Assembly (NCBI GenBank): GCA_000949895.1
Contig: JWIT01000003.1
Span: 248,001-312,000, forward strand
Direction of reading: 5' to 3'
Length of the DNA stretch: 64,000 nucleotides
From: Agrobacterium arsenijevicii
GTDB lineage: Bacteria; Pseudomonadota; Alphaproteobacteria; Rhizobiales; Rhizobiaceae
Part shown: positions 1 through 64,000 of the stretch, one piece after another
Numbering within the stretch: the first letter of the stretch is position 1
How the letters are laid out: each line of letters starts with the position of its first letter
Translations under genes and position numbers: made by a program
The notes under the pieces: model-generated
What the model was told of the DNA's origin: nothing
The model's input: only the letters and a program-made list of their open reading frames with translations
The model's database searches: none

Positions 1-200
1 AGGCGGTGCAGACGCGGTCCGACATGCGCGGCCGCGGCATCGGCGCAGTGATGATCAACTATTGCCTTGAGGAAGCGCGGCGCAGCGGTCTGAACGCCGT
101 ACAGCTCACCTCGAACATGGCCCGGTTGGATGCGCATCGCTTCTACGAGCGGCTGGGTTTCGAGAAGCGGCATTTAGGCTTCAGGATGAAGCTGAAATAG
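1..200 (+). CDS. GNAT-family N-acetyltransferase, C-terminal part (5' end outside window)
   Basis: Only the last 66 or so codons are present, and the frame is open to the window edge. The visible part carries the acetyl-CoA-binding motif A of GNAT enzymes (RGRGIG, with VMINYCLEEARRSG as the following helix) and the usual C-terminal pattern in which the chain ends soon after HRFYERLGF. GNAT enzymes move an acetyl group from acetyl-CoA to an amine; the substrate cannot be told from this fragment. The gene ends with TAG at 198-200, 110 bp before the next gene on the same strand. Confidence 0.8.
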   Translation, partial: AVQTRSDMRGRGIGAVMINYCLEEARRSGLNAVQLTSNMARLDAHRFYERLGFEKRHLGFRMKLK

Positions 201-310
201 CGCGGATATATCTCGAAATGCTGGACAATCGCCGTGAGGGGCGGCATAAGCTTCTCTTGTGCCATGCGATTTAAAATCGCTGCGGCGCATTCAAGCCCGA
301 GGAACACATA

Positions 311-709
311 ATGAAGACTCTCCTGACGCAAATCTTCACCTGGTGGAACGGCCAGACGATTGGAACCCGGTTTCACACCTGGCGTTTCGGCAAGAAGGTC
401 GGACAGGACGAGTTGGGCAACACCTATTATGAAGGCGGCACGACCTCTTGGGGCATGCCGCGCCGCTGGGTGATCTACAACGGTTATGCCGAAGCTTCGG
501 CCATTCCGCCCGGCTGGCATGGCTGGATGCATTACCGCACCGACGTGCCGCCGAGCCAGGAAACCTACGTTCCGCGCGAATGGCAGAAGGCGCATCAGAC
601 CAACCTCACTGGCACGTCCAAGGCCTATCGCCCTCAAGGGTCTCTGGCTGTGGCCGGCGAGCGCCCGCGCGTGACCGGCGACTACGACGCCTGGACCCCC
701 GGCAACTGA
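311..709 (+). CDS. NDUFA12-like NADH:ubiquinone oxidoreductase 17.2 kDa subunit
   Basis: The 132-residue protein has the NDUFA12 (B17.2) signature: GTRFHTWRFGKKVGQDELGN, then YYEGG, RRWVIYNG, IPPGWHGWMHY and, near the C-terminus, YRPQGSL and DAWTPGN. In mitochondria this is an accessory subunit at the matrix-side junction of complex I; alphaproteobacteria carry a single homologue that is usually outside the nuo operon, as here. It has no membrane segment and should be a cytoplasmic peripheral subunit. GAGGAA about 7 nt upstream supports the ATG. It lies in the same direction as the DUF2155 gene 130 bp downstream. Confidence 0.93.
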   Translation: MKTLLTQIFTWWNGQTIGTRFHTWRFGKKVGQDELGNTYYEGGTTSWGMPRRWVIYNGYAEASAIPPGWHGWMHYRTDVPPSQETYVPREWQKAHQTNLTGTSKAYRPQGSLAVAGERPRVTGDYDAWTPGN

Positions 710-839
710 GAATTGTGATGCGCGGTGTTGTGCAAAACGCCGCGCTTACGCCGGACCTCACCGGTTTTTGCCACATTCCGCCCTTACGCGTTGATCCGGT
801 CGTCGTCTCGACACAGGCAATTTTTTGGAGACATATCGT

Positions 840-1277
840 ATGAGGATATTCACGCGGGATCGCTCTTTGCGTGCGCTGACAGTGTCGCTGTTTGCGGCGG
901 TCTCTGCCGTCATCCTCATTTCGCCCGTCTCCGCCGCCCGTCTTGAAAACCGCGTCGCGGTGTTTTCCGGCATCGACAAGATCACCGGCCGCATCACTTC
1001 TTTCGATGTCTATATTAACGAGACGGTGCAGTTCGGTGCGCTTCAGGTGACGCCGAAGGTCTGTTATTCCCGCGACCAGACGGAAACCCAGAAGATCGAC
1101 GCTTTCATCGAAGTCGATGAAATCACCCTCGACCGCAAGATCCGTCGGATTTTCACCGGCTGGATGTTCGCCGACAGCCCCGGCCTCAACGCCGTCGAGC
1201 ACCCGATCTACGACGTCTGGCTGACTGGCTGCAAGCAGGACTCCACCGTTCCCGCTCCCTCTACGGCAAAAAAATAA
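840..1277 (+). CDS. DUF2155 secreted protein
   Basis: A 145-residue protein with an N-terminal signal peptide (basic start, hydrophobic stretch ALTVSLFAAVSAVILISP, then a small-residue cleavage region near VSAA), so it is likely periplasmic. The body matches DUF2155: RLENRVAVFSGIDKITGRI, a pair of cysteines (VCYSR and LTGCK) that could form a disulfide, and the IFTGWMFA(D)SPGLNAVEHP motif. The function of the family is unknown. GGAG at about 827 fixes the start at the ATG at 840; a TTG at 825 in the same frame has no ribosome site. It converges on aat, with 16 bp between the ends. Confidence 0.85.
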   Translation: MRIFTRDRSLRALTVSLFAAVSAVILISPVSAARLENRVAVFSGIDKITGRITSFDVYINETVQFGALQVTPKVCYSRDQTETQKIDAFIEVDEITLDRKIRRIFTGWMFADSPGLNAVEHPIYDVWLTGCKQDSTVPAPSTAKK

Positions 1278-1293
1278 CCCTACGTTATGATTT

Positions 1294-1908
1294 TTAGAAC
1301 TGCAGGTTGGGCCGGTTGACGGCCTGATCGAGCATTTTCGCATATTGCTGCTTCGGCACATCGATTGCGCCGAATGTCTTCAGATGCTCGGTGGTGAATT
1401 GTGTGTCGAGCAGCACGAAACCGCTCGCCCTCAGCCGTTCCACCAGATGCACGAGACAAATCTTGGAGGCGTTGGTGCGGCGGGAAAACATGCTTTCGCC
1501 GAAGAATGCGGCTCCGAGCGACACGCCGTAAAGCCCGCCGACCAGTTCCTTGCCGTCCCACGCCTCGACGCTATGGGCGTGGCCGATCTGGTGCAGTTCG
1601 GTGTAGAGCTTGCGAATGGTGGAATTGATCCAGGTGCTTGGCCTGTCCGGCGCTGCCGCAGCACAGCCCGCCATCACCGCTTCGAAAGCGGTGTTGAAGC
1701 GTATGTCGAACGGCTTCCTGCGCATTGCCTTGGCGAGGCTTTTGGAAATGTGGAAATCATTGAGCGGGATGATACCGCGAATCTCGGGCTCGACCCAGAA
1801 AAGCTCCGGATCATCTGCCGAATCGGCCATGGGAAACAGGCCAGCGGAATAGGCGCGCAGCAATATATCGACGGTTATGCCGTTATTTCTGCTGCGCCGC
1901 CCAACCAT
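1294..1908 (-). CDS. aat: leucyl/phenylalanyl-tRNA--protein transferase
   Basis: This enzyme moves Leu or Phe from aminoacyl-tRNA to proteins with N-terminal Lys or Arg, creating N-degrons for ClpS-ClpAP. The 204 residues show the family landmarks: [14 protein letters not shown] and [13 protein letters not shown] near the N-terminus, then [22 protein letters not shown] and [14 protein letters not shown]. It is the last gene of the aroQ-accB-accC-aat operon and starts 6 nt after accC ends, so translational coupling is likely. clpS and clpA, which read the degrons it makes, lie about 41 kb away in this window. Confidence 0.95.
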
Positions 1909-1914
1909 ATCGTC

Positions 1915-3261
1915 TTAGTGAGACGCATCACCGGCCAGGTATTTCTCCAGCCAGTGAATGTCGTAATTGCCATTGAGGATATCTTCGTTCTGAAGAAGAT
2001 CCTGGAAAAGCGGTAGCGTGGTCTTGATGCCGTCGACGACGAACTCGTCCAGCGCCCGACGCAGACGGCGGATGCATTCGTCGCGGTCGCGACCGTGAAC
2101 GATCAGCTTGCCGATCATGCTGTCGTAATAGGGCGGGATCTTGTAGCCCTGATAGGCACCCGAATCGACGCGGACGCCAAGACCGCCCGGCGTGTGGAAA
2201 TAGGTCAGCGTGCCGGGGGAGGGAACGAAGGTACGCGGGTCTTCGGCGTTGATTCGGCATTCGATGGCATGGCCATGGAATTCGATATCCGCCTGCGTGA
2301 CCGACAGGCCCTGGCCCGAAGCGACCCTGATCTGTTCCTGCACGAGATCCATACCGGTGATCGCTTCCGTGACCGGATGCTCCACCTGAAGACGGGTGTT
2401 CATTTCGATGAAATAGAACTCGCCGTTTTCATAAAGGAACTCGATGGTGCCGGCACCGCGATATTTCAGCTTGCGCATGGCGTCGGCGCAGATTTCGCCG
2501 ATCTTCATGCGCTGTTCGACGGTCAGCGCCGGCGAATTTGCTTCTTCCAGCACCTTCTGGTGACGGCGCTGCAACGAGCAATCGCGTTCGCCAAGGTGAA
2601 TGGCATTGCCTTCGCCATCGCCGAAAACCTGCACTTCGATATGGCGCGGCTTGCCGAGGTATTTTTCCATGTAGACGGCGTCGTTGCCGAAGGCTGCTGC
2701 CGCCTCGGAGCGGGCAGTCGCAACTGCCTCTTCCAGATCGGCCTCGGTCTTCGCCACCTTCATGCCGCGACCGCCACCGCCCGCCGTTGCCTTGATGAGG
2801 ACCGGGAAGCCGATCGTCCGGGCAATTTCGAGCGCGTTTTCAGGCTTCACTTCGCCATCCGAGCCGGGAACGACGGGAATGCCGAGTTCCTGCGCCGTCT
2901 GCTTGGCGGTGATCTTGTCACCCATGATGCGGATATGTTCGGCGGTCGGTCCGATGAAGGTGATGCCGTGTGCGTCGAGAATATCGGCGAACTTGGCATT
3001 TTCCGACAGGAAGCCGTAACCCGGGTGAACGGCGTCCGCACCGGTGATTTCGCAGGCCGCAACGATCTGGTGGATGTTGAGGTAGCTGTCACGCGAGGGC
3101 GGCGGGCCGATGCAGACGCTTTCGTCGGCAAGGCGCACATGCATGGCGTCCGCGTCGGCCGTGGAATGCACGGCGACTGTCGGAATGCCAAGCTCCTTGG
3201 CAGCGCGCAGGACGCGCAGCGCAATCTCGCCGCGGTTGGCTATGAGGATCTTCGAAACCAT
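1915..3261 (-). CDS. accC: acetyl-CoA carboxylase, biotin carboxylase subunit
   Basis: AccC carboxylates the biotin on BCCP using ATP and bicarbonate, the first step of fatty acid synthesis. The 448 residues begin with the family start ([20 protein letters not shown]) and contain the ATP-grasp glycine loop [14 protein letters not shown], the [14 protein letters not shown] strand, the [16 protein letters not shown] segment and the metal/catalytic region [16 protein letters not shown] with the conserved Glu, Asn and Arg residues. The length is normal. It lies 12 nt downstream of accB and 6 nt upstream of aat in the same operon; the carboxyltransferase genes are not in the window. Confidence 0.97.
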
Positions 3262-3273
3262 GCTGAACCGCCT

Positions 3274-3759
3274 TTATTCGATGACCACGAGAGCTTCACC
3301 ATACTCCACGGGCTGTGAGTCGTTGACGATGATTTCCACAACCTTGCCGGACTTGGGAGCCGGGATCTGGTTCATGGTCTTCATGGCTTCGACGATGAGG
3401 ATGGTCTGGCCTTCCTTGACGGTCGCGCCTACCTCGATGAACGGACGCGCGCCCGGAGCAGGCGACAGGTAAACCGTGCCGACCATCGGAGAGGTGACGG
3501 TGTTGGCCGGGTTGCGGGCAGGCGCTGCGGAGGCCGCAGGTGCTACAGGTGCTGCAACTGCCGCCGCTGCAGGGGCTGGCGCCGGTGCTGCGTAGTGGGC
3601 AGGTGCCGAGGCATAGACCGTGGCTGGCGGAGCGGCGCGGGAAACGCGGATGCGCAGGTCTTCCTGCTCCACTTCGATTTCCGAAAGGTCGGTATCGTTG
3701 AGGATATTCGCGAGCTCGCGGATCAGTTCCTTGTCGATACCCTGTTTCTTTTCAGACAT
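3274..3759 (-). CDS. accB: acetyl-CoA carboxylase biotin carboxyl carrier protein
   Basis: BCCP carries the biotin that AccC carboxylates. The 161-residue protein has an N-terminal helical part ([20 protein letters not shown]), an Ala/Pro-rich flexible linker around residues 50-85, and a C-terminal biotinyl domain from about residue 88 ([19 protein letters not shown]). The biotinylated lysine is K127 in [10 protein letters not shown]. The residue after Lys is Thr, not the Met of the textbook AMKM motif; the same variant is, from memory, found in rhizobial BCCPs. It sits 25 nt after aroQ and 12 nt before accC. Confidence 0.96.
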
Positions 3760-3784
3760 GACAAACCCTATTCTTTGTTTCTTT

Positions 3785-4222
3785 TTATGCCGTGATGTTT
3801 TTCAGCGCATGAAGCGCCATGATATATCCGTATGGTCCGAAACCGCAGACCATGCCCTTCGCGGCGGGCGATACCATCGATTTATGACGGAACTCTTCCC
3901 GCGCGTGGATGTTGGAAATGTGTACTTCCACGACGGGCGTGGAAATCGCACGAATGGCGTCGTGTAGCGCAATCGAGGTGTGGCTGTACGCACCGGGATT
4001 GATGACGACGCCCGCCGCCCTCTCGCCCGCCTCATGCAACCAGTCCACGAGCACGCCCTCGTGGTTGGACTGGCGGAATTCCACTGCGAAGCCGAGATCG
4101 GCACCAGCCGCAAGACAATCATTCTCGATGTCTTTCAGCGTCTTGCCACCATAGATACCCGGTTCCCTTTTTCCCAGCATGTTGAGATTGGGGCCATTGA
4201 TGACGATGATGATGTTGCTCAT
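3785..4222 (-). CDS. aroQ: type II 3-dehydroquinate dehydratase
   Basis: AroQ turns 3-dehydroquinate into 3-dehydroshikimate (shikimate pathway). The 145-residue protein starts [20 protein letters not shown], the typical beginning of type II enzymes, with the active-site lid (GKREPGIYG, catalytic Tyr), the FRQSNHEG segment, NPGAYSHTS, and the catalytic His in [17 protein letters not shown]. An in-frame ATG 51 nt further upstream would add residues not seen in the family, so 4222 is preferred. It is the first gene of the operon with accB, accC and aat, 124 bp downstream of the DsbA-like gene. Confidence 0.95.
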
Positions 4223-4346
4223 TCGCGTTTCCATAAGAAAATCAGCGACACCTATAGACTGCGCAGCCGTCAAGGAAAAGCCCCCGGAAGCCGTAAAGAG
4301 CCGGGAGACCCGGCATCCACAGGGAATGCGGGAGCTTTTTCGGCAA

Positions 4347-5114
4347 TCAGGAGCAGGTGGCTTTTCCGCACGTACGCATATTGGCGATTTTTTCCTTCAG
4401 CGGGTCCGCACCAACAGCGCCGAAAACGGCCTCGTTGCCGACGATATAGGACGGCGTTCCGGTGATGCCGAGGCTGTTGGCGAGCTTGTAGGTTTCCTGC
4501 ACCTGCGCGTCGTTGGGGTTTTCAGCCATCGATTTGCGGATGTCGGCTTCCTTGAGGCCAAGCGAGGTCGCGACTTCCATGGCGCTGTCCTCATTCGCCC
4601 GTCCGCGACCGCCGAGCAGGGCGCGCTGGAACTCGGGATACTTGGCTGGTGCAAGCAGCTTGACGGCGTTGGAGACCCGATGCGCGGCAACTGATTCCGG
4701 TCCGAGGATCGGGAATTCCTTGAGGACGACGCGCACCTTCTTGTCGCTCTTCAGAATATTGTCCATGTCGCCCATGGCGCGTTTGCAATAACCGCAATTG
4801 TAGTCGAAGAACTCCACCAGCGTGACATCGCCGTCGGGATTGCCGAGCGCCAGGTCGTATTTCGATTCGAAGATGGTCTTCTGGTTGTCGGCAACCGCTT
4901 CCGCGGCCTTGGCGTTGCGGGTCGCATATTGTTTGCGTTCAAGCGCGTCCTGAACCTCAAGCATGATCTCGGGGTTCTCGATCAGATATTGCTTGATGAA
5001 CTCGCCCATTTCCTTCTTCTGCTTCTCATCGAGAGCATGCGCGGGCAGCGAGACAAAAACCGTTGAAAGGGCCGTCACGCTGGCGAGAAGGGTTGAACGG
5101 AGAAGATGCGCCAT
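4347..5114 (-). CDS. DsbA-family periplasmic thiol:disulfide oxidoreductase
   Basis: The 255-residue protein has a signal peptide (LLRSTLLASVTALSTVFVSL, cleavage near AHA) and an N-terminal helical region before the thioredoxin-fold domain. The redox motif is CGYC in EFFDYNCGYCKRAM, and the cis-proline loop is GTPSYIVG near residue 225. This layout fits the Com1/DsbA-like group of periplasmic disulfide oxidoreductases or isomerases. A second cysteine pair (RTCGKATCS) lies at the extreme C-terminus, which is unusual for DsbA. The ATG at 5114 is chosen because GAGGA lies 5 nt upstream; an in-frame ATG at 5147 would contain that site. Confidence 0.85.
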   Translation of the reverse strand: MAHLLRSTLLASVTALSTVFVSLPAHALDEKQKKEMGEFIKQYLIENPEIMLEVQDALERKQYATRNAKAAEAVADNQKTIFESKYDLALGNPDGDVTLVEFFDYNCGYCKRAMGDMDNILKSDKKVRVVLKEFPILGPESVAAHRVSNAVKLLAPAKYPEFQRALLGGRGRANEDSAMEVATSLGLKEADIRKSMAENPNDAQVQETYKLANSLGITGTPSYIVGNEAVFGAVGADPLKEKIANMRTCGKATCS

Positions 5115-5285
5115 ATCGGTCCTCATACTGTGCGGCCAATGCCTCATGAATGTTATGATGCAATTACCTTACTTTAAGCCAAATGCCATACGGCAAAAAT
5201 AGTTGTCCGCATTATGGTCGCACGATTGTGAAGAGTGTGATTCTGCGGCAAGTCTCTGAAATACGGTTCAGGAAAGAGCATACCC

Positions 5286-6443
5286 TTGGTAACAATGTCG
5301 AAGCGGAGCGCAGTCGAACCCTTTCACGCCATGGATATCCTGGCGGAAGCGAACCGGCGACGGCAGGCGGGGCGTCCCGTCATTTCCATGGCGGTCGGCC
5401 AACCTTCCCACCCGGCACCGAAAGCCTCGCTGGCGGCTGCACAGGAGGCGCTGAAGCACGGCCGGATCGGCTATACCGACGCGCTGGGCCTGCGCGAACT
5501 GCGTGAAGCGATCGCCGGCCATTACCGGCTGCGCCACCAGATCGCCGTCGATCCGGCGCGCATTGCAGTGACCACCGGTTCTTCCGCCGCCTTCAATCTC
5601 GCTTTCCTCAGCCTTTTCGATGCTGGCGATTATGTCGCGATCGCAAGGCCCGGCTATCCCGCCTATCGCAATATCCTGAAAGCGCTTGGCCTCAATGTTG
5701 TGGAAGTACCGGTCACGGCCGAAACCGGCTACACGCTGACGCCAGCCAGTCTGGAGCGGGCGGAGACCAGAGCGGGCTGCAAGCTGAAGGGCGTGCTTCT
5801 GGCAAGCCCGGCCAATCCGACCGGCACGGTGACCGGCCGTGAGGCGCTGAAAAGGCTCGCAAACTATTGCGAAAGCCGCGACATGGCCTTCATTTCCGAC
5901 GAGATCTACCACGGCCTCACTTTTGTCGGCGAAGAAACGAGCGCGCTCGAAATCACCGACAATGCCGTGGTTATCAATTCCTTCTCGAAATATTACTGCA
6001 TGACCGGCTGGCGCATCGGCTGGATGGTTCTGCCGGAAAATCTGGTCCGTCCGGTCGAGTGTCTGGCCCAGAGCCTCTATATCTCACCGCCGGAACTCTC
6101 CCAGCTTGCCGCAACCGCAGCCTTTTCGGCGGCGGAGGAGCTGGACGTCTACCGGGAAAGCTACCGCACCAACCGCGATTTCCTGATGGCGCGCTTGCCG
6201 GAAATCGGCCTGCCGCTCGCGTCTCCGATGGATGGCGCTTTTTACGCCTATGTCGATACCAGTCGTTATTCCAACGACAGCATGGATTTTGCCAAGCGGA
6301 TGCTTGCGGAAATCGATGTGGCGGCGACGCCAGGCATGGATTTCGACCCGGAGGAGGGCCACCGCGCTCTGCGCATTTCCTATGCGGGTTCGGTGTCGGA
6401 TATTGCCGAGGCCGTGGGACGTATCGCCGGCTGGCTGAAATAA
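5286..6443 (+). CDS. class I/II pyridoxal-phosphate aminotransferase
   Basis: A fold-type I PLP enzyme of about 385 residues. Visible landmarks are the N-terminal SKRSAVEPFHAMDILAEANR, the substrate/PLP loop GQPSHPAPKASLAAAQ, ASPANPTGTV (cofactor Asn), FISDEIYHGL (Asp/Tyr that hold the PLP ring) and INSFSKYYCMTGWRIGWMV with the Schiff-base lysine in SFSKYY. The C-terminal arginine that binds the substrate carboxylate is in ALRISYA. It resembles aspartate/alanine-type aminotransferases, but the amino acid substrate is not clear. The start is uncertain: TTG at 5286 has GAG 7 nt upstream, while ATG at 5295 is 9 nt further in. Confidence 0.88.
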   Translation: MVTMSKRSAVEPFHAMDILAEANRRRQAGRPVISMAVGQPSHPAPKASLAAAQEALKHGRIGYTDALGLRELREAIAGHYRLRHQIAVDPARIAVTTGSSAAFNLAFLSLFDAGDYVAIARPGYPAYRNILKALGLNVVEVPVTAETGYTLTPASLERAETRAGCKLKGVLLASPANPTGTVTGREALKRLANYCESRDMAFISDEIYHGLTFVGEETSALEITDNAVVINSFSKYYCMTGWRIGWMVLPENLVRPVECLAQSLYISPPELSQLAATAAFSAAEELDVYRESYRTNRDFLMARLPEIGLPLASPMDGAFYAYVDTSRYSNDSMDFAKRMLAEIDVAATPGMDFDPEEGHRALRISYAGSVSDIAEAVGRIAGWLK

Positions 6444-6471
6444 GCCCCGATTCGTCTTTCCCTGTCGGGGA

Positions 6472-7155
6472 TCAGGCGGGCGTGCAGCCGAAGGTGCTGG
6501 CAAACGCCTTTTCGCCCTTGGTGGTGAAGGTCAGCACGCGGCCGTTTCCGTGCCGCAGCCAGTCGCGCTGCTGCATGGCTGCAAGCAGCGATGCGCCGAG
6601 CCCGCCGCCGAGGTGATGGCGGCGCTCGCTCCAGTCCAGGCAATGCAGGCAGACCGGGCGCCTTGCTTTTTCCAGCGGCGAAAGATCGATGCCGAAACTT
6701 GAGAAGAAATCGCGTCCGCTATCCGTCAGCGCAGGGTCGTCGCCTGACGTCACAAGCCCGTTTGCGACGATGGCGGAAAGCAGCGCCACGCCGCTTTCTC
6801 CGGCCAGATGATCGTAACAGATGCGCGCTTCGCGCAGCGCCTTGTCTTTTGGTCCGGTGCGCACACGCACCGCGCCCGTGCGCTGGGCAAGCCCCATCAG
6901 CGCTTCCAGAACCTGCGCCACATCCTCGTCCGAAAGACGGAAATAACGATGACGCCCCTGTTTTTCCGCCTTCAGCAGCTGCGCGTCGGAGAGTTTCGCC
7001 AGATGCCCGCTGGCGGTCTGCAGGGTCACGCCGGCAGCCTCCGCAAGTTCGCTTGCCGTCAGCGCGCGCCCGTCCATCAGCGCCGTCAATATGTTGGCGC
7101 GGGCAGGGTCGCCGATCAGGGCGGCGACATTGGCGATCAAGGGTCCGTCTTTCAT
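6472..7155 (-). CDS. ArsR-family winged-helix transcriptional regulator with C-terminal extension
   Basis: The first 90 residues form an ArsR-type winged helix: IANVAALIGDPARANILTAL, the recognition region ASELAEAAGVTLQTASGHLA, and the wing KQGRHRYFRLSDEDV. A further 135 residues follow, including a conserved Cys/His-containing segment PVCLHCLDWSERRHHLGG that is typical of a subgroup of longer ArsR-like proteins. The cysteines are spaced as in a metal or thiol sensor, but the ligand is unknown. The gene diverges from the NIPSNAP/ABM pair (75 bp between starts), so these are its most likely targets. It converges on the aminotransferase gene with a 28 bp gap. Confidence 0.85.
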   Translation of the reverse strand: MKDGPLIANVAALIGDPARANILTALMDGRALTASELAEAAGVTLQTASGHLAKLSDAQLLKAEKQGRHRYFRLSDEDVAQVLEALMGLAQRTGAVRVRTGPKDKALREARICYDHLAGESGVALLSAIVANGLVTSGDDPALTDSGRDFFSSFGIDLSPLEKARRPVCLHCLDWSERRHHLGGGLGASLLAAMQQRDWLRHGNGRVLTFTTKGEKAFASTFGCTPA

Positions 7156-7229
7156 AGTTCGATGATAGCCGAAGCATTGATGTCAGGCAATGGCGTAAAC
7201 AGGAGAGACAGAACACGAGGAGACTACCG

Positions 7230-7556
7230 ATGCTGACCTGTTTCATCCGCTACGAGATCGACCCCTTCAAGGTCGATGCCTTCGATCAATATGCCCGCAA
7301 CTGGGGCGAGGCTATACCGCGCTGCGGCGCCGATCTGATCGGTTATTACGCGCCGAAGGAAGGATCGAGCACGATTGCCTACGGCGTCTACAACATTGAG
7401 AGCCTCGCTGCTTACGAGGCCTATAGGGCGCGGCTTGCCGCAGACCCGGCAGGGCAGGAGAATTATGAATTTGCCCGACGCGAGCAGTTCATCCGCCGGG
7501 AGGACAGGCTTTTCCTGCGGCTGGCCTCCGCTCCCCACGCGGGAGGTGCAAGATGA
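7230..7556 (+). CDS. NIPSNAP family protein
   Basis: The 108-residue protein is a ferredoxin-like-fold (dimeric alpha/beta barrel) NIPSNAP domain: it opens with TCFIRYEIDPFKVDAFDQYA and continues with GADLIGYYAPKEGSSTIAYGVYNI and a C-terminal helix ending at REDRLFL. The biochemical role is not known; the fold is shared with antibiotic-biosynthesis monooxygenases such as its downstream neighbour. Its stop overlaps the start of the next gene by 4 nt (ATGA), so the two are co-translated. GAGGAG lies 7 nt upstream of the ATG. The divergent ArsR-type gene probably controls it. Confidence 0.85.
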   Translation: MLTCFIRYEIDPFKVDAFDQYARNWGEAIPRCGADLIGYYAPKEGSSTIAYGVYNIESLAAYEAYRARLAADPAGQENYEFARREQFIRREDRLFLRLASAPHAGGAR

Positions 7557-7918
7557 TTGCCGTCATCTTCGAGGTCTGGCCGGCTGAGGGCGAGAAACAG
7601 CATTATCTCGATATTGCCACCAGCCTGCGCACCGAGCTCGAAACCATCGACGGCTTCCTGTCCGTCGAACGATTTCAAAGCATTACCCATCCGGACAAGA
7701 TGCTTTCCCTGTCGTTCTTCCGGGATGAGGAGGCGGTGAAGGCGTGGCGCAACACCGCGCCGCATCGCGCGGCACAGGCGCTGGGGCGCTCCGGCGTCTT
7801 TTGCAATTACCGTCTGCGCATCGCCACCGTGATGCGGGACTATGGCCTGCGGGAGAGGGAGGAGGCCCCACCGGACAGCAGGACTGCCCACGCGGCGGAT
7901 GGGCAAATGCAGCGCTGA
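7553..7918 (+). CDS. antibiotic biosynthesis monooxygenase (ABM) domain protein
   Basis: A 121-residue protein with one ABM domain: IAVIFEVWPAEGEKQHYLDIA at the start, then ETIDGFLSVERFQSITHPDKMLSLSFFRDEEAVKAWRNTAPHRAAQ, which is the usual ABM core. A polar tail of about 25 residues follows. ABM proteins include quinol monooxygenases and heme-degrading enzymes; no cofactor residue here decides between them. The start codon overlaps the stop of the NIPSNAP gene (ATGA at 7553-7556). Both genes encode small dimeric alpha/beta-barrel proteins and probably act in one process. Confidence 0.85.
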   Translation: MIAVIFEVWPAEGEKQHYLDIATSLRTELETIDGFLSVERFQSITHPDKMLSLSFFRDEEAVKAWRNTAPHRAAQALGRSGVFCNYRLRIATVMRDYGLREREEAPPDSRTAHAADGQMQR

Positions 7919-8065
7919 CGCGCCCTCAGCATCAGTTTTTCTTCAAGCCGGCCCAAGGCTTTCTGGTTCGAATTCACTGCCGAAACCCGCTATAGATGGA
8001 GCGGGTTACGGATAGAGAAGGGTCGCCACGAGGCGGTTCGCCCGATGGGAACGGAGAAAACAACG

Positions 8066-8770
8066 ATGTCGGCAGAAAAAGTGGCGATTGTGACGGCGGG
8101 CGGCAGCGGCATGGGAGCGGCCGTCGCGAAACGTTTAGGCGCGGATGGCTACAAGCTCGCGATCCTGTCGTCCTCGGGCAAGGGTGAAGCGCTGGCGAAG
8201 GAACTGGGCGGCATTGGCGTCACCGGCTCCAACCAGTCCAATGACGACCTCAAACGCCTCACGGACCTGACGCTTGAAAAATTCGGCCGTATCGATGTGC
8301 TGGTCAACAGCGCAGGCCATGGCCCGCGCGCATCCATTCTCGATATCACTGACGAGCAATGGCACACGGGTCTCGATGTCTACCTGATGAACGTCATCCG
8401 CCCGACACGGATCGTGGCTCCGTTCATGGTGAAACAGAAGGCCGGTGCGATCATCAATATCTCGACCGCCTGGGCTTTCGAACCGAGCAGCATGTTCCCG
8501 ACTTCTGCCGTGTTCCGCGCCGGCCTTGCCTCCTACACCAAGATTTTTTCCGATACCTATGCGGCCGACAACGTGCGCATGAACAATGTCCTGCCCGGCT
8601 GGATCGACAGCCTGCCCGCCACGGAAGAACGCCGTCAAGGTGTGCCGATGCAGCGTTACGGAACGAGCGACGAGATTGCCGCAACCGTGGCGTTCCTCGC
8701 CTCGGAAGGTGCGGGTTACATCACCGGTCAGAACATCCGGGTTGATGGCGGCCTGACGCGCTCCGTGTGA
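8066..8770 (+). CDS. atypical short-chain dehydrogenase/reductase (SDR)
   Basis: The 234-residue protein has a Rossmann fold with the SDR nucleotide loop (TAGGSGMGAAVAKRLG), the NSAGHGPR strand (in place of NNAG) and the C-terminal LASEGAGYITGQNIRVDGG, so it belongs to the classical SDR family. The catalytic YxxxK is not there: the aligned stretch after INISTAWAFEPSSM reads PTSAVFRAGL, giving Ser and Arg at the Tyr and Lys positions. A related sub-group with the same change exists, as far as I recall. It may bind NAD(P) without classical reductase chemistry. ATG 8066 is preferred because GGAG lies about 9 nt upstream; the in-frame ATG at 8045 contains that site. Confidence 0.85.
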   Translation: MSAEKVAIVTAGGSGMGAAVAKRLGADGYKLAILSSSGKGEALAKELGGIGVTGSNQSNDDLKRLTDLTLEKFGRIDVLVNSAGHGPRASILDITDEQWHTGLDVYLMNVIRPTRIVAPFMVKQKAGAIINISTAWAFEPSSMFPTSAVFRAGLASYTKIFSDTYAADNVRMNNVLPGWIDSLPATEERRQGVPMQRYGTSDEIAATVAFLASEGAGYITGQNIRVDGGLTRSV

Positions 8771-8786
8771 CGCCTGGCATATCAGA

Positions 8787-8907
8787 CTTCCGTCACCCCG
8801 GACTTGATCCGGGGTCCAGCGCGATCAAGTCCTTGATCACGAAAGACTCTGCTCACGGCGCAGACGCGCCGTGGCTGGATGCCGGATCAAGTCCGGCATG
8901 ACGGAAG
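8787..8907 (+). repeat. RIME-like palindromic intergenic repeat
   Basis: The 121 bp element is bounded by inverted ends CTTCCGTCA (8787-8795) and TGACGGAAG (8899-8907). Inside these ends are two palindromic parts: the left arm CCCCGGACTTGATCCGGGG and the right arm CCGGATCAAGTCCGG, which also pair with each other. Size and double-palindrome layout fit the Rhizobium-specific intergenic mosaic elements (RIME1, about 106-112 bp). It lies between the convergent SDR and rne genes, 16 bp after the SDR stop. Confidence 0.7.
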
Positions 8908-8928
8908 CACAACATCCGCCAACAAAAC

Positions 8929-8959
8929 AAAACGCCCGCAACATGGTTGCGGGCGTTTT
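8929..8959. terminator. bidirectional intrinsic terminator between SDR gene and rne
   Basis: A perfect 14 bp stem (AAAACGCCCGCAAC pairing with GTTGCGGGCGTTTT) closes a 3 nt loop. It has T-runs on both strands, so it can end transcripts from the SDR gene on the plus strand and rne on the minus strand. Confidence 0.9.
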
Positions 8960-8977
8960 CTGTTTCAGTGCATTCTA

Positions 8978-11908
8978 TCAAAAGAAGCCTTTGCGCTGCC
9001 ACCAGCCGCCCTTGCGCGGCTTCGGCTCGTCGCCGTCAGGGTTGGCAGGCGTGCCTGAGGAGGTCACAACCGGCTCCGAACTAGAGACATTGCTGCCCCG
9101 GTTCGCACGAACCTTTTCTTCGCTCGCCGGCGCTTCGGCTTCCGGACCGAGATCGGCCGAGGCTTCACCCACTTCGTCGAGGGCAACATCGACGGCAGTT
9201 GCGGCAACGACTGCTGGCTCAACGATTACCGGCTCGACCGTTTCAACTGCTTTGGCTGCTACTTCAGCCTGCGGCGCGTCTTCGGTCTTGGCCTTCGCCT
9301 TGCGGGTGCGGCGCGGTTTCTTCGGTGCTTCCGTTTCCACAACGTCGGCAACCACACCTTCCACCACTTCAGCGGCGGCAGGTTCTTCGGCTACGGGTGC
9401 CGGGGCGGAAACCACGTCGCTTTCGCCTTCCGTTTCGCCTTCGTCGTCGGACTCGGTGCCTGCGGCATCGAGAGCCTCGTCTTCAGCACGGTTGCGACGG
9501 CCGCCACGCTTGCCACGACGGCGACGCTTGCGCTTGCCGTCTTCGTCAGAGGTTGCAGCCTCGTTTACGCCGTTTTCATCGGCGTCGTCTGCGGTCTCAT
9601 CGGTTTCGACGCCATCTTCGTCGTCCGCATCATCAGCTTCGACGTCATCACCAGCCTGGGCATCAACTGCACCGTTCTGGTCGTTCTGTCCGCCCTTGCC
9701 ACGACGGCGACGACGACGCTTGCGCTTGCGCTTACCGTCTTCACCGTTGTCGCCCTGCGGCTGCTGCTGGCGCGGTTCACCGGCCTGTGCCTTGACGATT
9801 TCTTCCTCGTCTTCGTCCTCTTCCGCCTCGGCGACGAAATCGTCTTCCTCTTCCACGAAGCTCGGAAGCATCTGGATAAGGCTTTCGATCTTCACCGGAT
9901 TTTCGACGGCTTCACCGCGATCGATGGCGAAATGCTGCGCGCCGACGCCGGAATCAGCGGCGATGATGATCGACACGCCGAAGCGGCCTTCATAATCGAC
10001 AATCGTGCCGCGCTTGTGGTTGAGCAGGTAGAGCGCCGTGTCCGGCGTGCTGCGAACCGTGATGTTGTGGGTGGTGTTGCGCAGCAGATATTCCTCGATA
10101 CCGCGCAGAACGTGCAGCGCGACGGAGGATTCCGAGCGGACATGGCCCGTGCCGCCACAATGCTGGCAGACCTGCGTGGTCGATTCCAGCACGGAAGCGC
10201 GGATGCGCTGGCGCGACATTTCCAGAAGGCCGAAATGCGAGATACGGCCGACCTGAATGCGTGCGCGGTCGTTTTTCAGGCAATCCTTGAGCTTCTTCTC
10301 GACGGAGCGGTTGTTGCGCTTCTCTTCCATGTCGATGAAGTCGATGACGACAAGACCGGCAAGGTCGCGAAGACGCAGCTGGCGCGCCACTTCTTCCGCA
10401 GCTTCGAGGTTGGTCGTCAGCGCGGTTTCCTCGATGGAATGCTCGCGGGTCGAACGGCCCGAGTTCACGTCGATGGAAACCAGCGCTTCGGTCTGGTTGA
10501 TGATGAGATAACCGCCCGATTTCAGCGTCACCTGCGGCTGCAGCATACGATCGAGCTGGGCTTCGATGCCGGAGCGCGAGAAGATCGGATGAATGTCGCG
10601 GTAAGGCTGAACCACCTTGGCGTGGCTCGGCATCAGCATCTTCATGAAGTCTTTGGCTTCACGGTAGCCTTCTTCGCCCGAAACGATGATCTCGCTGATA
10701 TCCTTGTTATAAAGGTCGCGGATCGAACGCTTGATGAGCGAGCCTTCCTCGTAAACGAGGCAGGGGGCCGTGGAGTTCAGCGTCAGCGTGCGGACGTTTT
10801 CCCACAGGCGCATCAGATATTCGAAGTCGCGCTTGATCTCGACGCGGGTACGGTTGGCGCCTGCGGTACGCAGAATGACGCCCATGCCCTGCGGAACTTC
10901 CAGATCGCGCGCGATTTCCTTCAGGCGCTTGCGGTCTGTCGGCTGGGTGATCTTGCGGGAAATGCCACCACCGCGTGCCGTGTTCGGCATCAGCACGGAA
11001 TAACGGCCGGCAAGCGACAGATAGGTGGTGAGTGCCGCACCCTTGTTGCCGCGTTCTTCCTTGGCAACCTGTACCAGAAGGATCTGGCGACGCTTGATGA
11101 CTTCCTGAATGCGGTACTGCTTGCGCGGCTTGCGGGCAATGCGATCGGGAACTTCTTCCATGGCGTCTTCGGCGCCAACGGATTCGATCACTTCCTTTTC
11201 GTGATGATCGTCATCATCGTCGTCATCATCGTCATTGCCGCGGCGAAGACCTTCGACTTCCTCGGAAATCGTATCGGTATCGACCATCGCGGCCATTTCG
11301 CCGCCGGTGCTGCCGTCTTCGTCAGACGACGCTTCGGCGGTCTCGGAGGTGGCTTCTTCTTCCGCTACCTTCTTCTTGGCGCGGGGGCGACGGGTACGCT
11401 TCTTCGGTGCTTCTTCGGCTACAGCCTCGACGGCCACGGCCGCTACGTCCTCGGAGACCTCTTCGGCAACCGCAACGGTTTCGTCCACGACCACGGTGGC
11501 TTCCGCGGTCTCGCTTGCGGCAACGATGCCGACATCGGGCTGGTCCACCTGCGACAGATCGACAGCCGGCGCGCCCGGTTCAGGGGCATCAGCCGATTCG
11601 AAATCGTCGCTGCGGCGATGGTCCTCGGCTTCCGCCTTCAAGAGAGCCTGACGGTCGGCGAGCGGGATCTGGTAATAGTCGGGGTGGATTTCCGCAAAAG
11701 CGAGAAACCCGTGGCGATTTCCACCGTAGTCGACAAAGGCCGCCTGAAGGGAGGGCTCAACCCTCGTGACCTTGGCAAGGTAGATATTGCCGCGGATCTG
11801 TTTCTTGTGCTCCGATTCGAAATCGAATTCTTCGATCCGGTTCCCACGGACAACGACTACGCGTGTCTCCTCTTCGTGGGAGGCGTCGATAAGCATTTTG
11901 TCTGCCAT
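8978..11908 (-). CDS. rne: ribonuclease E (RNase E/G family)
   Basis: The main endoribonuclease of mRNA decay and rRNA/tRNA processing, and scaffold of the degradosome. In the 976 residues the S1 domain starts near residue 37 (IRGNIYLAKVTRVEPSLQAAFVDYG) and is split by an acidic insertion of about 150 residues (about 90-240), including a run of nine Asp. The catalytic Mg-binding aspartates lie in SIDVNSGRST (about residue 478) and VVIDFIDMEEKRNNR (about 520). The Zn-link is CQHCGGTG (about 579). The C-terminal 300 residues are disordered, with Arg-rich blocks (KRKRKRRRRRRGKGG) alternating with acidic ones. The 5' leader is long, as is usual for autoregulated rne genes. Confidence 0.96.
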   Translation of the reverse strand: MADKMLIDASHEEETRVVVVRGNRIEEFDFESEHKKQIRGNIYLAKVTRVEPSLQAAFVDYGGNRHGFLAFAEIHPDYYQIPLADRQALLKAEAEDHRRSDDFESADAPEPGAPAVDLSQVDQPDVGIVAASETAEATVVVDETVAVAEEVSEDVAAVAVEAVAEEAPKKRTRRPRAKKKVAEEEATSETAEASSDEDGSTGGEMAAMVDTDTISEEVEGLRRGNDDDDDDDDDHHEKEVIESVGAEDAMEEVPDRIARKPRKQYRIQEVIKRRQILLVQVAKEERGNKGAALTTYLSLAGRYSVLMPNTARGGGISRKITQPTDRKRLKEIARDLEVPQGMGVILRTAGANRTRVEIKRDFEYLMRLWENVRTLTLNSTAPCLVYEEGSLIKRSIRDLYNKDISEIIVSGEEGYREAKDFMKMLMPSHAKVVQPYRDIHPIFSRSGIEAQLDRMLQPQVTLKSGGYLIINQTEALVSIDVNSGRSTREHSIEETALTTNLEAAEEVARQLRLRDLAGLVVIDFIDMEEKRNNRSVEKKLKDCLKNDRARIQVGRISHFGLLEMSRQRIRASVLESTTQVCQHCGGTGHVRSESSVALHVLRGIEEYLLRNTTHNITVRSTPDTALYLLNHKRGTIVDYEGRFGVSIIIAADSGVGAQHFAIDRGEAVENPVKIESLIQMLPSFVEEEDDFVAEAEEDEDEEEIVKAQAGEPRQQQPQGDNGEDGKRKRKRRRRRRGKGGQNDQNGAVDAQAGDDVEADDADDEDGVETDETADDADENGVNEAATSDEDGKRKRRRRGKRGGRRNRAEDEALDAAGTESDDEGETEGESDVVSAPAPVAEEPAAAEVVEGVVADVVETEAPKKPRRTRKAKAKTEDAPQAEVAAKAVETVEPVIVEPAVVAATAVDVALDEVGEASADLGPEAEAPASEEKVRANRGSNVSSSEPVVTSSGTPANPDGDEPKPRKGGWWQRKGFF
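11201..11240 (-). repeat. trinucleotide-like repeat encoding poly-Asp in RNase E
   Basis: On the plus strand this reads as alternating CATCGT/CGTCAT units. On the coding strand these give nine Asp codons followed by His-His. The repeat sits in the acidic insertion of the S1 domain and is a likely site of length change between strains. Confidence 0.8.
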
Positions 11909-12523
11909 GTAAGCTGTGCTCCTCGGCGCAGCCTTGTTTTATACGAGAACAGGCCCGCCACACGGACGAGCCTTTCATATGAGTGCAAGGATGTGCCGGA
12001 AATGAAGTCTCCAGCCGGGCCTCTGTAAACTGGCAGCATCCGGACCGACGGCGAGGCGCTTGGCCTGCTCCTGGTATCCGGTTCATGTGAAAACTGCTGC
12101 GACATCATTGGCCAGGCGGAACGACAATAATATATAGATCCCTTGGGATCCGATGAATTTGCTCTCCTCAGAGCAGCGGTGGCATTGCCACCGGGTAGGT
12201 CTCCGGCCACGGCCGGAATTGATCCAGTTTCAGGATAAATGTAACGGCGGCAGATGATTGCCCGTTTTGCAGCGCCAGCGTCTTTTTCGATTGGCAGCCG
12301 GCGGGCATCTATCCCGTCAACACTTTTAACCCTCATCCTTGTTGTATGTTTTCTCTGTCATAATAGCAATAGGCTGGCTAAATATGCCATATTATTGGTG
12401 GAATTTCCGGGTTAACAATTGGTTCACCAACGCCTGCGATTGTGGGGCGCAAACGCGCAAACACTCGTCCGGTGTGGTTGAAATTGCGGCGTTCCCGGCA
12501 GTTTGCCGCACCATCTATGAAAA
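11909..12523. other. 615 bp divergent intergenic region between rne and amiC
   Basis: No credible gene is visible; open frames on the minus strand lack family features. The rne-proximal half must hold the rne leader. It contains a GATCCCTTGGGATC palindrome at 12137-12150 next to a TATATA stretch. The part from about 12330 to 12440 is clearly AT-rich compared with its surroundings and probably carries the promoters of both genes. It includes a short inverted repeat TTGGTTCACCAA at 12419-12430. No terminator is seen. Confidence 0.6.
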
Positions 12524-13825
12524 ATGACAGAAATACGGAATTTCTTGAAGACCATGAATTTCACGCGCAGCGCAGCGATATTCGATGGGGTAGGGCCGCT
12601 CGGCGCGCGAATCGCGCGGCTCGGGGGTGCCCTTGTTTTGCCGGTCGTTTTTTCGGTCGTCGCATCCGTCTCCTCAATCCCGCAGGCCTTCGCCCAGGAG
12701 CCGCTCATCGCCCATCAGGCGCGCATCGTCGGCGACGAAGCGCGCACGCGCATCGTTCTCGATTTTGCCGAGGAGCCGGAATTCGACATTCATTATCTCG
12801 ATTCGCCCGCCCGCATCGTCGTGGACTTTCCGGCGGTGAATTTCACCTTCCCCGCATCCGATCTCAAGCCGACTGGCCTTTTCTCGGACATCCGCTTCGG
12901 CAGCATGGGGCAAAACAGCGCCCGTATCGTGCTGACGGCGAAAAAGCCGGTTCAGGTGACGGTTGCCGAAACGAAGAAGGGCGAGGACGGGAAATCTTTC
13001 CGTTTCGCGCTGGATGCGGAGATCACCACCAAGGCCAAATTCGCCGAACTGGTGAAAGAACAGCAATGGCGGGCGCCGGCACCGGTCTCCACCGCCGCGA
13101 TTACGCCTGACGACAAGACATCGCGGTCGTCCGAATTCGTCATCGCGGTGGATGCTGGCCATGGCGGCATCGATGCCGGTGCCTCCGGCGGCGTGACCGG
13201 CACGGAGGAAAAGGTCATCACGTTGACCTTTGCCAAGGAACTTGTGGAGCGGATGAACAGGGAACCCGGCATCAAGGCGTTCCTGACGCGCGATTCCGAC
13301 ACGTTTCTCGCCCTGTCCGAACGGGTGACGATCGCCCGGCAGAACAATGCCAACCTGTTCATTTCATTGCACGCCGATACCCTGAAGCAGAAGGGCATCC
13401 GTGGCGCCACCGTTTATACATTGTCCGACCGGGCCTCGGACCGTAGGGCGCAGGAGCTGGCGGAGCGTGAAAACAAGTCCGACCAGATCGCCGGTGTTGC
13501 CGCCTCCAGTGAGCCGCCGGAAGTCGCCGACATTCTTATGGATTTCACCCGCCGCGAAACGCAGGCCTTTTCGGTGACGCTCGCCGAAAACATCGTGTCA
13601 TCCTTCGAAGGGCGGGTCGGCCTCATCAACAATCCGCATCGCTATGCCGGTTTCATGGTGCTGCGCGCCCATGATGTGCCGTCGGTGCTGCTGGAACTCG
13701 GCTTTCTTTCCAATCCGGAAGACGAAAAACTGCTTCTCGACGGGGAATGGCGCAAGAAGGTCGCCGATACGCTGGCAACCGCGGTTGGACGATACCGCGC
13801 CAAAGCCATGGCGAACGGCGGCTGA
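12524..13825 (+). CDS. amiC: N-acetylmuramoyl-L-alanine amidase, AmiC type
   Basis: A periplasmic Zn amidase that cuts the stem peptide from MurNAc and acts in daughter-cell separation. The N-terminal 58 residues hold a membrane-crossing export signal (LGGALVLPVVFSVVASV, cleavage near AFAQE). An AMIN domain follows (about residues 60-165, RIVGDEARTRIVLDFAEEPEF). The Amidase_3 domain begins at about 205 with VIAVDAGHGGIDAGA (Zn His), then TGTEEK (Zn Glu), FISLHAD (Zn His) and the catalytic Glu in LLELGFLSNPEDEKLL. Two starts are possible: ATG 12524 and ATG 12554; neither has a strong ribosome site. It is followed by the PBP1A gene in the same direction. Confidence 0.93.
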   Translation: MTEIRNFLKTMNFTRSAAIFDGVGPLGARIARLGGALVLPVVFSVVASVSSIPQAFAQEPLIAHQARIVGDEARTRIVLDFAEEPEFDIHYLDSPARIVVDFPAVNFTFPASDLKPTGLFSDIRFGSMGQNSARIVLTAKKPVQVTVAETKKGEDGKSFRFALDAEITTKAKFAELVKEQQWRAPAPVSTAAITPDDKTSRSSEFVIAVDAGHGGIDAGASGGVTGTEEKVITLTFAKELVERMNREPGIKAFLTRDSDTFLALSERVTIARQNNANLFISLHADTLKQKGIRGATVYTLSDRASDRRAQELAERENKSDQIAGVAASSEPPEVADILMDFTRRETQAFSVTLAENIVSSFEGRVGLINNPHRYAGFMVLRAHDVPSVLLELGFLSNPEDEKLLLDGEWRKKVADTLATAVGRYRAKAMANGG

Positions 13826-14151
13826 AGTGCCGGGCGGGTGAGTGGCGAAGCTGTTGCCGCCGCGCCCTTCGAGGCCGAAAAGCTGTTCAATTCTTGGGCC
13901 TTGCGGACGATTAGGCAGGTGAAGCCCTATTTTACTCACATTCGCCGCGTTACTGCGGAAGCGGATTCTGTGGCGATCCGCCATTGCGGCTGGAGCCGCG
14001 ATTGCGGCAGTCGGCCCGGTAACATATCAGCGAATGCTGTCGTTCCGGCTTGTCATCGAAGGTATGGTGTGCAAAACGGCACGCGATATGCAAGGATGCG
14101 CCCGTATCATCGGGCGTTGATGGTTACGATTCGAATTATCGGTAGCTTGGT
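13826..14151. other. 326 bp gap between amiC and the PBP1A gene
   Basis: No gene is supported here; the small open frame crossing it has no family features. A short hairpin CCCGTATCATCGGG lies about 50 bp before the PBP1A start. The region probably holds the promoter of the PBP1A gene, and no strong intrinsic terminator for amiC is visible. Confidence 0.5.
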
Positions 14152-16596
14152 ATGATCAGACTGATTGGATATTTTTTCGGCTTGGCGAGCGTGCTCTTCC
14201 TGTGCGCAGCCGGCGCCGGTGCGATTTATTTGCACGGCGTGACGAAGGACCTGCCGGATTACGCAGTTCTGAGCACCTATGAGCCGCCGGTGACGACCCG
14301 CGTGCACGCCGGCAACGGTGCGCTGATGGCGGAATACGCCCATGAAAAGCGCCTGTTCCTGCCGATCCAGGCTATTCCGGACCGGGCGAAGGCGGCTTTC
14401 CTTTCGGCGGAAGACAAGAATTTCTACAACCATCCGGGTGTGGACATCTGGGGTCTCGGCCGTGCCGTTCTCGTCAACCTGCAGAATATCGGCTCCGGCC
14501 GTCGTCCGGTCGGCGCTTCCACCATCACCCAGCAGGTGGCGAAGAACTTCCTGCTGACCAACGACCAGACCTTCGACCGCAAGCTCAAGGAAGCCCTTCT
14601 GTCCTTCCGCATCGAGCAGACCTATTCCAAGGACAAGATCCTCGAGCTTTATCTCAACGAGATCTTTTTCGGCCTGAATTCCTACGGTATCGCCGGTGCG
14701 GCACTCACCTATTTCAACAAATCGGTGACGGAACTGACGATTGCGGAGACCGCCTATCTCGCATCGCTGCCAAAGGGCCCGGCCAACTACCATCCGATCC
14801 GTCGCGAAAAGGCGGCGCTGGAGCGTCGCAACTGGGTGATCGACCGCATGGCCGAGAACGGCTACATCACGGTCGGTGATGCCGAAGACGCCAAGAAGCA
14901 GCCGCTTGGCGTCAATCTGCGCCGTGGCGGCGCGCATATCTTCGCGTCTGATTATTTCGCCGAGGAAGTCCGCCGCCAGATCGTCGAGAAATACGGCGAA
15001 CAAGCACTTCTCGAAGGTGGCCTTTCGGTTCGCACCTCTTTCGATCCGCAGATCCAGATGGAGGCGCGCAAAGCCCTTCAGGACGGTCTGGTGCAATATG
15101 ACGAGCGTCGCGGTTTCCGCGGACCCGTCGAAAAGATCGAGACGGCCGGTGACTGGACGGCGGCGCTCGCCAAGGTCAAGGGCCTGCGCGACGTTCCCGA
15201 ATGGAAGATCGCGGTGGTCCTCGCCGTTGCTGCCGATGGCATCGATATCGGCGTGCAGATCGACCCCGATTCCGAAGATGGCGACAAGCGTACGCGTGGC
15301 CATATCTCCGCTGAAAACATGCGTTGGGCCTATCGCGATGCTGCCGGCAAGAAGCCGACCGCCAAGTCGCCGGTTGGCGTTCTGGCGGCGGGTGACGTCA
15401 TTTATGCGCAACCGCTTTCCAATTCCGGCAACGAATACCGCCTGCGCCAGCCACCCAAGGTGCAGGGCGGCATGATGGTGATGGACCCGCATACCGGCCG
15501 CGTTCTGGCCATGGTCGGCGGTTTCTCCTATGCGCAATCGGAATTCAACCGCGCCACGCAGGCGATGCGCCAGCCCGGCTCTTCTTTCAAGCCGTTCATC
15601 TATGCGGCTGCACTCGACAACGGCTACACGCCGGCATCGGTCATTCTCGATGCACCGATCGAGGTGGTTTCCGGCGGCCAGGTCTGGAAGCCGCAGAATT
15701 ACGGCGGGGGTTCCGCCGGTCCTTCGACCCTGCGTCTCGGCATCGAAAAATCCCGTAACCTCATGACCGTGCGTCTGGCGCAGGACATGGGCATGAATCT
15801 GGTGGCGGAATATGCCGAACGCTTCGGCATCTACGACAAGATGCCGCCGCTTCTCGCAATGTCGCTCGGTTCCGGTGAAACGACCATCATGCGCATGGTC
15901 TCGGCCTATTCTGTCATCGCCAATGGCGGCAAGCAGATCAAGCCGACGCTGATCGACCGCATTCAGGACCGTTACGGCAAAACGATCTTCCGGCATGAGG
16001 AGCGCGCCTGCGAGGGCTGCAATGCGACAAGCTGGCAAAATCAGGACGAGCCTGTCATCGTCGATAATCGCGAGCAGGTTCTCGATCCGATGACCGCCTA
16101 CCAGACGACCTCCATGCTGGAAGGTGTCGTGCAGCGCGGCACGGCAGCGGGCAAGATCAAGGTCGATCTGCCGGTTGCCGGCAAGACGGGCACCACCAAC
16201 GATGAAAAGGACGCCTGGTTCGTCGGTTACACGCCGGACATGGTTGCCGGTCTTTATATCGGCTTCGATTCGCCCGCACCGCTCGGTCGCGGCGGCACCG
16301 GCGGCTCGCTGTCGGCACCGATCTTCGGCGAGTTCATCGCCGATGCGGCCAAGCACCTGCAACCGAGCAAGTTCATCGTGCCTGAGGGCATGAAGTTCAT
16401 CGCCGTCAACCGCAAGACCGGCATGGCAGCTTCGGAAGGCCAGCCGGACACCATCATGGAAGCGTTCAAACCGGGCACCGGCCCGGCCGATACCTTCTCG
16501 GTGATCGGTGCGGATGGCATGTCGCAGGACGATATTCTGAAGACCTCGCCACAGGCTCAGCAAGCCATCACCGGCGGTGGCGGCGGTCTTTATTGA
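14152..16596 (+). CDS. mrcA: bifunctional penicillin-binding protein 1A
   Basis: A class A PBP of 814 residues that polymerises and cross-links peptidoglycan at the outer face of the inner membrane. One N-terminal membrane helix (about 5-28) is followed by the glycosyltransferase 51 domain with the catalytic Glu in SAEDKNFYNHPG (about 87) and the GASTITQQVAKNFLL motif. The transpeptidase domain has the active-site serine in QPGSSFKPF (about 477) and the KTG triad in VAGKTGTTNDEKDAWF (about 678). A domain of about 150 residues separates the two. In Agrobacterium PBP1A is the main synthase of polar growth. Only a weak ribosome site precedes the ATG. Confidence 0.95.
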   Translation: MIRLIGYFFGLASVLFLCAAGAGAIYLHGVTKDLPDYAVLSTYEPPVTTRVHAGNGALMAEYAHEKRLFLPIQAIPDRAKAAFLSAEDKNFYNHPGVDIWGLGRAVLVNLQNIGSGRRPVGASTITQQVAKNFLLTNDQTFDRKLKEALLSFRIEQTYSKDKILELYLNEIFFGLNSYGIAGAALTYFNKSVTELTIAETAYLASLPKGPANYHPIRREKAALERRNWVIDRMAENGYITVGDAEDAKKQPLGVNLRRGGAHIFASDYFAEEVRRQIVEKYGEQALLEGGLSVRTSFDPQIQMEARKALQDGLVQYDERRGFRGPVEKIETAGDWTAALAKVKGLRDVPEWKIAVVLAVAADGIDIGVQIDPDSEDGDKRTRGHISAENMRWAYRDAAGKKPTAKSPVGVLAAGDVIYAQPLSNSGNEYRLRQPPKVQGGMMVMDPHTGRVLAMVGGFSYAQSEFNRATQAMRQPGSSFKPFIYAAALDNGYTPASVILDAPIEVVSGGQVWKPQNYGGGSAGPSTLRLGIEKSRNLMTVRLAQDMGMNLVAEYAERFGIYDKMPPLLAMSLGSGETTIMRMVSAYSVIANGGKQIKPTLIDRIQDRYGKTIFRHEERACEGCNATSWQNQDEPVIVDNREQVLDPMTAYQTTSMLEGVVQRGTAAGKIKVDLPVAGKTGTTNDEKDAWFVGYTPDMVAGLYIGFDSPAPLGRGGTGGSLSAPIFGEFIADAAKHLQPSKFIVPEGMKFIAVNRKTGMAASEGQPDTIMEAFKPGTGPADTFSVIGADGMSQDDILKTSPQAQQAITGGGGGLY

Positions 16597-16613
16597 TACC
16601 AGTCCTATGTTTG

Positions 16614-16649
16614 GCGGGGGGCGCGGGTCTTTACATCCGCGCCCCCCGC
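16614..16649 (+). terminator. intrinsic terminator after the PBP1A gene
   Basis: A perfect 13 bp GC-rich stem (GCGGGGGGCGCGG with its complement) closes a 10 nt loop and is followed by ATTTATTT. It lies 17 bp after the mrcA stop and 45 bp before prfB, so it separates the two transcripts. Confidence 0.85.
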
Positions 16650-16694
16650 ATTTATTTGAGCAACCAGTTTCAATGAAGGCGAAGAACCAGCGAA

Positions 16695-17826
16695 ATGCGC
16701 AATGAAATTGTGAACGTAGTCGACGAAATCAAGCAGGCCATAAGCCTGCTGAGGAGGCATCTTTGACTGGGACCAGGCGATAAGACGACTGGACTGGTTG
16801 AATAACAAGGCAGAGGATCCGACCCTCTGGAACGATGCCACCGAAGCGCAAAAACTGATGCGCGAGCGCCAGCAGCTGGATGACAGCATCAATGGCGTCA
16901 AGGCGCTCGAGCAGCAGCTTAAAGACAATGTCGAGCTGATCGAACTCGGCGAGATGGAAGGCGACGACGAGATCGTCAAGGACGCCGAGGACGCGCTGAA
17001 GGCGCTGAGGAGCGAGGCGAACCGCCGTCAGGTGGAAGCCATGCTTTCGGGCGAGGCCGACAGCAACGATACCTATCTCGAAGTGCATTCCGGCGCCGGC
17101 GGCACCGAAAGCCAGGACTGGGCCAACATGCTGCTTCGCATGTATACCCGCTGGGCCGACCGCGAAGGCTTCAAGGTCGAAGTGCTGGAAGTTCATGACG
17201 GCGAAGAGGCTGGCATCAAGTCCGCGACGATTCTCGTCAAGGGCCACAATGCTTTCGGCTGGCTGAAGACGGAATCGGGCGTGCACCGCCTCGTCCGCAT
17301 TTCGCCCTATGACAGCAATGCGCGTCGCCACACATCGTTCTCCTCCGTCTGGGTTTACCCTGTCGTTGACGATTCGATCCAGATCGACATCAACGAGAGC
17401 GATTGCCGCATCGATACCTATCGTTCGTCCGGTGCGGGCGGCCAGCACGTCAACACCACCGACTCGGCCGTGCGTATTACCCACATACCGACCGGTATTG
17501 CCGTGGCCTGCCAGCAGGAGCGTTCCCAGCACAAGAACCGCGCCAAGGCGTGGGACATGCTGCGCGCCCGCCTCTATGAGGTTGAGCTGCAAAAGCGGGA
17601 AGATGCGGCAAACGCCCAGGCCGCGTCCAAGACGGATATCGGCTGGGGCCACCAGATCCGTTCCTACGTTCTGCAGCCTTACCAGTTGATCAAGGACCTG
17701 CGCACCGGCGTGGAAAGCACCGCACCCGGCAACGTGCTGGACGGCGATCTGAACGAGTTCATGGAAGCGGCTCTCGCGCACCGCATCAGCGGCGGCGCAG
17801 ACGTTGACGTGGCGGATATCGACTAA
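16695..17826 (+). CDS. prfB: peptide chain release factor 2, with programmed +1 frameshift
   Basis: RF2 reads UGA and UAA stop codons. The coding region is in two frames. Codons 1-23 start at ATG 16695 ([19 protein letters not shown]) and end at CTT; an in-frame TGA follows at 16764. The +1 frame resumes with GAC at 16765 and runs to 17826, giving a 376-residue protein of normal RF2 length. A frame starting at the TTG at 16798 would lack the first 34 residues. The peptidyl-hydrolase motif GGQ is at about 248-250 ([15 protein letters not shown]), and the stop-recognition region is near [16 protein letters not shown]. Expression is autoregulated: low RF2 favours the shift at UGA. Confidence 0.95.
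16751..16767 (+). promoter_or_regulatory. prfB programmed +1 frameshift site
   Basis: AGGAGG (16752-16757), acting as an internal Shine-Dalgarno sequence, stands 3 nt before the slippery CTT followed by TGA and C (CTT TGA C at 16761-16767). This is the same arrangement as in E. coli prfB, where the stop codon itself senses RF2 levels. Confidence 0.95.
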
Positions 17827-17858
17827 GACGCTGCAATGCGTCGACTGGAAAAAGATCG

Positions 17859-17888
17859 CCCCTCGCAATTATCTTGCGAGGGGTTTTT
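17859..17888 (+). terminator. intrinsic terminator after prfB
   Basis: CCCCTCGCAA (17859-17868) pairs with TTGCGAGGGG (17874-17883) across a 5 nt loop, and TTTTT follows. It ends the prfB transcript 32 bp after the stop. The following hydrolase gene starts 16 nt later, so it needs its own promoter or read-through. Confidence 0.92.
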
Positions 17889-17903
17889 CGTTGGAGGACA
17901 TAC

Positions 17904-18380
17904 ATGAAACAGGCGCTTCTTATCGTCGACGTCCAGCCGAGCTTCAATCCGCCGGCCTCGCTGGTGGCGGACATCTCCGCACTGGCTGCGACCATGCCCA
18001 GCATCGCCACCGTCGAGCGCCATGATGAAAGCGTGACACCTTTCGAACGGCAACTGGGCTGGAAGCCGGGCAGGGACGACTGCTCGCTGGTTCCGGCGGA
18101 CCGGATTTTCATCAAGCACGGTTACGCGCCGCCAAGGGAGGTTATCGACCATCTCTTGTCCCTGAAACTCGACAGGGTGCTGGTCTGCGGCATTCAGGCC
18201 GATACCTGCGTGCTGGCGGCCGGTTTTGCCCTGTTCGATGCGGGGCTTCATCCCACGCTTCTGCCATGGCTGACGGTCGGTTCCAGCCTCGACCGCAGCG
18301 GTGAACTCGGCGCCAGATTATGGAAACATCATTTCGGCGCGGTTCTTTCCGGGCCGCACGAGCTGACGGGTAGCCAATAG
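17904..18380 (+). CDS. isochorismatase-like cysteine hydrolase
   Basis: A 158-residue member of the isochorismatase superfamily. The catalytic triad can be read: Asp in LLIVDVQPSF, Lys in FIKHGY, and Cys in VCGIQADTCVLAAGFALFDAG. The fold hydrolyses amides or vinyl ethers (nicotinamidase, isochorismatase, N-carbamoyl hydrolases); the substrate is not predictable, and the metal ligands of nicotinamidases (DxH) are not seen. GGAGG 6 nt upstream fixes the ATG at 17904 over an upstream frame start at 17874, which lies in the terminator. It converges on the following gene with a 12 bp gap. Confidence 0.85.
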   Translation: MKQALLIVDVQPSFNPPASLVADISALAATMPSIATVERHDESVTPFERQLGWKPGRDDCSLVPADRIFIKHGYAPPREVIDHLLSLKLDRVLVCGIQADTCVLAAGFALFDAGLHPTLLPWLTVGSSLDRSGELGARLWKHHFGAVLSGPHELTGSQ

Positions 18381-18392
18381 CCGGGGTCCCGA

Positions 18393-18902
18393 TCAGTTCG
18401 AGGCTTTTTCGATCTTCATATCGCCGAGTTCGTCGATCAGGATCGTCCAGCTTTCCGCTTCCCTGATCGTCGGGTCCGTTTTCAGATAGACGGTGACGAA
18501 CAGGCCGGGTGATGCGGATGCACCGTTCGAGCTCTCGGGACGAATATCCGTGACGTAGGATTTCATCTGGTTGAACTCTTCCAGCTCGATATTTTCGAGA
18601 AGGTTCGGTCCGTCGGCAGTAATGGCGATGCGTTGCAGGTAGACCTTTGCGGTGCCATCGCCCTGGCGGATTGCAACCACCTTGTAATAACCGCGTGTAG
18701 GTGTCGCAGGTGGCGGCCGCAACTGGCCGTCAGTGCCCTTCACCGGCTCTAAATTATGATCTTCCCACATGCCGCTGCTGACAACGAAGATTGCCGAAAC
18801 CGGCAACGTGTCGATCGCTTCCGTCTGCGCCCGTGCGGGAAGCACGGCGGCGGTAGCAAGAATGAGGGCAGCGAGGAGAGGTCTTTTAAAGTGCATGGCC
18901 AT
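18393..18902 (-). CDS. conserved secreted protein of unknown function
   Basis: A 169-residue protein (or 167, from the second ATG at 18896) with a clear signal peptide (RPLLAALILATAAVLPARAQ, cleavage after ARA). The mature part has no motif I recognise. It contains a Pro-rich turn (LRPPPATPTRG), a predicted beta-rich core (YYKVVAIRQGDGTAKVYLQR) and a C-terminal strand-rich part (FVTVYLKTDPTIREAESW). It follows nadK in the same direction with about 15-20 bp between them, so it is probably co-transcribed. The function is unknown. Confidence 0.75.
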   Translation of the reverse strand: MAMHFKRPLLAALILATAAVLPARAQTEAIDTLPVSAIFVVSSGMWEDHNLEPVKGTDGQLRPPPATPTRGYYKVVAIRQGDGTAKVYLQRIAITADGPNLLENIELEEFNQMKSYVTDIRPESSNGASASPGLFVTVYLKTDPTIREAESWTILIDELGDMKIEKASN

Positions 18903-18917
18903 CGTCAGTGGTTGGCG

Positions 18918-19691
18918 TCAATTGTTGAATTGTTCAGCGAGCACCCGGTCGGACCAGGAGCGGTCCGGGTCCGAGAGAATTCTGGCCGTTCTGTCCTGCG
19001 ATTGTGCAATTCGCACATGCCGCACGGATTTCACCTCGGTGTGGTCGGCCACCGCGTTTACCGGACGTTTATCCCGCTCCAGAACGTGAATGTCGACAGT
19101 GACCTTGTTCGGTAAAAGCGCGCCGCGCCAGCGCCTTGGCCGGAAAGCGCTGACGGGGGTGAGCGCCAGAAGCGGCGATTCGAGCGGCAGGATCGGCCCA
19201 TGGGCCGAGAAGTTATAGGCCGTCGATCCCGCCGGCGTCGCCACCATCATGCCGTCACAGATCAGCTCTTCCAGCCGCATCTTGCCATCCACCTCGACAC
19301 GAAGCTTGGCGGCCTGGTGCGATTGCCGGAACAGGCTAACCTCGTTCATGGCAAGTGCCGTGAATTCGTCGCCGTCGGAATCCGTCGTCGTCATGCGCAG
19401 GGGATGGAAGTCATTGCCGGTCGCCACCGCGATGCGCTCGACCAGGCCATCCACCCGGTAGTCGTTCATCAGGAAGCCGACCGATCCCCGGTTCATGCCG
19501 TAGACGCGCTTGCCGGAATTCATCGTCTCGTTGAGAATTTGCAGCATGAAACCATCGCCGCCAAGCGCCACGATCACTTCCGCCTCATCGAAGGGCGTGT
19601 TGCCGTAAACGCCTTTCAGCTCCTCCAGCGCCCTCTGCGCCTCCTCGGTTGCGGAGGCGACGAAGGACAGTGAACTGTTAGAATGCGACAT
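18918..19691 (-). CDS. nadK: NAD kinase
   Basis: NAD kinase phosphorylates NAD to NADP. The 257-residue protein has the family landmarks: the GGDG loop in IVALGGDGFMLQ, the NAD-binding GMNRGSVGFLMND, the NE-type segment ALNEVS (here AMNEVSLFR), and TAYNFSAHGPILPLESP. The frame runs open far upstream, but that part has no similarity. ATG 19691 is chosen because GAGGGAAG lies 5-7 nt before it and the length then fits bacterial NadK. The downstream secreted-protein gene follows closely. Confidence 0.94.
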   Translation of the reverse strand: MSHSNSSLSFVASATEEAQRALEELKGVYGNTPFDEAEVIVALGGDGFMLQILNETMNSGKRVYGMNRGSVGFLMNDYRVDGLVERIAVATGNDFHPLRMTTTDSDGDEFTALAMNEVSLFRQSHQAAKLRVEVDGKMRLEELICDGMMVATPAGSTAYNFSAHGPILPLESPLLALTPVSAFRPRRWRGALLPNKVTVDIHVLERDKRPVNAVADHTEVKSVRHVRIAQSQDRTARILSDPDRSWSDRVLAEQFNN

Positions 19692-19997
19692 CCGCTTCCC
19701 TCGACAACGACGCACACCGGAAGCGGCATGCGGACGATGCTGTAAACTGTTGAAGTGGCTCACAATCTCCAAACGTCGATGAAACGGGTGATCGCAAGCC
19801 ACAAGACGCATCCTTGGTACATGAAGACGGCAGCAGGCGACAAGGCCTTTCGGGCGGGCAGGCGTTCCCTCCCGACGCGTTTGCGCCGGGCCGGTCCACA
19901 GCTTCTTGGTTTCCGGCCCCCGACAAGGGTTGCGATGCGGAGCGGCGTGAGGCAACTTGCGGCAAACAAGCGGTATGACGAATGGCAGGAGACGGGC
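19692..19997. other. 306 bp divergent gap between nadK and the PhzF-like gene
   Basis: The frame of the PhzF-like gene is open back to 19755, but the translated upstream part is Arg-rich and unlike the family, so I treat it as non-coding. I see no repeat, terminator or recognisable operator. It must contain the two divergent promoters. Confidence 0.5.
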
Positions 19998-20915
19998 GTG
20001 GCGCTGAATTACAATATCTACGATGTCTTTACCGAGACCAAACTGGCGGGAAATCCGCTGGCGGTCATGTATGACGCGGATGGTCTCGACCAAGTGACGA
20101 TGCAGGCGATTGCCCGGGAAATGAACCTCTCCGAGACCGTTTTCGTCAACCGTTCGGGCAACCCGGCCCATGCGGCTTCACTGCGCATCTTCACGCCGTC
20201 AGGCGAACTGCCTTTCGCCGGCCACCCGACGGTTGGTGCCGCGATTGCGATTGCCGAGCGCAATCGTAAGGATGGCGATGACGACATCGACATGGTCTGC
20301 GTGCTGGAGGAGCAGGTGGGCCCGGTGCGCTGTGCGGTGAAGATACGCGCCGGTGCGGTCAGCTTTGCCGAATTCGACCTGCCGCGCAAATCCTCCCGTG
20401 TCACCCTGCCGCTCGATCACACCGCTCTTGCCGATGCGCTGGGTGTGAGCGAAGCTCATCTCGGCTTTGAAAATCACGTACCGTCGATCTGGACGGCAGG
20501 TGTGCCGTTCCTGCTGGTGCCATTGCATAATATCTCGGCCGTTCGCGATATGGATTTCGACGCCAATCTGTGGCTGCGCACCGCACCGTTGGTCGAAGGA
20601 CGCCTGGCGGCGGCCTATATCTACTGTCGTGGCGGCGTCAATCACGCGGCGAAGTTCCATTCCCGCACGTTTTCCCCGGAAATGGGGATTTCGGAAGATC
20701 CCGCCACCGGCTCCGCGGCTGCGGCCCTTTCCGGCGCCATCCACCATTTCGACGGTCTGACCGACGGCCATTATCCGCTCTTGATAGAGCAGGGCGTGGA
20801 GATGCAGCGGCCTTCCCACATCCACCTGCGCATGGACATCAAGGACGGCGAAATCGCTCGCGCCCGCATTGGCGGCCACGCCGTCCGCGTTGCGTCGGGC
20901 ACGTTCGATATTTGA
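19998..20915 (+). CDS. PhzF-family isomerase/epimerase
   Basis: The 305-residue protein has the two-lobed diaminopimelate-epimerase-like fold of the PhzF family. The N-terminal lobe shows NYNIYDVFTETKLAGNPLAV and the conserved catalytic Glu in MNLSETVFV. The motif GELPFAGHPTVGAA follows, and the second lobe has ISEDPATGSAAAALSG. PhzF isomerises a phenazine precursor, but most family members have unknown substrates and there is no phenazine cluster here. GTG 19998 is preferred because AGGAG lies 6 nt upstream and the length then matches the family. Confidence 0.9.
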   Translation: MALNYNIYDVFTETKLAGNPLAVMYDADGLDQVTMQAIAREMNLSETVFVNRSGNPAHAASLRIFTPSGELPFAGHPTVGAAIAIAERNRKDGDDDIDMVCVLEEQVGPVRCAVKIRAGAVSFAEFDLPRKSSRVTLPLDHTALADALGVSEAHLGFENHVPSIWTAGVPFLLVPLHNISAVRDMDFDANLWLRTAPLVEGRLAAAYIYCRGGVNHAAKFHSRTFSPEMGISEDPATGSAAAALSGAIHHFDGLTDGHYPLLIEQGVEMQRPSHIHLRMDIKDGEIARARIGGHAVRVASGTFDI

Positions 20916-21132
20916 GACGAACCGCCGTTTGATTTTCCCGCACCATCCCGTGTCGCACACCGGGATGGCCGTCCTTGACATATATCCCGACGAGGGTTTT
21001 AAATTCGCGCGCATCTCCGCGAACCGGCGGAGATTTGCGCACCAGATCATGGTTTTTAGCACATAGAGGTCCCAATGCGCCGAGTCCCTTCTCACGAAAA
21101 TCACCTTGGAGTTTCTGAGAAGTTGAGGGTTC

Positions 21133-23082
21133 ATGCGCACTTTGAATCTGGGCATCCTTGCCCACGTAGACGCAGGCAAGACTAGCCTTACGGAGCGTCT
21201 CCTATTTGACACCGGCGTAATCGACAGGCTGGGCAGCGTCGATACCGGCAATACACAGACAGACAGCCTCGAACTGGAACGGCAACGCGGCATTACGATC
21301 AGAGCCGCCGTCGTCTCCTTTACGATTGGCGATACCGTCGTCAATCTCATCGATACGCCCGGCCATCCCGATTTCATTGCGGAAGTCGAGCGGGTATTGG
21401 GTCTGCTTGACGCCGCGGTGGTTGTGGTTTCCGCCGTGGAAGGCGTGCAGGCGCAAACGCGGATACTGGTGCGGGCGTTGCAACGTCTCGCAGTCCCGTT
21501 CGTATTCTTCATCAACAAGGTCGATCGCCCCGGCGCGCGTTATGACGAGGTCGTGCAGAACCTCGCCGATCAGTTGAGGGTGCGCCCGATCGCCATGTCG
21601 ACTGTCACCCGCGCTGGCGGCAAGTCCGCGCGGGTGGAGGCACCGGATACGAGGAGCGAGCCATTTTTCTCCATCCTCTGCGAAATCCTTGCGGAGAATG
21701 ACGAAGACCTGTTGCACGACTATCTTCTGACGCCAGAGCGTGTGGAACCCGTAAGGCTCCAGCGATCGCTCGCGCATCAGACCGCCCAAGGGTTGGTGCA
21801 TCCGGCATTTGCCGGTGCGGCAATGACGGGAGCCGGCCTGCCGGCTCTGATATCCGCCATCGTCGACATGTTGCCTGGCCGTCACCCTGATCCAGAGGGG
21901 GAAGTGTCCGGTAAGATTTTCAAGATCGAGCGCGGATGGGGCGGAGAAAAGCTGTCATATCTGCATCTGACATCCGGAACCGTCCAGGTCAGGCAATATC
22001 TGCCTTTGCCGCAGGGACCGGCAAGAGTGACCGGAATACAGTTGTTCGATGATGGTCATGTTCACAATTCGACGCATCTCCGCGCCGGTCAGATCGCCCG
22101 CGTCACCGGCCTTGCGAGTGCCCGGATCGGCGACAGGGTTGGCGCGGACGCGGTTGCCGACAGCCCGTTTCATTTCGCTCCACCCACGCTTGAAACGCGC
22201 GTCGTTTCCCGCCGTCCGGCTGAGCACGCGACGCTCTGGCTGGCGCTGAACCAGCTGACCGAGCAGGATCCGCTTATCGGATTGCGAAGGAACGACGAGA
22301 CGAACGAGGTTTTCGTATCGCTCTATGGAGAGGTGCAAAAGGAGATCATCCAATCGGAACTGTTGACGGGTTTTGGCATCGAGGCCGAATTTGAGGACAG
22401 CACGATTATCTGCGTGGAAAGGCTGGCAGGTATCGGGCACGGACTTCAAACCATCTTCAAGGCACCAAACCCCTTTATCGCCACTGTCGGATTGCGGGTC
22501 GAGCCAAGACCGGATGGTGTTGGCAACAGCTTCGCACTGGAGGTGGAGGTGGGCCAGATGCCCGCAAGCTTTTATCGAGCGGTCGAGGAGACCGTATTCG
22601 AAACGCTGAAGCAGGGCATATTCGGTTGGCGGGTGGTGGATTGCCATGTTGCCATGACGGCTGCCCGGCAGAGTGCACCTTCGAGCACGGCTGCCGATTT
22701 CCGGCAGCTAACACCATGGGTGCTGGCAATGGCGCTGAGCGAAGCGCAAACCTATGTTTGCGAGCCGATCGATCACTTCCATCTCGAAGCGCCGGCGGCA
22801 GCGATGACACGCCTGAGCACCATTCTCGCCAAAGCGGGTGCAGTCACCAGCAACGCCGTTATCTCCGGTGGCATGACAAGGCTTGAAGGGACGATAGCGT
22901 CGGCAATGGTTCAGGGTGTTCAGCAGCAGGTGCCGGGGCTGACGGGTGGCATGGGCGCGATGGAAACGTCGTTCAGCCACTATGCGCGGGCGGATAATCC
23001 GCCACCGCCGCGGCGCCGGTCGGGTGCTGATCCGTTCAATGAGCGCGATTATCTGCTGAACCTGCGCCGAAATGCAGAATGA
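21133..23082 (+). CDS. Tet(M)/OtrA-like ribosomal protection GTPase
   Basis: A 649-residue translational GTPase with the EF-G-like layout of tetracycline ribosomal protection proteins. The GTPase motifs are AHVDAGKTS (P-loop), RGITI (switch I Thr), DTPGH (switch II) and NKVD. The text SLELERQRGITI and ALQRLAVPFVFFINKVDRPGA are typical of the Tet(M)/Tet(O)/OtrA group rather than EF-G. These proteins free the ribosome from tetracycline. The C-terminal end (domain V, RARADNPPPPRRRSG and on) is longer and more basic than in Tet(M). A GAGGG site lies 6 nt upstream of the ATG. Nothing mobile surrounds it. It could be an intrinsic resistance factor or have another ribosomal role. Confidence 0.88.
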   Translation: MRTLNLGILAHVDAGKTSLTERLLFDTGVIDRLGSVDTGNTQTDSLELERQRGITIRAAVVSFTIGDTVVNLIDTPGHPDFIAEVERVLGLLDAAVVVVSAVEGVQAQTRILVRALQRLAVPFVFFINKVDRPGARYDEVVQNLADQLRVRPIAMSTVTRAGGKSARVEAPDTRSEPFFSILCEILAENDEDLLHDYLLTPERVEPVRLQRSLAHQTAQGLVHPAFAGAAMTGAGLPALISAIVDMLPGRHPDPEGEVSGKIFKIERGWGGEKLSYLHLTSGTVQVRQYLPLPQGPARVTGIQLFDDGHVHNSTHLRAGQIARVTGLASARIGDRVGADAVADSPFHFAPPTLETRVVSRRPAEHATLWLALNQLTEQDPLIGLRRNDETNEVFVSLYGEVQKEIIQSELLTGFGIEAEFEDSTIICVERLAGIGHGLQTIFKAPNPFIATVGLRVEPRPDGVGNSFALEVEVGQMPASFYRAVEETVFETLKQGIFGWRVVDCHVAMTAARQSAPSSTAADFRQLTPWVLAMALSEAQTYVCEPIDHFHLEAPAAAMTRLSTILAKAGAVTSNAVISGGMTRLEGTIASAMVQGVQQQVPGLTGGMGAMETSFSHYARADNPPPPRRRSGADPFNERDYLLNLRRNAE

Positions 23083-23120
23083 CCGCCGCGGAAATCAAAT
23101 ATTCCGCGGCGGTCATTTTT
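23080..23120 (+). terminator. intrinsic terminator of the Tet(M)-like gene
   Basis: A perfect 14 bp stem TGACCGCCGCGGAA / TTCCGCGGCGGTCA with an 8 nt loop is followed by TTTTT. The stem starts with the stop codon of the gene itself (TGA 23080-23082). The complementary strand has a weaker A/T tail, so it may also serve gpr. Confidence 0.9.
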
Positions 23121-23175
23121 CACATCAGACTTGAACAGGCAACGCGGAGAGGGATGCTCTCAGCGTGACCTCCTG

Positions 23176-26100
23176 TCAGTTGAACCGGCCCGCGGCATGG
23201 GCAAGCATCGTATAGACCTTGCCGGTATCGGAGGTGAGGTAGGACTGGGTGACTGTCCGGTCGCGATCCGTGCGGGCCACATCGGCAAGCAGCTTTTCGA
23301 AATCGGTGATGTAGCGGTCCACGGCGGTGCGGAATTCAGCTTCCCGCTCGTATTTGCGCTTGATCTCGTCAAACGTCGTCTGGCCCTTCAGCGTGTAGAG
23401 GCGACGGGTAAAGACGTCGCGCTCGCCGCGCTGGTAACGGCGCCACAGTTCCACAGACGCATCGTGGTCGATGGCGCGGGCGATGTCGACGGAAAGCGAG
23501 TTCAGCGATTCCACCATATGCCGCGGATTGCGGGTGTCGGCCGCACGCGTCGGCTGCTGTTCAGTGCTTGCGCGGGGTGCGGAAGCGGCAGCCGTTTCCT
23601 GCGAGGCGCCACGCAGAAGATCGCTGATCCAGCCACCGCCTTCTTCACGACGTCCGGCGGGAGCGGCAGCGGGAGCCGGGGCAGGTGTCTGACGGTTCTC
23701 GACCTGGCGGTTTTCAAGCGGCAGGGCGCCACGCAAGGCAGGGGCAGCAGCAGGCTGCGGCTGTGCCGGGCGCTGCTGTACCGGAGCGGTGGCCGCCGGC
23801 TGCGGACGCGTCTCGACGCGGCGTTCAGCGGCAGGCTGGGTCGCGGCGATGGCACGGGCCACGGGTTCGGACACTTCCATCTGGTGGGTCGAACGACCGA
23901 CAAGCTGGGAAATATCCTGCAGGGCCTTGATCTGTTCGGAAACGGCGCGGCGCATGGCGGCAGCGCTTTCCTTGGCCTCTTCCGGCAGGTCGAACGCGCC
24001 GCGCTTCAGTTCTGCGCGGGTCGCATCCAGCTCGCGGCGGATGTCGTGGCTGGAGCGGCGGATCTCGTCCGTCGCGCCGGCGAAACGGCTAACGGCTTCC
24101 TCGACGGCCTGACGCAGCGTTTCCTTGAGGTTGGCGGCGGCGGCATTCGATTTTTCCGAGGCGCTGCCCAAGAGATTGTCGACTTCCGAAAGCGAGGATT
24201 CGACACCGCCGCGCAGGCGGTTGACCAGCTCGTCGGAATATTTCTGCGCGTCGGACAGCGTGCTTTCGATCGAGCGGCTGGCATCCTGACCGGCGGAGAG
24301 CAGGGCGCCCCGCATGGTCTGTGCCGCCGTGCGGGCGCGCTGTTCGGTCTCGTCGAGCGAGCGGCCGATATCGGTGAAGGATGCCTGCAGGTTGTCGCGC
24401 AGATTGCCGGCAACGTTCTGCGAACGCTCCTCGGCTTCGTTGAGCGTGGTTTCCACGACGCTGACGACGCCGCGCATGGCGGTCTCGATTTCTTCGGAAC
24501 GCTTGACGAGGCCGACGGACAGGCTGCGCAGCGCATCCTGACGTTCCTCCAGCGTGCCGACGAGGCTCGACTGCGCCGCATTGAGCAGCTCGGAGGCCTG
24601 GCTCAGCACCTTGGAATGTTCCTCGAAGCGTCCAACGATGCCGGCAACCTGTGCCAGTGTTTGGCCGGAAATATTCGACAGACGGTCGATCTTTCCTTCG
24701 AGCAGGCGGCTGGAGCTGGACACCATGTCGGCGGCCTGCGAAGCGGATTCGGAGAAGCGGGTGGCCGACGCGTTCAACGCTTCGTCTGCCGTGCCGAATT
24801 CCTGCGCGGCACGCTCGACGGCGGTGTTGAAGTTGGTGGCCGACTGCTCGACGATCTCGGCCATGCTGTTATGGGTTTGCGACAGCATATCCGTGCTCTG
24901 GCGGGTGGCGGCGACGAGCTTGTTCGCCACATCGCTGCCCGCGCGGGCGTATTTGTCGATACCCTGTTCAACAGCATCCGCCATGGCGGTATGGGTCTGG
25001 GACAGCAAGTCCGTGCTCTGGCGGGTTGCCGCGACAAGCTTGCTCGCCGCATCCGTTCCGGCAGTGGCATAGTCGCTGATCGCCTGTTCCACCATGCCGA
25101 CCATGCCGCTGTTGCTCTGCGACAGAAGCTCGGCGCTCTGCTGAGCGGCGGAAACGATCTTTTCGGCGGCTTCGCGACCGATGGTGGCGTATTCGTCGAC
25201 CACCGGCTTCGCTTTTTCTTCGATGAGGCGCGACAGTTCGGCGGAACGGCTGGCCAGCATCGAGTTGAGTTCGCGGGTGCGGTTGTCCAGCGCCGAGCGG
25301 ATGGATTCGCCACGCGCATCGAGGGCGGATTCGACACCGGACAGGGTCTCTGAAATGACGCCGACCTGCGAACGCACGACGGCTTCAGCTTCCGCAACCT
25401 TGTTGACGATGATGTTGCCAGCTTCCGAGAAGGTCTGGGCGACGGCAGCCGCCTGACCGGAAAGACGTGTCTGCGCATCCGAGATGCGGTTGACGATCTC
25501 GCCGGAGCGTTCCTCGATGGCCTTGGTGAATGCTTCGTTCTTTGCCTGCACCTGTTCGGCGAATTCCGAGCCGGTCTTCGCGAGCAGGGCCGAGGAGCGA
25601 GCTGCTTCTTCGTCGATGCTCTGGGTGGCGGAGATGACCGCGCCGCGCAGGCCGACGGCGAGATCGCTCGCTTTGCCTTCGATGGTGCGGTTGACGTTTT
25701 CAAGTCCGATCGTCAGCGCCCGGTCCATGGTGCCGAGACGTTCGTCGATGCGGGCCGAGCCGGCATCGAAGGTTTCCGCCAGACGGGTGGTGCGGCTTTC
25801 GAATGTATCGGTGACGCGTATTGCCTGCTCGTCCAGAATGCCGGTGATGCGCTGAGCGGCATCATCGCTGGTGCGGGCAAAAGCGGCTGTCTTGTCTTCC
25901 AGAGCGTCGGCAAAGCGGCGGCCTGCATCCTCGATCGAGGTGTTGACGTTGCCGAGATCGCTCGAAACGCGCTCCTGCAGCGTGCCGAGCGATGTCTCGA
26001 TGCGCGCGCCGGTCTCGTCGAGCCTGCCTGTGACGCTTCCGATCGAGGTTTCGATCCGCGAGGAGAGCGCATCGGTCGCGCCGCCGATTTCACGGGCGGC

Positions 26101-29100
26101 TTCACCGATCTTGACGGCGATATCGCCAGCGCTGTTGCGAAGACGTTCTTCCAGCGTCGCCGCACTGCCGTCAATCGCCTTCTGCAGCGTTTCCTGCTGG
26201 GTCTCAAGCGAGAGCTCGAGCATGCTGGCGCTGGATGCGACCGTGGTGCCGATCATCATCGCCTGTTCGGAAAGCATGTCGCCCATCTGGGTCGTCGCCG
26301 AGCTCAGGGTCGCCGCCATGTCCGCGTGGCGCTGGTCGAGCGCGGTGCGGATATCCTCATGCGATTGCGAGAGGTTGGTTTCGAGACGGGAGACGCCTTC
26401 TTCCACCGTCTGCGCAAAACGGCTGCTGCCGTCCTCCACAACACTTTCGATGCGGTTGGCTGCACCCGCGACGCTCTGTTCGATCAGGCCGCTATTACGC
26501 TCAAGCGAGCCGGCGATGCGTTCAGCCTGCGAGCCGAGCATGGTCTCAAGCCGCTCGTGGCCGCTGGCAAGGGCGTTTTCAAGCGTGAAGGCGGTCGATT
26601 CCAGTCGCTGGCCGACGCCGGCCGCGGCCAGCGAAAGCGATGCGGTTCTGGCGTCCATAGCCTCGGCGATCCGTTCCTCAACGCCCGAAATCGTCATGTC
26701 GAGCGCCATGGTGCGGCTGTCGAGCGCATCGGCGATGCGTTCTTCCGCGCCGGAGACAATGCCGGAAAGGGCAGCGGTGCGGCTGTCCAGAGCGCCGGCA
26801 ATACGATCTTCGACCCCGGAAACCGCGGTATGAAGTGCTGCGGTGCGGCCGTCGAGAATGTCGGCAATCTTTTCCTCGACACCGGAGAAGCTCATGTCGA
26901 GCGCCATGGTGCGGCTGTCGAGCACATCCGTGATCCGCTCCTCCGCACCGGAAACGACGTTCTTCAGCGAATCCGTGCGGCTGTCGAGTGCTCCGGCAAT
27001 ACGGGTTTCGGCACCGGCCACCAATTCGCCAAGGGCGGCGGTTCGGGTGTCGAGCGCTTCGGTGATTTTTTCCTCGGCGCCGGAAAACGCCATGTCGAGC
27101 GCCATGGTGCGGCTGTCCAAGGCGTCGGCGATGCGTTCTTCCGCACCCGAAACGACGGCATTGAGTGCAGCGGTGCGGCCATCCAGCGTTTCGGCAATAC
27201 GCGTTTCGGCACCGGCGACGACGTCGCCAAAGGTTGCCGTGCGGCTGTCGAGCGCGCCGGCGATCTTCTCTTCAGCGCTTGCGACAATGCCGGTGAGGGC
27301 GGAGGTGCGGTTGTCGAGCGTTTCGGACAGTCTCTCCTCGACATTGGCGAATGTCATGTCGAGCGACAGGGTGCGGCTGTCCATCGTGTCGGCAATACGT
27401 TCTTCGACACCGGAAATCGCGCTGGAAAGAGCAGCCGTGCGGCCATCCAGCGTTTCGGCGATACGGGTTTCCGCGCCGGAAACAACGTCATGCAGGGCGG
27501 CCGTGCGGCTTTCCAGCGTGTCGGAAATGCGGTCTTCGATGCCGGAAACGGCGCCGGTGATGGCGGCGGCCCGGGTTTCGAGCGTTTCCGAGAGACGACG
27601 TTCGACATCGGCAACGACGCTGTTGATCGCAGCGGCACGTTCGTCAAGCATCGCGGCAAGACGTTCCGCCGTGCCGGAGACTGAGCCGGTAATCGCCAGC
27701 GAACGGCTGGCAAGTGCCTCGTCGAAACGGTCCTGGCTGGCCGAAAGCGCGCCGAACAGGGCATTGCTGCGTTCCGCCAGCACGCCGTCGATCTTTTCGT
27801 GCGAATTGGCGAAGGCATCGGTGATTTCAGCGGTACGCTGGCCGATCGCGTCACTGAACTCGCGGGTGCGGGTTTCAAGCGCGCTTTCGAGCATTTCCTG
27901 GCCGGTGCCCAGTGCGGTTGCGAGCGCAAGTGACTGATCGGTCATGGTGTTGCCAATGCGCTCAAGGCCGCTGGTCAACATGGTGTCGAGGGCTTCGGAG
28001 CCGCCGGCAACGGTTTCGTTGATCCGGGCAAGGCTTTCCATCAACTTGCTGTCGAGGCTGCCTGCACGCTGGTCGAAGGCGCTGGCGAAATCCGCCACAT
28101 GTTCGTCGAAGGCCGAATTGACCTGACCGACCGTCGCCTGCAGCCGTTCCTCGTAGAGACCCGAGCGAAGATCGAGATCCATGATCGCATCGTCGGCCGT
28201 GCTTTGCAGGCTCTGACGGAAGGAGAGGCCTTTTTCCTCAAGCGTCGTGGAGAGCTTGTCGAGCACGTTATCGAGCGAACCGCCGATGATTTGCTGGCCG
28301 CGATCGATATTGCGGTTGAGTTCGAGCGTGCGCGTAGACAGCGTCTCGTTGAGCTGGCGGGTGCGTTCCTCAAGTGCGCTGTTGAGGCTTTCCGCGCCGC
28401 TGTCCAGCGTCGAGGCGTGGATCGCGAACCGCTCGAGCAGCACTTCGCCGCGTTCGTCCAGCGTCGAGGTGAGGTTGTGCAGGCGCATGTCGAATTCGCT
28501 GGAGAGCGTCGCGCCCGAGGAATTCAGTGCCTGAAGCAGGTTTTCGGTCTTGGCGGCGATCAGGCTGCCCATCGCTTCGGTCGAGGCGCGCGATTTTTCA
28601 AGCAGCGCTGCCGAGCGTGTGTCGATCATCGAGGCGAAGGCCTCGCCGGTGGTGGAAAGCCGCATCGAAAGCTCTTCGCCGACGATGGAAAGCTCTTCCT
28701 TGATCTGTTCCTGCGCTCCGACGATGGAGGAGCGGATACGCTCTGCGTGGTTGACGATGGCGTCGCGCTCGGCGGTCAGTTCCTGCACGAGGCTGCGCAC
28801 GCGCAATTCATTGTCGGCATAGCTGCGCTCAAGCGCGTTGACTTCCGAATGGACGAGGGTTTCGAGTTCAGTCGCGCGGGCAATGGTGCGCTCGATGCCA
28901 TCGTTCATGGCCGAGACTTCGCGGCGCACGGCCTGACCAACGGACATGATCCGGTCGGACGCGACCGTTTCGGGTTCGGCAAGGCGAAGGGCGACTTCGG
29001 CCATCGAGCGGGCAGCGTTACGCAGATCGCGGGCGCGCGCCATCATGATTGCGAAGGCGAAAAACAGCATGACCGGAACGACGATGCCGACGACGATCGC

Positions 29101-29523
29101 CATCAGGCCGGGAATTGCGGCGACGTCGGCGACCGAGCCGATATTCCACAGCGCGTTGCCATAGATGAGGTGGGCGATGCCGAGACCGCCGAGCGCCCAG
29201 ATCACCGACATGATCGTCGCGTTTCTGAGCGCGCCGCCGATGGAGCCGCCTTCGAGTGATTTCAGGATCATGGCCGGGCTGCGCTTGGAGCCGTCATTGG
29301 CCGCTTCCAGATTGGGTGATTTGGGAGCCTGTTCGACAGGCGCTCGCGCAGCCTCGGGAGCAGGGGTCTGTCTGCTGGCTTCCTTCAATCTGGCCTCCGG
29401 CTGCTTTGGCGCTGCAGTTTTCCGCGTCTCCGGCTTGTCTTCGAAAGCACCGAGCTGCAAGGCGTCTTCCAACGCCTGAAATGCAGTCTCGTCGACAGAG
29501 TCGCTGATCTTGTTATTCGCCAT
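23176..29523 (-). CDS. gpr: Growth Pole Ring protein GPR (giant apolipoprotein-like coiled-coil membrane protein)
   Basis: A 2115-residue protein, which equals the recalled length of Agrobacterium GPR, a ring-forming protein at the growth pole needed for polar growth. A Pro/Ala-rich cytoplasmic N-terminus is followed by two membrane helices (about 103-121 and 137-161), then about 1700 residues of helical heptad/11-mer sequence. Residues 640-969 are fifteen exact-length 22-residue repeats (consensus AEERIADALDSRTAAL). A Pro/Gln-rich linker (about 1894-1964) leads to a conserved C-terminal domain (about 1998-2115, VELWRRYQRGERDVFTRRLY). Databases often call it kinesin-like because of the coiled coil; there is no motor domain. 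ATG 29523 is chosen from GAGG 9 nt upstream; the frame is open 78 codons further. Confidence 0.93.
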   Translation of the reverse strand: MANNKISDSVDETAFQALEDALQLGAFEDKPETRKTAAPKQPEARLKEASRQTPAPEAARAPVEQAPKSPNLEAANDGSKRSPAMILKSLEGGSIGGALRNATIMSVIWALGGLGIAHLIYGNALWNIGSVADVAAIPGLMAIVVGIVVPVMLFFAFAIMMARARDLRNAARSMAEVALRLAEPETVASDRIMSVGQAVRREVSAMNDGIERTIARATELETLVHSEVNALERSYADNELRVRSLVQELTAERDAIVNHAERIRSSIVGAQEQIKEELSIVGEELSMRLSTTGEAFASMIDTRSAALLEKSRASTEAMGSLIAAKTENLLQALNSSGATLSSEFDMRLHNLTSTLDERGEVLLERFAIHASTLDSGAESLNSALEERTRQLNETLSTRTLELNRNIDRGQQIIGGSLDNVLDKLSTTLEEKGLSFRQSLQSTADDAIMDLDLRSGLYEERLQATVGQVNSAFDEHVADFASAFDQRAGSLDSKLMESLARINETVAGGSEALDTMLTSGLERIGNTMTDQSLALATALGTGQEMLESALETRTREFSDAIGQRTAEITDAFANSHEKIDGVLAERSNALFGALSASQDRFDEALASRSLAITGSVSGTAERLAAMLDERAAAINSVVADVERRLSETLETRAAAITGAVSGIEDRISDTLESRTAALHDVVSGAETRIAETLDGRTAALSSAISGVEERIADTMDSRTLSLDMTFANVEERLSETLDNRTSALTGIVASAEEKIAGALDSRTATFGDVVAGAETRIAETLDGRTAALNAVVSGAEERIADALDSRTMALDMAFSGAEEKITEALDTRTAALGELVAGAETRIAGALDSRTDSLKNVVSGAEERITDVLDSRTMALDMSFSGVEEKIADILDGRTAALHTAVSGVEDRIAGALDSRTAALSGIVSGAEERIADALDSRTMALDMTISGVEERIAEAMDARTASLSLAAAGVGQRLESTAFTLENALASGHERLETMLGSQAERIAGSLERNSGLIEQSVAGAANRIESVVEDGSSRFAQTVEEGVSRLETNLSQSHEDIRTALDQRHADMAATLSSATTQMGDMLSEQAMMIGTTVASSASMLELSLETQQETLQKAIDGSAATLEERLRNSAGDIAVKIGEAAREIGGATDALSSRIETSIGSVTGRLDETGARIETSLGTLQERVSSDLGNVNTSIEDAGRRFADALEDKTAAFARTSDDAAQRITGILDEQAIRVTDTFESRTTRLAETFDAGSARIDERLGTMDRALTIGLENVNRTIEGKASDLAVGLRGAVISATQSIDEEAARSSALLAKTGSEFAEQVQAKNEAFTKAIEERSGEIVNRISDAQTRLSGQAAAVAQTFSEAGNIIVNKVAEAEAVVRSQVGVISETLSGVESALDARGESIRSALDNRTRELNSMLASRSAELSRLIEEKAKPVVDEYATIGREAAEKIVSAAQQSAELLSQSNSGMVGMVEQAISDYATAGTDAASKLVAATRQSTDLLSQTHTAMADAVEQGIDKYARAGSDVANKLVAATRQSTDMLSQTHNSMAEIVEQSATNFNTAVERAAQEFGTADEALNASATRFSESASQAADMVSSSSRLLEGKIDRLSNISGQTLAQVAGIVGRFEEHSKVLSQASELLNAAQSSLVGTLEERQDALRSLSVGLVKRSEEIETAMRGVVSVVETTLNEAEERSQNVAGNLRDNLQASFTDIGRSLDETEQRARTAAQTMRGALLSAGQDASRSIESTLSDAQKYSDELVNRLRGGVESSLSEVDNLLGSASEKSNAAAANLKETLRQAVEEAVSRFAGATDEIRRSSHDIRRELDATRAELKRGAFDLPEEAKESAAAMRRAVSEQIKALQDISQLVGRSTHQMEVSEPVARAIAATQPAAERRVETRPQPAATAPVQQRPAQPQPAAAPALRGALPLENRQVENRQTPAPAPAAAPAGRREEGGGWISDLLRGASQETAAASAPRASTEQQPTRAADTRNPRHMVESLNSLSVDIARAIDHDASVELWRRYQRGERDVFTRRLYTLKGQTTFDEIKRKYEREAEFRTAVDRYITDFEKLLADVARTDRDRTVTQSYLTSDTGKVYTMLAHAAGRFN
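26617..27606 (-). repeat. 15 tandem 66 bp units inside gpr (22-residue protein repeats)
   Basis: Reading the coding strand, fifteen consecutive 66 bp units each encode 22 residues with no insertion or deletion, from VERRLSETLETRAAAITGAVSG region to VEERIAEAMDARTASL region. The invariant core is LD-x-RT at positions 9-13. Units 4, 8, 11 and 14 share LSLDM/MALDM at positions 14-18, a higher-order period of three to four units that points to past block duplication. Twenty-two-residue amphipathic repeats are the unit of apolipoprotein-type helices. Confidence 0.95.
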
Positions 29524-30003
29524 GCGGTTACGCCTCGTTACACATACGCCCGGCTTCATGCCGTTTGACCACTTGCAACCAGCAAGCGGACTGCCGCCAT
29601 CATGCCTGCGGAACATTATCCCGTTAAAGAGAACAATTCCGCCATTACCAAATCCCGAATTGCTGGTGGTCCAGCTTTCGGGCGAAATTACATCACTGTG
29701 CCGGAATAACAAAGCTTGAGCATAAGCCTCGTCGGAACGGCAGTACCGTAGTGACACATTTAGGTGTTCGAAACAATTAATGCGGGTTTGCCGCAGCAGC
29801 GAAGTGTCGGCTTTTTAACAGTTTTTAAACCTGAGTTTCGCGCTGAACGCCTTGTTTCGCATAAGTTTAACATAAATTAACCATAGCAGAAGATTTTCGC
29901 CCGCGTCACGCCGTAATTTAAGCCGATAGCACCGGCTTGGATGCCTAAATACGACACAGATGTGACACGAAACAGGAAACGGCGAGACAAAGGAATTTCA
30001 GAC
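29524..30003. promoter_or_regulatory. 480 bp divergent promoter region of gpr and hpt with CtrA-like half-sites
   Basis: No gene is credible here. The part from 29800 to 29890 is AT-rich and holds several TTAA words: TTAACAGTTTTTAA (29815-29828) and TTAACATAAATTAACCAT (29867-29884). TTAACCAT is the extended half-site of the CtrA cell-cycle regulator. The paired words are 6 nt apart, not the canonical 7, so CtrA binding is only a possibility. AAGGA at about 29990 is the ribosome site of the Hpt gene. Confidence 0.4.
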
Positions 30004-30372
30004 ATGGCAGCGGTCAGTATTGCGTTCGAAGCTCCGGATAATTGCGGTGGTGCGCCGGCCACCGGTGTAAAACCAATCGATTTCGATCATCTCGCCCGGC
30101 AGACGATGGGCGACAAGGAGCTGGAAATCGAGGTGCTGCAACTGTTCAGCCGCAACGCCCGCGCTGCCCTGCATGAAATGGCCGGTGCTGACGACAAGAC
30201 AATCATGGCAACCGCCCACCGTCTGAAAGGCGCCGCGCAGGCGGTTGGTGCCTCCGCTGTTTCCACAGCGGCGGCAGCGGTAGAGGACAAGGGCAACGAC
30301 AGCGCGGCGATCGCCAGGCTTGCCGCAGCCATTGTCGAAGCGGAAAACTTCATCCTCAAGCTCTGCCGCTAA
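30004..30372 (+). CDS. orphan histidine phosphotransfer (Hpt) domain protein
   Basis: The 122-residue protein is essentially one Hpt domain. The phosphorylatable His lies in ATAHRLKGAAQAVGASAVS, with the preceding helix EIEVLQLFSRNARAALHEM and a following helix ending in AAAIVEAENFILKLCR. Such proteins relay phosphate between receiver domains of hybrid kinases and response regulators. There is no kinase next to it; the nearest hybrid kinase in the window is CckA, 10 kb away. The ATG at 30004 is supported by AAGGA upstream; an in-frame ATG at 29941 would add a basic stretch with no similarity. It diverges from gpr. Confidence 0.88.
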   Translation: MAAVSIAFEAPDNCGGAPATGVKPIDFDHLARQTMGDKELEIEVLQLFSRNARAALHEMAGADDKTIMATAHRLKGAAQAVGASAVSTAAAAVEDKGNDSAAIARLAAAIVEAENFILKLCR

Positions 30373-30505
30373 AGCAAATCCAGTCAAATTCACCATTTTG
30401 GGGGGGCGGTTGCTTAGCGTCCGTGATAAGCGGGTTGCCAAGGCGAACCGGCCTTTCTATGTGTTTGTTTAGAACAGTTCTTAGACACCATTTTGGATTT
30501 CCGGC

Positions 30506-30826
30506 ATGACAAAACTGACCATTGTTGCCTTTGACGGCACGCCCCATGAACTCGACGTGAGCAACGGTTCCACCGTCATGGAGAATGCCGTGCGCAACTC
30601 CGTACCTGGCATCGATGCGGAATGCGGCGGCGCCTGTGCCTGTGCGACCTGTCATGTCTATGTGGATGATGCATGGGCGGAACGTGTCGGCGGACCCGAG
30701 CCGATGGAAGAAGACATGCTGGATTTCGCCTTCGAAGTCCGCCCTACCTCGCGTCTTTCCTGTCAGATCAAGATGAAGGACGAGCTTGACGGTCTTGTCG
30801 TTCACGTTCCCGAACGTCAGGGCTGA
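30506..30826 (+). CDS. adrenodoxin-type [2Fe-2S] ferredoxin
   Basis: The 106-residue protein has the vertebrate/ISC-type cluster spacing: C40, C46, C49 in [16 protein letters not shown], and C86 in RLSCQIKM, with an extra Cys at 44. The motif [20 protein letters not shown] is typical of the adrenodoxin branch, including FdxB/FdVI-type proteins that pass electrons to P450s or to iron-sulfur cluster assembly. No reductase or ISC gene lies beside it. The 133 bp upstream contain a G7 run at 30402-30408 but no clear regulatory site. Confidence 0.93.
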
Positions 30827-30853
30827 CAGCTCTCCCTACATTACGCGCGATAG

Positions 30854-30889
30854 AAAAAGCCCCGCTCACCTGGTAGCGGGGAGCGGGGC
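30854..30889 (-). terminator. intrinsic terminator on the minus strand
   Basis: GCCCCGCTC (30859-30867) pairs with GAGCGGGGC (30881-30889). On the minus strand the hairpin is followed by TTTTT; on the plus strand it has no T-run. It lies about 250 bp past the stop of the DUF922 gene, which is far for a simple gene end. Confidence 0.8.
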
Positions 30890-31060
30890 GAGGCGGGTAC
30901 GCAGCATGCAAGCGAGGGAGGAAACACCTGCGAGCCTCAAGTGCGCACCGGGAGAACCGGAGGTGGTTCCGAACGCCAGACCCGCTGCGGGTTGCCACCG
31001 TTCTGAACCATACAAGCAAGCTACAATGAGTCTCGGCGACGGCACCATGACGAGAAGTCA
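30854..31060 (-). ncRNA. candidate structured small RNA ending at a strong terminator
   Basis: The minus strand between the DUF922 gene and the terminator at 30854-30889 can form several local hairpins: ACCCGCAGCGGGT nested in GAACG/CGTTC and GGTGG/CCACC arms (about 30960-31000), CCGGTTCTCCCGG (about 30948-30960), and CACTTG/CAGGTG. It has no coding potential. It may be a free-standing RNA or a long 3' UTR of the DUF922 gene. It does not look like 6S, SRP, tmRNA or RNase P RNA. The 5' end is a guess. Confidence 0.35.
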
Positions 31061-31073
31061 CGGGTGATATCGG

Positions 31074-31092
31074 ACATGACGTAACGTCATGT
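31074..31092. promoter_or_regulatory. perfect 19 nt palindrome, possible operator
   Basis: ACATGACGT-A-ACGTCATGT is a perfect inverted repeat with 9 nt arms and one central base. It has no T-run, so it is not a terminator. It lies just upstream of the candidate minus-strand RNA, where a dimeric regulator could bind. Confidence 0.4.
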
Positions 31093-31137
31093 TTACGTTG
31101 CGTTGTGCGTTTACGGGAAAATGCGGCGAGTGGCCGC

Positions 31138-31764
31138 TCAGCGCCGGTTCTGGCCCTGCTCGATCCGGTTCTTCAACAGCCGGGTCATGCGCGCATCGAA
31201 GTTTTTCGATTCCACTATATCAAAGCGCAGCTGATCCTTGTCGTGTTCGTCCATGACGGTCTGGGTGATCTTGCCGACCATTCCCTGCAATGTTTCGCAG
31301 TCTTTTTGCGGACGAAGCGCCGTCAATTGCCTTTCGAGCGAGCGGGCATGGGTGCGGGCGATTTCCGCGTGCCGTTCCTCGTGGCGTTTGATATCGGCAA
31401 GCAGCGTATCCCAGATGAAGGCCAGTTCCGCCGTGGTGCGACGACGGTTTTTCCATTGCGGCAGGAGGATGCGGGTGTTCAGCAACACCTTGGTGGTTCC
31501 GACACTGCACATGCCGTTTTTCTCGACATAGGTGAGTTCGCCACCGAATTTGATCTCGGTCGCACCTGGATGGCGCGCGCCGGTGTTGTGCGTCAGCGGG
31601 CCGTGCTTGGAAAGCTGCCTGTCGAGGTCGGCGGCGGTTTTGCCGTTGATCGTAAAATAGGAATAGGTCTTGCGGACGATGGTTTCGGAAAAAGCCGATC
31701 CGGGCATGGAAAGGGCCAACGCGCCGGCGAAAACGGCGCAAAGAGCACGTGAAGATATGGTCAT
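31138..31764 (-). CDS. DUF922 secreted putative Zn-dependent protease
   Basis: A 208-residue protein with a signal peptide (ALCAVFAGALALSMPGSAFS, cleavage near AFS). The mature part matches DUF922: KTYSYFTINGKTAADLDRQL at the start and the HEERH metal-binding motif in DIKRHEERHAEIARTHAR, preceded by WDTLLADIK. The family is thought to be periplasmic metalloproteases, but no activity has been shown that I know of. ATG 31764 has GGAAGG upstream; the frame is open far beyond that into folP, antisense, which is a shadow. It diverges from folP. Confidence 0.87.
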   Translation of the reverse strand: MTISSRALCAVFAGALALSMPGSAFSETIVRKTYSYFTINGKTAADLDRQLSKHGPLTHNTGARHPGATEIKFGGELTYVEKNGMCSVGTTKVLLNTRILLPQWKNRRRTTAELAFIWDTLLADIKRHEERHAEIARTHARSLERQLTALRPQKDCETLQGMVGKITQTVMDEHDKDQLRFDIVESKNFDARMTRLLKNRIEQGQNRR

Positions 31765-31869
31765 GACCCGGCCTTCCGGTTGAACTTGAAAAACGTTTGC
31801 TGCATAGGCGGAGCGGAACTTATAAGAATTGGCATAACACTCCGTATATTCCCGAAAGGCGCGTGTTAC

Positions 31870-32730
31870 GTGATAACAGCCGGCAGCAATGTGTGGCAAG
31901 CGGCCCATGGTCGCTCCCTGAAACTTGATGGACGTGGCCGTATTATGGCCATCGTCAATGCGACGCCCGATTCCTTTTCGGATGGCGGCCGTTATCTCGC
32001 CGTGGATGCGGCTTTTTCCCATGCGCTGACCTGTGTGGAAGAGGGTGCCGATATCATCGATATCGGCGGCGAATCTACACGTCCCGGTGCGGCTGAGGTG
32101 ACGGCAGCTGAGGAACAGGACCGGGTGCTGCCGGTCATCGAAAGGCTGCGCCGCGAGACGGATGTTCTGATTTCCGTCGACACCTACCGCGCATCGACGG
32201 CAAGGCTGGCGATCGAGGCGGGCGCGCACATCGTCAATGACGTGTTCGGCCTGCAGAAAGACGGGGACATGGCGGGTGTGATCGCCGCCGCACGCGCTGG
32301 CGTCTGCATCATGCATACCGGCCGCGACCGGCAGAAGCTTGCCGATGTCATTGAAGACCAGTTCGAATTCCTCAACCGCTCGCTCGAGATCGCCGAGGAC
32401 GCAGGTATCGCCCGTGATGCCATTGTGCTTGATCCGGGCTTCGGTTTTGCCAAGGATGAGCGCGAAAATGTCGAGTTGATGGCACGCTTCGGCGAACTTG
32501 CCGCTTTCGGCCTGCCGGTTCTGGCCGGTACGTCGCGCAAGCGTTTCATCGGGTCGCTGACGGGCAGGGATGCGGCCCACGAACGCGATATCGGAACAGC
32601 GGCGACCACAGCGATCCTCAGGCTGGCGGGTGCCGCGATTTTTCGCGTGCACAATGTCGCCGCAACACGCGATACGCTGGCAATTGCCGATGCGGTTCTT
32701 GCCAAAGCATCGGCAAGGCCCGATGCATAG
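31870..32730 (+). CDS. folP: dihydropteroate synthase
   Basis: FolP joins para-aminobenzoate to the pterin diphosphate and is the target of sulfonamides. The 286 residues show the two family signatures: IMAIVNATPDSFSDGGRYL and IDIGGESTRPGA, then SVDTYR, HIVNDVFG, DPGFGFAK and LAGTSRKRFIG. The start is set at GTG 31870 (AAAGG about 10 nt upstream) because the upstream part of the frame, from 31780, is Cys/Ile-rich and unlike FolP. It heads a folP-folB-folK cluster: folB starts 78 bp after its stop. Confidence 0.93.
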   Translation: MITAGSNVWQAAHGRSLKLDGRGRIMAIVNATPDSFSDGGRYLAVDAAFSHALTCVEEGADIIDIGGESTRPGAAEVTAAEEQDRVLPVIERLRRETDVLISVDTYRASTARLAIEAGAHIVNDVFGLQKDGDMAGVIAAARAGVCIMHTGRDRQKLADVIEDQFEFLNRSLEIAEDAGIARDAIVLDPGFGFAKDERENVELMARFGELAAFGLPVLAGTSRKRFIGSLTGRDAAHERDIGTAATTAILRLAGAAIFRVHNVAATRDTLAIADAVLAKASARPDA

Positions 32731-32808
32731 ATCAATAGATACCGGAGTGCCGCATGCTTCGAAAGAAGTCGGCTATTTCGGTAAAACCCCCGCCATGGAG
32801 GCGATGCG

Positions 32809-33174
32809 ATGAGCCGCTACACCATCATTCTGAAAAACTGTTCCTTTTTCGCCCGTCATGGCCTTCTCGAGCAGGAGGAGGTGCTGGGCCAGCGCTTTTT
32901 CGTCGATGCCGAGATGGAAGTTGAAGCGGGCGACGCGCTGGAAACCGACGATATCGAAAATACCGTCGATTATGGCGTCGCTTTCGCTGTCATCGAAAAG
33001 ATCGTTGTCGGCCAGCGCCGCTATCTGATCGAGGCATTGGCGAACGATATCGCCAAGGCGCTACGTGCGCGTTATCCGCAAATTGTCTGGCTGCGGATCA
33101 CGGTGCGTAAACCTTCTGCACCGGTTCCCGGCATTCTCGATTATGCGCAGGTGAGTGTTGAACACCGTGCCTGA
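32809..33174 (+). CDS. folB: dihydroneopterin aldolase
   Basis: FolB cleaves dihydroneopterin to hydroxymethyl-dihydropterin and glycolaldehyde. The 121-residue protein shows the tunnelling-fold family pattern: YTIILKNCSFFARHGLLEQEE, the catalytic Glu region, DTV-like ENTVDYG, LIEALANDIA with the substrate-binding Glu, and the C-terminal KPSAPVPGILDYAQVSV. The conserved lysine is in VRKPSAP. Its 3' end overlaps the start region of folK, so the two are translationally coupled. GGAGGCG precedes the ATG. Confidence 0.95.
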   Translation: MSRYTIILKNCSFFARHGLLEQEEVLGQRFFVDAEMEVEAGDALETDDIENTVDYGVAFAVIEKIVVGQRRYLIEALANDIAKALRARYPQIVWLRITVRKPSAPVPGILDYAQVSVEHRA

Positions 33175-33694
33175 CAGGATGACCGTTGCTGCGTTGGGCC
33201 TGGGCGGAAATATCGGCGATCCGGCCGCCGCAATGGCCAGAGCCCTGCGCGAACTCGATGCAAATGGCGACTGCCGCGTGCTGGCCGTCTCCGGGCTTTA
33301 TCGCACACCGCCCTGGGGCAAGACGGATCAGGCGGATTTCTTCAATTGCTGCGCCCTGGTCGAAACCTCGCTCGCCGCACCCGCACTGCTGCAATTATGC
33401 CTCGAAATCGAAAAGGGCATGAAGCGGGTCAGGACCGAGCGCTGGGGCCCGCGTACCATCGATATCGATGTGCTGACCTATGGTAATGATGTTCTCGTTA
33501 CGGAAAGTATCGAAGTGCCGCATCCGCGTATGACGGAGCGCGCTTTCGTGCTGATGCCGCTTGCCGATATCGCTCCCGATCTCGAAGTCCGTGGTAAACC
33601 CGTGCGGGAATGGCTGCGGTTGGCGGATAAAACCGGCATCATCAGCGCAAACGAAAAACGGGAGTGGTGGACACTCCCGCTTGGTGATGGCTGA
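33155..33694 (+). CDS. folK: 2-amino-4-hydroxy-6-hydroxymethyldihydropteridine diphosphokinase
   Basis: HPPK transfers pyrophosphate from ATP to hydroxymethyl-dihydropterin, providing the substrate of FolP. The protein (up to 179 residues) has the family opening AALGLGGNIGDP, the SGLYRTPPWG loop, and the signature ERWGPRTIDIDVLTYG with the Mg-binding Asp pair, followed by VPHPRMTERAFVLMPL. The start is uncertain: TTG 33155, GTG 33164 or ATG 33179; AGGTGAG at about 33149 favours one of the first two. It overlaps the end of folB. A hairpin CGGGAGTG/CACTCCCG lies inside its last codons. Confidence 0.94.
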   Translation: MLNTVPDRMTVAALGLGGNIGDPAAAMARALRELDANGDCRVLAVSGLYRTPPWGKTDQADFFNCCALVETSLAAPALLQLCLEIEKGMKRVRTERWGPRTIDIDVLTYGNDVLVTESIEVPHPRMTERAFVLMPLADIAPDLEVRGKPVREWLRLADKTGIISANEKREWWTLPLGDG

Positions 33695-33708
33695 AATGAT
33701 AGTTGCTT

Positions 33709-34266
33709 TTACGGCTTGATCGAACCGACGGCGATCTGGTCGATATCGCGCGCGAGCGTCACGCCGATCACCGGGATCATCTGGTCGGCGACCTTGACGG
33801 AAATGGTGATGTTCATCGAATTGTCGTTCGAGACGCGGGCAACCATGGCGCCGTTTAGCTTGGCGCGATTGATGCCGACAACCACCTTGTCGCCGCTGAC
33901 CTGCCCGGAAATGATGTCCAGTCCCTTGCCTTCGGCGCCATCGAGGAACTTGCCCTCGTAAGAGCCGCCCTTCTGACTGATGACGGCGGACATGGGCTGG
34001 CTGAAGACGCCGACGCGGCAGGTGCCGGCGAGCTTGATGCCGGTCTGCTTGTCGGCAAGCGGTTCGCCCGTCAGGTCGCAGGTGAATTTGGTGCCCTTGT
34101 ATTTGCCGGCGACGATTTCGCCCGGGCCCTTCCAGCTTCCGGCAACGGAACGGAAAAACACGTCATCGCGATCGCGCGGTGCGGCATGGACGTCAGACAG
34201 GCCGAAGCCGCTGACGGACAATATGGCGGCAAGTCCGCCCACAAGCGAAAAGAAGCGCGAATACAT
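33709..34266 (-). CDS. conserved secreted protein of unknown function
   Basis: A 185-residue protein with a signal peptide (FFSLVGGLAAILSVSGFGL, cleavage near VHAA). The mature part starts PRDRDDVFFRSVAGSWKGPGEI, with two Cys (FTCDLTG and AGTCRVG) that may pair, and continues as beta-strand-rich sequence (KLAGTCRVGVFSQPMSAVI and VVVGINRAKLNGAMVARV). The SWKGPG start and beta-rich body recall lipocalin-like small domains, but I cannot place it in a family. It converges on folK with a 14 bp gap, and it has no operon partner. Confidence 0.75.
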   Translation of the reverse strand: MYSRFFSLVGGLAAILSVSGFGLSDVHAAPRDRDDVFFRSVAGSWKGPGEIVAGKYKGTKFTCDLTGEPLADKQTGIKLAGTCRVGVFSQPMSAVISQKGGSYEGKFLDGAEGKGLDIISGQVSGDKVVVGINRAKLNGAMVARVSNDNSMNITISVKVADQMIPVIGVTLARDIDQIAVGSIKP

Positions 34267-34395
34267 GATACTTTCCCCGGCGAAGATGCCTGTTCGATAA
34301 GCGGCAATCTACCGGCGGAATGGTTAATGCTTGGTTTATTTCGACCTATTTTGCGGCTTCGTCCGTAACCTTTTGATCCGTATAAGCCCGGCCGA

Positions 34396-35475
34396 TCAGG
34401 CTTTTTGACCGGTTTTTCCGCCGGTGAGATCGGGCGTCAGGTCGGACATAAAATCGCCTATCCCCGGTCGCTTCACCGCCTTGAACGGCAGCGGGCGGCA
34501 CAGATCCATCGCCGCAATGCCGATTCGCGCCGTCATAAGGCCGTTGATGACACCTTCGCCGAGGCGTGCGGAGAGTTTTGAGGCAAGCCCGTGGCCGAGA
34601 ACCTGCTGGGCAAGCCCGTCACCGACGGCGATCGACCCCGTGACGGCGAGATGGGCAACGACATCGCGCAACAGCTTGAGCATGCCGAGCGTGCCGGGAC
34701 GGCCGCCATAAAGTTCCGCCATGGCCCGCACCAGCCTCGTTACCTCGAACAGCACATAGGCGAGATCGACCACCGCGCGCGGGCTGACGGCGGTGACAAC
34801 GGAGACACGTTTGGAGGAATTGAGGATCAGTGCGCGGGCCTGCCGGTCAAGCGGCACTAGCAATTCCCGTTCGGCAAGCTCGATCAGATGCAGGCCGTCG
34901 ATCACGTCGTTTTCGGTTTCCTTGAGTGCGGCGCGCCCCTTGGCGGTTTCGGCGCGGTGCGACAGAACCGCATTGAGGCGGGTGATGATGGCGCGCGCGG
35001 GTTTCGGGCTTTTATCGAGGCTTGCCGTCTCCGCGTCGGCTTTCAGCGATTGCACGGCATTGAGCCGCATGATGCCGAAGACTTCACGCCCAACCAGAAC
35101 GAGGACGGCAAAAAGCGCCACGAGGAGGGCGATGCTCGCCGTGTAACCCAGCCAGTCGGAGCGGGAAAAGAGGTTGCGGATAAGCTGATCCGCCCAAAGC
35201 CCGAAGGCGAGCGAGAACAGCACGCCAAGCGCACCGAGCGCGAGTTTGCCGAAGGAGAAGCGGCTCTTTTTCGGCACCGCCACTGGCAATGCGGCGGCAT
35301 CGATCTCTTCAGGCGCGAAAAAGGGATCATCCTCATCGGCCGTCAGAGAAATTTCGGCATCGAAACTGCGCGGTGCGCGTTTCTGCGTAGCGGTCGGCCG
35401 CGCCGTCTCTTCGGTTTCTAGCGCGAAAGCGGCCGGGCGACGTGTCTGCGGATCGTTTGGTGTGGGAGCCTTCAT
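34396..35475 (-). CDS. YcjF/TIGR01620-family inner membrane protein
   Basis: The 359-residue protein has a charged N-terminal region of about 70 residues, two membrane helices (KLALGALGVLFSLAFGLWAD and LGYTASIALLVALFAVLVLV) and a C-terminal DUF697 domain (about 210-345) with PRAVVDLAYVLFEVTRLVRAMAELYGGRPG. This matches YcjF (TIGR01620). In E. coli ycjX and ycjF lie next to the psp envelope-stress genes and are co-induced with them; here they form a pair without psp genes. Its start overlaps the ycjX stop by 4 nt. The exact role is unknown. Confidence 0.9.
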   Translation of the reverse strand: MKAPTPNDPQTRRPAAFALETEETARPTATQKRAPRSFDAEISLTADEDDPFFAPEEIDAAALPVAVPKKSRFSFGKLALGALGVLFSLAFGLWADQLIRNLFSRSDWLGYTASIALLVALFAVLVLVGREVFGIMRLNAVQSLKADAETASLDKSPKPARAIITRLNAVLSHRAETAKGRAALKETENDVIDGLHLIELAERELLVPLDRQARALILNSSKRVSVVTAVSPRAVVDLAYVLFEVTRLVRAMAELYGGRPGTLGMLKLLRDVVAHLAVTGSIAVGDGLAQQVLGHGLASKLSARLGEGVINGLMTARIGIAAMDLCRPLPFKAVKRPGIGDFMSDLTPDLTGGKTGQKA

Positions 35476-36950
35476 GCGAGCTTGTCTCCAAACAGGAACT
35501 GCATGGCGCGGTCGAGCCTTATGTGGGGAACGGAAAGCCGGATGCCACCGCTGCCCGGCTCATCGATATTGGGCGGGCGGAAACGCACGACATTGACGTC
35601 GGGCAACGTTGCCTTGTCACCATCCGTGTCGATGCTGCGGAAAAGCGGCTCCGGATCTTCCGGCAGGTCGCCGGGAAAGATTGCCGTCTTGCGATTGCCG
35701 TCGAAGATCTCGCCGTTAATGGTTTCTCCCGCCATCGGCGTGCCGACGATGACCGGAAGCTCGTGGCCGTCCTGTCTCACGCTTGCTTCTTTGGTGGCGC
35801 GCACGGAAGCCAGCGCCATGACCTCGATGCCGGCGCCATTCATGCCGATGGTGGTGATGGCGCGGTCCACCAGGCGGCGCGTCAGCCGCTCCAGCCGGTC
35901 ATGGCTTTCATGATGCAGATGGTCGGCCTTCGTGGCGGCAATCAGCACCTTGTCGATGCGCCGGCCGAGCAGCGATGACAAAAGGCTGTTGGTGCCGGGG
36001 CGGAAACAGGCGAGAACATCGCCCAGCGCCCGTTCCAGATCCTGCACGGCCTCGGGACCGCGATTGACGGCCTGAAGCGTGTCGATCAGCACGATCTGCC
36101 GGTCGAGACGGGCGAAATGCTCGCGGAAGAAGGGTTTGACGACAATCGACTTGTAGGCGTCGTAGCGCCGCTCCATCATGGCGCGCAGCGACCCTTTCGG
36201 TGCTTTTTCGTCCGTCAGGCCCGGCAGCGGTGCGAATGTCAGCGCCGGCGATCCTTCAAGGTCGCCGGGCATCAGCAGACGGCCCGGTGGCAGTGTCGAC
36301 AGGGAACGCTCGTCGGATTTGCAGGCGCGAAGGTAGGCGGCGAAGCTTTCGGAGAGGCGGCGCGCCGTCATCTCGTCGGCGGGGGCGTTGATATCGAGAG
36401 ACGCGGCGATTGCCAGCCATTCCTGCGCCAGCTCGGCGCGGATACCGTTTTGCGCCAGCGCCACGGTATTGTCGCTGAACTGTTTGTAATCCTGCGAGAG
36501 CAGCGGCAGATCGAGCAGCCATTCGCCGGGATAATCGACGATATCGATGGAAAGTTTTCCGGCGGAAAACCAACGGCCCCAGCCGCTGGCGCTCTGGTAA
36601 TCCAGCGTGATTCGGAGCTCCGAGATCGCCCGCGTCGAATCAGGCCACAGCCTGTCGCGCACCAGCGCCTGAATATGGTCCTCATACTGAAAACGGGGAA
36701 TGGCATCGTCCGGCTGCGGCTCCAGCCGCACATTCGAGACGCGCCCCGACCGCATGGCTTCAAACAGCGGCAGGCGGCCGCCATTCAGAAGATTGTGGAC
36801 TAGCGAGGAGATAAAAACTGTCTTGCCCGCCCGGGAAAGACCGGTGACGCCAAGCCGCAATGTCGGATGGGTAAGGGTGCTCGCACGGTCGGCCAGATTG
36901 TCGAATGCGATGAGCGCACTGTCCGTCAGGGACGTAAGAGAAGGCGGCAA
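35472..36950 (-). CDS. YcjX-family P-loop NTPase (DUF463)
   Basis: A 492-residue protein of the YcjX/DUF463 family. The P-loop is GLSRAGKT in LGVTGLSRAGKTVFISSLVHNLL near residue 35, followed by the family text RLPLFEAMRSGRV. A Walker-B-like DYPGEWLLDLPLL is around residue 140, and the C-terminal part has IAATKADHLHH, which resembles a G4 motif (TKAD). It likely binds GTP or ATP and works with the membrane protein YcjF encoded by the next, overlapping gene. Stress-related envelope function is inferred from E. coli gene neighbourhoods only. Confidence 0.92.
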   Translation of the reverse strand: MPPSLTSLTDSALIAFDNLADRASTLTHPTLRLGVTGLSRAGKTVFISSLVHNLLNGGRLPLFEAMRSGRVSNVRLEPQPDDAIPRFQYEDHIQALVRDRLWPDSTRAISELRITLDYQSASGWGRWFSAGKLSIDIVDYPGEWLLDLPLLSQDYKQFSDNTVALAQNGIRAELAQEWLAIAASLDINAPADEMTARRLSESFAAYLRACKSDERSLSTLPPGRLLMPGDLEGSPALTFAPLPGLTDEKAPKGSLRAMMERRYDAYKSIVVKPFFREHFARLDRQIVLIDTLQAVNRGPEAVQDLERALGDVLACFRPGTNSLLSSLLGRRIDKVLIAATKADHLHHESHDRLERLTRRLVDRAITTIGMNGAGIEVMALASVRATKEASVRQDGHELPVIVGTPMAGETINGEIFDGNRKTAIFPGDLPEDPEPLFRSIDTDGDKATLPDVNVVRFRPPNIDEPGSGGIRLSVPHIRLDRAMQFLFGDKLA

Positions 36951-37080
36951 TGGCAGTTTCCCAGCTGTTTTTCACGGTCACGGCTGCAATATAGGAAGGG
37001 GCGACTGCCCAAAAAAGAAGCGCGGCAGCGGATTTTCTGCAGGCCATCTTCGGCAAGGCCTTGATCGCACGCCGCTGCGG

Positions 37081-37590
37081 CTATTTGCCGGGCGCGAGAA
37101 AATCGACCAGCCGCCAGCGATTCTTGCCGTTCCCGGCGCTGTCGTCGTGATCGAGCACCGCAAGACCCGATGTCGGAAAACCGGAGGGCAGGGCGGCGTG
37201 CAGCAGATCCTCGCCGATCATCGCCTCCAGCGTTGCCTCCATGGTGGGATTGTGCCCGACCAGCATCACCGACCCCACATCCGTTTGTGCGTCGATGAGG
37301 GAGAGATAGGTTTCACTGCTCGCATTGTACATCTCATCGATATAGACGATGTCGATGCCCTCGTTGAAGGCCCGTTGCCAGGCCTGTGTGGTCTGCCGGC
37401 AGCGCGTGGCGGTTGAGGATAAAAGCACGTCCGGGCGGTAGTGCCGGTCGGCGGCAAGATCGGCGATGATCTCCGCTTCGGCAAAACCCGCCTCGTTCAA
37501 TCCCCGGTCGAAATCACGCTCTCCCGGTGCCGCCCAGGCGGCCTTGGCGTGGCGCAAAAGATACACTCGGCTCGGAGAAGATGCTGTCAA
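37081..37590 (-). CDS. SixA-like histidine phosphatase
   Basis: A 169-residue member of the histidine phosphatase superfamily. The catalytic RHG-type motif is LLRHAKAAW near the N-terminus (RHAK, as in SixA, in place of RHG), with a second catalytic His in MLVGHNPTME and the conserved Arg in SSTATRCRQT. SixA dephosphorylates phospho-histidine on phosphotransfer proteins or the nitrogen PTS. It lies 130 bp upstream of ycjX on the same strand and may share its transcript. Whether it acts on the Hpt protein or CckA pathway is speculation. Confidence 0.88.
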   Translation of the reverse strand: MTASSPSRVYLLRHAKAAWAAPGERDFDRGLNEAGFAEAEIIADLAADRHYRPDVLLSSTATRCRQTTQAWQRAFNEGIDIVYIDEMYNASSETYLSLIDAQTDVGSVMLVGHNPTMEATLEAMIGEDLLHAALPSGFPTSGLAVLDHDDSAGNGKNRWRLVDFLAPGK

Positions 37591-37858
37591 GGGCGGGGAC
37601 CGACGTTCGAATGGGAGGCAATGGAGGAATGCTACAGGATAGGGTTGCAGGACCGCAAGTCCTCTTTCCTGTTGGTAAGTCGCGTTTAAGTGATTTAAGA
37701 AGAGATCGCTTGAATACGAATAAAGGATAAAAATTAGTCATTTAGATGATTTTTGTGTCAGTTTTAAAAATGCCTGAAAACTGATCTGTAGACTTGAATC
37801 AGCCTATATCATTGGAGTATACACCGCCGCATTGAGATGTTCTTCGAGGAGAATCGCG

Positions 37859-38278
37859 TTGAGTGAGAAGATCGATCTTAGCAAATATGTGCTCTCGGAA
37901 GACGACGAGTTCATGAATGCAAACCAGCGGGCCTACTTCCGCGCGAAGCTGGTCGCCTGGCGAAACGACATCCTGAGAGAAGCGCGCGAGACCCTCGGAC
38001 ATCTCGCCGAAGAAAGCGCCAATCATCCCGACCTAGCGGACCGGGCATCTTCTGAAACAGACCGGGCGATCGAACTTCGCGCCCGCGACCGCCAGCGCAA
38101 GTTGATCTCCAAGATCGATTCTGCCCTTCAGCGGATTGATGACGGCACTTACGGTTACTGTGAAGAAACGGGCGAGCCTATCGGCCTCAAGCGTCTGGAC
38201 GCCCGCCCGATAGCGACCCTGTCCATCGAGGCGCAGGAACGTCATGAGCGTCGTGAAAAGGTCTACCGCGACGAATAA
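37859..38278 (+). CDS. dksA: DksA/TraR-type RNA polymerase-binding factor with degenerate zinc finger
   Basis: DksA binds the RNA polymerase secondary channel and works with ppGpp. The 139-residue protein has the coiled-coil with the acidic tip (LADRASSETDRAIELRARDRQR) and the finger region YCEETGEPIGLKRLDARPIATLSIEAQERHE. Only one of four zinc-ligand cysteines remains (C101); the others are Thr, Ser and Ala. This is the redox-insensitive, low-cysteine form seen in some alphaproteobacteria and in Pseudomonas DksA2. GAGGAG 7 nt upstream of TTG at 37859 fixes a TTG start. It is divergent from the SixA-like gene. Confidence 0.93.
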   Translation: MSEKIDLSKYVLSEDDEFMNANQRAYFRAKLVAWRNDILREARETLGHLAEESANHPDLADRASSETDRAIELRARDRQRKLISKIDSALQRIDDGTYGYCEETGEPIGLKRLDARPIATLSIEAQERHERREKVYRDE

Positions 38279-38336
38279 GGTGGCGCATTGTTCCCGCCGC
38301 TACGGCGAACGGGTCAGCGAACAGACTGGAAATGAC

Positions 38337-38368
38337 AAAGGGCACGGAATTGTTTCCGTGCCCTTTTT
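38337..38368 (+). terminator. intrinsic terminator after dksA
   Basis: AAAGGGCACGGAA (38337-38349) pairs with TTCCGTGCCCTTT (38354-38366) across a 4 nt loop, and the T-run reaches TTTTT. The gene on the opposite strand ends 40 bp away and may use the same hairpin. Confidence 0.92.
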
Positions 38369-38407
38369 GCTGCCTTGAATTCTTGTCCGCCGAAAGGCGT
38401 GAGCCTG

Positions 38408-39649
38408 TCAGCGGTCGCGGGTGACGGAAAGCTCACCGAAAATGCGCGCCATTTCCTTCTGCATGTCACCATCCGGTGTGGCGCCGGTAACGGGTGGTGA
38501 GACAGGTTCGGTTTTGGGCTTTTCCGCAGCGGCGGCAATTACCTGTTCGTTGTCCGCATCCTTGCCCTTGGCGATCTCCGCTTCGAGAAAGCTTTCGAAA
38601 TCGATTGCGAGGTCATCGGCAAACTTCGGCTCGGCGTTGGCGGAGGCGAGAGCCGGATTTTCGGACTTCGGCGCAAAGGGCGCAGGCGGCGTATCTTGCC
38701 CCGGTTTCAGGCCGGGCAGAACGCGCTCCCGCGCGGCGTCCAGAAAATCGGCGGCATTCGACTGGTCGATGACGGGTTCGCGCGCGGCAAAAACCGGTGG
38801 CGCAGGCACCGAGGGGCGTTCTTCCGGCACCGCTGCCTGTACAGGGGCGGGCGGCGCGGCAGGGGGCGCAGCCGGTACGAAAGGCTCGGCACGGCGCTGT
38901 TCCGTTCCCTCGGCCGACATGTCGAGCGATGCAGCGGCAAGGGGCAAAACGGCGGCCGCCGGAGCAGCTGCAATGACCGGTGCCGGTGCCGGTGTCGGTG
39001 CTGGCGGCGGCGCAGGACGGGCAATTTCCCTGTCCTGTACGGCTGGTCTTGCCGGTGCAACAGGCTCGCGTGCCGTCATGGGCGTGGAGACGGGTTGCGG
39101 CGGAGCTGGCGGGCGCGATGTAGCCGGTGCAGGGGCAGGTGCCGGACGGGCAACCGGGGCGGGCGCTTCAGGCCGCTGTGGCTGCCTTACGGGCTCTTCC
39201 GGCACGGCAGCCGGGATAGCCGCTGCACGTGGCTGCTGCGGCAAAGCGGGGCGGCTTTCCCGAGGGATCGACGGCTCGGCTCTTTTCGCTTCGCTTTCCT
39301 GGCGCGGCAGCGCCTTCAGTTCCGCTTCCTGCGGTTCGCGCACTTCCCTGACAATCGGGATAGCGCCAATGCCGCTCTCGATGACGATATCGGTCGGACC
39401 GCCGATCATGACCAGATGTTCGACATTGTCGCGGCGCACCAGCACCAGGCGGCGCCGGGCGTCTACGGCCGTCGCGTCGAGAACCTGCAGGCGCGGCTGC
39501 CGGTTACGGCCGCCACGGATAAAGGGGGCCGCACCGCCACGCCTACGCAGGATCCAGAGAGCGATCGCCAGAACGAGCAGGGCCACACCGACACCGACAA
39601 CGGCGACGATGAGATTGTTTCCATAGGTGCCGATAAAATCTTCCATCAT
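38408..39649 (-). CDS. FliO-like membrane protein with long Pro/Ala-rich tail
   Basis: The 413-residue protein has one membrane helix near the N-terminus (NLIVAVVGVGVALLVLAIAL) followed by the FliO-like domain (about 40-100: RLQVLDATAVDARRRLVLVR, then NVEHLVMIGGPTDIVIE). The next 250 residues are low-complexity Pro/Ala-rich sequence, and the end is acidic-amphipathic (AIDFESFLEAEIAKG). FliO helps assemble the flagellar export gate, but this gene is not near flagellar genes and the family name rests on the short domain only. ATG 39649 is chosen from GAAGGG 9 nt upstream; the frame is open 33 codons more. It diverges from cckA. Confidence 0.8.
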   Translation of the reverse strand: MMEDFIGTYGNNLIVAVVGVGVALLVLAIALWILRRRGGAAPFIRGGRNRQPRLQVLDATAVDARRRLVLVRRDNVEHLVMIGGPTDIVIESGIGAIPIVREVREPQEAELKALPRQESEAKRAEPSIPRESRPALPQQPRAAAIPAAVPEEPVRQPQRPEAPAPVARPAPAPAPATSRPPAPPQPVSTPMTAREPVAPARPAVQDREIARPAPPPAPTPAPAPVIAAAPAAAVLPLAAASLDMSAEGTEQRRAEPFVPAAPPAAPPAPVQAAVPEERPSVPAPPVFAAREPVIDQSNAADFLDAARERVLPGLKPGQDTPPAPFAPKSENPALASANAEPKFADDLAIDFESFLEAEIAKGKDADNEQVIAAAAEKPKTEPVSPPVTGATPDGDMQKEMARIFGELSVTRDR

Positions 39650-39987
39650 GGAGATCATCCCTTCAGATTTTTTCGAGCAATTAATATTGCCGTGGTTCTT
39701 ATAGTGTGAACGTAAAGCAGGAAAAGACGATTTTTTTGGGCGAGACACAAGGTTTATCCGCCTTCATCCCATTGAAATGCAAAACCGGTTGGCGCGCTTA
39801 CGGTTCCCTTGTCGCCTGAAAGGGCCGTGCATTGTGCTTTCAGGCCGTTTCCCTGTGCGTTTTTAAGCCTTTGTGTCGTAGCGGAGCTTTTTGATGGTCA
39901 AGCGAGTTGCTACAAGAAATTCTGCTGCCCGATTCCGTAAGGAGCCGTGGCTCACCGAATGACGACCTGCAGGACTGCGAGGCCAAG
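39650..39987. other. 338 bp divergent gap between the FliO-like gene and cckA
   Basis: It contains an AT-rich patch (CAATTAATATTG near 39680) and a frame that reads into cckA from 39907 but has no conserved residues before the chosen start. Both promoters must be here. No operator is recognised. Confidence 0.5.
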
Positions 39988-42579
39988 ATGACACGGGTGC
40001 GCGAGACAAGCGACAACGACCTTCCGCTGGTGGACAGGCGTGCCCGTTCCGGCACGGTCTTACGCATTCTGCTTCTGGCGCTGGTGCTGATCGCGGCGGC
40101 TGCCGCCTTCGTCTATTTCAAGGATCAGCTGGAAAACGAAATCGTGCTCGGCATTCTCGGCGTGCTGGCGATGATGGGTATCTTCTTTCTGGTATCGTCG
40201 ATCATCGGTTTCATCGAGGTCATGCCGCAGTCGCAATCGGACGGGCTTGCCCGCCGTTTCCTGTCGGCCCACCCGGATGGCACGCTGATCACCGATGCCA
40301 AGGGGCATATGGTCTACGCCAACGCCACCTATTGCCGCATGAGCGGCACCACGAAGGCAAGCGACATCCAGAGCCTCGAGACGCTGCTCTCGCGCAGCCG
40401 CGAATCGACCGAAGCGCTTTATCGCCTCATCAACGTTCTGCGCGAAGGCCGCGACGGTTACGAGGAGTTCCGGCTGCTGAAACCGCTCGGCGAAGCCGCT
40501 GCGACCGCCGGGCCGCACTGGTACCGGCTGAAGGGGCGAGTGTTGAAGGATGCGGGCGGTGAAGACCTGCACGTCTTCCAGATCGCTGACATCACGCCGG
40601 AGCGCGAGGACCAGGAGCGTTTCTTCCGCGAATTGCAGAACGCCATCGATTATCTCGACCATGCGCCGGCCGGTTTCTTTTCCGCCGGCCGCAAGGGGGA
40701 GATCGTTTATCTGAACGCCACCCTGTCCGAATGGCTCGGCATCGATCTGGCGCAATTTTCTCCCGGCTCGATGACGGTATCGGATATCGTCGCCGGCGAG
40801 GGCATGGCGCTGATCGAATCCGTTCATCCGCAAGGCTCGGCCAAGCGCACCGAAATCCTCGATCTCGATATGCGCCGGGTGAACGGCCAGAGCATGCCGG
40901 CTCGCCTCGTGCATCAGGTTACCGCCAAGGATGGCGCGCCGGGTGAAAGCCGCACCATCGTTCTGATGCGTCCCAAGGGGCAGGAGGACACGGAATCCTC
41001 CTCCGCGATGCGCTTCACGCGTTTCTTCAACAACACGCCGATGGCGATTGCCTCACTCGACGGCGAAGGCCGCATTCTGCGTATCAACGCGCCCTTCCTC
41101 AAGCTATTTTCCGGCGTCGTCGGGCGTGACGATATCGATCGCGGCGTGGTTCTCGAAACCGTCCTCCATGACAATGAGAAACCCAGGCTCGAGCAGGCGC
41201 TGGCCGAGGCGAAGGACCGGCAGGGCGACATCGCGCCATTCGATTCCCGCCACCCGAGCGACGAAGGCCGGCATTTCCGTTTCTACGTCAACGCCGTCAT
41301 CGATCAGGACGACGAGGCCCCGGAAGAGGTGGCGATCGTTTATGCCATAGAGGTGACCGAGCAGAAGGCGCTCGAAACGCAGATGGCGCAGACGCAGAAG
41401 ATGAACGCCGTCGGCACGCTGGCGGGCGGCATCGCCCACGATTTCAACAACGTGCTGACTGCGATCCTGCTGTCGTCCGACCATCTGCTCCTGCAGGCGC
41501 GGCCCGCCGATCCGAGCTTCGCCGACCTCATGGAGATCAAGCGCAATGCCAACCGCGCCGCGGTTCTCGTGCGCCAGCTCCTCGCCTTCTCTCGCAAGCA
41601 GACGATGCGCCCGGCGATCCTCAATCTGACCGATGTGATCGGCGATCTGCGCATGCTGGTCGACCGGCTGATTTCCGGTACCAATGTCAAGCTTGAGGTG
41701 GATTACGGCCGCGATCTCTGGCCGGTGAAGACCGACCTGTCGCAGTTTGAGCAGGTACTGATCAATCTTTGCGTCAATGCGCGCGACGCCATGCCTGATG
41801 GCGGCAAGATCACCGTCCGGACGCGAAACGTCGAGGCGAAGGAAATCGCCGCGCTTGGCCGACCCGAATTCCCGGCGGAAGACATGGTCATGATCGAAGT
41901 TGCCGACAACGGCACCGGCATTCCGCCTGAGATCATGGACAAGATATTCGAGCCTTTCTTCACCACCAAGGACGTTGGCAAGGGTACCGGTCTTGGCCTG
42001 TCGATGGTCTATGGCATCGTCAAGCAGTCCGGCGGTTACATCTATCCCGAATCGGAAGTGGGCAAGGGCACCGCGTTCCGCATCTACCTGCCGCGCCATG
42101 TTGTGGAAGTGGTGCACGTTCCGGGCCAGCAGCCCGGCGAGGCGGCGCTCGCCCCGGTGGCTCTGCCAGAACCGGTGAAGGAAGAGCCGCTTGATCTGAC
42201 CGGCAACTCCGCCGTCGTCCTTCTGGTGGAGGACGAGGAGGCGGTGCGGCGCGGCGGCAAGCGTATGCTGGAAACCCGCGGTTATACCGTTCACGAGGCG
42301 GGTTCGGGTGTCGAGGCGCTGGAAGTGATGGAAGAGCTGGAAGGCAAGGTCGATATCGTCGTGTCCGATGTCGTGATGCCGGAAATGGACGGTCCGTCGC
42401 TGTTGAGGGAACTGCGCAAATCCTATCCCGACCTGAAATTCATCTTCGTTTCGGGCTACGCCGAGGATGCGTTTGCGAAGAACCTGCCGGCGGATGCCAA
42501 ATTCGGCTTCCTGCCGAAACCCTTCTCCCTGAAACAGCTGGCGATCGCCGTTCGCGAAATGCTCGACAACAAGGAATGA
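39988..42579 (+). CDS. cckA: hybrid sensor histidine kinase CckA (cell-cycle kinase)
   Basis: CckA starts the phosphorelay through ChpT to CtrA and CpdR. The 863-residue protein has two membrane helices (about 23-43 and 51-72), PAS domains (about 85-200, 210-330 and 345-460), HisKA with the phospho-His at 484 ([14 protein letters not shown]), an ATPase domain with [14 protein letters not shown] and [21 protein letters not shown], and a C-terminal receiver with the phospho-acceptor Asp at about 794 ([12 protein letters not shown]) and [18 protein letters not shown] 5 nt upstream of ATG 39988 sets the start; the longer frame from 39907 adds a tail unlike CckA. Confidence 0.94.
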
Positions 42580-42873
42580 TGGCGCATCGCGCGGGCGGTG
42601 GTAGCCAGTTCCGCTGCCACCCGCGATTCCCATGCGGGCGCGTTCATCAAGGCTGAAATGACGTCGGGAAAGGCGGACGTCATCACGCTTTCCTGCGGCA
42701 CTATCGCAAGTTCCCCGTTTTTCCCGAGGTTTGCCTCTTCGCAAACGCAATAGTGATTGCACCGTTTCACAGGGGGCTTAAAATCGCATCTTAACGACCT
42801 AGATATGAAGAGGCGAAGTTCTCCCTCTGGCGATGAGCTGTCGGTTTGAGAACGGTTTGGAGAATGATGAAAG
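42580..42873. other. 294 bp gap between cckA and clpS
   Basis: A GGTGGTAGC/GCTGCCACC hairpin at about 42596-42620 follows the cckA stop but has no T-run, so termination is uncertain. A 104-codon minus-strand frame here is only a shadow of the cckA end. The clpS promoter should lie in the last 120 bp; no site is recognised. Confidence 0.5.
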
Positions 42874-43227
42874 ATGATCGCTGAGCCGATCTACATGCAG
42901 GGCGAGGGCGACGGGGAAGACGGCGGTACGAATCGCGGAACGTCCGTTATCACCCGCGTCAAGCCAAAGACGAAAAGACCGAATTTGTACCGTGTTCTTT
43001 TACTGAATGACGATTACACTCCAATGGAGTTCGTCATCCATATTCTGGAGCGTTTTTTCCAGAAGGATCGCGAAGCGGCGACCCGTATCATGCTGCACGT
43101 GCACCAGCACGGCGTTGGCGAATGCGGGGTGTTTACATATGAGGTCGCAGAGACGAAAGTAAGCCAGGTCATGGATTTCGCCCGACAGCACCAGCATCCG
43201 CTGCAATGCGTCATGGAAAAGAAATGA
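42874..43227 (+). CDS. clpS: ATP-dependent Clp protease adaptor ClpS
   Basis: ClpS hands N-degron substrates to ClpAP. The 117-residue protein has a flexible acidic/Gly-rich N-terminus and the ClpS core from about residue 35: [21 protein letters not shown], the His in [20 protein letters not shown], and the C-terminal [25 protein letters not shown]. The substrate-pocket residues ([10 protein letters not shown] and MLHVHQHG) are intact. It lies 10 nt before clpA. The partner transferase aat is 41 kb away in the same window. Confidence 0.96.
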
Positions 43228-43237
43228 GGATCGCAAC

Positions 43238-45754
43238 GTGCCAACTTTTTCCCCAAGTCTCGAGAAGGCGCTGCACCAGGCACTGACCTTTGCAAATGAG
43301 CGTCACCACGAATATGCGACGCTGGAACATCTCCTTCTGGCGCTGATCGACGACGCGGATGCCGCGGCCGTGATGGGCGCCTGCAATGTCGATCTCGATG
43401 CGCTGCGCAAGACTGTCAGCGATTACGTCGACAACGAACTGACCAACCTCGTGACCGGTTACGACGAGGATTCCAAGCCCACATCCGGCTTCCAGCGGGT
43501 TATCCAGCGGGCTGTCATTCATGTGCAGTCGTCCGGCCGCGAGGAAGTGACCGGTGCGAACGTGCTCGTCGCCATTTTTGCCGAGCGCGAAAGCCATGCC
43601 GCCTATTTCCTGCAGGAGCAGGAGATGACCCGTTACGATGCGGTCAATTACATCTCCCACGGCATCGGCAAGCGTCCGGGCACGTCGCAGACGCGCGCGC
43701 CGCGTGGTGCTGACGAACCCGAAAGCGAAAGCAAGGCAAGCCGCAGCAATCCCGAGGAAGAAGGACCGTCCGCGAAAAAGCAGCAGGACGCGCTGAAAGC
43801 CTATTGTGTCAACCTCAACGACAAGGCGAGGAACGGCAAGATCGACCCGTTGATCGGCCGCCACGAAGAGGTCAACCGCACCATCCAGATCCTCTGCCGC
43901 CGCTCCAAGAACAACCCGCTTTATGTGGGCGATCCGGGCGTGGGCAAGACGGCGATTGCCGAAGGCCTCGCCAAGCGCATCGTCGAAGGCAAGGTGCCCG
44001 AAGCGCTCGCCAATGACACGATTTTCTCGCTCGACATGGGCACGCTGCTTGCCGGTACCCGTTATCGCGGTGACTTCGAGGAGCGGTTGAAGCAGGTCGT
44101 CAAGGAACTTGAGGAGTTTCCGGGCGCGGTTCTGTTCATCGACGAAATCCACACCGTCATCGGTGCGGGGGCCACCTCCGGCGGCGCGATGGATGCATCG
44201 AACCTGTTGAAGCCGGCACTGTCGTCGGGGGCGATCCGCTGCATCGGTTCGACCACCTACAAGGAGTACCGCCAGTTCTTCGAAAAGGACCGTGCACTCG
44301 TACGTCGTTTCCAGAAGATCGACGTCAACGAGCCGTCCATCGATGACGCCATCGCTATCATGAAGGGCCTGAAGCCTTACTTTGAGGATTATCATCACCT
44401 GAGATATTCCAACGAGGCGATCAAGGCTGCCGTGGAACTGTCGGCCCGCTACATTTCCGACCGCAAGCTGCCGGACAAGGCGATCGACGTGATCGACGAA
44501 ACCGGTGCGGCGCAGATGTTGCTGCCGGCGTCCAAGCGCCGCAAGCTGATCACCGAGCGGGAAATCGAGGCAACCATCGCGACGATGGCCCGCATTCCCC
44601 CCAAGACCGTTTCCAAGGATGACGAGATGGTTCTCGCCAACCTTGAAAAGGAACTGCGCTCGGTCGTTTACGGGCAGGACATCGCCATCGAGGCGCTGGC
44701 CACCGCCATCAAGCTGGCGCGTGCGGGCTTGCGCGAACCGAACAAGCCGATCGGCTCCTATGTCTTCTCCGGCCCGACGGGCGTGGGCAAGACGGAAGTG
44801 GCCAAGCAGCTTGCCGCCTCGCTCGGCGTCGAGATGCTGCGCTTCGACATGTCGGAATATATGGAACGCCATACCGTCTCGCGTCTGCTCGGCGCACCTC
44901 CCGGTTATGTCGGCTTCGATCAGGGCGGTCTTCTGACCGACGGCGTCGATCAGCATCCGCATTCCGTGGTGCTGCTGGACGAAATCGAGAAGGCGCATCC
45001 TGATATCTACAACATCCTGTTGCAGGTGATGGACCACGGCTCGCTGACCGACCATAACGGCAAGAAGATCGACTTCCGCAATGTCATCCTCATCATGACG
45101 ACCAATGCGGGCGCTTCCGAAATGGCGAAATCGGCGATCGGTTTCGGTTCTTCGAGACGCACGGGCGAGGATGAAGAGGCGATCAACCGCCTGTTCACGC
45201 CGGAATTCCGCAACCGTCTGGATGCGATCATTCCGTTCTCGCCGCTGCCGACCGCCGTTATCCACAAGGTGGTGCAGAAGTTCGTCATGCAGCTCGAGAC
45301 CCAGCTCTCCGAGCGGAATGTCACCTTCGACCTGCACGAGGATGCGATCTCCTGGCTGGCGGAAAAGGGTTACGACGAAAAGATGGGCGCCCGCCCGCTG
45401 TCGCGCGTTATCCAGGAACACATCAAGAAGCCGCTCGCCAACGAAATCCTCTTTGGCAAGCTCAAGAAGGGCGGTGTCGTTAGCGTTACCGTCGGCAAGA
45501 AGGATGACGGCTCCGACGGTCTCGTACTTGAGGTTCTGCCGGAGACCGCGCCCGTGAAGCCGAAGCCGGAAGCGGAGCTGAAGGCCGCCAAGTCTCCGGG
45601 CAAGGCGTCGAAGGCCAAGGCGAAACCTGCCTCGAAGGCGGCGATTGCCAATGAGGAGGCGGATGTCCTGGTCGCCGAGGCGGATAAGCCCGACGAGGAG
45701 AGCAAGCCGCGCCGTAAGGCCAACACGGTGCCGAAAGTGCCGAAGAAGAAATGA
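43238..45754 (+). CDS. clpA: ATP-dependent Clp protease ATPase subunit ClpA
   Basis: ClpA unfolds proteins for ClpP. The 838 residues begin with the N-domain (FSPSLEKALHQALTFANERHHEYATLEHLLLAL). The first AAA+ module has GDPGVGKTAIAEGLA (about 230) and the second GPTGVGKTEVAKQLA (about 512), with SEYMERHTVSRLLGAPPGYVG as pore/sensor region. The ClpP-contacting loop IGFGSS is present. After the usual end (about 765) there is an unusual tail of about 70 residues rich in Lys, Ala and Glu. GTG is the start codon. It is coupled to clpS 10 nt upstream. Confidence 0.96.
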   Translation: MPTFSPSLEKALHQALTFANERHHEYATLEHLLLALIDDADAAAVMGACNVDLDALRKTVSDYVDNELTNLVTGYDEDSKPTSGFQRVIQRAVIHVQSSGREEVTGANVLVAIFAERESHAAYFLQEQEMTRYDAVNYISHGIGKRPGTSQTRAPRGADEPESESKASRSNPEEEGPSAKKQQDALKAYCVNLNDKARNGKIDPLIGRHEEVNRTIQILCRRSKNNPLYVGDPGVGKTAIAEGLAKRIVEGKVPEALANDTIFSLDMGTLLAGTRYRGDFEERLKQVVKELEEFPGAVLFIDEIHTVIGAGATSGGAMDASNLLKPALSSGAIRCIGSTTYKEYRQFFEKDRALVRRFQKIDVNEPSIDDAIAIMKGLKPYFEDYHHLRYSNEAIKAAVELSARYISDRKLPDKAIDVIDETGAAQMLLPASKRRKLITEREIEATIATMARIPPKTVSKDDEMVLANLEKELRSVVYGQDIAIEALATAIKLARAGLREPNKPIGSYVFSGPTGVGKTEVAKQLAASLGVEMLRFDMSEYMERHTVSRLLGAPPGYVGFDQGGLLTDGVDQHPHSVVLLDEIEKAHPDIYNILLQVMDHGSLTDHNGKKIDFRNVILIMTTNAGASEMAKSAIGFGSSRRTGEDEEAINRLFTPEFRNRLDAIIPFSPLPTAVIHKVVQKFVMQLETQLSERNVTFDLHEDAISWLAEKGYDEKMGARPLSRVIQEHIKKPLANEILFGKLKKGGVVSVTVGKKDDGSDGLVLEVLPETAPVKPKPEAELKAAKSPGKASKAKAKPASKAAIANEEADVLVAEADKPDEESKPRRKANTVPKVPKKK

Positions 45755-45780
45755 TGGTGGTCTTTTGACCGATAAACCGG

Positions 45781-45805
45781 TGCCGGGCGAAAGCCCGGCA
45801 TTTTC
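45781..45805 (+). terminator. intrinsic terminator after clpA
   Basis: TGCCGGGC (45781-45788) pairs with GCCCGGCA (45793-45800) across a GAAA tetraloop, followed by TTTTC. It lies 27 bp after the clpA stop and just before the azlC start region, so the azlCD genes need their own promoter or read-through. Confidence 0.85.
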
Positions 45806-45823
45806 ATGTATAGTGGATCAGCA

Positions 45824-46582
45824 ATGCAGACTGCCGACAGCGATACCATCCCCCTGCGCGGCTGGTTTTTCAGGGGAATGCGGGGCATATTCTCGCTGCC
45901 CTCGCTCATTCTCATGACATCCTTCGTGGGTTTCAGCGCCTTCGCGCTGGAATCGGGCGTGGCACGCGGCGAAGCGGTGTTCATGACGCTGATGATCTGG
46001 GCGTTGCCCGCCAAGATGATCCTGATCGGTTCCATGGTCGGCGGCGCCAATCTCGCCGCCTGTTTTCTGGCGGTGACGCTGTCATCGGTCCGTATGATGC
46101 CGATGGTCGCTTCCATCGTTCCGGAAATGCGCGGCGCGAAGACGCCGACTTGGATTTTGCTGTTCCTCTCCCATTTCGTCGCGATCACGGCCTGGGTCTT
46201 CGCCACGCAAAATCTCTCCAAGGTGCCGCGTGAGGCGCGCGCCGCATGGTTCGCCGGTTTCGGCATAACACTTACCGTCGTCAATGCCATCATCGTCGGC
46301 CTTTGTTACGGCGTTGTCGCCGCCTTTCCGCCGCTGGTCGCCGGCGTGCTGTTTTTTCTGACGCCGGTCTATTTCGTGGCGTCGATCTGGGCGACTGCTC
46401 GCCATTCCGTCGTCAAGGTCGCCTTCGTCATCGGGGTGATTGCCGGGCCGATCTTTGCGGTGATCGCGCCCGAATTCGACATTCTTTACGCCGGGATCGG
46501 CGGCGGCACGGTGGCCTATCTGATCGACCGTTTCGTCTTCCGCCGCAGGATCACCCCCGTCTCACCGGAGAGCGAACCATGA
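45824..46582 (+). CDS. azlC: AzlC-family membrane protein
   Basis: AzlC is the large subunit of the AzlCD branched-chain amino acid exporter. The 252-residue protein is very hydrophobic, with about seven membrane helices. The family signature is LPSLILMTSFVGFSAFALESG and WALPAKMILIGSMVGGANLA followed by LSSVRMMPM. The start is uncertain: ATG 45824 is used because the upstream ATG (45806) overlaps the terminator T-run. Its stop overlaps azlD (ATGA at 46579-46582), so the two products are made together. No regulator is adjacent. Confidence 0.9.
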   Translation: MQTADSDTIPLRGWFFRGMRGIFSLPSLILMTSFVGFSAFALESGVARGEAVFMTLMIWALPAKMILIGSMVGGANLAACFLAVTLSSVRMMPMVASIVPEMRGAKTPTWILLFLSHFVAITAWVFATQNLSKVPREARAAWFAGFGITLTVVNAIIVGLCYGVVAAFPPLVAGVLFFLTPVYFVASIWATARHSVVKVAFVIGVIAGPIFAVIAPEFDILYAGIGGGTVAYLIDRFVFRRRITPVSPESEP

Positions 46583-46923
46583 TGACCGAACAATGGTGGG
46601 CGCCCTATCTCTTCATCGCTATTGCCGGCTGGCTGGCGACCGATTTTTGGCGTTGGCTCGGCGTTCTCGCCGGCAACCGTCTAAAGGAGGATTCCGAGGC
46701 GCTTTATTGGGTGAGGGCGGTCGCCACCGCACTCGTCATGGCCGTCACCGCCAAGCTGATCGTCTTCCCAACCGGAACGCTTGAGGCTTCACCACTATGG
46801 CTACGCATCGGCGCGGCCGCACTCGGTTTCATAGCGTTCCTGGCCGCCGGCCAACGCGTCATTGTCGGCGTGGCCGTCCCGATCCTCATTCTCGCCGGCG
46901 GGTTGTTCGCGCTCGGTTTTTAA
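46579..46923 (+). CDS. azlD: AzlD-family membrane protein
   Basis: The small partner of AzlC. The 114-residue protein has four membrane helices (WWAPYLFIAIAGWLATDFWR, VRAVATALVMAVTAKLIVF, LRIGAAALGFIAFLA, VGVAVPILILAGGLFALGF). The WRWLGV and RAVATALVMAVTAKL segments are typical of AzlD. It starts inside the azlC stop codon. A copy of its last 45 or so codons is found at 48019-48128, between the two PAP2 genes. Confidence 0.9.
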   Translation: MMTEQWWAPYLFIAIAGWLATDFWRWLGVLAGNRLKEDSEALYWVRAVATALVMAVTAKLIVFPTGTLEASPLWLRIGAAALGFIAFLAAGQRVIVGVAVPILILAGGLFALGF

Positions 46924-46947
46924 TACTCGTCTTATCCGAATATTAAG
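46922..46947 (+). promoter_or_regulatory. conserved leader motif upstream of PAP2 copy 1
   Basis: The sequence AATACT, then CTTAT, then GAATATTAAG is found here and again at 48148-48173 upstream of copy 2, in the same place relative to the start codon. It survives while the surrounding spacer has changed, which suggests a promoter or operator. No known factor is recognised. Confidence 0.35.
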
Positions 46948-46991
46948 CCCGCTGACCTAGCTTTCCGCTGACTGGAGCTGGGGCCAATTCC

Positions 46992-47942
46992 ATGAAGTTA
47001 TTTATTGCGGAACGCTTTGTACTGTACGTCATTTTGATATTATTCATTGTCGACGTGGCATTGATTGCGATGAGAGGCATTGAGGTCGACTATGCCGGAT
47101 ATTCTCTGTGCCTGGCGGTGGGTATCGGGGTTTTCCTTCTTGGCCAGTTCTACCGGGTAAGCGAGCGTGATCTTCGCATAGCAGCTGCACTTGTTTCCGC
47201 TGGGCTGTTCATCCTTTTCTCGCTGGCGGGCTCTGTGTTTAATTATATGTTCCTGCCGGTTCAGTTTCCGGCGATCGATCCCCTGTTATTACGTGTGGAT
47301 GCGGCGCTCGGCTATAATTGGCGGGATGTCGTTATCTGGGCCGCTACCGATCCGTGGATCGGCAAAACGTTATTCTGGGTCTACGCTACGTCGCTGCCGC
47401 AACTGCTGTTGATCGTCATCATGCTGGGTTTTACCGGCAAGGATCGGATGCTGCACCATTTTCTGGTAACTGGGGTGCTTGGCGCTCTTGCCAGCATCAC
47501 CTTCTGGGTATTTTTTCCAACTTACGGCGCTAAAGCCTATCTGGATCTGCCGCAATGGGTCACCGAGACAATTCCAATGGCGGTCAACCCTGCCTATGGA
47601 CAGGAACTGATGCGATTGGGGCAGGAAGGCGTAAGCTATCTCACACCTAAAAACGTGCTGGGATTGATCGGCTTCCCGTCGTTTCACATCTTCATGGCGG
47701 CGATGTCCGTCTGGTTCGTTCCGCGTCACTGGCTGGTGATAGCGGTGATCTTGCCGCTAAATCTCTTGATGCTGCCTGCCGTTCTCGTTCAGGGCGGACA
47801 TCATCTCTCGGATATTTTTGGCGGCCTCGTCGCTTTTGTTATCGTTTGCGCAGCCTCGAGCCGTCTGCTCAACTGGCTGTCGGCAAAGGAACGGGCCGGC
47901 GAGGCGGCAGCCGTTCCTGCCCAGGTCTTCGCGGCGGAATAA
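46992..47942 (+). CDS. PAP2-superfamily membrane phosphatase/phosphotransferase, copy 1
   Basis: A 316-residue integral membrane protein of the PAP2 type-3 group (inositol phosphotransferase-like). It has about six or seven membrane helices, and the phosphatase motifs are FPSFHIFMA (PSFH motif) and GGHHLSDIFGG (third motif with HxxxD). A membrane lipid or polyprenyl phosphate is the likely substrate. A partner gene of equal length lies 277 bp downstream (48220-49170), and the two products are similar along their length. Only a weak ribosome site (GGAGCTGGGG) lies 10 nt upstream of the ATG. Confidence 0.85.
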   Translation: MKLFIAERFVLYVILILFIVDVALIAMRGIEVDYAGYSLCLAVGIGVFLLGQFYRVSERDLRIAAALVSAGLFILFSLAGSVFNYMFLPVQFPAIDPLLLRVDAALGYNWRDVVIWAATDPWIGKTLFWVYATSLPQLLLIVIMLGFTGKDRMLHHFLVTGVLGALASITFWVFFPTYGAKAYLDLPQWVTETIPMAVNPAYGQELMRLGQEGVSYLTPKNVLGLIGFPSFHIFMAAMSVWFVPRHWLVIAVILPLNLLMLPAVLVQGGHHLSDIFGGLVAFVIVCAASSRLLNWLSAKERAGEAAAVPAQVFAAE

Positions 47943-48018
47943 TCGCCCCGGTTTTCGTACTCGCGCGCCTCCGCAACAAGCCGGTCCGACAGAAGCCGGG
48001 CCGATGTGGTCATCTCGT
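47921..48018 (-). pseudogene. remnant of the LysR gene 3' end between the PAP2 copies
   Basis: On the minus strand this reads EMTTSARLLSDRLVAEAREY and on, the same as the last 35 or so residues of the intact LysR gene (EMTASARLLSDWLVAEARES). The stop codon TGA of the intact gene is TGG here, so the frame runs on into the PAP2 copy. The similarity ends sharply at about 48018, where the azlD remnant begins. Confidence 0.85.
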
Positions 48019-48128
48019 GGAGGCATCGCCACTGTGGCTGCACATCGGAGCGGCGACATTCGGTTTCATCGCATTCCTGGCGACCGGCAAGCGCGTCATC
48101 GTCGGCGTGGCCGCGCCGATCCGGCTCC
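48019..48128 (+). pseudogene. azlD: remnant of the azlD 3' end between the PAP2 copies
   Basis: The plus strand reads EASPLWLHIGAATFGFIAFL and then ATGKRVIVGVAAPI, matching EASPLWLRIGAAALGFIAFL and AAGQRVIVGVAVPI near the end of intact azlD. It has no start codon or upstream two-thirds of the gene and must be the scar of a tandem duplication whose left end was inside azlD. Confidence 0.9.
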
Positions 48129-48147
48129 CGACCGATGGGTCGTTTAT

Positions 48148-48173
48148 AATACTTTCCTTATATGAATATTAAG
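48148..48173 (+). promoter_or_regulatory. conserved leader motif upstream of PAP2 copy 2
   Basis: ATAATACTTTCC, CTTATATGAATATTAAG: the second copy of the motif described at 46922-46947, 46 bp before the start of copy 2. Confidence 0.35.
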
Positions 48174-48219
48174 CTAAATGCCCTACTTTCCCGTTGATTG
48201 GAACCGGGGCGGCAATTCC

Positions 48220-49170
48220 ATGCGACTCTTTGCGGCAGAGCGTTTTGTACTTGGCTTTATCACCATCTTATTCGTTATCGATACGGTACTGATCGCTGTC
48301 AAAGGCATCAGGGTTGACTACGCCGGATATTTATTATGCGGATCGATGGGCGCCGGCGTTTTTATTCTCGGTCAGTTCTATCGCAAAAGCGGGCGTGATC
48401 TTCGCATCGCTGCCGCGCTAATCGCAGGCGGACTGTTCATTCTTTTTACGCTTGTTGCCTCCGTTTTTAACTACATGTTCCTGCCTGTCGCTTTCCCGGC
48501 GATTGATCATGTGCTTTTCCGTGTGGATGCGGCCTTCGGTTATAGTTGGATGGGCATCGTCACTTGGGCGGCGACACACCCATGGATCGGAACGATCCTG
48601 TTCTTCGTTTATGCGACGTCGCTGCCGCAGCTTCTGGTGATCGTGATAACGCTAGGTTTTACTGGCAAGGCACGGATGTTGCACCACTTCCTGGTGATGG
48701 GGGTGCTGGGTGCATTTGCAAATATCGTCTTCTGGATATTCTTCCCGACATTCGGACCGTCCGCCTATGTACAGCTACCGCAATGGGTTTCGCAGGCCAT
48801 CCCCTTGGCGGTTGATGATACGTACGGGGAGGAGTTGAACCGTCTTATAACGGAGGGTGTGAGCTATCTCACACCTAAAAACGTACTCGGTCTGATCGGT
48901 TTTCCATCATTCCATATCTTCATGGCGGCTATGTCGGTCTGGTTTGCACCTCGTCACCGTTTGGTGATAGCGGTGATTTTGCCGCTAAATCTCTTGATGC
49001 TGCCTGCCGTTCTCGTTCAGGGCGGACACCATCTTTCGGATATTTTTGGTGGCCTCGTCGCTTTTGTTATCGTCTGCGCAGCCTCGAGCCGTCTGCTCAA
49101 CTGGCTGTCGGCAAAGGAACGATCCGGCGAGGCGGCAGCCGTGCCGGCTCAGGTCTTCGCGGCGGAGTAA
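48220..49170 (+). CDS. PAP2-superfamily membrane phosphatase/phosphotransferase, copy 2
   Basis: A 316-residue paralogue of the gene at 46992, with the same length, helices and motifs (FPSFHIFMA; GGHHLSDIFGG). The ATG 48220 is used because it aligns with copy 1 and lies behind the same CAATTCC spacing; the frame is open to 48178. The first half differs from copy 1 at roughly a third of residues, the last 70 residues hardly at all. Its 3' end overlaps the convergent LysR gene by 22 bp. Substrate unknown. Confidence 0.85.
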   Translation: MRLFAAERFVLGFITILFVIDTVLIAVKGIRVDYAGYLLCGSMGAGVFILGQFYRKSGRDLRIAAALIAGGLFILFTLVASVFNYMFLPVAFPAIDHVLFRVDAAFGYSWMGIVTWAATHPWIGTILFFVYATSLPQLLVIVITLGFTGKARMLHHFLVMGVLGAFANIVFWIFFPTFGPSAYVQLPQWVSQAIPLAVDDTYGEELNRLITEGVSYLTPKNVLGLIGFPSFHIFMAAMSVWFAPRHRLVIAVILPLNLLMLPAVLVQGGHHLSDIFGGLVAFVIVCAASSRLLNWLSAKERSGEAAAVPAQVFAAE

Positions 49171-50039
49171 TCGCCCCGGTTTTCGCTCTCGCGTGCCTCA
49201 GCAACAAGCCAGTCCGACAGGAGCCGGGCCGATGCGGTCATCTCGTCCGCTTCGATCAGCCAGTAATATTTTTCCCTGTCGGCGGCACGGTCGAAAAGCA
49301 CGGTCAATTGACCATCGGCGATTTCGTCGCGAAGAAGTGCTATCGGGCAAAGGCCTATGCCCTGTCCGGCCTTAAGAGCGGTCACCAGCAGATTGAAATC
49401 CTCGAAGATCGGGTTGGCGCCCTTTGGCAGGGATAGGCCCTCAATTGCCAGCCAGTCCCGCCATGCCTTCTCGGCATCGTCATGCAGCAATTCCGCCCGC
49501 AACAGGCTTGCGACATCATCGAATGGGCCTGATTTCGTGGCGTAAGCGGGTGCGCATGTCGGGCGCGTCTCGGCAGTGAAAAGCGCCACGGCTTTCTGCG
49601 CGGGGCGGGCGCCATGAACAATGTTGAGATCGGCTTCGGTGGCGTGACCTCTACCGGAATAGCTGATCGACACCTGTATGTCGGGATGCAGCGCCCGGAA
49701 ACGGGGAAGGCGGGGTGTCAGAAAATGCGCTACCACCGAAGGGAGGCTGGCAAGGCGAACGACGGTGCGGTCGCGGCCCCGGCTGATCCGTTCCGCACCG
49801 GAAGCGATCTGTTGCAAACCGGACGAAACCGTAATGCCGAATTCCTGACCCGCCGCGGTGAGCCGCACGCCTCTTGCGTGGCGTTCAAAAAGCGGCACGC
49901 CGAGCCATGATTCCAGATTGCGCACATGCTGGCTGACAGCGGTTGCCGTCATACCGAGTTCCTGCGCTGCCAGAGAAAAACTTGCTCTTCTGGCGGCTGC
50001 TTCAAAAGCGCGGAGGGTGGCGACCGGGGGTAGTTTCAT
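49149..50039 (-). CDS. LysR-family transcriptional regulator (GcvA-like)
   Basis: A 296-residue regulator. The N-terminal winged helix is LPPVATLRAFEAAARRASFSLAAQELGMTATAVSQHVR and the effector domain follows from about residue 90 (RTVVRLASLPSVVAHFLTPRLPRFRALHPDIQVSISY). The ALRAFEAAARR start is typical of the GcvA group. It diverges from the DUF1989 gene, its probable target, with 111 bp between the starts. A T-N11-A box lies in between. Its last 22 bp overlap the PAP2 copy 2 gene on the opposite strand. Confidence 0.92.
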   Translation of the reverse strand: MKLPPVATLRAFEAAARRASFSLAAQELGMTATAVSQHVRNLESWLGVPLFERHARGVRLTAAGQEFGITVSSGLQQIASGAERISRGRDRTVVRLASLPSVVAHFLTPRLPRFRALHPDIQVSISYSGRGHATEADLNIVHGARPAQKAVALFTAETRPTCAPAYATKSGPFDDVASLLRAELLHDDAEKAWRDWLAIEGLSLPKGANPIFEDFNLLVTALKAGQGIGLCPIALLRDEIADGQLTVLFDRAADREKYYWLIEADEMTASARLLSDWLVAEARESENRGDYSAAKT

Positions 50040-50061
50040 GATCCCGCAAGGCTAAGTCAGA

Positions 50062-50078
50062 CTTGGCCTGAGTGCAAG
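50062..50078. promoter_or_regulatory. candidate LysR box between lysR and the DUF1989 gene
   Basis: CTTGGCCTGAGTGCAAG has CTTG/CAAG arms spaced by 9 nt and fits the T-N11-A pattern of LysR operators. It lies 23 bp upstream of the LysR start and 73 bp upstream of the DUF1989 start. Confidence 0.5.
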
Positions 50079-50150
50079 AAAAACCCGTCTTGTCAGGCAG
50101 GCATCCATGCCGCAATTTCGCTTCGACATTTTCATCACCCCGAGGATCTC

Positions 50151-51002
50151 ATGACCCCTATGCCTGTTGCCGAACCCGCTGATGCTGCCGCGCGCCGCGC
50201 CGTCCGTCCCGTCGTCGTTTATCCGAACGGCACACTTGAGACACCGGACCTTGCGCGTCTGGAGCAGGCAAAGAGAGGCATGGAAAAGATCGACGAGGTC
50301 ATCGTGCCACCGCGCGATGGCCGCACCTTCAATGTTCCGAAGGGGCACTTCTTCCGCATCGTCAGCATTGAAGGTCCGCAGGTGGGGGATTTGAACCTCT
50401 GGAACGCCCATGATCTGACGGAGCGTTTTTTCAGCGGCAAGACCCGCGCGCTGCATGCCACCCATGTTTCCGTCGGCAACCGGCTGTGGAGCAATCTGCC
50501 ATCCTTGCGGCCGATGGCGACCATCACCCACGATACGCTGTCATGGTACGGCTGGGACGAAGATGGCGGCGGCGTGCACGACGTGATCGGCACCCGCTGC
50601 GATCCTTACACCAACAAGCTTTTGAGTGGTGGCGATTACCACCATTGCTGCCATTCGAACCTGACGAATGCGCTTGCCTCGGCCAGGGGCCTGTCGTTCG
50701 GTGAGGCGGAACCGCATGTACACGATGTTCTGAACGTCTTCATGTGCACGGGTTTTACCCACGACACGCATCAATATTTCATGAAGGCAAGCCCGGTGCG
50801 GCCAGGTGACTATCTGGAGTTTTTCGCGGAAATCGATCTCATCGGCGCGCTTTCCGCTTGCCCCGGCGGCGATTGCAGCGCCTCCCATTCCAGCGATACG
50901 GCAGCCTGTTATCCCTTGAAGGTAGAGATATTCCGCCCGGATATGGCGGTGCTTGAAGGCTGGCCGTGGCCGGAGAAGAATACCTATCGCAATCCGGAAT
51001 GA
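50151..51002 (+). CDS. DUF1989 (urea carboxylase-associated) family protein
   Basis: A 283-residue DUF1989 protein. Family text includes the N-terminal EVIVPPRDGRTFNVPKGHFF, GDLNLWNAHDLTERFFSGKTR, TCRTDPYT-like GTRCDPYTNKLL, CHSNLTNAL, DVLNVFMCTGF and the conserved CPGGDCS near residue 240. The Cys and His residues suggest a metal site. The family is often found near urea carboxylase or aminomethyltransferase-like genes; the reaction is unknown. Here it is alone, divergent from a LysR regulator. Confidence 0.88.
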   Translation: MTPMPVAEPADAAARRAVRPVVVYPNGTLETPDLARLEQAKRGMEKIDEVIVPPRDGRTFNVPKGHFFRIVSIEGPQVGDLNLWNAHDLTERFFSGKTRALHATHVSVGNRLWSNLPSLRPMATITHDTLSWYGWDEDGGGVHDVIGTRCDPYTNKLLSGGDYHHCCHSNLTNALASARGLSFGEAEPHVHDVLNVFMCTGFTHDTHQYFMKASPVRPGDYLEFFAEIDLIGALSACPGGDCSASHSSDTAACYPLKVEIFRPDMAVLEGWPWPEKNTYRNPE

Positions 51003-51026
51003 TCGGTCCGAAGGTCTCTCATCCTT

Positions 51027-51051
51027 GATGCTCGGGCCTGTCCCGAGCATC
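51027..51051 (+). repeat. hairpin in the gap after the DUF1989 gene
   Basis: GATGCTCGGG and CCCGAGCATC pair over 10 bp with a CCTGT loop. There is no T-run. It may be a degenerate intergenic palindromic element or an RNA-stabilising hairpin, and it separates two convergent genes. Confidence 0.6.
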
Positions 51052-51128
51052 TGCAAGCATTTGATTTCACGATATGTGGTTGGATCTTCGGCACAGAGCC
51101 GAGGAGGACGTCGCATGCGCGGTGGGGA

Positions 51129-51560
51129 TCAGGAAGCGAGTGCTGCCTTTATCTTCTCCGCATGGGCCTTCAGCACCTCGCCATCGGCCATCGCGCCGGA
51201 ATGCGGTTTCAGCGGTTCGCCTTCCTTGCGTGGGATGACGTGGAAATGCAGATGGAATACGGTCTGGCCGGCCGCCGGTTCGTTGAACTGGGCGACAAAG
51301 ACGCCATCCGCGTCGAAGGCTTCCTTTGCCGCGACCGCGAGTTTCTGCACCACGGGAATGGTCTTTGCCAGCACCTCCGGGTCTGCATCAAGCAGATTGC
51401 GTGAACCGATCTTCGGAACGACCAGCAGATGGCCGGGGGCCTGAGGCATCACATCCATGAAGGCCAGCGTGTGTTCGTCCTCATAGAGCTTGTGGCTCGG
51501 AATTTCGCCGCGCAGGATTTTCGCGAAGATATTGTTGTCGTCATAGGCGCTGGCCGTCAT
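51129..51560 (-). CDS. HIT family protein (histidine triad hydrolase)
   Basis: A 143-residue HIT protein: NIFAKILRGEIPSHKLYED, the LAFMDVMPQAPGHLLVVPK core and the histidine triad FHLHFHVIPR. HIT proteins hydrolyse AMP-linked or adenylated compounds such as AMP-NH2 or AMP-lysine. GAGGAGAG 7 nt upstream fixes ATG 51560; the open frame further upstream (to 51755) lies over the GNAT gene and is a shadow. It is the last gene of the operon RidA-GDPD-GNAT-HIT, 22 bp after the GNAT stop. Confidence 0.92.
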   Translation of the reverse strand: MTASAYDDNNIFAKILRGEIPSHKLYEDEHTLAFMDVMPQAPGHLLVVPKIGSRNLLDADPEVLAKTIPVVQKLAVAAKEAFDADGVFVAQFNEPAAGQTVFHLHFHVIPRKEGEPLKPHSGAMADGEVLKAHAEKIKAALAS

Positions 51561-51582
51561 CGGTGGTCTCTCCTCATGCGGA

Positions 51583-52782
51583 CTATTCGTCCGGTTCGTG
51601 TTCCTGTCGCTCGCCCTTGCGGAAGGGCGTGTGGTCTTCCAGATAGTCGCCGATATGCTCGACTTCTTCGCGCTCGCGCTGAAGATAATCGGCAATGGCG
51701 CGGCGCAGACCCGGATGGACGATGAGATGCGCCGAATGGGTGGTGACGGGCACATAACCGCGCGCCAGCTTGTGCTCGCCCTGCGCCCCCGCTTCCACCC
51801 GCTTCAAACCTTTCGACAGCGCGAAATCGATCGCCTGATGGTAACAGACCTCGAAATGCAAAAAGGGGTGATCTTCGATGCAGCCCCAGTGACGCCCGTA
51901 AAGTGCATCAGAGCCGATGAAATTGATGGCGCCGGCGATATAACGCCCCTCACGTTTGGCCATCACAAGCAGAACGTCGTCGGCCATGCGCTCGCCGATC
52001 AGCGAGTAGAACTCCCGCGTCAGATAGGGTCGACCCCATTTGCGGCCACCGGTATCCATGTAGAAGGCGAAGAACTGGTCCCAGATGTCTTCGGTCAGGT
52101 CGCTTCCGGTCAACCAGTCGATCTCGATGCCGTTTTCCAGCGCCGCGCGACGTTCCTTTTTCAACCCCTTGCGCTTGCGCGAGGAAAGGGCGTCGAGAAA
52201 ATCATCGTGGTCGCGATAGCCGTCATTGATGAAGTGGAACTGCTGGTCGGTCCTGTGCAGAAAATTGCGTGGCAGAAGAGCGGAGAGATCGTTCTCTTCG
52301 AGAAATGTGACATGTGCGGAAGATACGCCGATTTTTTCCGTCACCTGGGCAAGGCCGGAAGCCAGAAGCGGCTTGAAGCGCGTTTCATCTTCGGTTTCGG
52401 ACACCAGCAGCCGCGGCCCGCTTGCCGGTGTAAAGGGCACCGAACATTGCAGTTTCGGATAATAGTGCCCGCCAGCCCGCTCGAAAGCATCCGCCCAACC
52501 ATGGTCGAAGACATATTCGCCCTTGCTGTGGTTCTTCAGATAGGCCGGAATGGCCCCAACGAGCGCACCGGAAGCATTTTCGAGAAGCAGATGGTGCCCA
52601 AGCCAGCCGGTCTTGGCCGTCGCCGATCCGGACTCCTCCATCGAGGAGAGAAATTCATGGGAAATAAATGGGTTGTATGGTTTTCCTAACGTATTGCGCG
52701 ATGTTCCGGAAAGCCGTTTCCAGCTTTCCGGATCGATATCCCCAAGGGATTGCGCAACGCGAATGGAATAGTCTTCTGTCAT
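51583..52782 (-). CDS. DUF482/FemAB-like GNAT-fold protein
   Basis: A 399-residue member of the peptidogalycan/DUF482 family with a FemAB-like double GNAT fold. Landmarks: WKRLSGTSRNTLGKPYNPFISHEFLSSMEESG at the start, FDHGWADAFERAGGHYYPKLQCSVPFTPASGPRLL in the first half, and ALYGRHWGCIEDHPFLHFEVCYHQAIDFALSKGLKRVEAGAQGEHKLARGY, the most conserved segment. Some FemAB relatives add amino acids to peptidoglycan; the substrate here is unknown. The start overlaps the GDPD stop by 4 nt. Confidence 0.9.
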   Translation of the reverse strand: MTEDYSIRVAQSLGDIDPESWKRLSGTSRNTLGKPYNPFISHEFLSSMEESGSATAKTGWLGHHLLLENASGALVGAIPAYLKNHSKGEYVFDHGWADAFERAGGHYYPKLQCSVPFTPASGPRLLVSETEDETRFKPLLASGLAQVTEKIGVSSAHVTFLEENDLSALLPRNFLHRTDQQFHFINDGYRDHDDFLDALSSRKRKGLKKERRAALENGIEIDWLTGSDLTEDIWDQFFAFYMDTGGRKWGRPYLTREFYSLIGERMADDVLLVMAKREGRYIAGAINFIGSDALYGRHWGCIEDHPFLHFEVCYHQAIDFALSKGLKRVEAGAQGEHKLARGYVPVTTHSAHLIVHPGLRRAIADYLQREREEVEHIGDYLEDHTPFRKGERQEHEPDE

Positions 52783-53519
52783 GCCGAGGCGGACGGGTTC
52801 TCTCTGGGGTCGAAACCTTCGAATGTCATCTGGTCCGCATATTTATAGGTAGTCTCGCGCGCTTTTTCATCCCTGACAGTCCAGGTAATCACCGGAAGCC
52901 CAAGTTTTCTTTGCGCCTCGATGAAGCTGTTGGGCAGATGACCCCAATGGTAGGAGATGAAATCGAGCCCCACATGCATTGCTTCGTCGTGTTTGAAGAA
53001 GTCTTCCGGCTTGTCACCCTCGGCGGTGAGGCCGAGCGGCCAGGGCGAACCCGCAGCCTTCAGGTCCCTGAGGAGATGATGGTCGAAGCTCATCAGGGCC
53101 ACATGGCCCTTGTAGCCTTCGAGGTCCTCCAGCACCGCTTCGGCAAAACCGTCGTCGACGCCTTCGCCCTGGCGACCCTTCAGCTCGATCACCAGCGGCA
53201 CCTTGCCAGCGCAGAGCGCCAGAAGCTGTTTTAGCGTCGGGATGCGGTCCTTGGTCTGACCAACGGAGAGGAGCGACAATTCAGCGGAGGTGTGTTCGCG
53301 CACGTCGCCCTTGATGCCCGTCAGCCGGGCCATGTCGTCGTCGTGAAAAATCACCGGCACGCTGTCAGCGGCCAGCTGGACGTCGCATTCGATGGCGAAA
53401 CCGGCATCGATGGCGCGTGAAAAGGCGGAGAGCGTGTTTTCCCAGACCGCCTTGTTCAGATCGTGATAACCGCGATGGGCGACGGGCTCAGCCGTCAGCC
53501 AGGAAAGCTTAAGCGTCAT
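52779..53519 (-). CDS. glycerophosphodiester phosphodiesterase (GDPD)
   Basis: The enzyme cleaves glycerophosphodiesters to glycerol-3-phosphate and an alcohol. The 246 residues show the GDPD core: AHRGYHDLNKAVWENTLSAF, ECDVQLAADSVPVIFHDDDMARLTG (Glu, Asp and His metal/catalytic ligands), LVIELKGRQ, then FDHHLLRDL. There is no signal peptide, so it is probably cytoplasmic and UgpQ-like. It overlaps RidA upstream and the GNAT-like gene downstream by 4 nt each. Confidence 0.93.
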   Translation of the reverse strand: MTLKLSWLTAEPVAHRGYHDLNKAVWENTLSAFSRAIDAGFAIECDVQLAADSVPVIFHDDDMARLTGIKGDVREHTSAELSLLSVGQTKDRIPTLKQLLALCAGKVPLVIELKGRQGEGVDDGFAEAVLEDLEGYKGHVALMSFDHHLLRDLKAAGSPWPLGLTAEGDKPEDFFKHDEAMHVGLDFISYHWGHLPNSFIEAQRKLGLPVITWTVRDEKARETTYKYADQMTFEGFDPRENPSASA

Positions 53520-53986
53520 ACGTCGATTTCCACGATCGCGTCGATCTCGACGGCGGCATTGAAGGGCAGGCAGGCCATGCCAACGGCGGCGCGCGCATGC
53601 TTACCGGCGTCACCGAGAACATTGGCGAGCAGGTTGGAAGCGCCATTGATGACGAGATGCTGTTCGACGAACTCTGGAACCGAAGCAACGAAGCCGTTGA
53701 GCTTGAGGATACGGCGGATTTTCGACAGGTCGCCGTTCAGCGCTGCCTTGACCTGTGCGAGAATGTTGACGGCGCACAATTCGGCGGCGCGCTGGGCAGT
53801 TGCAACGTCAACATCGCGGCCAACGAGGCCCGTCACCGCAATCTTGCCTGATTCCATCGGCAGTTGACCCGATACATAAAGAAGATTGCCGCTGATGGTG
53901 AACGGAACGTAGTTTGCGGCAGGTGCTGCTGCTACGGGCAGAGTAAAGCCCAGTTCCTTGAGGCGGCCTTCGATGACGTCCGACAT
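53516..53986 (-). CDS. RidA-family protein (YjgF/YER057c/UK114), divergent subgroup
   Basis: A 156-residue RidA-fold protein that starts the operon. It has VPFTISGNLLYVSGQLP and AAELCAVNILAQVKAALNGDLSKI, then VVGMACLPF-like RAAVGMACLPFNAAVEIDAIVEI with the C-terminal strand Glu. The catalytic Arg of canonical RidA (R-x-x in VRS) is not clear here: AAVGMACLPFNAAVE lies where RAAR-type sequences are found in enamine deaminases, and it probably belongs to one of the Rid1-7 subgroups. GGAGACG precedes the ATG. The start is 116 bp from eipB, divergent. Confidence 0.88.
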   Translation of the reverse strand: MSDVIEGRLKELGFTLPVAAAPAANYVPFTISGNLLYVSGQLPMESGKIAVTGLVGRDVDVATAQRAAELCAVNILAQVKAALNGDLSKIRRILKLNGFVASVPEFVEQHLVINGASNLLANVLGDAGKHARAAVGMACLPFNAAVEIDAIVEIDV

Positions 53987-54102
53987 TTTCGTCTCCGGTT
54001 TTGTTGTAAATCCTTCAAGAATCCGGCATTCATAAGATGTTGATCCAAAAGCCGGGCGGTTGCTTGTACAATATGAGCGGCGAGTCCAACAGGAGATATT
54101 GC

Positions 54103-54945
54103 ATGTTTGTCAGGAAGCTTGGTTTCGTTGCCGCAACAGGGCTTATGACCGGCCTGTCGAACGGTGCCAATGCCTTGCCCGTCACGGTTCCGGATCTCGT
54201 TGCCCACCGCGCAGTCTATGATCTCGAACTCAAGGATGCGTCCGACCGCTCCGGCATCGAGGGCATGACGGGCCGCATGGTTTATGAATTCACCGGTTCC
54301 GCCTGTCAGGGTTACAAGACGGACTTCCGTTTCGTGACGCAGATCAACACCGGCGATGCGGTTCGCATGACCGACCAGCAGACGACGACCTTCGAGGATA
54401 TGGCGAAGAAGAAGTTCACCTTCGAGACCAAGTCCTACACCGACGACAAGCTGGACAAGGAAGTGCAGGGCGCCGCAATCGACAACAAAGAGGGCGTGAA
54501 GGTCGATCTGATCCGCCCGGATGCCCGCCAGGTGGATCTCGTCGCCAGCGAATTTCCGACGGAACATATGTTCCAGGTCATCGAAAACGCCAAACAGGGA
54601 AAGCGCATCTTCGAATCCCGCATTTTCGACGGTTCGGATGACGGCGACGAAAGCCTGATCACCTCCACGCTGGTCGGCAAGTCGCAGATGCCGAAGGACG
54701 GCGACGCAGAGGCGGGTAAGGCGGGCGAATTTGGCAAAGCCGCGTTCTGGCCGGTGACGATCGCCTATTACAACGACAAGACCGGCACCGACTCCCTGCC
54801 GATCTACCGCATGTCCTTCAAGCTTTACGATAACGGAATCACCCGTGACCTGACCATGGATTACGGCGATTTCGTTCTGACCGGCAAGCTTGCGAAGCTT
54901 GATATCCTCAAGCCGGAAACCTGCGAAAACAAGCCGGTTCGCTGA
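54103..54945 (+). CDS. eipB: cell envelope integrity protein EipB (DUF1849)
   Basis: EipB is a periplasmic beta-spiral protein that keeps the envelope intact in Brucella and relatives. The 280-residue protein has a signal peptide (LGFVAATGLMTGLSNGANAL) and the DUF1849 body: VPDLVAHRAVYDLELKDASDRSGI, FTGSACQGYKTDFRFVT, and the C-terminal KLDILKPETCENKPV. The two Cys (ACQG and ETCE) match the conserved disulfide of EipB. AGGAGA 7 nt upstream selects ATG 54103; the frame is open to 54037. Length equals Brucella EipB. Confidence 0.92.
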   Translation: MFVRKLGFVAATGLMTGLSNGANALPVTVPDLVAHRAVYDLELKDASDRSGIEGMTGRMVYEFTGSACQGYKTDFRFVTQINTGDAVRMTDQQTTTFEDMAKKKFTFETKSYTDDKLDKEVQGAAIDNKEGVKVDLIRPDARQVDLVASEFPTEHMFQVIENAKQGKRIFESRIFDGSDDGDESLITSTLVGKSQMPKDGDAEAGKAGEFGKAAFWPVTIAYYNDKTGTDSLPIYRMSFKLYDNGITRDLTMDYGDFVLTGKLAKLDILKPETCENKPVR

Positions 54946-55138
54946 AAGGCGGGCCGTTTGCGCGGTTTTTTCGCATAAATGCTTGCTTTTTATCTGAGGC
55001 GACTGTATGCGCCTCACCATTCCACACGCGAAGCTTGGGATGTTCCGGGAGAAATCCGGTTCGTTCCGCCCGGTGGTGTCGATGAAAATCGGCGCTGTTC
55101 GCTTCGCGGGGGTTAAACCGGAAAAGGAGTAACTAGGC
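54946..55138. other. 193 bp leader of rpsB
   Basis: Holds the rpsB promoter and leader. AAAGGAG lies 8 nt before the ATG. A CCGGGAGAAATCCGG hairpin at about 55042-55056 could form in the mRNA; whether S2 binds there is not known. Confidence 0.4.
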
Positions 55139-55906
55139 ATGGCATTGCCCGATTTTTCTATGCGTCAGCTTCTGGAAGCTGGTGTTCACTTTGGTCACCA
55201 GACGCATCGCTGGAACCCGAAGATGAAGCCGTACATCTTCGGCGACCGTAACAACATCCACATCATCGATCTGGCTCAGACCGTTCCGATGCTGTCGCGC
55301 GCCCTTCAGGTCGTGTCCGACACCGTCGCTCGTGGCGGCCGCGTTCTGTTCGTTGGCACCAAGCGCCAGGCGTCCGAAATCATCGCCGACAGCGCAAAGC
55401 GTTCGGCCCAGTACTACGTCAACTCCCGCTGGCTCGGCGGCATGATGACCAACTGGAAGACGATCTCCAACTCGATCCAGCGTCTGCGCAAGGTCGACGA
55501 GATCCTGAACTCGGAAGGCACCGGCTATTCCAAGAAAGAGCGTCTGACCCTCGAGCGCGAGCGCGAAAAGCTTGAAAAGGCTCTCGGCGGTATCCGCGAT
55601 ATGGGCGGCGTTCCGGACCTGATGTTCATCATCGACACCAACAAGGAAAAGATCGCGATCGAAGAAGCCAAGCGTCTTGGCATTCCGGTCGTTGCGATCA
55701 TCGACAGCAACTGCGACCCGGATCACATCGACTTCCCGATCCCCGGTAACGACGATGCATCGCGCGCCATCTCGCTCTATTGCGACCTGATTGCCCGCGC
55801 TGCCATCGACGGCATCGCACGTCAGCAGGGCGCTTCCGGCCGCGACATCGGCGCTTCGGAAGAAGCTCCGATCGAGCCCGCGCTCGAAGACGAGGCTGGC
55901 GCCTGA
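55139..55906 (+). CDS. rpsB: 30S ribosomal protein S2
   Basis: A 255-residue S2 protein: the family opening [24 protein letters not shown], the coiled-coil region ([21 protein letters not shown]) and the signature [25 protein letters not shown] disordered acidic tail ends the protein ([15 protein letters not shown]). It is the first gene of the rpsB-tsf-pyrH-frr-uppS-cdsA-rseP-bamA block. Codon use is strongly biased, as expected of a highly expressed gene. Confidence 0.98.
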
Positions 55907-56270
55907 TTTAGGCCCTGTCTGGCGGCGATTTCTTAATCGCCGTCTCCTCGACCAGGATATGACAAGGCCGTCAAAGACCGTAAATGGGTTGACGGCCTTG
56001 TTCGTTTCAAACCGCTCCGTCAGGGCTTGCGTGAAGTCTCTGGCGTTTTGATGCGGATGAAATCCGGTGGCAGCCTTCATAACGCTGTCACACTTGAGCG
56101 GCACCCATCATTTCGATGTATGGAGACGCCGCAGCACTTGGGAATACGCATGCTCCTTTCCTGAAATCGTCCCCGATTTCAAAGGATGTGCGGCCGGGTA
56201 CACTCATCACCCAGAACTTCGGCACGGCGAATTCAGCCGGCTGACCGATCGAACCGATAAGAGGCAAACA
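55907..56270. other. 364 bp spacer between rpsB and tsf
   Basis: It has no gene. Two hairpins follow rpsB: GGCGATT/AATCGCC (55924-55941) and a 13 bp terminator-like stem (listed separately). tsf therefore probably has its own promoter in the last 250 bp, and rpsB and tsf are less tightly coupled than in many bacteria. Confidence 0.6.
55962..56005 (+). terminator. terminator-like hairpin after rpsB
   Basis: ACAAGGCCGTCAA (55962-55974) pairs with TTGACGGCCTTGT (55989-56001) across a 14 nt loop and is followed by TCGTTT. The T-run is short, so attenuation with some read-through into tsf is possible. Confidence 0.7.
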
Positions 56271-57197
56271 ATGACCGAAATCACAGCCGCAATGGTGAAG
56301 GAACTGCGCGAGAAATCCGGCGCAGGCATGATGGACTGCAAGAAGGCTCTTGCTGAAACCAATGGCGACATGGAAGCGGCGATCGACTGGCTGCGCGCCA
56401 AGGGCATCGCAAAGGCCGACAAGAAGTCCGGCCGCACGGCTGCCGAAGGTCTGATCGGCGTCGCCACCATGGGTCACAAGGCTGTTGTTGTCGAACTCAA
56501 CTCCGAAACCGACTTCGTTGCCCGTAACGACGCGTTCCAGGATCTCATCCGCGGCATTGCCCAGGTAGCGCTCTCCACCAACGGCACCGTCGACGCTGTC
56601 AGCGCCGCCACCTATCCGGCAACCGGCAAGTCCGTTGCCGACAGCATCAAGGACGCGATCGCCACCATCGGCGAAAACATGACGCTGCGCCGTTCGGCTG
56701 CGCTCGAAGTCGAGCACGGCGTTGTCGCGACCTACGTGCACAATGCTGCCGGCGAAGGCATCGGCAAGCTCGGCGTTCTCGTTGCCCTGAAGTCGGTCGG
56801 CGACAAGGCCGTTCTGAGCTCCATCGGCCGCCAGGTCGCCATGCACATTGCTGCAACCAACCCGCTCGCCATCCGCGCCGAGGAAGTTGACGCAGCCGTG
56901 GCTGAGCGCGAACGCAACGTCTTCATCGAGCAGGCCCGCGAATCCGGCAAGCCGGAAGCCATCATCGAAAAGATGGTTGATGGCCGCATGCGCAAGTTCT
57001 TCGAAGAAGTCGCTCTTCTGTCGCAGGCTTTCGTTATCAACCCCGACATCACTGTCGGCGCTGCCGTCAAGGAAGCTGAAAAGGAAGCCGGTGCTGCCAT
57101 CGAAGTGACGGGCATGGTTCGCCTGCTGCTCGGCGAAGGCGTCGAAAAGGAAGAAAGCGATTTCGCAGCAGAAGTCGCCGCAGTCGCCAAGGGCTGA
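56271..57197 (+). CDS. tsf: translation elongation factor Ts
   Basis: EF-Ts exchanges GDP for GTP on EF-Tu. The 308-residue protein starts [20 protein letters not shown] with the [11 protein letters not shown] motif, the DCKKAL segment that touches EF-Tu, and a C-terminal domain ending in [21 protein letters not shown] precedes the ATG at 56271; the frame open to 56067 has no similarity. Highly expressed codon use. pyrH follows after 97 bp. Confidence 0.97.
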
Positions 57198-57227
57198 TTA
57201 TATTTACCCAATCTTGGGAAAACGGGA

Positions 57228-57256
57228 GGGCATCGCGTGACAACGCGGTGCCCTTC
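57228..57256 (+). terminator. weak terminator-like hairpin between tsf and pyrH
   Basis: GGGCATCGCGT pairs with ACGCGGTGCCC (57243-57253, one G-U pair) over 11 bp with a 4 nt loop. Only TTCGTG follows, so it is likely an attenuator or mRNA-stabilising element. Confidence 0.5.
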
Positions 57257-57294
57257 GTGTATCCGCGTTTCGGTTACATTTCCGAGGAGTCATG

Positions 57295-58017
57295 ATGTCT
57301 TCCAAGCCGATCTACAAACGTGTTCTTCTCAAGGCTTCCGGTGAAGCCCTTATGGGCGACCAGGGTTTCGGTATCGATGTGGCGGTTGCAGACCGGATCG
57401 CCTCCGATATTGCCGAAGCAAGGGCGATGGGCGTTGAAGTCGGCGTTGTCGTCGGCGGCGGCAATATTTTCCGCGGTGTCGCCGTGGCGTCCAAGGGTGG
57501 CGACCGTGTCACCGGCGACCATATGGGCATGCTGGCCACCGTCATCAACGCGCTGGCGCTCGCAACCTCGCTCCGCAAGCTCAGCATCGACACCGTCGTT
57601 CTGTCCGCAATCGCGATGCCTGAAATCTGTGAAAGCTTCTCGCAGCGCGCGGCACTCCACCATCTCGCGCAGGGCCGCGTGGTGATTTTTGCCGGCGGCA
57701 CCGGCAACCCCTTCTTCACGACCGATTCTGCCGCAGCGCTGCGTGCCGCGGAAATGGGCGCCGAAGCGATCTTCAAGGGCACGCAGGTGGACGGCATCTA
57801 TTCCGCCGATCCGAAAAAGGATCCGACAGCCACCCGTTTCGACGAGCTGACCCACAGCGAAGTGCTCGGCAAGGGTCTGGCGGTCATGGATATCGCGGCT
57901 GTGGCGCTCGCTCGCGAGAATCACATCCCGATCATTGTTTTCTCGATCCACGAGAAGGGCGGTTTCGCGCAGATATTGACCGGCGGTGGCCGCAAGACCA
58001 TCGTGCACGACAAATAA
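57295..58017 (+). CDS. pyrH: UMP kinase
   Basis: PyrH makes UDP from UMP and is controlled by GTP and UTP. The 240-residue protein has RVLLKASGEALMGDQGFGID at the N-terminus, GVVVGGGNIFRG, GDHMGMLATVINALAL, FFTTDSAAALRAAEMGAEAIFKGTQVDGIYSADP and MDIAAVALARENHIPI. The second of two adjacent ATGs (57295) is preferred as GAGGAG then lies 5 nt upstream. It is followed by frr after 66 bp. Confidence 0.97.
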   Translation: MSSKPIYKRVLLKASGEALMGDQGFGIDVAVADRIASDIAEARAMGVEVGVVVGGGNIFRGVAVASKGGDRVTGDHMGMLATVINALALATSLRKLSIDTVVLSAIAMPEICESFSQRAALHHLAQGRVVIFAGGTGNPFFTTDSAAALRAAEMGAEAIFKGTQVDGIYSADPKKDPTATRFDELTHSEVLGKGLAVMDIAAVALARENHIPIIVFSIHEKGGFAQILTGGGRKTIVHDK

Positions 58018-58083
58018 TCAAAAAACGACGTCGCCCCTGTGGCGGATTCCGGCCGCCACGGCCGATAGAGATGGAGTATCAAG

Positions 58084-58641
58084 ATGAGTGGTATTGACCT
58101 CAACGATATCAAGCGCCGCATGGATGGTGCCATCAATGCATTCAAGAGCGATATCGCATCGCTTCGCACCGGCCGCGCTTCGGCCAATATTCTCGATCCG
58201 GTGACTATCGAGGCCTATGGTTCGCGCGTTCCGCTCAACCAGGTCGCAAACATCACGGTTCCGGAGCCGCGTATGCTCGGCGTCAACATCTGGGACAAGT
58301 CGATGGTCAATGCCGTCGACCGCGCCATCCGCGAATCCAATCTCGGCCTCAACCCGATCGTTGATGGCCAGAACCTCAGAATTCCGCTGCCTGAACTGAA
58401 CGAAGAGCGCCGCAAGTCGCTCGTCAAGGTGGCCCATGACTATGCCGAGAAATCCAAGGTGGCGATTCGCCATGTACGTCGCGACGGTATGGATGGTCTG
58501 AAAAAAGCCGAAAAAGACGGCGATATCGGTCAGGACGAAAGCCGTGCCCAGTCGGAAAAGGTGCAGAAAATCACCGACGACACGATTTCGGAAATTGAGC
58601 GCTTGCTTGGCGAGAAGGAAAAGGAAATCATGCAGGTCTAG
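58084..58641 (+). CDS. frr: ribosome recycling factor
   Basis: RRF splits the post-termination ribosome together with EF-G. The 185-residue protein is the standard size: the N-terminal helix [28 protein letters not shown], the [16 protein letters not shown] beta domain, and the long C-terminal helices ([44 protein letters not shown]). uppS follows 64 bp later. Confidence 0.98.
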
Positions 58642-58705
58642 TATCGCTTGCGATAGACCTGTATTTTATTCGTTTTAATTTCGCGCTGCCTGTTACTGGA
58701 TCGAT

Positions 58706-59449
58706 ATGCCGACGACGACACGTTCCTCAATACCCGAGCACGTCGCCATCATCATGGATGGAAATGGGCGATGGGCAAAACAGCGCGGTCTTCCGCGCGT
58801 GATGGGGCATCGCCGCGGGGTAGAGGCTGTGCGCGAAACCGTGCGCGCGGCCGGCGACTGCGGTGTTCGCTATCTCACGCTGTTTGCCTTCTCATCGGAA
58901 AACTGGCGCAGGCCCGAATCCGAGGTGAGCGACCTGATGGGGCTTTTGAAGGCTTTCATCCGGCGCGACCTTGCGGAACTGCACCGTGAAAACGTCCGTG
59001 TGCGCATCATCGGCGACCGACAGGGGCTGAAAAACGATATTCGCAGCCTTCTCGAAGAGGCGGAACATACGACGGCTGGCAACACCAAGCTGACGCTGGT
59101 GATTGCCTTCAATTATGGAAGCCGCGACGAGATTGCCCGCGCGACGATGGCGATCGCCCGTGATGTCGCCGACGGCCGGCTGGACGCGGCATCGATCACG
59201 CCGGAGATGATTTCGGCGAGACTCGATACATCAGGAATGCCGGATCCCGATCTGATTATCCGCACCAGCGGTGAGGAACGCCTGTCGAACTTCCTGCTCT
59301 GGCAGGCCGCCTATTCCGAGTTCCTGTTCGTTCCCGAATATTGGCCCGACTTCGACCGGCAGCGATTCTTTTCCGCAATCGAGCAATATGCAACGCGTGA
59401 TCGCCGCTTCGGCGCTCTGGCCGAGCCGGTTGCCGTGGCAGGCGCCTGA
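58706..59449 (+). CDS. uppS: (2Z,6E)-farnesyl/undecaprenyl diphosphate synthase (isoprenyl transferase)
   Basis: UppS makes the undecaprenyl diphosphate carrier for peptidoglycan and O-antigen. The 247 residues show [20 protein letters not shown] (catalytic Asp and P-loop), the GHRRGVEA motif, [13 protein letters not shown], and [27 protein letters not shown]. Its stop overlaps the cdsA start by one base (TGATG at 59447-59451). GATCGAT-type spacing upstream has no strong Shine-Dalgarno site. Confidence 0.97.
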
Positions 59450-60282
59450 TGAGCCGTGAACTCAGACTGCGGATCGTGTCCGCAATCGTCATGGCGGCGG
59501 TCATATTGGCCGCGACATGGTATGGCGGCATTCTGTTCCGCATCGTGGCCGGTCTGCTGGCGATTCTCATCTATTATGAATGGTCGACGATCACCCGCCT
59601 GTCGGAGACCAACTCCACCGGCAATGCCTGGGGCTGGTTTGCGGTCGCCGTCATTGCCGGCAACACGATTTTCGGCGAACCCTCGCTCGATCTGCCGCTG
59701 CTGTCAGGCTTTACGCTGACGGCGGCACTTTTCCCCGTTTTGCGCGGCAGGAACTGGTGGCTGGTGGGCGGCATCGTTTATGCGGGTCTGAGCGGCATAT
59801 CGCTTGCCGCCATTCGCGGTGACGAGTTGACCGGTTTCGTCGCCATTCTGTTCATTTTCGCAGTCGTCTGGTCGACGGATATCCTCGCTTATTTCGTCGG
59901 ACGCGCCATCGGCGGGCCGAAGCTTGCGCCGGCGATCTCGCCGGGCAAGACCTGGTCGGGTGCTGTCGGCGGAGCAGTTGCAGCGTTGATCGGGGGAGGC
60001 GCGGTGTCGTTTGCCTATCACGGCAGGATCAGCCTGCTGCTGCTTGGGCTTGCCCTCGTCCTTTCGATATTCAGCCAGATTGGCGACCTTTTCGAATCCT
60101 TCGTGAAGCGGCGTTTTCAGGTCAAGGATTCGAGCCATCTTATCCCTGGCCATGGTGGCTTCATGGACCGGGTTGACGGTCTTGTTTTCGCCTGCTTTAC
60201 GGTATTCCTCATTGCTTTCGTGCATGCGGCGGCAACCGGCGACGTGCCCGGATCGGGCGGCGGCCTGTTGCCGGGCTTTTAA
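59449..60282 (+). CDS. cdsA: phosphatidate cytidylyltransferase
   Basis: CdsA makes CDP-diacylglycerol, the precursor of the membrane phospholipids. The 277-residue protein has about eight membrane helices, and the signature region lies near the C-terminus: KRRFQVKDSSHLIPGHGGFMDRVDGL, preceded by WSTDILAYFVGRAIGGPKLAPAISPGKTW. It starts within the uppS stop codon and is followed after 37 bp by rseP. In many bacteria dxr stands between cdsA and rseP; it is absent here. Confidence 0.96.
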   Translation: MSRELRLRIVSAIVMAAVILAATWYGGILFRIVAGLLAILIYYEWSTITRLSETNSTGNAWGWFAVAVIAGNTIFGEPSLDLPLLSGFTLTAALFPVLRGRNWWLVGGIVYAGLSGISLAAIRGDELTGFVAILFIFAVVWSTDILAYFVGRAIGGPKLAPAISPGKTWSGAVGGAVAALIGGGAVSFAYHGRISLLLLGLALVLSIFSQIGDLFESFVKRRFQVKDSSHLIPGHGGFMDRVDGLVFACFTVFLIAFVHAAATGDVPGSGGGLLPGF

Positions 60283-60319
60283 GCGGCGCGCAAGGTCATG
60301 AAATAAAGGGCAGATTGTC

Positions 60320-61453
60320 ATGAACACAGTAATGGCGGCGACCGGGTTTCTGACCGGCTATATCGTGCCCTTCGTCCTCGTCCTTTCCCTGCTCGTTTTT
60401 GTTCATGAAATGGGCCACTACCTTGTCGGCCGCTGGAGCGGCATTCGCTCCACCGCCTTTTCCATCGGTTTCGGCCCGGAGCTGATCGGCTTTACCGACC
60501 GGCATGGCACAAGGTGGAAGATTTCCGCCATACCGCTCGGCGGCTACGTAAAATTCTTTGGCGACGAGGATGCCTCCAGCAAGCCGGATAGTTCCGGCCT
60601 GTCGCATATGTCGCTGGAGGAGAGGGCGCAGACGCTTTCCGGCGCAAAGCTCTGGAAAAGAGCGGCGACGGTTGCCGCAGGGCCTATAGCCAACTTCATT
60701 CTCGCCATTCTGATCTTTGCGGTGCTGTTCGGTGTCTATGGTCGGATGATTGCCGATCCCGTCGTGGCGGAAGTGCGTGAAAACAGCGCGGCCGCCGCAG
60801 CCGGTGTGCACCCCGGTGACCGCCTGGTGGCGATCGACGGTGAAAAGGTGAAGACGTTTGAGGATGTCCGCCGTTATGTCGGCATCCGGCCGGGCACGCC
60901 GATCACCGTGACCGTCGAAAGGGCGGGCGAGGAGCTGAAGCTGCCGATGGTTCCGACCCGCACCGAAACCACGGACCAGTTCGGCAACAAGCTGGAAATG
61001 GGCATCATCGGCATCGTTACCGACCAGAGCAGCGGCAATTTCCGTCACATCGAGTATTCGCCGTCTGAGGCGCTGCTCGAGGGCGTGCGCGAAACGGGCC
61101 ATGTCATTACCGGTACTTTCAACTATATCGGCAACCTTGTGACCGGGCGCATGAACGCCGATCAGCTCGGCGGTCCGGTCCGTGTCGCGCAGGCTTCCGG
61201 CCAGATGGCGACGCTCGGCATTTCGGCCGTCATCCAGCTCGCCGCCGTTCTTTCCGTCTCGATCGGTCTTTTGAACCTGATGCCTGTCCCGGTTCTGGAC
61301 GGCGGACATCTGGTGTTTTATGCAATCGAGGCGATCCGTGGAAGGCCGCTTGGTGCCGGTGCGCAAGAGGTTGCCTTCCGTATCGGCATGGCAATGATTT
61401 TGGGTCTTATGGTTTTTGCAACATGGAATGATATCAGCAGCTTGATTGGCTGA
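60320..61453 (+). CDS. rseP: RseP site-2 intramembrane metalloprotease
   Basis: RseP cuts transmembrane segments such as anti-sigma factors and signal peptide remnants. The 377-residue protein has a Zn-binding HEMGH near residue 29-33 in the first membrane helix (LLVFVHEMGHYLVGRWSG), a PDZ domain in the periplasmic loop (about 125-195, AAAAGVHPGDRLVAIDGEKV) and the C-terminal LDGG motif (MPVPVLDGGHLVFYAIEAIRG) in the last helices. It has only one PDZ domain, as is usual in alphaproteobacteria. bamA follows after about 200 bp. Confidence 0.96.
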   Translation: MNTVMAATGFLTGYIVPFVLVLSLLVFVHEMGHYLVGRWSGIRSTAFSIGFGPELIGFTDRHGTRWKISAIPLGGYVKFFGDEDASSKPDSSGLSHMSLEERAQTLSGAKLWKRAATVAAGPIANFILAILIFAVLFGVYGRMIADPVVAEVRENSAAAAAGVHPGDRLVAIDGEKVKTFEDVRRYVGIRPGTPITVTVERAGEELKLPMVPTRTETTDQFGNKLEMGIIGIVTDQSSGNFRHIEYSPSEALLEGVRETGHVITGTFNYIGNLVTGRMNADQLGGPVRVAQASGQMATLGISAVIQLAAVLSVSIGLLNLMPVPVLDGGHLVFYAIEAIRGRPLGAGAQEVAFRIGMAMILGLMVFATWNDISSLIG

Positions 61454-61652
61454 GGATAGTGTTTTAACGGTTTTGTTAGTTGGTTGTTTACCTTGTTTTT
61501 ATCCCGAAGTGGCGAATGCGCCACTCTGGATCACGAAGTAAACAGAATTTAACGTTCTGACTTGCTTGTAGGGGAAAAGCAGGTAAAACGACGCACATGG
61601 CCGGAGTCGGGTTCCGCCCGCTGAGGGACAACGTAAAAAGGTAAGAATTGAA
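61454..61652. other. 199 bp gap between rseP and bamA
   Basis: T-rich sequence follows rseP (TTTTGTTAGTTGGTTGTTT, 61471-61489), then AAGGTAAGAATTGAA just before the bamA ATG. This is likely the bamA promoter; no operator is recognised. Confidence 0.45.
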
Positions 61653-63983
61653 ATGAAGGCTGGTTCAAGATTTTTGAACGCGGTGTCGGCGGTTGCGCTG
61701 TCTGCTGGTGTTTCTTCGGTTGCGGGCCTTGGCGTGCTTGCCTCTGCTGGTGTTGCGAATGCAGCCGTCATCAGCAAGATCGATGTTCGCGGGGCCGAGA
61801 GGTCCGGTGCGGACTCCGTGCGCTCCAACATCACCATTGCGCCGGGTAAGAACTTTTCCAATTCGGATATCGATGAATCGGTGAAGCGTCTTTACGCCAC
61901 CGGTTACTTCTCGAATGTCTCCATGCGCGTTTCCGGCAGCACGCTGGTCGTGACGGTGAATGAAAACCAGCTCGTCAATCAGGTGGTCTTCAACGGTAAC
62001 CGCAAGATCAAGGACGACAAGCTCGCCGGCATCGTGCAGACCCAGCCGCTCGGCCCGTTCAATCAAGCTATTGTTACGGCTGACATTGCCCGAATCAAGG
62101 AAGCCTATTCCGCGATCGGCCGCAGCGACGTCGAAATCACCACCCAGACCGCTTCCGTTGGTCAGGGCCGTGTGAACATCGCTTTCGTTATCAACGAGGG
62201 CGAGCGTACGAAGATCGGCCGCATCGATTTCGTCGGCAACAACTCCTACAGCGATGGTCGTCTGGCCGCTGTCATCAACACCAAGAAGTCCAACATGCTG
62301 TCGTTCCTGACACGCAAGGACGTCTATAACGAGGACAAGCTGCGCGCCGACGAAGAGGCGCTGCGCCAGTTCTACTACAACCGCGGTTATGCCGACTTCC
62401 GGGTCGTGTCCTCCGACGCTGTGCTTGACGAGTCCAAGAACGAATACAACATCTCCATCACGGTTGATGAAGGCAAGAAGTACGACTTCGGTAACGTCGC
62501 AGTCGAATCGACTGTTCCGGGTGTCGACGGTTCTGAGCTTCAGGGTCTCGTGGCAACCCACCAGGGTGCAAGCTACAGCGCCAAGGAAGTCCAGCAGAGC
62601 ATGGAAGCAATTTCCAAGCGCGTCGCCGGCGAGGGTTATCCTTTCGCCCGTGTAACGCCGCGCGGCGACCGCGACATGGCAGGCAACACCATCGGTGTGA
62701 CCTACATCGTCGATCAGGGCGAGCGCGCCTATGTCGAGCGCATTGAAATCCGCGGCAACACACGTACGCGTGACTATGTCATTCGTCGCGAGTTCGATAT
62801 TTCCGAAGGCGATGCATTCAACCAGACGATCATCACGGCTGCGAAGCGTCGTCTTGAAGCGCTCGGTTATTTCTCGAAGGTCAACGTCTCGACCGCCGGC
62901 GGCAGTGCGCCTGACCGCGTCGTCATCGTTGTCGACGTGGAAGACCAGTCGACGGGTTCGTTCGGTATCGGTGCGGGTTATTCTCAGAACGACGGCGTGC
63001 TGCTTGAAGCCTCCATCGAAGAGAAGAACTTCCTCGGTCGTGGCCAGTACATCCGTCTCGCTGCTGGTGCGGGCGAAGACGATGCGCGCAGCTATACGCT
63101 GTCCTTCACTGAGCCTTACTTCCTCGGTTACCGTCTGGCCGCAGGTTTCGATCTGTTCAAAAACCAGAGCAAGAACGAAAGCTACTATAACTACGACGAG
63201 CAGGGCTTTGCACTGCGCGTGACGGCGCCGATCACCGAGAACCTCTCGACGACGTTCAAGTACACCTACAAGCAGATCAACTACGAAGGTAAGAGCGGTT
63301 ACGACCAGAACGGTAATCTTGCTCAGCCATATGTTGATTTGATTGACAAGAATGGCGGCGACTGGACGCAGTCCATTATCTCGAACACGCTGAACTACAA
63401 TACGCTCGACGACCGCAACATGCCGCGTGAAGGCTGGCAGGCTGCGCTGACGAACGAATTTGCCGGTCTCGGCGGTGATTCCGAATATTACAAGATCTTC
63501 GCCAAGGCGCGTTATTACTACACGCTTTCGGATGAATACGACGTCATCGGCTCGCTCACCGGTCAGGCCGGTCATGTCATGCCGACAGGCGACAATCTGC
63601 TGGTATTCGATCAGTTCAAGTTCGGCGGCCGTCAGGTTCGTGGCTTCAAGAACGATGGTATCGGCCCGCGTATCGGTACGGACTCCATCGGTGGCACGAC
63701 CTACTTCGCCGCTTCTGCTGAAGTTACGGCCCCGATGCCTGGTATTCCGGAAGATTTCGGTCTTCGTCTCGCTGGTTTCGTCGATGCCGGTACGATGTAT
63801 GGCAACAAGGTTTCCACAACGCAGACTGTCAAGGACGACAATTCCATCCGTGCATCCGCCGGTATCGGTGTGATGTGGGCGTCGCCGTTTGGCCCGATCC
63901 GCGTCGACTACGCGGTACCGATCGCCAAGGAAGACTATGACGAGGAACAGCGTTTCCGGTTTGGCATGTCCAACACTTTCTGA
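61653..63983 (+). CDS. bamA: outer membrane protein assembly factor BamA
   Basis: BamA inserts beta-barrel proteins in the outer membrane. The 776 residues begin with a signal peptide (AVSAVALSAGVSSVAGLGVL) and five POTRA domains (about 40-440), for example VISKIDVRGAERSGADSVR, VVFNGNRKIKDDKLAG, RIDFVGNNSYSDGRLA and ERIEIRGNTRTRDYVIRREF. The beta-barrel starts near residue 450 (GFGIGAGYSQNDG region), the VRGF motif is QVRGFKNDGIGPR and the chain ends on a C-terminal strand with terminal Phe (RFRFGMSNTF). Codon bias is high. The rest of the cluster (skp/lpxD, fabZ) lies past the window end. Confidence 0.96.
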   Translation: MKAGSRFLNAVSAVALSAGVSSVAGLGVLASAGVANAAVISKIDVRGAERSGADSVRSNITIAPGKNFSNSDIDESVKRLYATGYFSNVSMRVSGSTLVVTVNENQLVNQVVFNGNRKIKDDKLAGIVQTQPLGPFNQAIVTADIARIKEAYSAIGRSDVEITTQTASVGQGRVNIAFVINEGERTKIGRIDFVGNNSYSDGRLAAVINTKKSNMLSFLTRKDVYNEDKLRADEEALRQFYYNRGYADFRVVSSDAVLDESKNEYNISITVDEGKKYDFGNVAVESTVPGVDGSELQGLVATHQGASYSAKEVQQSMEAISKRVAGEGYPFARVTPRGDRDMAGNTIGVTYIVDQGERAYVERIEIRGNTRTRDYVIRREFDISEGDAFNQTIITAAKRRLEALGYFSKVNVSTAGGSAPDRVVIVVDVEDQSTGSFGIGAGYSQNDGVLLEASIEEKNFLGRGQYIRLAAGAGEDDARSYTLSFTEPYFLGYRLAAGFDLFKNQSKNESYYNYDEQGFALRVTAPITENLSTTFKYTYKQINYEGKSGYDQNGNLAQPYVDLIDKNGGDWTQSIISNTLNYNTLDDRNMPREGWQAALTNEFAGLGGDSEYYKIFAKARYYYTLSDEYDVIGSLTGQAGHVMPTGDNLLVFDQFKFGGRQVRGFKNDGIGPRIGTDSIGGTTYFAASAEVTAPMPGIPEDFGLRLAGFVDAGTMYGNKVSTTQTVKDDNSIRASAGIGVMWASPFGPIRVDYAVPIAKEDYDEEQRFRFGMSNTF

Positions 63984-64000
63984 TATCGGCAGTCCAGAAC

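What the first reader, a model, noticed from the sequence alone, without database searches (positions are those of the whole stretch)
26617..27606. Fifteen perfect-length 22-residue repeats in the GPR ring protein with a higher-order block pattern
The units follow each other without a single insertion or deletion over 330 residues, while the rest of the 1700-residue coil is only loosely periodic. Units 4, 8, 11 and 14 share an LDM-containing variant, suggesting block duplication of three or four units and later homogenisation. A repeat count locked to 22 residues would set the length of a rod; strains may differ in number, which could set ring diameter or thickness at the growth pole.
Basis: partly seen in the sequence, partly recalled or inferred. 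Interest (0 to 1): 0.75.

Follow-up and report, generated by a model that had tools for sequence, protein, structure and literature searches.

The report
Growth-ring protein built in whole turns
A giant bacterial protein that organises growth at one cell end contains a long helical rod that gains and loses pieces mainly in whole turns of the helix, and the fifteen 22-residue repeats in this genome are one case of that rule, which points to an oily stripe along the rod that has to stay in line.

Summary
The repeats are real: fifteen 22-residue units without an indel, residues 640-969 of the 2,115-residue growth pole ring protein GPR/RgsE. Unit number is not constant: in 37 of 39 genomes of the genus the array holds 15 to 29 whole units, with at least 14 changes on a tree. 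Block duplication is supported; ongoing homogenisation is not, in this lineage.

The larger result lies outside the finding. Of 166 relatives, 138 carry a tandem array in the coil, with unit lengths of 11, 22, 29, 33, 36, 40, 44, 47, 51, 55, 58, 62 residues and more. These cluster at whole helical turns of about 3.65 residues, the period of the hydrophobic stripe. In 34 species pairs at 85% identity or more, all 34 coil gaps are 11, 22, 29, 33, 44, 66, 87, 110 or 132 residues; the ends of the same proteins have 92 gaps, 74 of them 1-3 residues.

Best explanation: the coil is a register-locked amphipathic helix of exchangeable whole-turn modules. Whether module number sets ring size is untested.

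The parts
23176..29523 (-). GPR/RgsE gene, 2,115 codons from the ATG at 29523 (the mechanical ORF runs upstream to 29757)
   Evidence: length equals the published GPR length of 2,115 aa (PMC8262873); C-terminal and N-terminal hydrophobic profile
29000..29220 (-). two hydrophobic stretches near residues 102-122 and 140-160, taken as the two N-terminal membrane segments (approximate bounds)
   Evidence: Kyte-Doolittle 21-residue windows; two N-terminal transmembrane domains stated for GPR-like proteins in PMC8262873
23986..28971 (-). coil, residues 185-1846, with one proline (1440)
   Evidence: proline positions; hydrophobic period 3.64-3.68
26617..27606 (-). array of fifteen 22-residue (66 bp) units, residues 640-969
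27607..27738 (-). two weaker units in register just before the array, residues 596-639
24870..25125 (-). second, short repeat of the coil: about two 40-residue copies (40 residues is 10.96 turns at 3.65)
23551..23985 (-). proline-rich C-terminal stretch, residues 1847-1991
   Evidence: proline list; a proline-rich region 1,890-2,000 is described for GPR in PMC8262873

Best explanation
The array is part of the helical coil of the growth pole ring protein GPR/RgsE. The coil is a very long, nearly proline-free amphipathic alpha-helix whose hydrophobic stripe repeats every 3.65 residues. It packs against partner helices (other parts of GPR or other growth-pole proteins) along that stripe, so the stripe has to stay on one face over its whole length. 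DNA duplications and deletions arise in the coil; those that are not close to a whole number of turns rotate everything downstream off the stripe and are lost, while 11, 22, 29, 33, 36, 40, 44 and so on are kept. Each lineage therefore shows its own tandem array with its own unit length. In Agrobacterium the unit is 22 residues (6 turns, about 3.3 nm) and 15-29 are present. Shown: the array, its variable number, the whole-turn unit lengths, the whole-turn gap lengths and the contrast with the protein's ends. Inferred: that selection on register is the cause, that the stripe packs against helices, and that the coil is an extended rod.
For: Unit lengths, one per array family: 60 families, circular concentration 0.934 with best period 3.66 and 0 of 5000 jittered sets as high; the 30 families not divisible by 11 give 0.976, 0 of 5000. 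At 3.65, the hydrophobic period, the score is 0.930 with 0 of 20000 nulls, against -0.246 at the heptad period 3.5; no unit length is a multiple of 7. Hydrophobic period: non-array coil of the window 3.64-3.66; 166 proteins median 3.65, 5-95% 3.62-3.66. Gaps: in 50 disjoint species pairs the coil has 87 gaps in about 65,600 columns, 59 multiples of 11 and two of 10 residues or fewer (both 4); the first 350 and last 400 residues of the same proteins have 191 gaps in about 37,500 columns, 75 of one residue and none a multiple of 11. At 85% identity or more, 34 pairs: 34 coil gaps, none under 11; 92 end gaps. Pattern-keeping shuffles never reach the identity that defines an array (max 0.292 of 166, threshold 0.45). 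A second set of 60 homologues gives 20 arrays, 11 distinct, 0.960, 0 of 3000. Some 22-residue units in L079 are at least 90% alike in protein with median codon identity 0.45, so their peptide is kept by selection rather than by recent copying (usage expectation about 0.50).
Against: At looser gap penalties (-8) 12 of 117 coil gaps are 10 residues or fewer, and the phase score falls from 0.766 to 0.686. Pairs below 85% identity show a few lengths that fit poorly (32, 43, 48, 68, 292), perhaps alignment errors. The 36-residue lineage fits 3.60 better than 3.65. The 60 families are over-split (near-identical 11-residue arrays of L119, L120, L125, L133 and L135 fall in four families). The 166-protein hydrophobic period includes the arrays themselves. 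The structure model is weak (pLDDT 70.6, pTM 0.23, with a break at 167-179) and Foldseek finds no PDB match, so packing is not shown. Other species have recent unit copies (median codon identity of like units 0.57-0.81 in L066, L069, L080, L147, L151 and the window).
Confidence: 0.72

Rival explanations
1. Lipid-surface helix: the coil is an apolipoprotein- or perilipin-like amphipathic helix that lies on the membrane. The 11/3 stripe faces lipid, and register matters because the lipid face must stay continuous.
For: The whole ORF matches Pfam Apolipoprotein at E 1.4e-50, 172.1 bits against a cut-off of 90. Shuffles that keep only the hydrophobic pattern do not match (0 of 3; random 0 of 2). 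Authors of PMC8262873 propose a lipid role. An 11/3 period is recalled for perilipins and alpha-synuclein, so the register rule does not separate this from helix packing.
Against: All 138 arrays sampled are net negative, median -7.8 per 100 residues, which is unfavourable on an anionic bacterial membrane (recalled principle). The array itself scores 70 bits, below the cut-off. The hydrophobic face of the unit is narrow, about four of eleven wheel positions (column list).
Confidence: 0.25
2. Ruler: the number of units sets the length of a rod and through it the diameter or thickness of the polar ring, and is selected for that.
For: Units are in strict register, so each adds about 3.3 nm of helix (recalled rise 0.15 nm per residue): 15 units 49.5 nm, 29 units 95.7 nm. 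The rest of the protein keeps its length within one clade (non-array 1780-1796 residues in the 23 clade-1 proteins) while unit number changes.
Against: ORF length runs from 1529 to 3392 residues in the family, with no sign of a conserved total. Authors state that GPR must fold, because foci are 50 nm while an extended coil would be 600 nm. No ring size is known to me outside C58.
Confidence: 0.2
3. Pure mutation: the lengths reflect how the DNA duplicates, and selection plays no part.
For: Repeats do expand and shrink by whole units once formed, which explains multiples of 22 within the genus.
Against: It does not explain why different lineages start units at 22, 29, 33, 36, 40, 47, 51 but never at 21, 28, 35 or 42, nor why the coil lacks the 1-3 residue gaps common in the ends of the same proteins, nor peptides kept alike over diverged codons (L079).
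Confidence: 0.04
4. Alignment or lag-scan artefact: an amphipathic pattern draws gaps and best lags to in-phase values.
For: Pattern-keeping shuffles do favour in-phase lags (94 of 166 best lags are multiples of 11).
Against: Those shuffles peak at 0.292 identity and none reaches 0.45. In pairs at 85% identity or more the gap length is fixed by the flanking identity, and there the rule is cleanest.
Confidence: 0.03

Closest known systems
GPR of Agrobacterium tumefaciens C58 (PMC8262873) and RgsE of Sinorhizobium meliloti (PMC7327166)
   Same: Same protein: 2,115 aa, two N-terminal membrane segments, long coil matching Pfam Apolipoprotein, proline-rich C-terminus. Krol et al. call RgsE 'large and repeat-containing' and allow +/-50% in length.
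   Different: The sections and passages I saw give no unit length, unit count or register rule; the words repeat, 22-mer and heptad do not occur in the main text of PMC8262873. The deletions discussed there, residues 232-494 and 1,036-1,381, do not cover the array at 640-969.
Apolipoprotein A1/A4/E (PF01442)
   Same: 11/22-residue amphipathic helix; the whole protein passes the Pfam cut-off.
   Different: No proline between units of this array, acidic, and the array alone is below the cut-off.
Perilipin 4 giant amphipathic helix (PMC5889406, seen only as a search listing)
   Same: Exceptionally long and repetitive amphipathic helix; 33-residue repeats of an 11/3 pattern (recalled).
   Different: Eukaryotic lipid-droplet coat; one unit length, not a spread of whole-turn lengths across lineages (recalled).
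Hendecad coiled coils (11 residues in 3 turns)
   Same: The period of 3.65 lies close to 11/3 = 3.667 and far from the heptad 3.5.
   Different: Helix packing is not shown here. A survey of hendecad families by Martinez-Goikoetxea and Lupas is recalled, was not seen, and may include this family.
ZorA of Zorya defence (NF033914; PMC11890865, one passage seen)
   Same: Inner-membrane protein with an elongated helical cytoplasmic tail; weak profile match E 1.7e-13.
   Different: 49.7 bits against a cut-off of 190; not a member.

Membership tests
GPR/RgsE growth pole ring protein | full-length homology including N-terminal membrane region | tested here: met
   N-terminal 273 residues found in 39 of 39 genomes of the genus and 197 of 199 family genomes; length 2,115 from the ATG. 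No record labelled C58 was aligned; L145 (contig of 2,841,580 bases, which I recall as the C58 circular chromosome length) also gives 2,115.
GPR/RgsE growth pole ring protein | polar ring localisation and need for polar growth | not testable with these tools
   published for C58 and S. meliloti
Apolipoprotein PF01442 | whole-protein score above the curated cut-off | tested here: met
   172.1 bits, cut-off 90
Apolipoprotein PF01442 | the 22-residue array alone passes the cut-off | tested here: not met
   70 bits, cut-off 90
Apolipoprotein PF01442 | lipid binding | not testable with these tools
   no assay
Hendecad helical rod | hydrophobic period near 11/3 | tested here: met
   3.66-3.68 in the array, 3.64-3.66 in the rest of the coil
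Hendecad helical rod | helices packed in a coiled coil | tested here: inconclusive
   AlphaFold2 gives helix over residues 2-166 and 180-415 of 418, but pTM 0.23; no PDB match
ZorA | score above NCBIfam cut-off | tested here: not met
   49.7 of 190 bits

The most novel reading that the evidence does not exclude
GPR is a register-locked molecular rod assembled from whole-turn modules that each lineage invents anew; its axial length evolves by gain and loss of modules and sets the size of the growth-pole ring, so ring size differs predictably between species (about 3.3 nm per 22-residue unit).
Probability: 0.2. Interest if true: 0.85.

Novelty: new variant of a known kind. Interest (0 to 1): 0.62.

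Why it matters
GPR organises polar growth, and its architecture is an open question: how a coil that would be 600 nm long fits into 50 nm foci (PMC8262873). The indel spectrum says what evolution will not tolerate there: loss of helical register. That gives a cheap, decisive prediction (deletions of 22, 29 or 33 residues tolerated, 20 or 24 not). It may also bear on a published surprise, that a deletion described as 20 residues was the most harmful of those tested in one assay: 20 residues is 5.48 turns, so everything downstream would turn by about 173 degrees. The paper also gives 21 residues and the bounds 413-433 and 413-434, so this is a suggestion only; the second 20-residue deletion was much milder in complementation, which does not follow from register alone. 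The same within-protein contrast could be used to find other register-locked rods.

Tried and rejected
Heptad coil: rejected, phase score -0.246 at 3.5 and no unit length a multiple of 7. Homogenisation by ongoing gene conversion: not supported in the 15-unit species; recent copies do exist in other species. PF01442 as an effect of the hydrophobic pattern alone: rejected, shuffles that keep the pattern do not match. Published larger deletions read as in or out of register: left aside, because over 263 or 346 residues an error of 0.01 in the period moves the angle by 70 degrees or more. Strain-level counts: a protein search returned 60 distant homologues of 1185-1952 residues and no close relatives, so it could not answer. 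Solved structures by sequence: none. A first version of the event count used the longest open frame in each locus; two loci (L160, L195) were read in a wrong frame and it was replaced. The bounds 3.60-3.67 in the small hypergeometric test were chosen after seeing the lengths, so its P of 2.7e-9 is only illustrative.

Rows dropped: 8 of 174 proteins under 1500 residues (L081, L086, L098, L099, L131, L155, L168, L230); in the genus count L081 (cut by the contig end) and L082 (different repeat). The named loci are the best 80 of 151 hits (capped), and 80 places of the family search (197 of 199 genomes) plus 14 genus members were fetched, chosen by me, mostly one per genus.

Full report
OBSERVATION. 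The window carries one long minus-strand gene, 23176-29523 from its ATG, 2,115 codons, the length published for GPR (PMC8262873; I read its results section in full, plus outline and passages). The claimed stretch reads as fifteen 22-residue units with no indel; units are 53% alike on average and are not matched elsewhere in the protein. The spacing pattern is weakly significant for blocks of four units (p 0.027) and borderline for three (p 0.085).

VARIATION WITHIN THE GENUS. All 39 genomes of the genus have the protein's N-terminal part. In 37 the array could be counted, each a whole number of 22-residue units starting at residue 639-652: 15 units in 18, 18 in 3, 22 in 2, 23 in 3, 24 in 4, 27 in 3, and 25, 26, 28, 29 once each. 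Species names, where known, are Agrobacterium and strains filed as Rhizobium. The two left out are L081, cut by the contig end, and L082 (Agrobacterium sp. AGB01), which shows a 33/66-residue period at the same place and another 33-residue repeat near 1297. A quick maximum-likelihood tree of the non-array parts needs at least 14 changes of unit number; 18 units arose on two branches inside the 15-unit group, with adjacent three-unit copies 92% and 84% alike in DNA. The variation does not come only from draft assemblies: genomes of 2-6 contigs hold 18, 18, 23, 27, 28 and 23 units.

HOMOGENISATION. In the 18 species with 15 units, same-position units are 95.5% identical between species and different units within a species 52%, so the units have long evolved as separate positions. 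In the other clade the best partner of a middle unit is slightly closer within its own array (0.901) than in another species (0.865). L079 has 22 unit pairs at least 90% alike in protein with median codon identity 0.45, at or below what codon usage alone gives (about 0.50 as a median over arrays): the peptide is conserved though the DNA has diverged. L066, L069, L080 and the window have like units with 0.74-0.81 codon identity, that is, more recent copies; L147 and L151 lie between (0.57, 0.62).

OTHER GENERA. I fetched 80 named loci, 80 further places from the family search and genus members and kept 166 proteins of at least 1500 residues. In 138 of them some lag gives at least 45% identity over 120 residues; the best of one shuffle per protein is 0.242, and of a shuffle that keeps the hydrophobic pattern 0.292. 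Grouped by unit sequence they form 60 families, an over-split figure. Unit lengths are 11 (7), 22 (8), 29 (15), 33 (3), 36, 40 (3), 44 (6), 47 (2), 51, 55 (2), 58, 62 (3), 66 (2), 69, 73, 80, 88, 110, 139. They cluster at whole turns of 3.64-3.66 residues far beyond jittered sets (0 of 5000 and 0 of 20000), also without the multiples of 11 and without the weak 11-residue families. Sixty other homologues, of which the few with names are from Liberibacter, Hyphomicrobiaceae, Xanthobacter and others, give 20 arrays with units 11, 22, 33, 40, 51 and 81, 11 of them distinct, with the same clustering; most of these are multiples of 11.

PERIOD. The hydrophobic stripe of the window's coil repeats every 3.66-3.68 residues in the array and 3.64-3.66 outside it; over 166 proteins the median is 3.65. 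The lengths of units and the stripe thus agree, and both lie away from the heptad.

GAPS. In 50 disjoint species pairs the coil has 87 gaps in about 65,600 columns: two of 4 residues, none of 1-3, 59 multiples of 11. The first 350 and last 400 residues of the same proteins have 191 gaps in about 37,500 columns, 75 of one residue and none a multiple of 11. Results depend a little on gap cost: with open -11, 96 coil gaps, three of 10 or fewer; with -8, 117 coil gaps, 12 of 10 or fewer, 65 multiples of 11. In the 34 pairs at 85% identity or more, where gap length is least ambiguous, the 34 coil gaps are 11 (9), 22 (11), 29, 33 (2), 44 (4), 66 (4), 87, 110 and 132, against 92 end gaps of 1-13 residues. 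This contrast within one protein is the strongest evidence for a register constraint.

MECHANISM. Shown: arrays, whole-turn units and gaps, a matching stripe, and protein-level conservation. Inferred: selection removes indels that rotate the stripe; the stripe packs against helices; the coil is extended at least locally. A lipid-facing helix remains a serious rival, because it would need the same register; the acidity of all 138 arrays and the narrow hydrophobic face (columns) argue against it. AlphaFold2 predicts helix for nearly the whole array but without useful confidence in its arrangement, and Foldseek finds nothing.

LITERATURE. Searches and the papers named here show no report of unit lengths, unit numbers or a register rule for GPR/RgsE. 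The 2019 PNAS paper on GPR is not held and a recalled survey of hendecad families was not seen, so I cannot say that nobody has described it. Krol et al. note that RgsE is repeat-containing and variable in length (passages).

VERDICT. The finding is real and, in its own terms, a known sort of repeat in a known protein. The rule that the coil changes length by whole turns, across lineages with different units, is the part worth following.

Noticed in passing
window 21133-23082 (+): 649-aa translation GTPase of the tetracycline ribosomal-protection type, best match Otr(A) model, below every curated cut-off shown (648.6 of 900; 640.3 of 775); it is convergent with GPR. Resistance is not implied.
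   Followed up: partly
window 31780-32730 (+): Dihydropteroate synthase, 307.8 bits against a cut-off of 162.6.
   Followed up: partly
window 26326-27684 and 26843-27937 (+): Long open frames (452 and 364 aa) opposite the array, probably a by-product of a 66 bp period divisible by 3.
   Followed up: no
window 24870-25125 (-): Second repeat in the same coil, 40 residues, also a whole number of turns (10.96).
   Followed up: partly
L098 and L099: The frame that holds the GPR N-terminus (1027 and 1321 aa) is shorter than another long frame of the locus (1366 and 1641 aa), so the gene may be split by a frameshift or an assembly error. Not examined.
   Followed up: no
window 23176-29523 (-): Weak match of the coil to ZorA of Zorya defence (E 1.7e-13, 49.7 of 190 bits), maybe shared helical composition.
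   Followed up: partly
The genome search family set, G056 and G197: Two of 199 family genomes gave no match to the GPR N-terminus; both are in hundreds of contigs, so absence is not shown.
   Followed up: no
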